Shown piece after piece: positions 1 to 33,292 of a DNA stretch of 33,292 nt. The notes below the pieces were generated by a model that worked only from the letters and a program-made list of their open reading frames with translations, did no database searches and was not told where the DNA came from. Source of the DNA: Candidatus Doudnabacteria bacterium (lineage in GTDB: Bacteria; Patescibacteriota; Doudnabacteria; UBA920); the NCBI GenBank assembly GCA_023245995.1, contig JAHFJH010000011.1, positions 1 through 33,292 of the forward strand. Direction: 5' to 3'. A program made the position numbers and the translations under genes. Every line of letters starts with the position of its first letter. Positions within the stretch are counted from its first letter, which is position 1.

Positions 1-82
1 TGGCTCCAACCCTAAGTTTGAACAAACCAGACAGGCACTTTTGAGTTAGGTATTAGTTGTTAGATAATATTCTAGTCCACGC

Positions 83-158
83 GCCGTTGTAGCTCAGTTG
101 GTAGAGCATCTCCATGGTAAGGAGAAGGTCTGCGGTTCGATCCCGCACAACGGCTCCA
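83..158 (+). tRNA. tRNA-Thr (anticodon GGT), CCA encoded
   Basis: Cloverleaf: acceptor GCCGTTG/CAACGGC, anticodon stem TCTCC/GGAGA with loop ATGGTAA (GGT), T-arm TGCGG-TTCGATC-CCGCA, followed by T-CCA. Confidence 0.95.
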
Positions 159-197
159 TATAAAAACAACCTACACTAGTAGGTTGTTTTTATATGG
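156..197. terminator. Bidirectional terminator hairpin between convergent tRNA-Thr and tRNA-Tyr
   Basis: Perfect 19-bp arms CCATATAAAAACAACCTAC / GTAGGTTGTTTTTATATGG with loop ACTA; T-rich on both strands. Confidence 0.8.
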
Positions 198-281
198 TGG
201 GCCGAGTAGGATTCGAACCTACGAAGGCGTAAAGCCAGCTGATTTACAGTCAGCCCCCGTTGACCGCTTGGGTATCGACCC
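195..281 (-). tRNA. tRNA-Tyr (anticodon GTA), long variable arm, CCA encoded
   Basis: Reverse complement: acceptor GGGTCGA/TCGGCCC, anticodon arm CTGACTGTAAATCAG, T-arm GTAGG-TTCGAAT-CCTAC, ACCA end. Confidence 0.95.
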
Positions 282-383
282 TCACCAATGTACTTGATTC
301 TATCATGCTGGCCAGTTTTTTTCAAGGTCAAATGGTGCTATAATATAGTCAAATTAACCATCCATTTAAATTTATTTTTGCGT

Positions 384-968
384 ATGCAGCCGCATTTTCC
401 GCACGCTTTGTTAGAAGACACGCCAGAAGCGAATATTATAGGTTTTTTGTTATTTGCTCCGCCACGAACATTTTCTGCAAGAGAGCTTGGTGCTCGTACT
501 AACCTTCGGCCAAATAAGTTGGTAGATAGCCTTGCGAGGTTAGTAGAAGGTGGACAGCTAGTAACCTGCAGTCGCGGTTCTATACGCTACTACCGTCTAA
601 ACCCAAAACATAAATTTTATCCAGAAGTGCGTCAGGCGCTTGTTCGCCGTAGTAAACAGTACGAAGACGAATTGTTCGTGGCAATTAAGAAATTAGGTGT
701 AAAGGGCGCGTTTTTGAGTGGTTTGTTTGTAGGTAAGCCTGACTTAGAAGTGGATATGCTTCTAGTAGGGGACATAAAAGAAAAGTTACTACAAAAGTTT
801 ATAGAAGCCTGTGAACATATGATGGGTCAAGAAGTAAATTATTGTGTTATGGATGTTGCAGAATTTACTGTGCGCCGAAATACTTTTGATAGATTTATTA
901 AAGATATTTTCGACTATCCATACATAACTGTGGTAGACCACGTTACCACAAAACACAAACATGCTTAA
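384..968 (+). CDS. Putative winged-helix transcriptional regulator / nucleotidyltransferase-like protein
   Basis: Uninterrupted ORF; start chosen at MQPHFPHALL, 40 nt after a TATAAT box; wHTH-like N-terminal half (FSARELGARTNLRPNKLVDSLARLVEGGQL). Confidence 0.7.
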   Translation: MQPHFPHALLEDTPEANIIGFLLFAPPRTFSARELGARTNLRPNKLVDSLARLVEGGQLVTCSRGSIRYYRLNPKHKFYPEVRQALVRRSKQYEDELFVAIKKLGVKGAFLSGLFVGKPDLEVDMLLVGDIKEKLLQKFIEACEHMMGQEVNYCVMDVAEFTVRRNTFDRFIKDIFDYPYITVVDHVTTKHKHA

Positions 969-1203
969 CGATCTTGAGGCGGTATACGCTATGGCGCTTA
1001 CAAGGGTGCCAAATCAGTATCATACGGCCGTTTCTATTGCCATTGGGGTGTTGTTGATTTTTAGTTTTGTGCAAATTATTCGTCGGCAGTTTATTTGGTT
1101 TGTTGTACTTGTGGTGTTGTTTCCTGCGTCTCTTCCGGTATTGCGTGGGGTTGCCGACGGCGTTATTGTAGTGTTAAAGTTTCTGTTTGGTTCCCATTCG
1201 TAA
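961..1203 (+). CDS. Small membrane protein, hypothetical
   Basis: 80-aa ORF overlapping the previous gene by 8 nt; two hydrophobic segments. Confidence 0.6.
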   Translation: MLNDLEAVYAMALTRVPNQYHTAVSIAIGVLLIFSFVQIIRRQFIWFVVLVVLFPASLPVLRGVADGVIVVLKFLFGSHS

Positions 1204-1275
1204 GTTTGCTTGCATGTGGATAAGTCTATTTAAGCCCGTAAAAGGGCTTTATTTATTGGACTTGCACAAAGGTAT

Positions 1276-1306
1276 ACGTTCGTATATATTAAACGTGTAC
1301 GAACGT
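1276..1306. promoter_or_regulatory. Inverted repeat upstream of lexA, candidate LexA operator
   Basis: Perfect 9-bp arms ACGTTCGTA (1276-1284) / TACGAACGT (1298-1306); the right arm runs into palindrome GAACGTTC (1301-1308). Confidence 0.45.
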
Positions 1307-1375
1307 TCCGCTATTTTGTTTCCTCTTTATAAGTAAGAAGTGAAATGGCGGAACGATAAAATTAATTATTTTCTT

Positions 1376-1993
1376 ATGAGCAAAGAAATTACAAAAAGGC
1401 AAAAAGAATTACTGCAGTTTATTATAAAGCAAATTCGTGACCATAATTTGCCTCCCTCTATTTCTGAAATGGCCAGCTTTCTCAAGGTAAGCTCTAAGAA
1501 CGCAGTTGCGAAGTTACTTACAGCTTTAGAAGACGAGGGGTTTATTAAAACAGACGGTAGAGCAAGGGGGGTAACAGTGCTAGATGCTCTTGGGGACAGT
1601 TTGGAAAAGGGGCTAGTGCGTGTTCCGTTACTCGGACGTATTCAGGCAGGTGGTCCTACATTGGCAGAAGAGCATATAGAAGAATGGGTTAATTTACCTC
1701 AAACGTTGGTAAAAGGCAGGCGAGACGTATTTTTGCTTAAGGTCCGTGGCGAAAGTATGATAAATGCAGGAATTTACGAAGGCGACCTCGTTATAGTTCG
1801 CCCTACCAAAGAAGCAAAAAATAACGATATTGTAGTAGGCTTGCTTCATGACGAGGCAACTGTAAAGCGACTTATTTACGTTAAAAATCGCGCATATCTT
1901 AAGGCGGAAAATCCAGAATTTCCAAACATATACCCCAAAGAAGAATGGACTATACAAGGTAAAGTAGTGGGGGTAATACGTAATTTAGAATAA
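1376..1993 (+). CDS. lexA: LexA repressor (SOS transcriptional repressor, S24 self-cleaving)
   Basis: MSKEITKRQKELLQFI...SISEMASFL HTH; cleavage Ala-Gly in GRIQAGGPT; catalytic Ser in GESMINAG and Lys in EATVKRL. Confidence 0.93.
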   Translation: MSKEITKRQKELLQFIIKQIRDHNLPPSISEMASFLKVSSKNAVAKLLTALEDEGFIKTDGRARGVTVLDALGDSLEKGLVRVPLLGRIQAGGPTLAEEHIEEWVNLPQTLVKGRRDVFLLKVRGESMINAGIYEGDLVIVRPTKEAKNNDIVVGLLHDEATVKRLIYVKNRAYLKAENPEFPNIYPKEEWTIQGKVVGVIRNLE

Positions 1994-2089
1994 TAAAGTT
2001 TTTAGTCATTAGTTTTTAGTTTAAAGACCACAAAATAATTCTATTTTTTATAGAGTATTGTTTATTGTGGCCAATAAGGAGACAAGGCT

Positions 2090-2284
2090 ATGTCTGAGAT
2101 GGAACTTACAAAAGAAAACATTGTAAAACAATTGCGCAAGCTTTGCGCGCATTGTAGTAGTGGAAGCGCGTTGCAACATCGTTGTGCCGTGCGTGAGCTT
2201 GCTTTGCGTGTTCAAGCTATTCGTGGTGTCCCACTTATAGTAAATGATGAATTTCGCGGGGTTTTAAATTTACAGTATCACTAG
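2090..2284 (+). CDS. 64-aa hypothetical protein
   Basis: ORF with upstream AAGGAGA SD-like sequence; its C-terminal coding part is duplicated at 3291-3353. Confidence 0.6.
   Translation: MSEMELTKENIVKQLRKLCAHCSSGSALQHRCAVRELALRVQAIRGVPLIVNDEFRGVLNLQYH
2210..2272 (+). repeat. 63-bp exact direct repeat, copy 1
   Basis: GTTCAAGCTATTCGTGGTGTCCCACTTATAGTAAATGATGAATTTCGCGGGGTTTTAAATTTA, identical to 3291-3353. Confidence 0.97.
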
Positions 2285-2384
2285 AAGTGTCACTTATCCA
2301 CGTATCTTTTTGTATTGTATACTTACAGTAGGTCGATACCTTATTTAGTATTTATTAAACTATTAACAAAGAAAAATATAACTT

Positions 2385-3164
2385 ATGAGAAATAAATTTA
2401 GAATTACATTTTGTACTTTAGCTTTGGCAGGCTTGGTTGTGCCATTTTCAGTTAAGGCAGTAAGTTTAACTACAGTAACTTCCGCAAGCCCTCAGGGTTG
2501 GAGCACAGCAGATACAAGACCGGGTGGTGCTGTTGGTTTTGTTTTAGACGCTACCGCGCCTAGCGGTGTTGGAGCATTGCAAATGACTACAGATGCCACT
2601 ACAGCGGCTAAGGCTCAATATATGCACGCGGGGAATATAGCTTTGACAGATGTCACAGATCTTAGCTACTACACTAAGCAAAATAGCGCTGCTTTTTCTG
2701 GAGGAGACGTGTCTTATCAACTACCAGTTTTTTTGAATGGTACAAGTGGGTTTACCACCTTTGTTTTTGAACCATATCAAAATGGCACTGTTATAAACGG
2801 GGTGTGGCAACAGTGGGATGTAGATGCAGGCATGTTTTGGTCGTCTCGTAGTGTAACTTGTTCAAACGGTAGCGTATCTGCCGGTTTTGGCGGAGCTCCT
2901 TTTTACACCTTAACTCAAATTAAGACTATGTGTCCGGAGGCTATAGTGCTTGGTTTTGGGGTGAATATAGGTTCATTTAACCCTAGCTATGACGTGGAAA
3001 CTGACTTGGTAAGTTTCAATGGAGACACTTATAATTTTGAACCAACTCTTACTCCGGTAACTAGAGATGAATGTAAAAATGGTGGTTGGAGTACGTTTAA
3101 CACTCCTGTATTTAGAAACCAGGGTCAATGTGTGGCTTATGTAAATTTTGTAAATCTACACTAG
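2385..3164 (+). CDS. Secreted protein with C-terminal 'DECKNGGWSTF...FRNQGQCVAYV' motif
   Basis: Signal peptide MRNKFRITFCTLALAGLVVPFSVKA; C-terminal motif familiar from secreted hypothetical proteins of Actinobacteria and CPR. Confidence 0.8.
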   Translation: MRNKFRITFCTLALAGLVVPFSVKAVSLTTVTSASPQGWSTADTRPGGAVGFVLDATAPSGVGALQMTTDATTAAKAQYMHAGNIALTDVTDLSYYTKQNSAAFSGGDVSYQLPVFLNGTSGFTTFVFEPYQNGTVINGVWQQWDVDAGMFWSSRSVTCSNGSVSAGFGGAPFYTLTQIKTMCPEAIVLGFGVNIGSFNPSYDVETDLVSFNGDTYNFEPTLTPVTRDECKNGGWSTFNTPVFRNQGQCVAYVNFVNLH

Positions 3165-3178
3165 TTTTTTTCTTTGGC

Positions 3179-3207
3179 AAAACACCGGCCTTCTTGGACG
3201 GTGTTTT
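3179..3207 (+). terminator. Rho-independent terminator
   Basis: AAAACACCG ... CGGTGTTTT hairpin ending in a T-run, 15 nt after the stop of the secreted-protein gene. Confidence 0.75.
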
Positions 3208-3221
3208 AATTTGGCTCGTGT

Positions 3222-3365
3222 GTGCGAAGTCTAGTTATTTTGCTCGTATATATACGATATCGGTCTGTGGTGAAAGAACCTGCACTCCGGGTTCAAGCTA
3301 TTCGTGGTGTCCCACTTATAGTAAATGATGAATTTCGCGGGGTTTTAAATTTATCTTACAGGTAA
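3222..3365 (+). pseudogene. Diverged or truncated paralogue of the 64-aa protein (2090-2284)
   Basis: Frame reads ...YRSVVKEPALRVQAIRGVPLIVNDEFRGVLNLSYR*, aligning to HRCAVRELALRVQAIRGVPLIVNDEFRGVLNLQYH*; no ATG in frame (GTG at 3222). Confidence 0.55.
3291..3353 (+). repeat. 63-bp exact direct repeat, copy 2
   Basis: Identical to 2210-2272. Confidence 0.97.
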
Positions 3366-3380
3366 TTTAAAATTTTTTGC

Positions 3381-3386
3381 TATAAT
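3381..3386 (+). promoter_or_regulatory. -10 box (TATAAT) for the DUF1761 gene
   Basis: Perfect TATAAT 33 nt before the ATG. Confidence 0.5.
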
Positions 3387-3418
3387 ATAGGCATATAAAT
3401 ATTAAGTATCTAATTTGT

Positions 3419-3826
3419 ATGAGTGTAAATTTTTGGGCGGTATTTGTAAGCGCACTAGCTTCTATGGTTATAGGTAGTGTGTGGTATGGGCCACTATTTG
3501 GTAAAAAGTTTCGCGTGGCCATGGGTATGGATAAGTGGAGTGCAGAGAAGCAAGCACAAATGAAGAAAAGCATGGGTATGAGCTTTGCCCTGCAGTTTAT
3601 AGCAAGCTTAGTTATGTTTTACATTTTGGCTGTGTTTATGCATGCAGGCGTTGGCGGGGTAACCGGTAACCTTGCTATAGCTTTCTGGACGTGGCTTGGG
3701 TTCGTTGTGCCAGTTAAACTTGGCGATGCTATTTGGGGTGGTAGTTGGACTCTGTTTTGGATAGGCATTTCCAACATGCTTGTTACTCTCCTTGCAGCAG
3801 GTGCTATTATTGGTGCTTGGCGTTAA
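3419..3826 (+). CDS. DUF1761 family membrane protein
   Basis: MSVNFWAVFVSALASMVIGSVWYGPLFGKKF and later hydrophobic segments are typical of DUF1761. Confidence 0.85.
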   Translation: MSVNFWAVFVSALASMVIGSVWYGPLFGKKFRVAMGMDKWSAEKQAQMKKSMGMSFALQFIASLVMFYILAVFMHAGVGGVTGNLAIAFWTWLGFVVPVKLGDAIWGGSWTLFWIGISNMLVTLLAAGAIIGAWR

Positions 3827-3851
3827 ATTCAGTTTAATTATTTATATTTAT

Positions 3852-3880
3852 ATAAAGAACAGGGTATTCCTGTTCTTTAT
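3852..3880. terminator. Bidirectional terminator between convergent genes
   Basis: 12-bp stem ATAAAGAACAGG / CCTGTTCTTTAT, loop GTATT. Confidence 0.8.
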
Positions 3881-3911
3881 TGCGTAATATTTTTTTACTA
3901 TAAAATAGATA

Positions 3912-5045
3912 TCAGCGGATGCAGTTGGCAACGGCGGGTACGACACGGGTGTCGAATGGCGAGGGTAGAATTTCGTTTATAGAGGGGTGTTCAACTAGGT
4001 TGGCTAGAGCTTCTGAGGCATTTGTAAGCATTGCGTCTGTTATTTGAGTAACGCCGTTGTCTAGTGCCCCGCGAAAGATGCCTGGGAAAGCCAAGACATT
4101 GTTTATTTGGTTTGCAAAATCACTTCTGCCAGTGGCCACAATAAAAGCACCGGCACTTAGTGCGTCACTCGGCATAATTTCTGGAATGGGGTTTGCCATA
4201 GCGCAAATAATAGGGTTTGTGCTCATATTACTTACCATGTCTGGTGTTAACAGACCAGCCTTGCTTACGCCTATAAAGACATTTGCGCCCATTATAGCTT
4301 CTGCAAGGCCACCCGAGATGTCATCGGGGTTTGTTTTTTCTAATATTGCAATTTTTTCTGGATTTATGTCAGTGCGACTTTTTGCAATTATACCTTTACT
4401 ATCTAGTAAAACTATGTGAGTAAAACCGTATTTGAGCAATAAGTCTGTTATAGCTAAGCCAGCAGCGCCAGCGCCGTTAATAACAACTTTAGTACTTGTT
4501 TTATCTAGCCCACGAAGTTTTAGAGAATTTATGAGCGCGGCTAAGACTACTACGGCCGTACCGTGTTGGTCGTCGTGCATTACAGGAATATCTAGTTCGG
4601 CTTTTAACCGCTTTTCTATCTCAAAACATTTTGGAGCAGCTATGTCTTCTAAGTTTATGCCGCCAAAGACTGGGGCTATAAATTTTACAGTGCGAATTAT
4701 TTCCTCTGTGTCTTGAGTGTCTAGACAAATAGGGAATGCGTCTACCCCAGCAAAGCGTTTAAAGAGTGCGGCTTTTCCTTCCATAACTGGTAAGCCAGCC
4801 AGAGCGCCAATATTGCCAAGTCCAAGCACTGCAGAGCCGTCGGTGACAACAGCAATAGTGTTTCTTTTTATGGTGTATTCACGAGCGCGGGAAATTTCTG
4901 TTGCTATGACTTCACATACAGCCGCAACTCCTGGGGTATAGGCGGTTGCAAGGTCGTCTTTTGTTTCTAGTGGAACTTTTAGGGCCGTTTCTATTTTACC
5001 TTGATGGGTTTTATGTAGTTCTAATGCTTTTGCTTTATAATCCAT
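3912..5045 (-). CDS. NAD(P)-dependent malic enzyme (oxaloacetate-decarboxylating)
   Basis: Full-length homology by eye: AYTPGVAAVCEVIA, TDGSAVLGLGNIG, NLEDIAAPKCFEIE, PVMHDDQHGTAVV, INGAGAAGLAI. Confidence 0.95.
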   Translation of the reverse strand: MDYKAKALELHKTHQGKIETALKVPLETKDDLATAYTPGVAAVCEVIATEISRAREYTIKRNTIAVVTDGSAVLGLGNIGALAGLPVMEGKAALFKRFAGVDAFPICLDTQDTEEIIRTVKFIAPVFGGINLEDIAAPKCFEIEKRLKAELDIPVMHDDQHGTAVVVLAALINSLKLRGLDKTSTKVVINGAGAAGLAITDLLLKYGFTHIVLLDSKGIIAKSRTDINPEKIAILEKTNPDDISGGLAEAIMGANVFIGVSKAGLLTPDMVSNMSTNPIICAMANPIPEIMPSDALSAGAFIVATGRSDFANQINNVLAFPGIFRGALDNGVTQITDAMLTNASEALANLVEHPSINEILPSPFDTRVVPAVANCIR

Positions 5046-5046
5046 G

Positions 5047-5709
5047 CTATTTATTTTGGGTAAGGAGAGTATCTATTTTTTTCTTAACGTCAGCTACTCC
5101 ACCTTGGAAAATTTGCTCACCATTTACGTAGAAAGTTGGTGTGCCTGGGTTGCCAAGAGTGTCGCCATCGTTTTTGTCTTGATTTATTCTACTACGATTC
5201 GCTTGGGCGCTTATAGATTTATCAAATTTTTCTGCGTCTAACCCTATATTTGCTGCAAGTTGTCTAAAGACTGGTTTTGGGTCGGTTGCGGTTTCCCACT
5301 GTTTTTGGTTTGTATATATAGCGTCTACCATTTCCCAAAATTTATTTTGGTCACCTGCGGCTTCTGCCGCGTCTGCACCAGCAAATGCATTTGGATGTTG
5401 AGGAAGTGGGTAGTGCCTGAATTCAAATTTTACTTTATCTCCATAATCTTTAAACAACTGGTCTACTGCGGGGTTTGCAGAAGCACAGGCTGGGCATTGC
5501 ATGTCACCAAACTCAATGACTGTAATATTGCTGTCTAGTTTGCCACGGACGCGCGGTGTGCTTCTAGCAACTGCTGCAGCCTTGTCTTCGCTACTTGCGG
5601 TAGATGGGTTGGTTGGCTGAGGGGATTTGCTCATGAGAAAAATACCTATACCAACAATAACTACGACAATAGCAATAACAATTCCGACAAGTTTTACTTC
5701 TTTGTTCAT
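5047..5709 (-). CDS. DsbA-family thioredoxin-fold protein, membrane-anchored
   Basis: N-terminal TM; FGDMQCPACASANP (CPAC active site); GTPTFYVNGEQIFQG cis-Pro region. Confidence 0.93.
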   Translation of the reverse strand: MNKEVKLVGIVIAIVVVIVGIGIFLMSKSPQPTNPSTASSEDKAAAVARSTPRVRGKLDSNITVIEFGDMQCPACASANPAVDQLFKDYGDKVKFEFRHYPLPQHPNAFAGADAAEAAGDQNKFWEMVDAIYTNQKQWETATDPKPVFRQLAANIGLDAEKFDKSISAQANRSRINQDKNDGDTLGNPGTPTFYVNGEQIFQGGVADVKKKIDTLLTQNK

Positions 5710-5733
5710 ATGTTTAGGGTAATAAATAATGAA

Positions 5734-6177
5734 TTACGCTACTTTCTTGACTTCTTTTTTAAATAAAAGCATAAGTATTAGCATGGCTAAGAAACCAAGT
5801 CCAGAAAGCAGGGGAATAGTAACAAAGCCAAACCATTCTATAAATTTTGTTGTGCAGGAAATGCCAGCAATGCAAGGTGCAGCGGCTTCGGGTAAAATGT
5901 TGTAATAAAGTAAGTTGTGGAAGATGGATATACCAAGCCCGACTATAGTCAGCGGTAGAACATATTTATAAATGTTTCTATCGCGAGTAATAATTCCTAC
6001 CGCTAGGAGTACTGTAAGTGGGTACATACAAATTCTTTGGTACCAGCAAAGTACGCATGGTGGAAAGTGTCGAATTTCGCTAAAATATAAGCTACCTAGC
6101 ATGGCAACTAAGCTTCCAACCCACGCAATAATTAAGTAGCCCACAGGCCAAGGTTTTTCGTTTGTCTCTATTTGCAT
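5734..6177 (-). CDS. dsbB: Disulfide bond formation protein DsbB/BdbC
   Basis: PPCVLCWYQRICMYPL (CxxC), second pair CIAGISC, four TMs; start chosen at MQIETNEKPW. Confidence 0.92.
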   Translation of the reverse strand: MQIETNEKPWPVGYLIIAWVGSLVAMLGSLYFSEIRHFPPCVLCWYQRICMYPLTVLLAVGIITRDRNIYKYVLPLTIVGLGISIFHNLLYYNILPEAAAPCIAGISCTTKFIEWFGFVTIPLLSGLGFLAMLILMLLFKKEVKKVA

Positions 6178-6394
6178 TCCCAGTAGAGCTTCTTTGCATT
6201 TGTGCCAATTTGAATTGGCGGTGCAATAATTACTTATAAATAATAAACTAGTACCCATATAAGGACTTTTTATTTGCATACTTTATGGAATAAAGCTGTG
6301 CAAAGAAGTCTTACTGAGCATGAGCTAATTGTAGCATATGCATATATTTATACCAGTTTTCCATTTTTTGGTGTTATACTAGAGAAAGAAGCGT

Positions 6395-7765
6395 ATGAGA
6401 AAAAAAATATTAGAAAAAGCCGCTAGCGCTCCTGCTTCTTTTGTTGAGGCAGGTTTTGAAAAACTAAAGAATGTAGAACAAGAATTGGTTAGTAAGGAAC
6501 CGTTGAAGGCCGCCGAGGAGTATTGGCACACGCTTGGGCCTGGTCTTACTACAGGAGCTTCCGACGACGACCCTTCTGGTATTGCCACATATTCGCAGGC
6601 AGGGGCAAAGTACGGTTTTGGTCTTTCTTGGCTTGCGTTATTTACATTTCCTCTTATGGCAGTGGTACAGGAAATGTGCGGACGAATTGGTCTTGTTACA
6701 GGTAGGGGGTTGGCTGCGAATATACGTTTGCACTTTTCTCGTAAAGTACTTTACGCATGTGGTGTTCTTTTGTTTATTGCTAATGTGTTTAACATTGGTG
6801 CCGATCTTGGGGCCATGGCTAAGGGTGCACAGTTGCTTGCACCGAGTTTGAATTTTTACCTTGTCATTGTTCTTTTTGCTTTGATAAGTTTGTTATTGCA
6901 AATTTTTACTACGTATGCTCGTTATGCGCGTTATTTAAAGTATTTAGCTTTGGTGTTGCTTGCGTATATGTTTTCGGCATTTAGTGTGCATATGGACTGG
7001 GGTGCGCTTTTTCGGGCTACCATAGTGCCAACTATTGCATTTACTAAAGACCAAATTTTACTAATTTGTGCAATTTTGGGAACTACAATTTCTCCGTATT
7101 TGTTTTTTTGGCAGACTTCGCAAGAGGTTGAAGAAGAAATTTTGCGCGGAGAAAAGACTTTGGCGGTTCGTCGTAGTTCTGTAACGCCCCGCGAAATAAA
7201 AGATATGCGAACAGATGTGTGGTCCGGTATGTTTATTTCCAACCTTGTAATGTTCTTTATAATTGCCGCATGTGCAGCAACCATTTTTTCACACGGTTTG
7301 GGAGGAATACAAACGGCAGCAGATGCGGCACTGGCTTTAAAACCTTTTGCGGGTAATTTTGCCTTTTGGCTATTTGCTGTGGGAATTATTGGTACTGGTT
7401 TTTTGGCGATTCCTGTTTTGGCAGGCTCTGCCTCGTATGCATTGTCGGAAACTTTTGGTTGGAAACAGGGTTTGTATAGGACTCTTGGTCAGGCAAAAGC
7501 GTTTTACGGGGTCATAATTATAGCAATGGTTTTAGGAATACTTTTAAATTTAACCCACATAGACCCAATAAAAGCGCTTATATACTCTGCTGTATTTAAT
7601 GGCCTCGTTGCACCTCTCGTGTTAGTGTTAATAGTTCGTATGGCAGGTTCTAAAACAATTATGGGTGAAAATGTGAGTGGTCCGCTCGCAACTAGCGTTG
7701 GCTGGCTTACTGTAGCGCTAATGACTTTTTCTGGTCTTGCAGCGATTGTTTCTTTATTTATATAG
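6395..7765 (+). CDS. Nramp-family divalent metal transporter (DDDPSG/SPY subtype)
   Basis: GPGLTTGASDDDPSGIATYSQAGAKYGFG; LGTTISPYLFFWQTSQEVEE; multiple TMs. Confidence 0.92.
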   Translation: MRKKILEKAASAPASFVEAGFEKLKNVEQELVSKEPLKAAEEYWHTLGPGLTTGASDDDPSGIATYSQAGAKYGFGLSWLALFTFPLMAVVQEMCGRIGLVTGRGLAANIRLHFSRKVLYACGVLLFIANVFNIGADLGAMAKGAQLLAPSLNFYLVIVLFALISLLLQIFTTYARYARYLKYLALVLLAYMFSAFSVHMDWGALFRATIVPTIAFTKDQILLICAILGTTISPYLFFWQTSQEVEEEILRGEKTLAVRRSSVTPREIKDMRTDVWSGMFISNLVMFFIIAACAATIFSHGLGGIQTAADAALALKPFAGNFAFWLFAVGIIGTGFLAIPVLAGSASYALSETFGWKQGLYRTLGQAKAFYGVIIIAMVLGILLNLTHIDPIKALIYSAVFNGLVAPLVLVLIVRMAGSKTIMGENVSGPLATSVGWLTVALMTFSGLAAIVSLFI

Positions 7766-7855
7766 TTGTGAATCTACGAGTTAAAAGCGCAAGTTAAACT
7801 GCGCTAAAGAATACTCTATTTATTTACTTTGACCATTGCTGTTATGGTCGTAAGA

Positions 7856-10186
7856 TTATTTTGCCGAGAACCAACGTTTTGTAATGCGATATTGCAAGTA
7901 AATTGTTGTTGTGACAATTCCCGCAGTCAAAATAAATGGCCAAAATGGAGGCAGTGCTAAATCAAACACATGTCTTGCTACTCGTGATGAGAGTATTAGT
8001 ATAAGCACGAGACTGGAGCCACCAGCGAGGGCAAGAATAGTGTTTTTTTTGATCGTAGATGCTCCACCTGTGTAGGCCATCGGCGACAGTATGAAGAACG
8101 CAAATCCTAAGGCGATTAGTGCAAGAGTAATAAGAACATTGGAAGAGCTGTGTTGCATAGCTTTAGGACTTACAAGAAACACCGCAGTCGCACTTGCTGC
8201 AATAATGATTGACTGTAAGAGTGAATAGGGTAAAATTTTTCTAAGGAACGGGCGATTAAGCAGTCTCGCTGGATTTTGGACTGGCCATAACGCCCAATAA
8301 AAAATTGGCAGACCAATTGTAAAATAGCTAATTACTGTAGTGTTGCGTGGCGAGAGTGGAAAGTCTTTTCCTAAAAATGCGAGAGTAATAAACAAAAGTA
8401 GGCCCACAGCGACTTTGTTAAAAAATATACTAGCTACTAGCTCTATGTTAGTAATTATGCTATCAGCTAAATTTACTCCAGCAGGCAGGGCTGAAAAGCT
8501 GTTATTCATAAGTACAATTTGTGCTATGGAACGTGTTGCTCCAGAACCGTCAAACATAGCTATACCTAAATCTGCTTTTTTGATTGCCAGTGCGTCATTT
8601 GCACCGTCGCCCACCATTGCTGTAAAACCTGTGGTTTTTAGCACTTCAATAATTTTTTCTTTTTGCTCTGGGTGAATGCGCGCAAAAATATGGTATGCAG
8701 GGACTCGGTCTTTATACATATCGTCGTCCCAAGTGTCCATTTCTGGTCCGGTAATGCTAAGGTCGGTGTATTTTATGCCCGCTTCATTGGCTATAGCAGT
8801 AACAGTTTCTGCGTTATCGCCAGATATTACTCGTATGCGTACGCCATGGTCTTGAAAAAAGTTTATAATATTTTTTGTACCAGGTCTAAGCGGATTTGCC
8901 AAAACAAATAAGGCTACTGGCAAAAGTTTTGCCCCTGCAAGTTGCTCGTCCACCTGCTCTTCGTTTGTCGCGAGTAGTACTAGTCGTTTGGCTTGTGGTG
9001 CATGGGTATGAATAAGTTTCTCTACCCACGTCTTGTCTTCTTCTGAGGCAATATATGGGGCTAAAATGTCAGGTGCGCCCATAACTACTGTCCGTACTTT
9101 GCCATGTAGTTTTAGCGTGGCGCTACCAAATTTGCGAGCAGAAGAAAAGGGGATAGAGGCCAATATTTCTCCATTAAATGCAACTGCAGCGTCTTGTTTA
9201 ATTGCGTGAGCTGTATGCGAGGCGTCACTAGTAGCGGCAAAGTAGCCGAGTGCAAGTGTAAGAGCGCCCGGCTCGCCATTTACTTCTTTCGGGATAATTT
9301 GTTCTAGGACAGGGATGTTTTCAGTAAGTGTGCCGGTTTTGTCTATACATAAGTTTTTAATGCGTCCAAGTTTTTCTGTCGCGTTAATTTCTTGCAGTAA
9401 GACCTGCTCTTTAAAGAGTCGTACTGCACCATAGGCAAAAAATATTGTTGTTGCAAGAATAAGTCCTTGTGGTACTAAAGTCCCAGTAAGTGCGGCAATG
9501 TCTTTAACAATTGTTATAACTAGTTCATGTCCTGAAATGCCGTTTATAAGTACGTACGCAATAGCGGCCAAAAGTACGTAAGTCATGTACTGAATAAACA
9601 AAGTAAGTGTTTGTTGTATAGGACTTAGGGAAATTTTGTATTCTTTTAGTTTTTCAGTCATAGCTGAAACATAACTTTCTGCTGGCAGTTTCTTTACAAG
9701 CAGTACAGCAGATCCGGCCATAACAAAACTGCCAGCTAAAAGCCTGTCCCCAACTTGTTTGCCTATATTCCTAGACTCTCCGGTTAAGAGCGCTTCATTT
9801 ATTTCTACGCTGTTGCTGGCTTCTACAACTCCGTCGGACGGCACTTGATCTCCGAGCTCTACTAAAACTTTGTCTGCTACCTTTACTTCTTTTAGTAGTA
9901 CTGTTTCTGTGCCGCCTGAGGGCAAAATTCTTTTTACCTTAGGTGCCATTAAAATTTGCAGTCGCTCAAGTGCAATTTTTGCGCGCATATCCTGTACTGT
10001 GCCAATTACGCTATTTAACAACACTATGCTAAACAGGAATAGTCCTTCTTGTATCTCTCCAAAAATAAGTAATAATAAAATAACTATAATAAAAATTATG
10101 TTTGTCAGTGTAACCGTGTTACGGTAAAAAATGGGACGAAAGTGTCCACGTATTGTTTGGTAATATGTTTGAAGTTGTTCTCGCAT
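7856..10186 (-). CDS. Cation-transporting P-type ATPase (HAD superfamily)
   Basis: DKTGTLT phosphorylation site, LTGES, MVGDGANDALAIKKADLGIAM; C-terminal TM bundle. Confidence 0.95.
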   Translation of the reverse strand: MREQLQTYYQTIRGHFRPIFYRNTVTLTNIIFIIVILLLLIFGEIQEGLFLFSIVLLNSVIGTVQDMRAKIALERLQILMAPKVKRILPSGGTETVLLKEVKVADKVLVELGDQVPSDGVVEASNSVEINEALLTGESRNIGKQVGDRLLAGSFVMAGSAVLLVKKLPAESYVSAMTEKLKEYKISLSPIQQTLTLFIQYMTYVLLAAIAYVLINGISGHELVITIVKDIAALTGTLVPQGLILATTIFFAYGAVRLFKEQVLLQEINATEKLGRIKNLCIDKTGTLTENIPVLEQIIPKEVNGEPGALTLALGYFAATSDASHTAHAIKQDAAVAFNGEILASIPFSSARKFGSATLKLHGKVRTVVMGAPDILAPYIASEEDKTWVEKLIHTHAPQAKRLVLLATNEEQVDEQLAGAKLLPVALFVLANPLRPGTKNIINFFQDHGVRIRVISGDNAETVTAIANEAGIKYTDLSITGPEMDTWDDDMYKDRVPAYHIFARIHPEQKEKIIEVLKTTGFTAMVGDGANDALAIKKADLGIAMFDGSGATRSIAQIVLMNNSFSALPAGVNLADSIITNIELVASIFFNKVAVGLLLFITLAFLGKDFPLSPRNTTVISYFTIGLPIFYWALWPVQNPARLLNRPFLRKILPYSLLQSIIIAASATAVFLVSPKAMQHSSSNVLITLALIALGFAFFILSPMAYTGGASTIKKNTILALAGGSSLVLILILSSRVARHVFDLALPPFWPFILTAGIVTTTIYLQYRITKRWFSAK

Positions 10187-10227
10187 GGTTATAGCATACC
10201 CGATAATTGCCCACCTTACAAAACGGA

Positions 10228-11055
10228 TTATTCTATGTTCTGTAAGTCAGTCAAGACTTGTTTTGCGGCAAATATCCAATTATCGCTGCCAGGTTTGTTA
10301 TACACACCATTCATGTCTTCTAAAGTCCAACCTTTATAACGTTTTTCTATAAGTCTGTCTAGCGCTTTTGCCCAGTCGGCTTTAGTTGCGTATTCTTGCC
10401 ATAATGGGTGGCCTGGCGCCACGCCAATGCCACTACAGTTGTTACTTGAGCAATGTTTGCCTAAAGAACTTTCTGAGTTGGCTATGGCCAATACCAGTCG
10501 CCAGTGTTTCAAGTCTGCTAATGTATCTGCAATACTTATGAGAGGCGATTTTTTACTTTTTAGATATTCGGCAAGGCCTTTTGTCCTGGCTGCGTGAATG
10601 CGTGCTTCCGTTTCTTTTTGTCTCGTTTCCGGACTTTTGTACCCTTCTTGCAAATAGTACTCAAGTTGTTCTAAGGTCATACTAAACAATTTGTCATTTG
10701 GTATGCTGTTAACTGGGCCAAGGCTGAAGTTATCTGCCACAAGTGGAATGGACCCCGGCGGAGTACCGTCTTGAGCACTGCTTGCAGTTTTTGTAAGCGC
10801 GCGTATGCTTCCGGTTTGCCACATCGCGTATGCACCCGTACAAAAAGTAAATACGAGCAATAAAAGCATGGCAATGTTTCGTGTGTATTGCGAAAAATAT
10901 ATGTGCGTGTGTTTTATGGGCGGTATGTTCTTTTTTACCGCTACTGCTGTAGTCGTGCGTACGCTTATGTTAGGAGGCGTTGCAAAATTGTAATGGTGTT
11001 TCCGCGGTTTTATTCCGACTCCATCTAAGTTTTTTATTTCTGTCGTCATATAGTG
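10228..11055 (-). CDS. Membrane-anchored lysozyme/glucosaminidase-like protein (putative)
   Basis: N-terminal TM (IAMLLLLVFTFCTGAYAMW); C-terminal LAIANSESSLGKHCSSNNCSGIGV...WAKALDRLIEKRY, resembling lysozyme-like domains. Start chosen at MTTEIKNLDG. Confidence 0.65.
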   Translation of the reverse strand, partial: HYMTTEIKNLDGVGIKPRKHHYNFATPPNISVRTTTAVAVKKNIPPIKHTHIYFSQYTRNIAMLLLLVFTFCTGAYAMWQTGSIRALTKTASSAQDGTPPGSIPLVADNFSLGPVNSIPNDKLFSMTLEQLEYYLQEGYKSPETRQKETEARIHAARTKGLAEYLKSKKSPLISIADTLADLKHWRLVLAIANSESSLGKHCSSNNCSGIGVAPGHPLWQEYATKADWAKALDRLIEKRYKGWTLEDMNGVYNKPGSDNWIFAAKQVLTDLQNIE

Positions 11056-11120
11056 CATTGTAGCAACCAATCCAAATTTTTCAAATAAGGGGTTTATTTG
11101 GTCGGATGTTAAATTTAGGT

Positions 11121-11126
11121 TATAAT
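11121..11126 (+). promoter_or_regulatory. -10 box (TATAAT) for GT39
   Basis: TATAAT 35 nt before the ATG. Confidence 0.5.
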
Positions 11127-11160
11127 TTTAGTATTCAAGTAGCTGATTTGCACAAGAATT

Positions 11161-12561
11161 ATGAGCTTTGAGTCTAAACGTTTTCAGCTTGCTATATTGG
11201 TCGTGTTGGTTGTGGCTATGTCGTATATAGTTTTTTATCACTTAGGTAAAAAACCGCTTTTAGACTACGACGAGTCTATTTACGCACAAGTAGCGAGACA
11301 GGCGTATGAAAGCCGACATCAGCTCGGATTTACATGGTATGGGAATCTGGGTCTTAACAGGACAGAGTTATGGTTTGAAAAACCACCGTTAATGATATGG
11401 CTAACAGAAAGCGCGTATTGGGTGTTTGGGGTAAACGAGTTTGCGGCAAGATTTTGGCCGGCCATTTTTGGCTTGCTAACTATGGTGCTTACTTTTTTCT
11501 TTGTAAAAAATATATCCAAATCTTTTTATGCGGCAGTATTTGCTACTTCAGTTTTTTTTATTGCTTTCCAATATATTTACAACTTAGGAGTACTTCAGTT
11601 TGACGTTCCAGTTGGTTTTTTTATTTTACTTACGCTATATGCTTTTTGGCTTGCCAAAGCGAATGGCAAATTTTATTTTTTGTTTTGGCTGTCGCTGGGT
11701 TTGGGAGTTTTAACTAAGAGTGTTATTGGTTTACTTCCGTTGCCGGTAGTTTTAGTTTATTCAATATTAGCCAGAGACTTTGCTTACTTAAAGAGTAAAC
11801 TTTTCTATATGGCCGGTTTGGTGTTCATAGTTACCATCTTGCCTTGGCATATAGTAGAAAGCATAAAGTACGGTAAAGGCTTTTGGCAACAGTATTTGTT
11901 TTATCATGTGTTTGACCGATACAGCTCGGGCTTAGAAGGAAACGGCAAGCCTTTTTCCTTTTACTGGAATATACTTGCTGAACACAGGATAATGTTTCGC
12001 AGTTTAATTGTTTCTTTGGTTTATTGTGCGTTCAAGTCGTTCAAGGATAAAAATTATTTTTTTCCACTTGCCGCACTGTTATGCATATTTATATTTTTTA
12101 GCACTGCAAGTACAAAATTGCCTGCTTATATTCTAGTTATTTTTCCATATATTGCTAGTGTTATTGGTATGGCTTTTGCAGACTTTGCTGGGCTGTTGGA
12201 GAGGTATCATAAAGTACTCGGTGGCTTATTTGTGTTTTTTGTTGTAGTTGTGTTTATGTTTTTTGGCTATAAGTTCAACCATTTTAAACTTACTAAAGAA
12301 AAAGAACAGTACGTTTTAGACAGCAGGGCTGTTGGCGCATTTTTAAAAAGTCGCTACTTGGATGAGTCCTTATATTACTACTCAACAATAGGTACCAAAC
12401 CTTCAATTATTTTTTATTCAAATAGAGTTGTGTATTACTTACCGTATCCAAGCCCGAAACCTAAAGAAAAGCTTATTTTAGTTTCAGAAATAAGTCCTGA
12501 CTTTAAAAACCAAACCGTGTTATTTTCTACTTCAACCCAAAAAGTTTATCAAATACAATAG
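11161..12561 (+). CDS. Glycosyltransferase family 39 / ArnT-PMT-like membrane protein
   Basis: LLDYDESIYAQVARQ motif near TM1, multiple TMs, WFEKPPLMIWL. Confidence 0.9.
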   Translation: MSFESKRFQLAILVVLVVAMSYIVFYHLGKKPLLDYDESIYAQVARQAYESRHQLGFTWYGNLGLNRTELWFEKPPLMIWLTESAYWVFGVNEFAARFWPAIFGLLTMVLTFFFVKNISKSFYAAVFATSVFFIAFQYIYNLGVLQFDVPVGFFILLTLYAFWLAKANGKFYFLFWLSLGLGVLTKSVIGLLPLPVVLVYSILARDFAYLKSKLFYMAGLVFIVTILPWHIVESIKYGKGFWQQYLFYHVFDRYSSGLEGNGKPFSFYWNILAEHRIMFRSLIVSLVYCAFKSFKDKNYFFPLAALLCIFIFFSTASTKLPAYILVIFPYIASVIGMAFADFAGLLERYHKVLGGLFVFFVVVVFMFFGYKFNHFKLTKEKEQYVLDSRAVGAFLKSRYLDESLYYYSTIGTKPSIIFYSNRVVYYLPYPSPKPKEKLILVSEISPDFKNQTVLFSTSTQKVYQIQ

Positions 12562-12564
12562 TAA

Positions 12565-12599
12565 AAATAAAAATACCAGTTTGTCTGGTATTTTTATTT
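12565..12599. terminator. Bidirectional terminator between GT39 and the tRNA-Glu locus
   Basis: Perfect 15-bp stem AAATAAAAATACCAG / CTGGTATTTTTATTT. Confidence 0.85.
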
Positions 12600-12675
12600 G
12601 GTAGCGGTACGGGGAATCGAACCCCGATTTAGTGGATGTCCTCCAAAGGAGGATCCACCTCTGGTGGAAGAACCC
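12599..12675 (-). pseudogene. 3' fragment of tRNA-Glu with a palindromic insert in the anticodon loop
   Basis: 12599-12638 matches 12695-12734 of the intact tRNA-Glu with one mismatch (T-arm, acceptor 3' strand, CCA); then the 30-bp insert; then AGAACC matching the 5' side of the anticodon loop. Confidence 0.85.
12639..12668. repeat. Double-hairpin palindromic element 3 (30 bp) in the tRNA fragment
   Basis: Two 15-mers, TCCTCC-AAA-GGAGGA and TCCACC-TCT-GGTGGA. Confidence 0.9.
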
Positions 12676-12680
12676 TTGTT

Positions 12681-12787
12681 TTAAATTCTTTCTTTGGTAG
12701 CGGTACGGGGAATCGAACCCCGATTTTGTGGATGAGAACCACATATCCTAACCATTAGATGATACCGCCCCCAAAGAAAGAATTTAA
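12681..12787. repeat. Perfect 17-bp inverted repeat enclosing the intact tRNA-Glu
   Basis: TTAAATTCTTTCTTTGG (12681-12697) / CCAAAGAAAGAATTTAA (12771-12787). Confidence 0.97.
12695..12769 (-). tRNA. tRNA-Glu (anticodon CTC), CCA encoded
   Basis: GGCGGTATCATCTAATGGTTAGGATATGTGGTTCTCATCCACAAAATCGGGGTTCGATTCCCCGTACCGCTACCA; anticodon stem TGTGG/CCACA, loop TTCTCAT. Confidence 0.93.
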
Positions 12788-13029
12788 TTTGTGATAGTGT
12801 TATAGATCTCCTCTCTAGCTTGTGTGGTTTTTTTAAGATAAATCTCTCTTTTGCGAGCAGTAGTTTTATCTAAGAATGTTTCAGTATATATTAATGAAAA
12901 TGGTTTATAGGGTTTTGTAGATGTGGTTTTACCAGAATTGTGTTGAGCTAATCGTTTCTGCACATCAGAAGTTATTCCTATATAACGCCACACTCTTTTT
13001 GTACTTTGAATAATGTATAAATAATACAT
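12784..13029 (-). CDS. GIY-YIG nuclease family protein (single domain, about 81 aa)
   Basis: MYYLYIIQSTKRVWRYIGITSDVQKRLAQHNSGKTTSTKPYKPFSLIYTETF...KREIYLKKT. The ORF-track N-terminal extension is translated tRNA remnant. Confidence 0.92.
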   Translation of the reverse strand: MYYLYIIQSTKRVWRYIGITSDVQKRLAQHNSGKTTSTKPYKPFSLIYTETFLDKTTARKREIYLKKTTQAREEIYNTITN

Positions 13030-13047
13030 TTTTGTATTGTTTGGATG

Positions 13048-13077
13048 CCCTCCAAAGAAGGGTCCGCCTCTGGCGGA
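13048..13077. repeat. Double-hairpin palindromic element 2 (30 bp)
   Basis: CCCTCCAAAGAAGGG + TCCGCCTCTGGCGGA; homologous to element 3 with five pairing-preserving differences. Confidence 0.9.
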
Positions 13078-13090
13078 AGAACCACATATC

Positions 13091-13117
13091 TCCGCCATAG
13101 GCGGACCATATGAATGG
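13091..13117. repeat. Palindromic element 1 (27 bp) in the D-arm of the 5' fragment
   Basis: TCCGCC-ATA-GGCGGA + CCATATGAATGG; interrupts GGTTAG|GATATG. Confidence 0.88.
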
Positions 13118-13354
13118 CTAACCATTAGACGATACCGCCATAGTTAGTTGTTAGTGCTTAGTAATTAGTGTTTAGTAAGACCAAATTAACATCCTAAATT
13201 TCTTATTACTAATTACTTACTACTTATGGCTTTTACAACAATTCCAGCTTATTTTAGCAGGGATAAGAGAAAAAATAAAGAGCCTGTGGATGCATGCGCG
13301 CCTTGGCGCTATAATGTTAGTTACTTATTAGATTTGTTATTGTGAAGATTTTTT

Positions 13355-13888
13355 ATGTCTAAGGTAATTATTGTGTGCGGGTTTCCTGGCTCCGGTAAAA
13401 CCACACTTGCTAGGGCACTATCGAAAAAGCTAAATATAGTCTGTCTTCATAAGGATACATTTAAGGAGAATTTATACGACACTCAGGGCTTAACTTCTTT
13501 GGAGGATAGTAAGCGAATTGGGCATGATTCTATTAGGCTCTTGCTCGCCATGGCAGAGGAGCAGCTGGTAAATGGCGTAGATGTGATTTTGGAAGCTCCA
13601 TTTACATTTTTAGAGGATTATAAGATCTTTCAAAGTTGGATAGATAAATATAGCGTCAAAATTTATAGTGTAATTTGTTATGTGGCACTTGAACTTCGCA
13701 AAGAACGCTTTCTAAGTCGTCCTCGGCATCCAGCGCACCACGATATGGAGCGGATTGGTAGCGGAAGCTTTGAAGAGACTCCGAACGTATACGATTTGAT
13801 ACCAGGGTATAAAATTAGGTTAGAAACCAATAAGCCCGTTGAACAGTTGGTGAAAGAAGTCACGCGGGTGGTGATGAGTATAAGGTAA
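13355..13888 (+). CDS. AAA/P-loop kinase-like ATP-binding protein
   Basis: Walker A GFPGSGKTT; compact 177-aa kinase-like sequence. Confidence 0.85.
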   Translation: MSKVIIVCGFPGSGKTTLARALSKKLNIVCLHKDTFKENLYDTQGLTSLEDSKRIGHDSIRLLLAMAEEQLVNGVDVILEAPFTFLEDYKIFQSWIDKYSVKIYSVICYVALELRKERFLSRPRHPAHHDMERIGSGSFEETPNVYDLIPGYKIRLETNKPVEQLVKEVTRVVMSIR

Positions 13889-13908
13889 TTTACACATCTA
13901 AAATTAAC

Positions 13909-13946
13909 TTACACCTAATTTAAGCGGCCGCTTAAATTAGGTGTAA
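13909..13946. repeat. 38-bp perfect, loopless palindrome
   Basis: TTACACCTAATTTAAGCGGCCGCTTAAATTAGGTGTAA equals its own reverse complement. Confidence 0.97.
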
Positions 13947-13975
13947 AGATGGTTGTTAGGGTATATACTAAGTGT

Positions 13976-14107
13976 ATGAATACATATCGTGTGGTTATTT
14001 TGGTAACGTTATCAATTGTACTATTGGCAGCTGGGTGCACAAAACAACCTTTGCCAAGAGAGGTGCCAAGTTCTCCTGTGGAGAGCTACGAGCAGTTGCC
14101 GAGATAG
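13976..14107 (+). CDS. Small putative lipoprotein (43 aa)
   Basis: MNTYRVVILVTLSIVLLAAGCTKQPLPREVPSSPVESYEQLPR*; lipobox LAAGC. Absent from the ORF track (below size cut-off). Confidence 0.65.
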   Translation: MNTYRVVILVTLSIVLLAAGCTKQPLPREVPSSPVESYEQLPR

Positions 14108-14149
14108 CTAGTGCTTAGTGCGTAGTACCTAGTGCTTAGAGAATTACAA

Positions 14150-14180
14150 AAAATTAATCCGCAGCTGGCGGATTAATTTT
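14150..14180. terminator. Bidirectional terminator
   Basis: AAAATTAATCCGC / GCGGATTAATTTT 13-bp stem, loop AGCTG. Confidence 0.85.
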
Positions 14181-14198
14181 GTTTAAATGTTTATTTGA

Positions 14199-14810
14199 TT
14201 ATATGTTTTGTGTGTTTTGCACTGGGTCGTGGTAGTCTGAGACAGGCCCAACTGGTGCGTCGTCCGCTTTTTCTGTGGCGGTTGCTGGAGTTTCTGGGAG
14301 TTTAATTTCTGCGGTAAGTTTTGCAAATTCAGGCAACTCGGAAACTGTTTGCAGGCCCATATGTTGTAAAAATTCTGTTGTTACTTGGTAGTAACTACTT
14401 CTGCTGTCTGTTGGATTACTGACTTTTTCAATTAAGCCACGCATTAAGAGTTGCCTTATAGAATATTGGCAATTAACTCCGCGTATGGACTCTATCTCTG
14501 TTTTAGAAATTGGTTGTCTGTATGCAATTATACCCAAAACTTCTACTGTGGCATCGGTTAATTTTTCACGTAAATCTGCGGTCAGAAAAGCTTTAACTAG
14601 CTCAACGTGTTGTGGGTTTGTGCCAAGTTGCCACTGTCCGCCTGCTTCCATGAGTACAATTCCGCTACCTGCGCGCATGCTTTGTAGTTCGGTGAGTGCT
14701 AGCGTTGCTTGCTCTGTGTTAGAGCTCACGAGTTCTGCTAGTTGTTTGGTGGTAACTGGTTTGCTAGCCACGAATAAAACGCTTTCTAGTTTGGGAATAA
14801 GGTCGTTCAT
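14199..14810 (-). CDS. scpB: Segregation and condensation protein B
   Basis: LESVLFVASKPVTTKQLAELV...EVLGIIAYRQPISKTEIESIRGVN...LLMRGLIEK. Confidence 0.95.
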   Translation of the reverse strand: MNDLIPKLESVLFVASKPVTTKQLAELVSSNTEQATLALTELQSMRAGSGIVLMEAGGQWQLGTNPQHVELVKAFLTADLREKLTDATVEVLGIIAYRQPISKTEIESIRGVNCQYSIRQLLMRGLIEKVSNPTDSRSSYYQVTTEFLQHMGLQTVSELPEFAKLTAEIKLPETPATATEKADDAPVGPVSDYHDPVQNTQNI

Positions 14811-14837
14811 AGATGTACAAAACTGAATTTAGTATTT

Positions 14838-15074
14838 TTAGTTGTTACTGAGTAAAAATAGCCAAACACCTGCGCCAATAAGCAATATTGAAATTATAAC
14901 AATTTGCACTTGGTTGCCAAGAAGCTTGGTACCTTCCTGAGAGCCTTGAGGTAGTTTAATCAAGCCAAGACTTATGAGCCAACGCTGGACAATAAAGTAC
15001 CAGGGCTCGTAAAGGGTGGTGCCGTAGAGGTACCCTGCGAGTATTAATATGGCTGCAAACAAATCTCTGTTCAT
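14838..15074 (-). CDS. Small membrane protein between scpA and scpB
   Basis: 78-aa ORF with two hydrophobic segments. Confidence 0.6.
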   Translation of the reverse strand: MNRDLFAAILILAGYLYGTTLYEPWYFIVQRWLISLGLIKLPQGSQEGTKLLGNQVQIVIISILLIGAGVWLFLLSNN

Positions 15075-15126
15075 AAATTAATTTAACAAGATAGTATGGT
15101 ATTAATATATCATACGCGACAAGGCT

Positions 15127-15861
15127 CTATAACATATTGGTTTGCTCTTTTTCCACTTTCCTAATGGTAATTTCGGTAAATAGAGCTTCTTGTTCAACGC
15201 TAAATATGCGCTGTTTTATAAGCTCAAGTAGGGCTAAGAAAGTTACTATTGCTTCGGATTTATTTTTCGCCTGAGAAAGAACGCTAGAGAGTTTAGTTTC
15301 TATTTGCTGAGAGAGTAGGCCTTGTAGATGAGAAATTTTTTCTTGAATAGATATAGCTTCCTTTATGCGTGCTTTTGGTAAATTATCTAGTTCAGTCAGT
15401 TCGGACAGCACTTTGAGAATGTTCGCATGAAGTGTTCCGGTCGTAATGCTTGGATCTGGAAAAAAACTTACTCTTTTGGAAAATACCAACGTACGGCTAA
15501 AACTTTGTTGTTGTTTTGCGTCCAGCATTTTTAAATACCTAGCAATTTCCCTAAATTGTTTGTAAAGCAAGAGTTGGCTCTCTAGGGGCACTTCGGTATC
15601 GTCGTCGTCTGTTTCTATTTCTAGACTAGGTAAAATTGCCCGAGATTTAATTACCAAGAGTTTAGCTGCTATAGCTAAGTAGTCGGAGAGCACAGTCGGG
15701 TCTAGTTCTTCCAGTTTTCGTACATAGGCTAAAAACTGTTCTGTAACATGGGCCAAAGCAATTTCGGTTATGCTTAACTTTTGTTGTTCTATTAGAGACA
15801 GCAGTAAGTCTAAAGGTCCTTCAAATTCATTTTTCGTTAATGTAATGCTATGTTGTTCCAT
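15127..15861 (-). CDS. scpA: Segregation and condensation protein A
   Basis: FEGPLDLLLSLIEQQKLSITEIALAHVTEQFLAYV...YLAIAAKLLVIKSRAILP. Confidence 0.95.
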   Translation of the reverse strand: MEQHSITLTKNEFEGPLDLLLSLIEQQKLSITEIALAHVTEQFLAYVRKLEELDPTVLSDYLAIAAKLLVIKSRAILPSLEIETDDDDTEVPLESQLLLYKQFREIARYLKMLDAKQQQSFSRTLVFSKRVSFFPDPSITTGTLHANILKVLSELTELDNLPKARIKEAISIQEKISHLQGLLSQQIETKLSSVLSQAKNKSEAIVTFLALLELIKQRIFSVEQEALFTEITIRKVEKEQTNML

Positions 15862-15863
15862 GT

Positions 15864-16421
15864 TTATTTTGCAAAAGCACCTAATATAGGAGAAATAATT
15901 TTAAAATATTGTTTACTAGAAACTTTCACGCTTTCGGTAAAACTTCCTGCACTAAATACTAAATTCTTATTCAGAGTTAGCTTTTTGTCTACCAACAAGG
16001 GTGTGTCGTATATTGGCAGGGGAGCTAGCAAATATTTAGTTTTAAGTTTGCCAGCTATGTCTTTTTCTTTGGCTACAGATGTCCGTACTTTAATGGGGGA
16101 GGGGAGTTTAGGGTTTTGTTTAATAAGTTTTTTGAATAATTTTGTTTGGACATCTAATACGAATTTATCTATCTTTTTAAAGTCTAGGTGTTTACCAGCC
16201 GGCACTGCTACTAAAATTAAATTAAATTTTTCTATTTTATCTCCAGGTTCTGTAATGAACGCAATTTGCTTATCAAACTTTACTAGCACAGTTTTTACCA
16301 CCTCTTTTGGGTTTATGTGCTGGGTTTCAGCCGAGTTAAAAGCCGTGTAGACTTTACGGTGTTTTATGCTCTCGTATTTTATGTCAGATTGTTCAAAAAA
16401 TTTTTGTATCTTTTTGTCCAT
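15864..16421 (-). CDS. YbaK/aminoacyl-tRNA deacylase-domain protein
   Basis: KVYTAFNSAETQHINPKEVVKTVLVKFDKQ...LILVAVPAGKHLDFKKI. Confidence 0.8.
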   Translation of the reverse strand: MDKKIQKFFEQSDIKYESIKHRKVYTAFNSAETQHINPKEVVKTVLVKFDKQIAFITEPGDKIEKFNLILVAVPAGKHLDFKKIDKFVLDVQTKLFKKLIKQNPKLPSPIKVRTSVAKEKDIAGKLKTKYLLAPLPIYDTPLLVDKKLTLNKNLVFSAGSFTESVKVSSKQYFKIISPILGAFAK

Positions 16422-16446
16422 ATATGTTCTGTAATTATTTTAGTAT

Positions 16447-16657
16447 TTACAATGCGCTTGTTTTTAAAAATTTTATCACTTGTTCTGTGTCAGCTATTTC
16501 TTTTATAAGTCCGGTTCTTTGTTCGGCCAGACTTTTTGTTGGGTTTACGCTATGAACAATATCTGTTGCGGCTAGCCTGTGCTGTAACTCTACAAGTTTT
16601 TCTTGTAAAGCAATAATTTCTTGGTTTTTTAATTTCTTTTTCGTTGGTATTGTGCAT
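16447..16657 (-). pseudogene. Small coiled-coil protein with one frameshift at a homopolymer
   Basis: Reads MHNTNEKEI-K-NQEIIALQEKLVELQHRLAATDIVHSVNPTKSLAEQRTGLIKEIADTEQVIKFLKTSAL* if one base is removed from the 6-T run at 16625-16630. Confidence 0.55.
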
Positions 16658-16680
16658 ATATGTAACAGTTAGCTTGGACG

Positions 16681-18459
16681 CTAACTTTGCTTTTTTGGTG
16701 GTAGATCTAACTTTATGTGAAGCTCTTTCAGTTGTTTTTCGCTTACAGTGCTTGGAGCTTCCATCATTACGTCTTCAGCACTGCCATTTTTAGGAAAAGC
16801 AATAACTTCACGAATATTGGCTTCGTTCTCGAGCAGCATTAATAAACGGTCTATTCCTGGAGCAAACCCACCGTGCGGTGGAGCGCCATACTCAAAGGCG
16901 CGAATCATGGCTCCAAATTTTTCGTCTACTACTTCTTTTGGGTAACCGACAATTTCAAAAGCTTTATACAAAATTTCTGGGTTGTAGTTTCGTATGGCTC
17001 CACTTGAAAGTTCTAGGCCGTTGGCAATTATGTCGTATTGATCTGCTTTTATAGTTAACGGGTCTTGTGTGTTTAGCGCATCTAGGCCACCAATTGGCAT
17101 AGAGAAAGGGTTGTGGCAAAAATCAATTTTCTTTTCCGTGTCACTCCATTCGTACATGGGGAAGTCTATAATCCACGCCCAAGCAACAACACTAGGGTCT
17201 TTAAGACCGAAGTCTGCGCCGAGTTGATCTCTTAGTTTGCCAAGGACTTTGTTAACTAAACTTCGCTCGTCCGCACCGAAGAAAACAATGTCCCCATCCT
17301 GTGCTTTTGTTTTTGTAATGATCGCAGAAACTTCCTCTGATGATAAAAATTTTAAAATAGGGGATTTTTGTTCGCCATTCTCCAGTACAATATAAGCAAG
17401 CCCCCCTGCGCCCTCGCGCTTAACCATTTCGGTTAGAGTGTCTATTTGGCTTCTTGTAAGCCTACTACCACCTTCAAGGGTTATGGCTTTTATGCATCCA
17501 CCTGACTTTATGGCATTGGCAAAAACACTAAAGCCAGTATTTTTAAGCTCTTCGGTAAGTTCTACCATTTCCATACCAAATCTAAGGTCGGGTCTGTCGG
17601 AGCCGTACTTTTCCATTGCTTCTGCATAGGGAATGCGTGGGAACGGTTTTTCTAAAACTTTTTTGCCAGCAAATTTTTCGGTAAGTTCTATAAACAATGG
17701 CTCCATTTGTTTAAACACAACGTCGTGGTGGTCGGCAAAAGCTATTTCTAAGTCTAGCTGATAAAATTCCCCTGGGCTTCTGTCGGCTCTTGGGTCTTCG
17801 TCTCTGAAACAGGGGGCGATTTGGAAGTACTTCGGGACTCCACCTACCATGAGTAGTTGTTTAAACTGTTGGGGCGCTTGAGGAAGTGCGTAAAACTTGC
17901 CCGGATGCAAACGGGATGGCACTAAAAAGTCGCGCGCGCCTTCAGGAGAGCTAGATGTCAAAATTGGTGTTGTAATTTCTATAAAGTCTTCTGCATCCAT
18001 CCAGTCGCGGATAAATTTAATCATTTTATGACGCTTTAACAACATGCTCTGCATTTTTTCTCGACGCAAATCTAGAAAACGATATTTCAAACGTAGGTCT
18101 TCGTTTATATTTGCTTCCTGATGGAAAATAGGGAAAGGCAGAGGCTTGCTCGGATTTAGTATTTCCAAGTGCTCTACTTTTATTTCTACGGTACCAGTTG
18201 CAATATTTTTATTTACTAGCGAAGGTTCTCGTTCTAACACTGTGCCGGTGGCTTTTAAAACAAATTCGTCGCGTATTTTATTTGCAATTTCAAAAGCCGT
18301 TGCAGTTTCTGGGTGCACTGTAAGTTGTACTAGTCCAGCGTGGTCGCGTAGGTCTATAAATATTAAACCACCGTGGTCGCGAGTACTAGCTGCCCAACCG
18401 GCAACTGTAATTTGTTTCCCAACATGTAGTGTAGTGTCTAAACTAAGTGTTCTTTGCAT
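16681..18459 (-). CDS. aspS: Aspartyl-tRNA synthetase
   Basis: VAGWAASTRDHGGLIFIDLRDHAGLVQ; PQAPQQFKQLLMVGGVPKYFQIAPCFRDEDPRADRSPGEFYQLDLE; GGFAPGIDRLLMLL. Confidence 0.97.
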   Translation of the reverse strand: MQRTLSLDTTLHVGKQITVAGWAASTRDHGGLIFIDLRDHAGLVQLTVHPETATAFEIANKIRDEFVLKATGTVLEREPSLVNKNIATGTVEIKVEHLEILNPSKPLPFPIFHQEANINEDLRLKYRFLDLRREKMQSMLLKRHKMIKFIRDWMDAEDFIEITTPILTSSSPEGARDFLVPSRLHPGKFYALPQAPQQFKQLLMVGGVPKYFQIAPCFRDEDPRADRSPGEFYQLDLEIAFADHHDVVFKQMEPLFIELTEKFAGKKVLEKPFPRIPYAEAMEKYGSDRPDLRFGMEMVELTEELKNTGFSVFANAIKSGGCIKAITLEGGSRLTRSQIDTLTEMVKREGAGGLAYIVLENGEQKSPILKFLSSEEVSAIITKTKAQDGDIVFFGADERSLVNKVLGKLRDQLGADFGLKDPSVVAWAWIIDFPMYEWSDTEKKIDFCHNPFSMPIGGLDALNTQDPLTIKADQYDIIANGLELSSGAIRNYNPEILYKAFEIVGYPKEVVDEKFGAMIRAFEYGAPPHGGFAPGIDRLLMLLENEANIREVIAFPKNGSAEDVMMEAPSTVSEKQLKELHIKLDLPPKKQS

Positions 18460-18484
18460 ATATGTATTCTATAAAATAAAAAGA

Positions 18485-18528
18485 GTCCTTACAAACTGAC
18501 CATAGTTAAATGATTAGTTTGTAAGGAC
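18485..18528 (-). terminator. T-box intrinsic terminator
   Basis: 13-bp stem followed on the minus strand by TCTTTTTATTTT. Confidence 0.87.
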
Positions 18529-18641
18529 GCTCTAGTAAACAGTGCGTGGTGCCACCTTACTTTGTTCTATTTTAAGATAGAATCTCAAATTTACACTATA
18601 ACGGGCGCGCCCGAAGAGGTCTACTAACGCCATAGGCTCAA

Positions 18642-18714
18642 GCAGAAAGTTTGTAAAGTAGAAAGTTTATAAAGTATCTATGACTTTATGAACTTTAAAA
18701 ACTTTATTAACTTT
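18642..18714. repeat. AT-rich tandem/inverted repeat inside the T-box leader
   Basis: Tandem AGAAAGTTTGTAAAGT + AGAAAGTTTATAAAGT opposite related ACTTTATGAACTTTAAAAACTTTATTAACTTT, giving a long imperfect hairpin. Confidence 0.75.
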
Positions 18715-18781
18715 TCACCTGTCGCTTTGCGACACGTTCTTCTCTTAGCTCGGCTGTGTTTTCAGCTTCATTGCTTTTCCA

Positions 18782-18787
18782 TATTAT
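18782..18787 (-). promoter_or_regulatory. -10 box (TATAAT) for the aspS T-box transcript
   Basis: ATTATA on the plus strand. Confidence 0.5.
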
Positions 18788-18891
18788 ATCATGCACTATA
18801 TACGTAAGGCAAATACAAATGTGCAGGTTTTTGCCAAATATCGGGTGTATGACTACGGTTGAAATACCGTCACAACAAGTCAGGAGGGCTT

Positions 18892-19278
18892 ATGAGTAGA
18901 CGTCTTTTCTTGTTTTTGCTTTGTTTTTTTGCTCATGGCACATTTGCCCAGAGTCCAAAGCCAAAGTTTGATTGGCAACATGTTGTTTCTATTGCAGTTA
19001 CTCTAAATGAGCAAAATCCATGCCAGCAACCAGTTTTTTCCATAGCTAAAGCTAGCGATATTGCGGAAATTGTAAAAGCTTTTAATCAGAAGCCAGACAT
19101 GTCGCAGTACGGATGCGGTGCTCCTGGTTACCGCATTTGGTTTCGTGACCGACAAGGTTTTGTGGTTACTGGAAATATTGGGATAACTCAAATGAGTGTT
19201 CGGGGTAAGCCCGGACTGTATGTGCTTTCTAAGCGGGCTATTGAGTTAGTTCAGGCAAAAGAATCTTGTGGAGAATAA
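18892..19278 (+). CDS. Small secreted protein, hypothetical
   Basis: SD AGGAGGG just before ATG; signal peptide MSRRLFLFLLCFFAHGTFA. Confidence 0.75.
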   Translation: MSRRLFLFLLCFFAHGTFAQSPKPKFDWQHVVSIAVTLNEQNPCQQPVFSIAKASDIAEIVKAFNQKPDMSQYGCGAPGYRIWFRDRQGFVVTGNIGITQMSVRGKPGLYVLSKRAIELVQAKESCGE

Positions 19279-19319
19279 GACTAACATGGCTAACAGTTAG
19301 TTATGAAGATAGCGATTTT

Positions 19320-19341
19320 GCCCGCGTTAGTAAGAGCGGGC
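19320..19341 (+). terminator. Rho-independent terminator
   Basis: GCCCGC ... GCGGGC followed by TTTT. Confidence 0.8.
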
Positions 19342-19406
19342 TTTTATTTTGCCTGTGATATAATAGGATTTGTAAGATAATAAGTTTTATAAGACGTATA
19401 AGACCT

Positions 19407-19988
19407 ATGGCGTTGAAAAAGATAGTATTAGACCTTGAGACTCAGAATTCTTTTCAAGACGTTGGCGGTAGAGGCAAAAATCATTTATTAAAAATTTCTG
19501 TTTGTGGCGTTTATTTTTACGAAACAGATAAATACCAAACTTTTGAAGAGCACGAACTGGGAAAACTGGCGCCACTCTTACAGACAGCGGACCAAATAAT
19601 TGGTTACAACATTAAGGATTTTGACTTTGAAGTGTTGCAACCGTACTTAAATTTTAATATTTTTGAAGTACCATACTTAGATATTTTGCAAGAAATAGAA
19701 AAAGTTATTGGGCATCGGGTGAAGCTAGAGTCCGTGGCGCAGGCAACTCTTGGTAGTGGTAAGTCAGGAACAGGCTTGCAAGCCATAGTTTACTGGCGAG
19801 CAGGTAAGTTGGACGAGCTAAAAAAGTATTGTTTGGACGATGTACGTGTAACTAAACAGGTTTACGAATATGGAAAAAAGAATGGCAAGCTTTTATATTC
19901 CGATTATTTTAGCATAAAAGAAGCCCCAGTGAGCTTTTTGGAAGCAGAGGCAAGGGGCGAGGTATTACATCAGGCGAGCTTGTTTTAA
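19407..19988 (+). CDS. RNase H-like 3'-5' exonuclease family protein
   Basis: VLDLETQNSF (DxE), IIGYNIKDFDFEVL, LDELKKYCLDDVRVTKQVYEYG. Confidence 0.85.
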   Translation: MALKKIVLDLETQNSFQDVGGRGKNHLLKISVCGVYFYETDKYQTFEEHELGKLAPLLQTADQIIGYNIKDFDFEVLQPYLNFNIFEVPYLDILQEIEKVIGHRVKLESVAQATLGSGKSGTGLQAIVYWRAGKLDELKKYCLDDVRVTKQVYEYGKKNGKLLYSDYFSIKEAPVSFLEAEARGEVLHQASLF

Positions 19989-20341
19989 GATTTTGAGCGT
20001 CCGACTAATTTGTTTATTTCTGAATCGTAGTCTACGAGTAGTTCTTTGTTTGCAGAAGTCGATAACCTTACAGAGCCAATCATGCCATGACTCTTTGGGA
20101 TTTCAAATCCAATTGTTACTTTACATCCACTTGAGAGTTTGGCCGCAATGGTGTGTGTTGGGAAGCTATTGTGCGGGTGTACGAGTAAACTTTTTCCTTC
20201 CGGTGAGTGATAGGCCACATTCACAGGTTCAAGTCCAAACCTTTTTAGTCTAGTAATTAAGGCTTCCGTGGTTATGGTGTATTGTTCTACATGGAAATTC
20301 CGTGTTTGATCTGGTTGTTGGCCTTGCAGTTTTCTACGCAT
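19985..20341 (-). CDS. Hypothetical protein (118 aa)
   Basis: Complete ORF filling the gap between its neighbours; overlaps the previous stop by 4 nt. Confidence 0.55.
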   Translation of the reverse strand: MRRKLQGQQPDQTRNFHVEQYTITTEALITRLKRFGLEPVNVAYHSPEGKSLLVHPHNSFPTHTIAAKLSSGCKVTIGFEIPKSHGMIGSVRLSTSANKELLVDYDSEINKLVGRSKS

Positions 20342-21274
20342 ATGAATAAAAAAGAATTATTGTTTCTTGTAAGTAGTATACTCATAGTTTTGTTATTATT
20401 TCTAGTAGTGGGTATTTTTTTTGTATTTTCTGGCTCATTTGCATTGCCACAGTATTTTTTTATAGGTTCAATTTCTGTTCACTATTACGGCATAACTATG
20501 GCGTTGGCTGTTGGGGCGGGCTGGTGGTTGGCCTCAAAACGTGCTCCTAAGTATGGGATAGACACAGCAAAGATTGACACTTTTTTGTTATGGTTAGCTT
20601 TTGGAGGTTTTGTGGGCGCACGGGCTTACCACGTTGCTAGTAGTTGGCGGTATTATTTAGAGGCTCCATTTGACGCACTCAAGGTCTGGCACGGCGGGCT
20701 CTCTATTTTTGGCGCTTTAATAGGCGGTTTTATTGTGATTGTTTTTTTTGGTAAAAAGCTTCTAACCGACAAGCAATTTTCTAATCGCAATGCTTCCTAC
20801 CTTCCGCCTTCTACTTTACGCTTACTAGATTGGCTTGCGCCAAGTGTAGTGCTTGGCCAAATAATTGGCAGGTTTGGAAATTTTTTCAATTACGAAGCAT
20901 TTGGTTACCCAAGCAACTTGCCGTGGCACATGTTTGTTCCAGAACAGTTTCGCCCAGACGGCTTGCTTGGCTTTGCTTTTTTTCATCCATTATTTTTGTA
21001 TGAAGCTTTGGGCAACGCGTGTATTTTGTATGTTTTACTCAAGCTCGGGGCCAAGCCAAGCACTCGCATAGCACGCCCAGGGTGGCTGTTCTTTTTGTAT
21101 CTTTTTTTGTATAATGCTATGAGATTTGCTCTTGAATTTTTACGTACAGACAGCACGTTTTTATGGGCAGGGGTACGTTTGAATGTTTTAGTTTCTGCTG
21201 GTTTGTGCCTTACTGCATTTATCGGGCTATTAGTTCTTAACAGTTATGACAAAGCAACCGAACAGATTAAATAA
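20342..21274 (+). CDS. lgt: Prolipoprotein diacylglyceryl transferase
   Basis: HYYGITMALAVGAGWWLA, GGFVGARAYHV, WHGGLSIFGALIGG, GQIIGRFGNFFNYEAFG, LFLYEALGN. Confidence 0.95.
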   Translation: MNKKELLFLVSSILIVLLLFLVVGIFFVFSGSFALPQYFFIGSISVHYYGITMALAVGAGWWLASKRAPKYGIDTAKIDTFLLWLAFGGFVGARAYHVASSWRYYLEAPFDALKVWHGGLSIFGALIGGFIVIVFFGKKLLTDKQFSNRNASYLPPSTLRLLDWLAPSVVLGQIIGRFGNFFNYEAFGYPSNLPWHMFVPEQFRPDGLLGFAFFHPLFLYEALGNACILYVLLKLGAKPSTRIARPGWLFFLYLFLYNAMRFALEFLRTDSTFLWAGVRLNVLVSAGLCLTAFIGLLVLNSYDKATEQIK

Positions 21275-22007
21275 CCACCAAGCCTTAAGTTTACTTGTGG
21301 CAGTAATTTTACCTGCAGTTATTTATACTTTGGGTGTGCCGACGCCAAACTTTGGTTTATTAGTCTTGGCTTTTGTGGTTATAGTTTCTTTTGTACAGTT
21401 GTTTTCCATGCGCACTTTAGCCGATTTGCACGATGCTCGTTTATGGGCAATTGCCCGCAGTGTCCTGTGTTATACTGCTTGGTTTCTTTTGTTTTTCTTG
21501 CTTCCAAGCTCACACTTACAAATTTGGTACATGTTTATAAGCGTGCCAATTTTGTTTTTGGCAGAACGGGTGGTTGGTTACGCTGGTGAAACCATACTTA
21601 TTACACACACCATATTAACCAGTTTTGGACTTCTAATGGCAGCGAGTGGCGCAGAGTATTATTTTCATGCTGGTAGTACGGTTCTAACTTTGGCTGTATT
21701 TATAGTGCTCTTTGTCTTAACCCGCGCGACTTACGTTTTTGTGCCACAGACGTCTTCTATTAGACTTGCTAGCTCTCTGGTGGTTGCTTTGCTTGCAACC
21801 GAAATTCATACGGCTGTTCTTTTTTTGCCGTATCATTACACGGTACTTGGCTTTCTTACTTTTGCTGCATTTTACGTATTGTGGTTATGTACTTACTACT
21901 GGCAGTTTGGCGTGCTTACTCGTCAGCGTGTCGTGTTTTACGTTGGGCTTGTGTTAGCGCTTATTGCTATTTTACTGCTGGTCACACCGTGGCATATTGT
22001 GTCATAA
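21246..22007 (+). CDS. Polytopic membrane protein, hypothetical
   Basis: 253-aa hydrophobic ORF overlapping the lgt 3' end. Confidence 0.7.
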   Translation: MTKQPNRLNNHQALSLLVAVILPAVIYTLGVPTPNFGLLVLAFVVIVSFVQLFSMRTLADLHDARLWAIARSVLCYTAWFLLFFLLPSSHLQIWYMFISVPILFLAERVVGYAGETILITHTILTSFGLLMAASGAEYYFHAGSTVLTLAVFIVLFVLTRATYVFVPQTSSIRLASSLVVALLATEIHTAVLFLPYHYTVLGFLTFAAFYVLWLCTYYWQFGVLTRQRVVFYVGLVLALIAILLLVTPWHIVS

Positions 22008-22052
22008 TATTAAATATATCTTTGCTAGTTATTAATTTTGTCTTATATTTAC

Positions 22053-23132
22053 ATGAAATTGATTGGCTCTAGAACATTTTTATTGGTCTTGTGTGCGGCA
22101 ATTGTTGCTTTTGTATTTAATTTATTTTTGGGAGATAGATTAGCTGCGCATTTTGCTACATGGTCTGTGGCGAAGAAATATCATTTAGTTGAGCCACGTG
22201 CGCCTTTAGTTATAAATACACGTGAAGAGGTGAGAGTAAATGAAGCAAATGATTTAGTTGCTGTAATAAATAAAAGTAAGGGTAAGGTCGTGGCTGTTGT
22301 TGACATGGGTTTGGGTGCACCAGCGCTTCGAGGCGCGGCCACCGCACTTTCAGCTGATGGGCTTTTTGTAACTAGTAAGCTTTCGCTTGAGGGCGTAAAA
22401 CAGGACAGCTTGGTGTTAGTGAGTGGAGACGGTCGTGCGCATAAAGTAACTAAGATTGTTTTTGACGGCGCAACCAATATAGCTTTGCTTAAAACAGATA
22501 TTACCGGACTTTCGGTAGCCTCATTTGCTAAGCGTGAAGATGTTCTGCCGGCAGAGCGAGTTATGTTGCTTGGTTCAACAACAAATGGCAATCCGTATTT
22601 TTTAGCTAGTTTTATTTCTAGTGGTGAGAGTTTGTCTGCTGGTGCTTGGTCATCAGAATTACCGTCACATAGTTTACCTATGCAGGCCGTTTCTGGAAGC
22701 GTGCCTGGGCAGGGGGTGTTTATGCTTTCGGGCGAACTTGCAGGTATGTGGGACGGCAACAGCGTAGTTCCTGCAAGTGTTATAGCTGAAGCTGTTGGAA
22801 GCTACTTAAGTTCAGGTGGGGTCATTGCAAGGCCATACTTTGGTTTTGCATATACATATATACCTGCATCGTTTGCAACTAATGGTAGTCAGACCGCAGG
22901 ATTTTTGGTAACAAAGCTAATAAATAAAACTGCGCCAACAACAAATTCTCCAGCAGCTGTCGCTGGTCTTGTAGTGGGTGATATTATAAGAAAAGTTGCC
23001 GGACAGGATGTTGCAAGCTCTCCAACGCCGGATATTTTGTTAACGGGCGCATCGGTAAATAAGAGCATTTCTTTTGAGATAGTCAGAAACGGTAAAAGTC
23101 TAGTTATTAATATTACTCCTATACAACAGTAA
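22053..23132 (+). CDS. HtrA/trypsin-like PDZ protein, apparently catalytically inactive
   Basis: Trypsin-like fold landmarks (ALSADGLFVTSKLSL; TNIALLKTD) then PDZ (AAVAGLVVGDIIRKVAGQDV); expected catalytic residues not present. Confidence 0.75.
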   Translation: MKLIGSRTFLLVLCAAIVAFVFNLFLGDRLAAHFATWSVAKKYHLVEPRAPLVINTREEVRVNEANDLVAVINKSKGKVVAVVDMGLGAPALRGAATALSADGLFVTSKLSLEGVKQDSLVLVSGDGRAHKVTKIVFDGATNIALLKTDITGLSVASFAKREDVLPAERVMLLGSTTNGNPYFLASFISSGESLSAGAWSSELPSHSLPMQAVSGSVPGQGVFMLSGELAGMWDGNSVVPASVIAEAVGSYLSSGGVIARPYFGFAYTYIPASFATNGSQTAGFLVTKLINKTAPTTNSPAAVAGLVVGDIIRKVAGQDVASSPTPDILLTGASVNKSISFEIVRNGKSLVINITPIQQ

Positions 23133-23242
23133 TCTGGCTTACAAATAAGCCATAAATTAGTAGCTTTAGGCCTTTGTATATAATTGACAAAGGTATATTT
23201 TTATGTTACTATATTGTTTAAGTTAAAGTTTGCTATTTTGCT

Positions 23243-24664
23243 ATGCAAGACGAGAATTTTACAAAATATTACCCAGCAGCAAGCGATGAAATGGTGCATA
23301 TGCTAGGTTTAACTGTACCTAAGCCACCACAGGATAGTCTACCTAAACAGACTACCGAAGAAGTCTCGGCGTCTTTGGAAATTCCTAAGCCCGCCGAGTA
23401 TGAGTCTTTACCTATAACTTCTTCTTCTGAACCTGCCACTAACGAGGTTGATGCAGATAATAGTATTTTAAAAAATATTCCTTCATTGCAAGAGAAAGCT
23501 CCGGCGCTCGTGCAAGTAGGAAAGATTTTACTTGCTGTACTTCCATATGTAGTCGTGTTCGCCATTGGTGCTATTGTGTACTATGCATTTTTGGCAAATC
23601 CTGCAAATAGGCCACAGTTTTTTCAAAGTTTTGCCAAGAAAGAACCCGACCCAATTGTCACAAAGCAAAAAACATTTGCAACCTTGCAAAAAAATAACCA
23701 AGGCGATTTTGTCGCGTGGATAAACAGCTATTACTACACTGTCACAGACGCAAGTCTTGTTGGCATGAATTATGTAGCGCCCAACAAATTAACAAATTTT
23801 GAAAACTATTTGTTAAAGATAAACCCAAAGACAAATGACGTCATGCACACAGGTAAAACTGACGCAGAGAATGTTTTGGCTGGAATAGATCCTGCTACTG
23901 GAACAAGTCTTGCTGACTGGCAACGCGATATAGTTGCACAGTATTTTGACTCTGCTGCCATTACTCAGCGTTTTGGCGGTGTTGTGGCTCCTGCGACTGT
24001 TTTACCAACTGTTGCAGGAACTCGTACTGTACTTATGCCACGTGGAGAGCCGGCAGATAGTGTATCTGCACAAACTATTGCAGTTGCCACCCTAACTCCA
24101 ACGCCAACTCCTGTGCCAACCAAGACACCTGTAGTAGCTGTTCCCGTAGTTGTTCCGACAGTTCGTCCTACAACTCAAAATCCTAGTAATTGTTCCGATA
24201 ATACTTTACAAATAAATACGAGCATTCCGGGACGTTTGGAAGTGCCGTCTATTGGTGTGAATGTACCAATTATTTGGAGTACCTCCACCAATAATTTTGA
24301 TGCAGATTTAAAAACTGGAGTTGTTCATTATCCATGTACACCATTGCCTGGTGATGTTGGAACGAGCTATATTTCTGGTCACTCCAGCAACTATGCTTGG
24401 GTGCATGCAGATTACAACAAAGTTTTTGCTCGCATAAATGAGCTTGCTAATGGCACAACTTTCAAAATTACTGTTGTAGGTAAGGACGGTAAAGATATAC
24501 GTTTGTTTTATGTTGTACAAGAGCAAAAAGTTTTTGAACCGAGCGATCAGGCGCAGTTTATAAACACCGCCCAGTCGCGTGTCGCACTTTCTACTTGCTG
24601 GCCTATTAACAGTACCAAACAACGTCGTGTTGCCTATGGTGTGTTAAACCGAACTGAGCGCTAG
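23243..24664 (+). CDS. Sortase family protein with long N-terminal region
   Basis: RLEVPSIGVNVPI, YISGHSS (His), ALSTCWP (Cys), KQRRVAYG (Arg); TM; TPTPTPVPTKTP linker. Confidence 0.92.
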   Translation: MQDENFTKYYPAASDEMVHMLGLTVPKPPQDSLPKQTTEEVSASLEIPKPAEYESLPITSSSEPATNEVDADNSILKNIPSLQEKAPALVQVGKILLAVLPYVVVFAIGAIVYYAFLANPANRPQFFQSFAKKEPDPIVTKQKTFATLQKNNQGDFVAWINSYYYTVTDASLVGMNYVAPNKLTNFENYLLKINPKTNDVMHTGKTDAENVLAGIDPATGTSLADWQRDIVAQYFDSAAITQRFGGVVAPATVLPTVAGTRTVLMPRGEPADSVSAQTIAVATLTPTPTPVPTKTPVVAVPVVVPTVRPTTQNPSNCSDNTLQINTSIPGRLEVPSIGVNVPIIWSTSTNNFDADLKTGVVHYPCTPLPGDVGTSYISGHSSNYAWVHADYNKVFARINELANGTTFKITVVGKDGKDIRLFYVVQEQKVFEPSDQAQFINTAQSRVALSTCWPINSTKQRRVAYGVLNRTER

Positions 24665-24858
24665 GAATATAGGGTAAAGTGCAGTAGATAGAAAAATAAA
24701 TATTGCCCAGACTTAACATCTTGGCGCGTGCGTGAATGAATGTTTTGAATGCATTTAGGCACGCGTCCGGTAAATTATTAGCGTTAGCTGGTGCCATACA
24801 GTGTGGCCACCAATTATCGTTTACAAATTTTTGCCGAGCGTTGTTCTTTCACAACTCG

Positions 24859-24924
24859 TTTGTCATTGCGAAGAGGCTTTGTAGTGAGTCTAGTTTTACT
24901 ACAAGCGTCATTCGCAATGACAAA
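24859..24924. repeat. Inverted-repeat (MITE/REP-like) element
   Basis: 14-bp perfect terminal arms TTTGTCATTGCGAA / TTCGCAATGACAAA with inner arms TTGTAGT / ACTACAA. Confidence 0.85.
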
Positions 24925-24976
24925 TATTTTCTCGGCGGATGTGTAAACATACCGCCGTTGCTCAAGGGAGGGCAAC

Positions 24977-26488
24977 ATGAAAACTTATTGCAGTTTGGTT
25001 CGCGAAAAACAGATCGTCCGTTTGCTGACGCTGCTCGCGTTGCTGGCAATCGCTTTGGTCGTGTTAATTTCACCCGCACACGCGCAAGTCAAATCGGCGC
25101 AGGTCACGGTGTTGCTTGAAACATCTGGCTGTCAGGAAAATGTAAAAAACCTGATGGCACAACGATTGGCCGACGAATGGGGCGTGACTGTTAGCGCCTC
25201 AACAGAAAATACGGTTGCTAGGTCAGTCTTGCGGCTCAAATGCGGACAACTGCTAGTTGAATCGCAAAAACCTAAGCAACCCTCCATTGGCCAGCAAGCT
25301 GCCGCTGTTGGGATTTCAGCCGGCGTGCAAGCGGCAGGTAATGCAGTTTCTGGTGCGGCATACCGCCATGGTGGAACAGTTGCAGGTACTGCTGCAGGGG
25401 CTGCAACCCAAGGTGCGGCCAATGCAGCAAGCCAAAAAGCTCAACGCGATATTTATTACAAGTCGACCCGTAGAGATATGGATCAGCTTGTGGGATATGA
25501 GGTTTGCGTTGGGCTTGCATGCAAGGGTGTGCCGGCTAATTTATACATGAGTGTGCAAAATGCTACCGATGGCACAGGCCAGTGGCATCAGTACACTCTG
25601 CTCAGGTACGGCAACGATAAAGATGAAAAAAAGTTGCTAAATCCTGAAACTCCGATTTTTCTTGGCGAAGGTCAGTTTCAAACACCGCCGTTAGAGGCGG
25701 TGCAGGAAGCGCTGTTTGGTCTCTTGATTACAGAAGCAAGCGGGGCAAAACGACTCCAAGGTGCAAAGGAGCTGGCGGCGCTGCGCGACGCAGTGCTGGC
25801 GGTTCCAAAAGCACCATCAACATTGCCGGCGGTTACAACTCCAGCCGCTGCCGATGCCTCACAAGCACCGGCAGTGAAAATGGAAAAACACCCAGGTCAG
25901 GTGTGGAATAAACGCACACAAACTTGGGAGCCAATTGGCGGCATAACTGGCCAACTGCCTAACGAGCGGCCACGCTCTGTGGCGGCGCAAACCGCAGAAG
26001 TGCAGCAATTGCGCGAGCAAGTTGCTGTAATGCAAAAACAGCTTGAGGAAATGCGCGCAGCAGGCGCACTTCCCAAGCAGGCACCAACCCCAAAGCCTAA
26101 ACCAACTGCAACACCTGCTGCTGAAGGTGTTGCTCCAACCCAGCAAGACCCAGTTCCGGCAGTTGGAGTTGCATACGATTGCAGCCTCGTTGCTGGCAAG
26201 CTGCTCACGCTTCGGTTTACCAAGACCTACAAGCGCAAGGACACAGGCCAAGAGGTGCGTGAGTTCCAATTGTGGGCAGCCACAATGGGACTTATTCATC
26301 TTGATCCAAAGATAGATATTCCTGGTCTTTTTGGGGAAAAGACTGAAGCAGCAGCAAAACAGCTTCAGCGCTGCCGTGAACTCGAGCAAACAGGAGAGTT
26401 GGACTTGCCAACCATTAAGTTGTTTGGCGGGTTAACTGCCCCAAAACCAGTTGCAACAAAGCGGTCGGTGAAAAAGAAAACAGAGTAG
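24977..26488 (+). CDS. Secreted protein with coiled coil, Pro/Thr-rich linker and peptidoglycan-binding-like C-terminus
   Basis: SD AGGGAGG; signal peptide ending AHAQ; VQQLREQVAVMQKQLEEM; C-terminal IPGLFGEKTEAAAKQLQ...GELDLPTIKLFGGL resembling PG_binding_1. Confidence 0.8.
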   Translation: MKTYCSLVREKQIVRLLTLLALLAIALVVLISPAHAQVKSAQVTVLLETSGCQENVKNLMAQRLADEWGVTVSASTENTVARSVLRLKCGQLLVESQKPKQPSIGQQAAAVGISAGVQAAGNAVSGAAYRHGGTVAGTAAGAATQGAANAASQKAQRDIYYKSTRRDMDQLVGYEVCVGLACKGVPANLYMSVQNATDGTGQWHQYTLLRYGNDKDEKKLLNPETPIFLGEGQFQTPPLEAVQEALFGLLITEASGAKRLQGAKELAALRDAVLAVPKAPSTLPAVTTPAAADASQAPAVKMEKHPGQVWNKRTQTWEPIGGITGQLPNERPRSVAAQTAEVQQLREQVAVMQKQLEEMRAAGALPKQAPTPKPKPTATPAAEGVAPTQQDPVPAVGVAYDCSLVAGKLLTLRFTKTYKRKDTGQEVREFQLWAATMGLIHLDPKIDIPGLFGEKTEAAAKQLQRCRELEQTGELDLPTIKLFGGLTAPKPVATKRSVKKKTE

Positions 26489-26504
26489 AGTAAGGAGGAA
26501 GCCG

Positions 26505-26530
26505 TAGGTTTTGAAAGGAGGCAAAACCTA
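26505..26530 (+). other. Hairpin presenting a Shine-Dalgarno-like loop
   Basis: TAGGTTTTG-AAAGGAGG-CAAAACCTA. Confidence 0.6.
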
Positions 26531-26551
26531 GGGCAATGTGTTAGTTTTTGC

Positions 26552-26598
26552 AAAGCGCAAGGAAATAGGCTTCTCAGCCACTATTTTCCTTGCGCTTT
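26552..26598 (+). terminator. Strong Rho-independent terminator
   Basis: AAAGCGCAAGGAAATAG ... CTATTTTCCTTGCGCTTT followed by a T-rich tract. Confidence 0.88.
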
Positions 26599-26663
26599 TT
26601 GTTTGGTTTTAAATTTATAAGCACGTATGATGTATACTGTATATAAGAAGTAACATATGTTCT

Positions 26664-27812
26664 ATGTTTCGTGATTATTTCAAATTTGGTGCTCAAGCCC
26701 ATAAAGAAGATAAGAAAAACAAGCCAGATAAACAGCCAGATCTTGGCCGAAGAAAAGCGCTTAAGATTTTAGCAGTTGGTGCGGGGGCACTGGCTGGAGA
26801 GTTAATGGTGCCACAAGCCGTGCGTGCGGAGCTGGACAAGAAGCAAAATCCAGAAACAGGTAAGGAGCAGGCAGGGCCAATAGCAGTTGGCGTGGAAATA
26901 CAAGGAGCAACAATAAATACTGGTGTTATAAAGTGGGAGGTGCAAAGTTTTGTCGGGCAGTGGGCAGATGCGAATAAGCGTGTTCCAAAGAAGGAACTGC
27001 CAACTTTGTACTTAGATTTTACTGCACTGCAAATTCAAGAGCATATTTCTCCAAGTGCACAAGCCGCAAGACAGAGTGAAGATAATGCAATTGCACAGGA
27101 AGGCGAAGCGATTGTTTTACAAACTGAGAGATCTGCTGGCATTTCTACAAATACAACTGCAGGAAGAATGGCAGATTTAGGCATGCGTATATTTAAGGGC
27201 GCAGCAGAAAAAAAAGCAAAAGAACAAGCGCATAAAGTTGTAGGCCAAGTTAAGGGCATTGCCACGCTTATGTATACAGCGTCTGAAAATAAAACGGCTG
27301 AGCAAAAGCCGGCTGGTGCGGTGTTCGACTATGTTCATGAAGGGCAGGAGTTTGTTTTTACTGGTTTGCATGCTGCGGGTATATCTTTGCCGTTACGTAA
27401 GAAGGCCAAGTTTGTTGGTTTCCCTGGTAGCAATGAAATGAAAGACTTTTTAGCTGAAGTTTTGGTTTCTGAAAGTATAGCGCAGGCCAAAGAGGCGCAG
27501 GGTCGTACTATTGCACTTGCCGAAAATTTGGTCAACTTAGCAAACAACGCTACAGATATAAGAAAAGTTAGGCCAAAACCTGGTGCTCCGGAAGTTCAGC
27601 CAGTGGCCGCCAGTGAAAAAACAGGAAAACGCGAAGGGTATGTTTGGAATGTTCGTCTGCAAAAGTATGTGCCAGTTGGGGGTGAGCAAGAAAGCAAGCC
27701 AGTAGTTGCGGAGCAGGCTCCAGCGGTAGTAAAAAGTGCTCCAAAAGTAAAGCCAGCGGAAGATCCACTTCAGGCAAAACTTAGGGAACGCTTGGCCAGA
27801 AGAAAAAAGTAG
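26664..27812 (+). CDS. Exported protein with Tat-like signal, hypothetical
   Basis: LGRRKALKILAVGAGALAGELMVPQAVRA; C-terminal REGYVWNVRLQKYVPVGG motif. Confidence 0.75.
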   Translation: MFRDYFKFGAQAHKEDKKNKPDKQPDLGRRKALKILAVGAGALAGELMVPQAVRAELDKKQNPETGKEQAGPIAVGVEIQGATINTGVIKWEVQSFVGQWADANKRVPKKELPTLYLDFTALQIQEHISPSAQAARQSEDNAIAQEGEAIVLQTERSAGISTNTTAGRMADLGMRIFKGAAEKKAKEQAHKVVGQVKGIATLMYTASENKTAEQKPAGAVFDYVHEGQEFVFTGLHAAGISLPLRKKAKFVGFPGSNEMKDFLAEVLVSESIAQAKEAQGRTIALAENLVNLANNATDIRKVRPKPGAPEVQPVAASEKTGKREGYVWNVRLQKYVPVGGEQESKPVVAEQAPAVVKSAPKVKPAEDPLQAKLRERLARRKK

Positions 27813-27926
27813 TTATTATTTGGTAATAAATTGACTTTGCTTTTTTTGGTGCTATAGTAGAAAAGTAAGGTTTCACAAACATAAAAAAACAAACCAAAAA
27901 TATTTTCGGTTTGTTTTATTATTATC

Positions 27927-29093
27927 TTGTTTTTTATGGGTATGGACGAGGAACATTTACTTGAACTTATAGCTGAGGCGCAAAAGCGCGGGGGTGGTAT
28001 TTTGCTTAATGTAGGCGACTCTCCGCAAGCGGTTGTGTTAAGTGTTGCAGCCTACACGGAACTTTTGGCCGGTAAGCCCAGCGCGTTGCTTACTGGCAAT
28101 AGTGCGCCAAGCGAAACCGTCATAACTACCCCAAAGACGCTCTTAATTACCGGTGGTGCAGGTTACGTTGGTGCTCATGTCGCGCGTGAGGCTTTAGCTT
28201 GTGGGTATAAAGTTGTGGTGCTGGACAATTTATTTTCTGGAAAAAAAGAGTATGTCCCTGCTGAGGCAATATTTATAGAAGGGGACGTTCGTGACATAAA
28301 TTTGTTGCGCGAAATTTTTGCAACTCACGCAATAAATGCAGTGGTCCACTTAGCCGCGCTTTTGGAAGTTGGAGAGTCGGTTGAAAAACCAATTGAATAT
28401 TTTGAGACAAACACTATAGCAACTTCACGTCTACTGTTGGCCATGAAGGAGGCAGGGGTTGGTCGGCTTATTTTTTCTTCTACTGCCGCGGTTTATAAAT
28501 CACACGATAAATCTTTACTTAACGAAAAGGCAGAACGCAAGCCTACAAATCCTTACGGGGAAAGCAAACTTATGGCGGAGCGAATTATTGCCTATTATTG
28601 CATGTACGCTGGTATGCAGGCGACTGTGCTAAGGTTTTTTAATGTCGCAGGTAGCCTTGTGGAGTGGGGAATTTTTGACACACATAAAGCTGCGCACTTA
28701 ATTCCTGTTGTGCTGGACGTTGCCAAAGGAAACCTTGCAATTTTGACAGTTAATGGGGGTGATTGGGAAACTGCGGATAAGACTTGCGTGAGAGATTATG
28801 TGCATGCACACGACGTAGCAAGGGCGCACATGGCAGTTTTGGATAAGGCGAAGCACACTGGTTTTCGAGCGTACAATGTAGGCAACGGCCATGGTTTTAG
28901 CGTAAATGATGTGGTACAAACAGCAACCGAAGTAACTGGACGCATGATTCCTATGCAAGTTGGTCCGCGCAGGGCAGGTGATAGCGCTGAACTTGTAGCA
29001 GATGTTTCTTTAATTTTTAAAGAGCTCGGGTTTAAAGCGCAGTACAGTTTGGAAGATATTATTAAATCTGCTTGGCAAGCGCCGAGTGCTTAG
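27927..29093 (+). CDS. galE: UDP-glucose 4-epimerase (GalE-like SDR) with N-terminal Phd/YefM-like extension
   Basis: LLITGGAGYVGAHVAREAL, VVHLAALLEVGESVEKP, SSTAAVY, NPYGESKLMAE, FNVAGS, CVRDYVHAHDVARAH. Confidence 0.92.
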   Translation: MFFMGMDEEHLLELIAEAQKRGGGILLNVGDSPQAVVLSVAAYTELLAGKPSALLTGNSAPSETVITTPKTLLITGGAGYVGAHVAREALACGYKVVVLDNLFSGKKEYVPAEAIFIEGDVRDINLLREIFATHAINAVVHLAALLEVGESVEKPIEYFETNTIATSRLLLAMKEAGVGRLIFSSTAAVYKSHDKSLLNEKAERKPTNPYGESKLMAERIIAYYCMYAGMQATVLRFFNVAGSLVEWGIFDTHKAAHLIPVVLDVAKGNLAILTVNGGDWETADKTCVRDYVHAHDVARAHMAVLDKAKHTGFRAYNVGNGHGFSVNDVVQTATEVTGRMIPMQVGPRRAGDSAELVADVSLIFKELGFKAQYSLEDIIKSAWQAPSA

Positions 29094-29120
29094 AACAACC
29101 ATCAATAAGGAGGACAGGGC

Positions 29121-29147
29121 ATGAACGCGCGAGTTAGTATCCGCTAG
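29121..29147 (+). CDS. Possible 8-aa micro-ORF MNARVSIR*
   Basis: AAGGAGG spaced 7 nt before ATG; stop TAG at 29145-29147. Confidence 0.25.
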   Translation: MNARVSIR

Positions 29148-29230
29148 ACTTTAAATAAAATACACAACAAGACAGTGCTTGAGTGAACTGGGGGTTTGGT
29201 TTATACTAATATTGTTATTATTTTATTCAA

Positions 29231-29950
29231 ATGAAAAAATTATCTGTAGTTATTCCTGCATATAACGAAGAGAATAGAATTGGCGTCACCCTTGAAGCTA
29301 CAAATGCTTATTTGGCTAAACAGGGTATGGACTATGAAATACTTGTCGTTATAGATGGTGCAAAAGACAACACAGCAGGAGTTGTCCAAAGTTTACAATC
29401 ACGCATTCCTGCCTTGCGCATGATTAACAACAAAGAAAATCATGGCAAGGGTTTTGTAGTTAAACAAGGGATGTTAGAAGCGGTTGGAGAAATTCGATTG
29501 TTTATGGACGCAGATGGCTCCACAGCTGTTGACCACATAACTTCTTTTTTACCTTATTTCGATAAAGGGTTCGATGTAGTAGTTGGTTCAAGGCGTATAA
29601 AAGGTGCAAATATAACTGTGCACCAACCATGGTTTAGAGATTTTTTGGGTGGCGTGTTTCGTTTTATTGTGCATACACTCGTGCCGGTTGGCGTTACAGA
29701 CTCACAGTGCGGTTTTAAGGCCTTTACTGCAGACGCAACAGTAAAAGTTTTTCCAAAGCAAACTATAGACCGTTGGGCATTTGATGTTGAAATTTTGGCC
29801 CTAGCAAGGAAAGAGGGTTTAAAAATAGAAGAAGCACCAGTTACATGGAAAAATGACACGGAAAGTCAAGTTAAGTTTTCAGGTATGGTCAATATGTTGC
29901 TTGAGGTGTTGCAAGTGCGTATGAATTTGTGGGGCGGAAAATATAAATAA
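29231..29950 (+). CDS. Glycosyltransferase family 2 (dolichyl-phosphate glucosyltransferase-like)
   Basis: SVVIPAYNEENRIGVTLE, DADGSTAVDHI, GSRRIKGANI, DSQCGFKAF. Confidence 0.93.
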   Translation: MKKLSVVIPAYNEENRIGVTLEATNAYLAKQGMDYEILVVIDGAKDNTAGVVQSLQSRIPALRMINNKENHGKGFVVKQGMLEAVGEIRLFMDADGSTAVDHITSFLPYFDKGFDVVVGSRRIKGANITVHQPWFRDFLGGVFRFIVHTLVPVGVTDSQCGFKAFTADATVKVFPKQTIDRWAFDVEILALARKEGLKIEEAPVTWKNDTESQVKFSGMVNMLLEVLQVRMNLWGGKYK

Positions 29951-30042
29951 TTTTCGTTAAGGTTTTTTAAATTTGTCGCCATATTTTATTTGTTCGTTGT
30001 GCGTGTAACACGATTCGCATTTTAGTCGTTATATATTTTGTA

Positions 30043-31683
30043 GTGCATAATTCAATTATAAAAAATAGCGTAAAGACAGCAGCTTTTGTGTGTATGATGC
30101 TGTGTGTGCTTTTTTTGGCAGCAATACCTGCTAAGGCTTTTTACTTTTCTACAAATTTGGATGCCATAGACCCTGGGTATACTCCTAACTCACAAAATGT
30201 AGACAGGCAGTGGGCTTTGTCTAAGGCTCACTTTACCGACGCTTGGGACAAAACAACTGGAAGTACAGCAGTAGTGGTAGCGGTTATAGATACCGGTATT
30301 GACGCTACACACGAAGATTTAAAACAAGTTAAGTATTTGTCTGGGTATGACTTTATACATAATTTAGGCATAGACTCGGGTTCAGATTCAGACGACAATG
30401 GACACGGTACATTAGTAGCGGGAGTTTTGGCGGCAACAGCGAATAACGGTTTGGGTGTTGTTGGTACGAATTGGTCGGTAACGCTCATGCCACTTAAAGC
30501 CCTAGATGCAAGCGGAAATGGTACTTCAGATAACGTTGCTAAAGCTATTATTTGGGCTACGGACAAGGGTGCCAATATTATTAATTTAAGTCTTGGTGGT
30601 GTAGGATTTGGTCAGGACGTTGCTTTGTCGAATGCGGTTAGCTACGCTTTTAACCATAACGTCACTATAGTTGCAGCGGCAGGTAATGACACGGCTTCGT
30701 TTGGAGGGAATTTGGACGTTGAACCAGTTTTCCCAATATGCGACGACAATAGTCAAAACATGATTATTGGTGTTACCGCAGTAGACAGTAACGATCAAAA
30801 GCCATCTTTTTCTAATTATGGAAAAAATTGTGTGGATGTTTCTGCTCCAGGTAAAAGAATACTTAGCACCATAGGCAGGGATCCAGTAACTAGGGCTAAG
30901 TCACCGAATACATACGCCTACGCCTCTGGTACTTCTTTAGCAGCTCCTTTTGTTTCTGGTCAAGCAGCCCTACTTAAATCAGCGTTCCCAAATGCCACCA
31001 ACAAACAAATTCGCGACAGAATTATTTCTACTGCCGACCCAATAGACGCTTTAAATACAACCCAGTGTGGTGGCCCATGCACTGGTAAACTCGGCTCGGG
31101 TAGAATAAATGTAATATCTAGTCTTGCTGCCAAAATTTTGCCTGAAGCAATTAACGAAGGCGACGTCATAGAAGTAGCCGAAACAGGCTTACGATACGTA
31201 ATAAGCGGTGGCAAGCGCTTATTGCTGAGCGATTTTGTTCATCAACAACGCTATTCTGGTGTAGCACCCAGAAAAGTAAATTTATCGGAGGTAATAACTT
31301 TTCCTGAGGGCCAGTACGCTCCACCTGTAGATGGCACTTTATTTAAGAATCCTTACGACCCAACAGTCTATTACATGATGAACGGACTCAAAATGCCCGT
31401 TACTTACCAAGTGTTTCTTTCTAGAGGTCTGGCTTTTGACCGCATGGTCACCCTTACAGATGCAGAAGTGCGCTCTTGGTTGCTTGGTAGGTTTTTACCG
31501 CCGGTAGATGGCACTTTGGTGCGTTCGCGGACAAATCCGACTGTGTATTGGGTTGTAGGTAACACATTGCACCCAATTACGCGGGGTTTTTACGTAGAGC
31601 GTGGACTTTCAATATTTCCCATTCTTTATTTTAGCGATGCAGATATAAAACAGTTTCCAAAAGGCGAGGCGTATATTCGTTAG
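30043..31683 (+). CDS. Subtilisin-like S8 family serine protease with C-terminal repeats
   Basis: VVAVIDTGIDATHEDL (Asp), DDNGHGTLVAGV (His), ASGTSLAAPFVSG (Ser); signal peptide; GTG start; C-terminal DGTL...PTVY repeats. Confidence 0.93.
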   Translation: MHNSIIKNSVKTAAFVCMMLCVLFLAAIPAKAFYFSTNLDAIDPGYTPNSQNVDRQWALSKAHFTDAWDKTTGSTAVVVAVIDTGIDATHEDLKQVKYLSGYDFIHNLGIDSGSDSDDNGHGTLVAGVLAATANNGLGVVGTNWSVTLMPLKALDASGNGTSDNVAKAIIWATDKGANIINLSLGGVGFGQDVALSNAVSYAFNHNVTIVAAAGNDTASFGGNLDVEPVFPICDDNSQNMIIGVTAVDSNDQKPSFSNYGKNCVDVSAPGKRILSTIGRDPVTRAKSPNTYAYASGTSLAAPFVSGQAALLKSAFPNATNKQIRDRIISTADPIDALNTTQCGGPCTGKLGSGRINVISSLAAKILPEAINEGDVIEVAETGLRYVISGGKRLLLSDFVHQQRYSGVAPRKVNLSEVITFPEGQYAPPVDGTLFKNPYDPTVYYMMNGLKMPVTYQVFLSRGLAFDRMVTLTDAEVRSWLLGRFLPPVDGTLVRSRTNPTVYWVVGNTLHPITRGFYVERGLSIFPILYFSDADIKQFPKGEAYIR

Positions 31684-31773
31684 TTAAATTTTTAATGGTT
31701 TTATTCCAAGCTTCATGTATACTAATATTAGTAATTAACATTGAGCAAAAAAGTTAATACCACTTATTTTAAA

Positions 31774-33292
31774 ATGAATATACATATAAAAATTAAACTA
31801 TATTTTACTTACGCAGTTTTGAGTGCGCTGTGTTTTTCTCTACTTCCAAACAGCAGTTATGCTCAAAGTATAAATCCGGCTTTTGACCCAAATAAGCTAA
31901 TAGAAGACAAGGTTTTTAGTGATACACAAACTTTTGGGGGCGCGGCTGGCATACAAAAGTTTTTAGAAAGTAGAAATAGCGTTTTGGCAAATACGTCGCC
32001 GGAGTTTTTGGCGCGCCTTAAAGAGCCAACTGTTACCATGTTAAAAACTGCCCTTGAGGACCCAGAGCCAGCTTTGCCGCGCTTGCGCACGGCAGCAGAG
32101 CTAATTTGGGACGCTTCACAAAGTAGCGGTTTAAACCCACAAGTTATTTTAGTTACGCTCAATAAAGAACAAGGTCTCATAGACGGTATAACTCCAAACT
32201 CAGACCGGTTGCAGCGGGCGTTAGATTTTTCTATGGGATTTGCATGTCCAGATTCTACTGGTTGTAGCCAAAATACTTTGTTCCCTGGTTTTTATTTTCA
32301 ACTGTTTGGTAACTTCGACTCCAGCAATAACCGTTACCTTGGTGCTGCAAAAAGTTTAATGAAGTCATTTTCTACTCCTGGTGGTAGGGGGCCTTCAGGA
32401 GACGGGAAAGTTTCTAAGGTGGGTGAGATTATTTCTTTAAGCAACACACTTGGTAGTTACGACGGTGCTCCAGCACAACAGACAGTCATGCTGTCCAATA
32501 ACGCTACGGCAGCTTTATATCGTTTTACACCCCATGTTTATAATGGCAACTATAATTTTTGGCGCTTTTTTAACGCTTGGTTTAAGTACGCCAATGGGAC
32601 TATTATGCAGGTCGGTAGTGACGTGGGCCTGTATATTATCCAAAATGGCAGTAGGTTACAGCTACCACAGTTTGTGGCTAAAGCTCGTGGCCTAGACGTT
32701 TCTAAAGCAATTGTTGTTTCTCCAAACGAGCTTGAGAATTACCCACAGGGTAAGCTCTATGGACCAAGCGATAACACTATAGTAACAGTCAGTGGAGACC
32801 CTCAAAAATATGTATTTTTGGATAACATAAAACATCCAGCATCTGACTTTGTTATTGCTCAACGAAAGCTTAATATTGCTAACACATTAGCTATAACCCA
32901 AGATGAGTCGCAGTTGTTTACCGCAGGTGATGTACTTACGCCAGCGGACGGAACGGTAGTGCGGGGTCAAACAAAACCCGAAGTATATATTGTAGATGCC
33001 GGTAAGCTAAAAATGTACAGCGCATTTACCTTTAAACAGTCGGGAGTCGCAAAAAAAGTTCAGTTAGTTTCCGACAATGAAATTGGCACATATCCGAAAG
33101 CTGGTTTCGTGGCTCCTTTAAACGGTACGCTAGTAAAAGCGTCCAACAGCTCTGCTATTTATGAAATGGGTCAAGGGAGCTTGCATCCACTTAGTGCTGA
33201 ATTGTTTAAAAATCGAAAGTTGAGTTATAAAAATGTGGCCAGTTTGAGTCCAGATGAAATTGGTAGTTTCTCAGTTGACGGTTTTGCACTTC
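31774..33292 (+). CDS. Large secreted protein with lysozyme-like N-terminal domain and DGTLV/VY repeats (truncated at window end)
   Basis: Own translation: MNIHIKIKLYFTYAVLSALCFSLLPNSSYAQS...AAELIWDASQSSGLNPQVILVTLNKEQGLI...YRFTPHVYNGNYNFWRFFNAWFK...; open to 33292. Missing from the ORF track because it has no stop in the window. Confidence 0.88.
   Translation, partial: MNIHIKIKLYFTYAVLSALCFSLLPNSSYAQSINPAFDPNKLIEDKVFSDTQTFGGAAGIQKFLESRNSVLANTSPEFLARLKEPTVTMLKTALEDPEPALPRLRTAAELIWDASQSSGLNPQVILVTLNKEQGLIDGITPNSDRLQRALDFSMGFACPDSTGCSQNTLFPGFYFQLFGNFDSSNNRYLGAAKSLMKSFSTPGGRGPSGDGKVSKVGEIISLSNTLGSYDGAPAQQTVMLSNNATAALYRFTPHVYNGNYNFWRFFNAWFKYANGTIMQVGSDVGLYIIQNGSRLQLPQFVAKARGLDVSKAIVVSPNELENYPQGKLYGPSDNTIVTVSGDPQKYVFLDNIKHPASDFVIAQRKLNIANTLAITQDESQLFTAGDVLTPADGTVVRGQTKPEVYIVDAGKLKMYSAFTFKQSGVAKKVQLVSDNEIGTYPKAGFVAPLNGTLVKASNSSAIYEMGQGSLHPLSAELFKNRKLSYKNVASLSPDEIGSFSVDGFAL

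Follow-up and report, generated by a model that had tools for sequence, protein, structure and literature searches.

We judge with moderate confidence that a split tRNA-Glu locus of a Candidatus Doudnabacteria genome belongs to a widespread selfish family, in which a free-standing GIY-YIG nuclease is dedicated to one kind of tRNA gene. We observed the anatomy of the locus and its recurrence, nuclease lineages that match tRNA isotypes, an insertion polymorphism and purifying selection on the nuclease. The best reading is that the element carries or regenerates a replacement tRNA in a natural "cut and rescue" arrangement, with cleavage and mobility as its putative steps.

Anatomy of the locus and its genomic setting

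The window, the whole 33,292-nt stretch of contig JAHFJH010000011.1 that was analysed, contains on its minus strand a series of a tRNA-Glu 5' fragment, a GIY-YIG gene, an intact tRNA-Glu(CTC) and a tRNA-Glu 3' fragment with a terminal CCA. ARAGORN, Rfam, Pfam and alignment recovered all of these parts on that strand, in agreement with the coordinates, the order and the intact-tRNA call of the original prediction. The 5' fragment (13042..13139, minus strand) covers tRNA positions 1 to about 42-47 and aligned to the intact tRNA with a score of 58 (shuffled maximum, 22). It contains two hairpin inserts, identified from sequence and alignment: a 27-bp double hairpin in the D-loop after tRNA position 22 (13091..13117, minus strand) and a 30-bp double hairpin (13048..13077, minus strand) between positions 35 and 36, which splits the anticodon into CU and C and is also supported by covariation over 21 copies. 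The 3' fragment (12599..12675, minus strand, CCA included) covers positions 30-75, scored 77 against the intact tRNA (shuffled maximum, 20) and carries one 30-bp double hairpin, again between positions 35 and 36 (12639..12668, minus strand; sequence and alignment).

With the inserts removed, each fragment differs from the intact tRNA by a single substitution (A10G in the 5' fragment), as had been predicted. Likewise, the predicted junction GGTTCT-[30 bp]-CATCCA is common to both fragments. Each 30-mer consists of two 6-bp hairpins with 3-nt loops; the two differ at 5 positions, yet 12/12 pairs are kept. The pattern TCCGCCNNNGGCGGA, with one mismatch allowed, has a chance expectation of 0.03 occurrences in the window. 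The D-loop insert, which is a separate hairpin insertion, was not part of the original prediction, and neither were an inverted repeat at the intact tRNA and a second such architecture in the genome.

The nuclease gene (12784..13029, minus strand) encodes 81 aa and falls in the GIY-YIG superfamily (PF01541, E=2.4e-16, 60.2 bits versus a cut-off of 22.6). The protein has the motif residues Y, YIG, R26, H30 and E62, and Y5, Y16, G18, R26, H30 and E62 are invariant across nuclease alignment A1. It is without a separate DNA-binding domain, and its nearest solved structures are UPF0213 (1zg2/1ywl), followed by SLX1, a structure-specific rather than site-specific nuclease. Insert lengths of 27 and 30 bp keep the GIY-YIG frame open back through the tRNA fragment (13125-12784; 113 aa), and automatic annotation of the window could add a spurious N-terminal extension to the protein. 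The intact tRNA-Glu(CTC) (12695..12769, minus strand; ARAGORN; Rfam RF00005, 61.8 bits) is framed by a perfect 17-bp inverted repeat seen in the sequence. Its 17-nt left arm (12771..12787, minus strand) overlaps the stop codon of the ORF, and its right arm (12681..12697, minus strand) includes the CCA.

An Rfam scan of the window at gathering thresholds recognized no ribozyme and placed no group I intron or other intron family between the halves, and a group I intron in the tRNA was therefore rejected. An integrase-type tRNA island is likewise unsupported, as the GIY-YIG gene is the only notable ORF between the window fragments, which enclose no tyrosine or serine recombinase.

The same genome (G000; assembly 96% complete) holds the second architecture on contig C41, where a tRNA-Glu(TTC) locus comprises a damaged 5' fragment, a GIY-YIG gene, an intact tRNA and a pair of 3' fragments that each hold a double hairpin at 35/36. 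The C41 GIY-YIG protein is 44% identical to that of the window. Only two intact tRNA-Glu genes were found genome-wide, the window CTC copy, which is the only intact tRNA-Glu(CTC), and the C41 TTC copy. As both lie in cassettes, the tRNA-Glu supply of this genome appears to come from within nuclease cassettes.

Significant self-fragments were located near 8 of the 42 tRNA genes examined in this genome, and insert-bearing fragments (the inserts being mostly hairpins) were found for Glu(CTC), Glu(TTC), Ala, Ile, Pro and Thr. The tRNA-Pro locus has a truncated GIY-YIG gene and the Ala, Ile and Thr loci have none; one reading is a graded decay series. Strong leader-trailer inverted repeats outside the CCA were present at 11 of the 42 tRNA genes (shuffled mean, 1.2; maximum, 3). 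Nested arrangements were also noted. At L043 (G000:C6:6400-7700, about 1010-740, minus strand), a whole tRNA-Ile(GAT) lies in the D-loop of a decayed second tRNA-Ile, and its flanks form an inverted repeat. At L041 (G000:C16:11500-13300, about 690-380, minus strand), a broken tRNA-Thr copy is followed by an intact tRNA-Thr with GTAAACC on either side and complementary arms, a nested case without a nuclease.

Recurrence, tRNA isotype and an empty site

A nuclease profile search over 84,980 species genomes, with a query built from tRNA-linked proteins, yielded 80 GIY-YIG loci in Patescibacteria, Bacteroidota, Omnitrophota and others. A same-strand tRNA was present within 500 bp of 58 of these 80 related nuclease genes, and in 43 of the 58 the nuclease lay just upstream of the tRNA. 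Neighbouring isotypes include Glu, Ser, Leu, Arg, Pro, Asp, Lys, His, Cys, Gln and Ala. A fragment was counted as significant if it outscored all shuffles by 5 or more; by this measure 40 loci, among them the window, C41 and G018, hold 55 significant fragments of their neighbouring tRNA. Such fragments flank most of the tRNA-linked nuclease genes, and the architecture also recurs at G018, G041, G032 and G003. The search of related genomes suggested along with the original prediction thus found the cassette beside a broken tRNA of the same kind in about 40 loci from many phyla. The gene lies outside any intron or intein and adjoins its presumed target tRNA in most loci, as expected of a free-standing nuclease.

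As the profile query was derived from tRNA-linked proteins, the linkage rate was rechecked on an unbiased sample of 60 GIY-YIG genes, taken from 50 relatives and from points throughout the hit list. Eighteen of the 60 were within 500 bp of a tRNA, whereas the density in the 500-1500 bp bins predicts about 4; roughly one third of the GIY-YIG genes in this order may thus be of the tRNA-linked kind. Nine of the 60 preceded a same-strand tRNA by less than 150 bp.

The majority of cassettes lack a 3' fragment, and the reversed order, tRNA then GIY-YIG, was seen too. Fragment pairs overlap in the anticodon arm (positions 30-47 in the window; halves 1-41 and 17-73 at L075), so that the arm is present twice, once at each end, which a break at this place would be expected to produce. 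In most loci the fragment and the intact copy are near-identical, which fits recent or within-species events. At G018, L070 and L100 the sequence of the intact tRNA is unlike that of the broken one, which favours a whole tRNA having been carried in by the cassette at these loci. The intact tRNA of G018 has another acceptor and anticodon stem, and the fragments there match the usual tRNA-Glu of relatives. For loci with a 5' fragment only, a nuclease with a tRNA 5' half that regenerates the gene upon insertion would also do.

Several loci showed other arrangements. At L055 (G020:C26:1500-3000), an intact tRNA-Glu(CTC), a small ORF, a PIN-like ORF (judged by eye) and a 3' tRNA-Glu fragment with a 35/36 double hairpin form a like bracket, possibly with other, toxin-antitoxin-like cargo. 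A GC-rich structured stretch recurs past the tRNA terminators of L056, L061, L075, L095, L124 and L043; it has an inverted T-arm-like start (GAATCGAACGGG) in several loci, ends in a copy of the tRNA 3' tail and looks like another tRNA-associated element. In one family (L207, L236 and L250 in G013, G003 and G006), GIY-YIG genes are divergent from tRNA-Ser(CGA) at a distance of 50-177 bp, a second, opposite-strand arrangement.

Nuclease lineage followed tRNA isotype. On a tree of 84 proteins and 84 columns, with many open forks and a sample biased to Glu, the neighbouring isotype changed 24 times versus 51.9 times when shuffled, and 0 of 200 shuffles were as low. Glu alone accounted for 4 changes versus 21.1 shuffled, and the Leu, Arg, Ser and Pro isotypes cluster too. 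The Glu group comprises Patescibacteria and Bacteroidota, and the Leu group adds Omnitrophota to these. GIY-YIG genes unlinked to tRNAs, which had been named at the outset as evidence that would speak against a cassette, do make up about 70% of those in relatives, but they group in other regions of the tree. The nucleases are under purifying selection (dN/dS of 0.02-0.13 for pairs with finite dS). No flanking proteins are in common within the pairs L065/L074, L110/L111 and L115/L123, which is consistent with residence at different genomic places.

A presence/absence polymorphism at a conserved site was observed between C41 and its orthologous locus in a congener (G001:C6). The flanking genes are conserved (75% and 72% amino-acid identity) and the congener tRNA-Glu(TTC) is 97.6% identical to that of C41, with no tRNA fragment, nuclease, inverted repeat or duplicate tRNA at the site. 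The search for empty sites proposed with the original prediction thus found a clean tRNA-Glu at the locus orthologous to C41; for the window locus the comparison is partial. Clean tRNA-Glu(CTC) genes are present in G001, G002 and G008, and congener tRNA-Glu(CTC) genes lie near the same neighbours as the window copy but in another orientation. As this neighbourhood is rearranged, the synteny comparison is weaker there, and C41 provides the one clear case.

Hairpins in broken tRNA copies

In tRNA-Glu fragments an insert follows position 35 in 20 copies at 14 loci, always with a length of 30 or 31 bp, and a hairpin scan added four further tRNA-Glu loci. Stem variation is compensatory, with 66 double-change cells versus 22.9 shuffled and a covariation score of 0.506 versus 0.147 shuffled. 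Since the hairpin set was partly selected for pairing, the percentage paired is inflated and the double changes are more telling. Other isotypes carry other palindromes, e.g., CCTGCCTGCCGGCAGGCAGG, mostly in D-arm or anticodon loops, and insert types vary (30-bp double, 20-bp single and others). At L157 (G003:C43:3500-4700), a 5' tRNA-Glu fragment holds three 30-bp double hairpins (at about 13, 18 and 35) and one further hairpin, and the nuclease gene is frameshifted.

A looser single-hairpin pattern matched 10 sites genome-wide. Six are in tRNA fragments beside intact tRNAs; of the remaining four, two represent one dispersed double hairpin and two look like chance. Double hairpins also occur without a nuclease and, in some relatives, outside tRNAs, so the hairpins may be separate insertions rather than part of the cassette. 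Two adjacent hairpins, variable stems and dispersed copies, the features of double-hairpin elements, were all found. The best dispersed copies in relatives lie in TTTT^CA, the very sequence context of the tRNA-Glu anticodon loop. As the search model contained those columns, a TTTT^CA target motif is only suggestive, and an unbiased test of it yielded 4 hairpins in 335 kb, too few to be informative.

Proposed mechanism, alternatives and known systems

The original prediction described a minimal mobile cassette of nuclease and intact tRNA that had entered the anticodon loop. Its core stood up: a compact unit of the two recurs (about 40 loci), is absent from the orthologous site of the congener and sometimes has a differing intact tRNA. 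Entry in a single piece at the 42-bp block fared less well, as hairpins occur apart from the unit and the 3' fragment is mostly absent. A dedicated nuclease would cut the anticodon arm of its cognate tRNA gene in element-free cells, and repair off the carrier chromosome would copy the nuclease gene and a complete tRNA gene into the break. The host would retain a working tRNA, and the original would be left as one or two dead fragments. Hairpins in the dead copies (between 35 and 36 in tRNA-Glu) may keep these copies broken, and they probably remove the cleavage site and shorten the repeats usable for deletion of the element.

The replacement often has the anticodon-arm sequence of the dead copy and should therefore remain cleavable, which is the chief weakness of this account. 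The 17-bp inverted repeat, absent in clean congener genes, may bear on this, but such leader-trailer repeats also occur at other tRNAs of the genome (11/42). Counterpoints to homing are that the 81-aa protein is nearest to UPF0213/SLX1-type proteins, that hairpin-bearing tandem tRNA fragments without a nuclease occur at the Ala, Ile and Thr loci, that the larger part of relatives' GIY-YIG genes lie away from tRNAs and that viral contigs yielded no phage carrier. We propose only tentatively, as a possibility somewhat short of probable, a home-and-rescue class in which isotype-dedicated minimal GIY-YIG lineages would break an essential tRNA gene, provide a functional copy in its place and so spread across phyla, with hairpins marking and immunising the dead copies.

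Tandem tRNA duplication, in which spare copies decay and gain palindromes and a GIY-YIG gene, of a kind frequent in these genomes, is nearby by chance or through the insertion tolerance of tRNA loci, is unlikely. Hairpin-bearing fragments without a nuclease, palindromic elements dispersed in some relatives and the 70% of relatives' GIY-YIG genes that lie elsewhere agree with it, but it is already strongly weakened: nuclease lineage follows tRNA isotype across phyla, nuclease genes lie on the same strand just ahead of the intact copy, flanked by fragments of that tRNA, far more often than background, and the congener has no duplicate tRNA. Simple duplication and decay without a recurring cassette had been set against the original prediction; the cassette recurs. 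We also assign a low probability to a structure-specific GIY-YIG enzyme that moves or copies palindromes, with tRNA loops merely as preferred targets, as RAYT transposases move REP sequences. Nearly every tRNA fragment beside a GIY-YIG gene has a loop hairpin insert, such hairpins are almost confined to tRNA fragments in this genome, and the UPF0213 and SLX1 structures would suit such an enzyme. However, hairpin type varies while the nuclease tracks tRNA isotype, and the TTTT^CA contexts of the best-scoring dispersed copies, which match the tRNA-Glu anticodon loop, are partly circular because those columns were in the search model.

A toxin-like anticodon nuclease that cuts tRNA-Glu itself, with the hairpin fragments as decoy or regulatory RNAs, would account for the split point in the cognate tRNA's anticodon and for a layout that recalls a toxin beside a protective gene. 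It is nevertheless very unlikely, as GIY-YIG domains are known to cut DNA, the fragments vary and are frequently missing, and cutting of the gene explains the isotype match equally. A functional split or intron-bearing tRNA, whose halves are joined or spliced with the double hairpin as intron or pairing scaffold (cf. archaeal split tRNAs), would fit an insert within the anticodon at 35/36 and a hairpin structure conserved by compensatory changes. We regard it as extremely improbable, given that an intact copy with the same anticodon adjoins the fragments, that many loci have a 5' part only or a 3' part only, and that fragments are often further damaged (C41, G003).

If the reading as a dedicated tRNA-gene nuclease is true, tRNA-gene homing by free-standing GIY-YIG nucleases would extend from phages to the cellular chromosomes of many phyla, which suggests a gene-drive-like "cut plus rescue" logic around essential tRNA genes in nature. 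It would offer a possible reason for the abundance of small GIY-YIG genes in Patescibacteria and a possible source of tRNA gene turnover, and the dozens of isotype-matched nuclease-target pairs would be material for learning how an 80-residue nuclease picks its site. A search of mostly open-access papers on GIY-YIG and tRNA genes in CPR, Patescibacteria or Bacteroidetes turned up no account of a cellular version, although one may exist outside this coverage. The phage GIY-YIG homing family phrog_5123 gave a weak partial match (E=5e-4, 34 residues) to 1 of 3 proteins queried, and a nuclease-profile scan of IMG/VR viral contigs gave five weak matches only and no phage carrier.

Phage T4 SegB is the known system nearest in logic, and we class the present family with the free-standing GIY-YIG homing elements, as a distinct type with putative cleavage. 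SegB, itself a free-standing GIY-YIG homing endonuclease, belongs to the T4 tRNA region (PMC2988022), and phage SegB genes were frequently tRNA-associated in a 2026 study (PMC13096335); the enzyme cuts the tRNA region and drives the inheritance of that region (PMC2988022, PMC13096335). The present family shares with SegB a free-standing GIY-YIG gene adjoining tRNA genes, but it resides in cellular chromosomes of many phyla rather than in phages, and its proteins are smaller, at about 80 aa, and show no clear additional domain. Furthermore, its genes are bracketed by broken, hairpin-bearing copies of the adjoining tRNA and accompanied by an intact replacement, and its lineages are isotype-specific.

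Tyrosine-integrase islands integrate in tRNA genes and restore them. The present element resembles them in tRNA-gene insertion, a leftover fragment and retained tRNA function, but it is without an integrase, sub-kilobase and split in the anticodon arm, and it may carry a whole tRNA, sometimes of different sequence. Mitochondrial double-hairpin elements share with the present inserts a very small size, the double-hairpin form and dispersal within a genome. The present hairpins differ in being bacterial, in their fixed 15+15 bp format, in their linkage to GIY-YIG genes and in their concentration within the anticodon or D-loops of dead tRNA copies. Engineered home-and-rescue or cleave-and-rescue drives pair a nuclease against an essential gene with a linked working copy of it. 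The proposed arrangement would be alike in this pairing, but it is natural, its target and rescue would both be tRNA genes, and the rescue tRNA is often without visible recoding.
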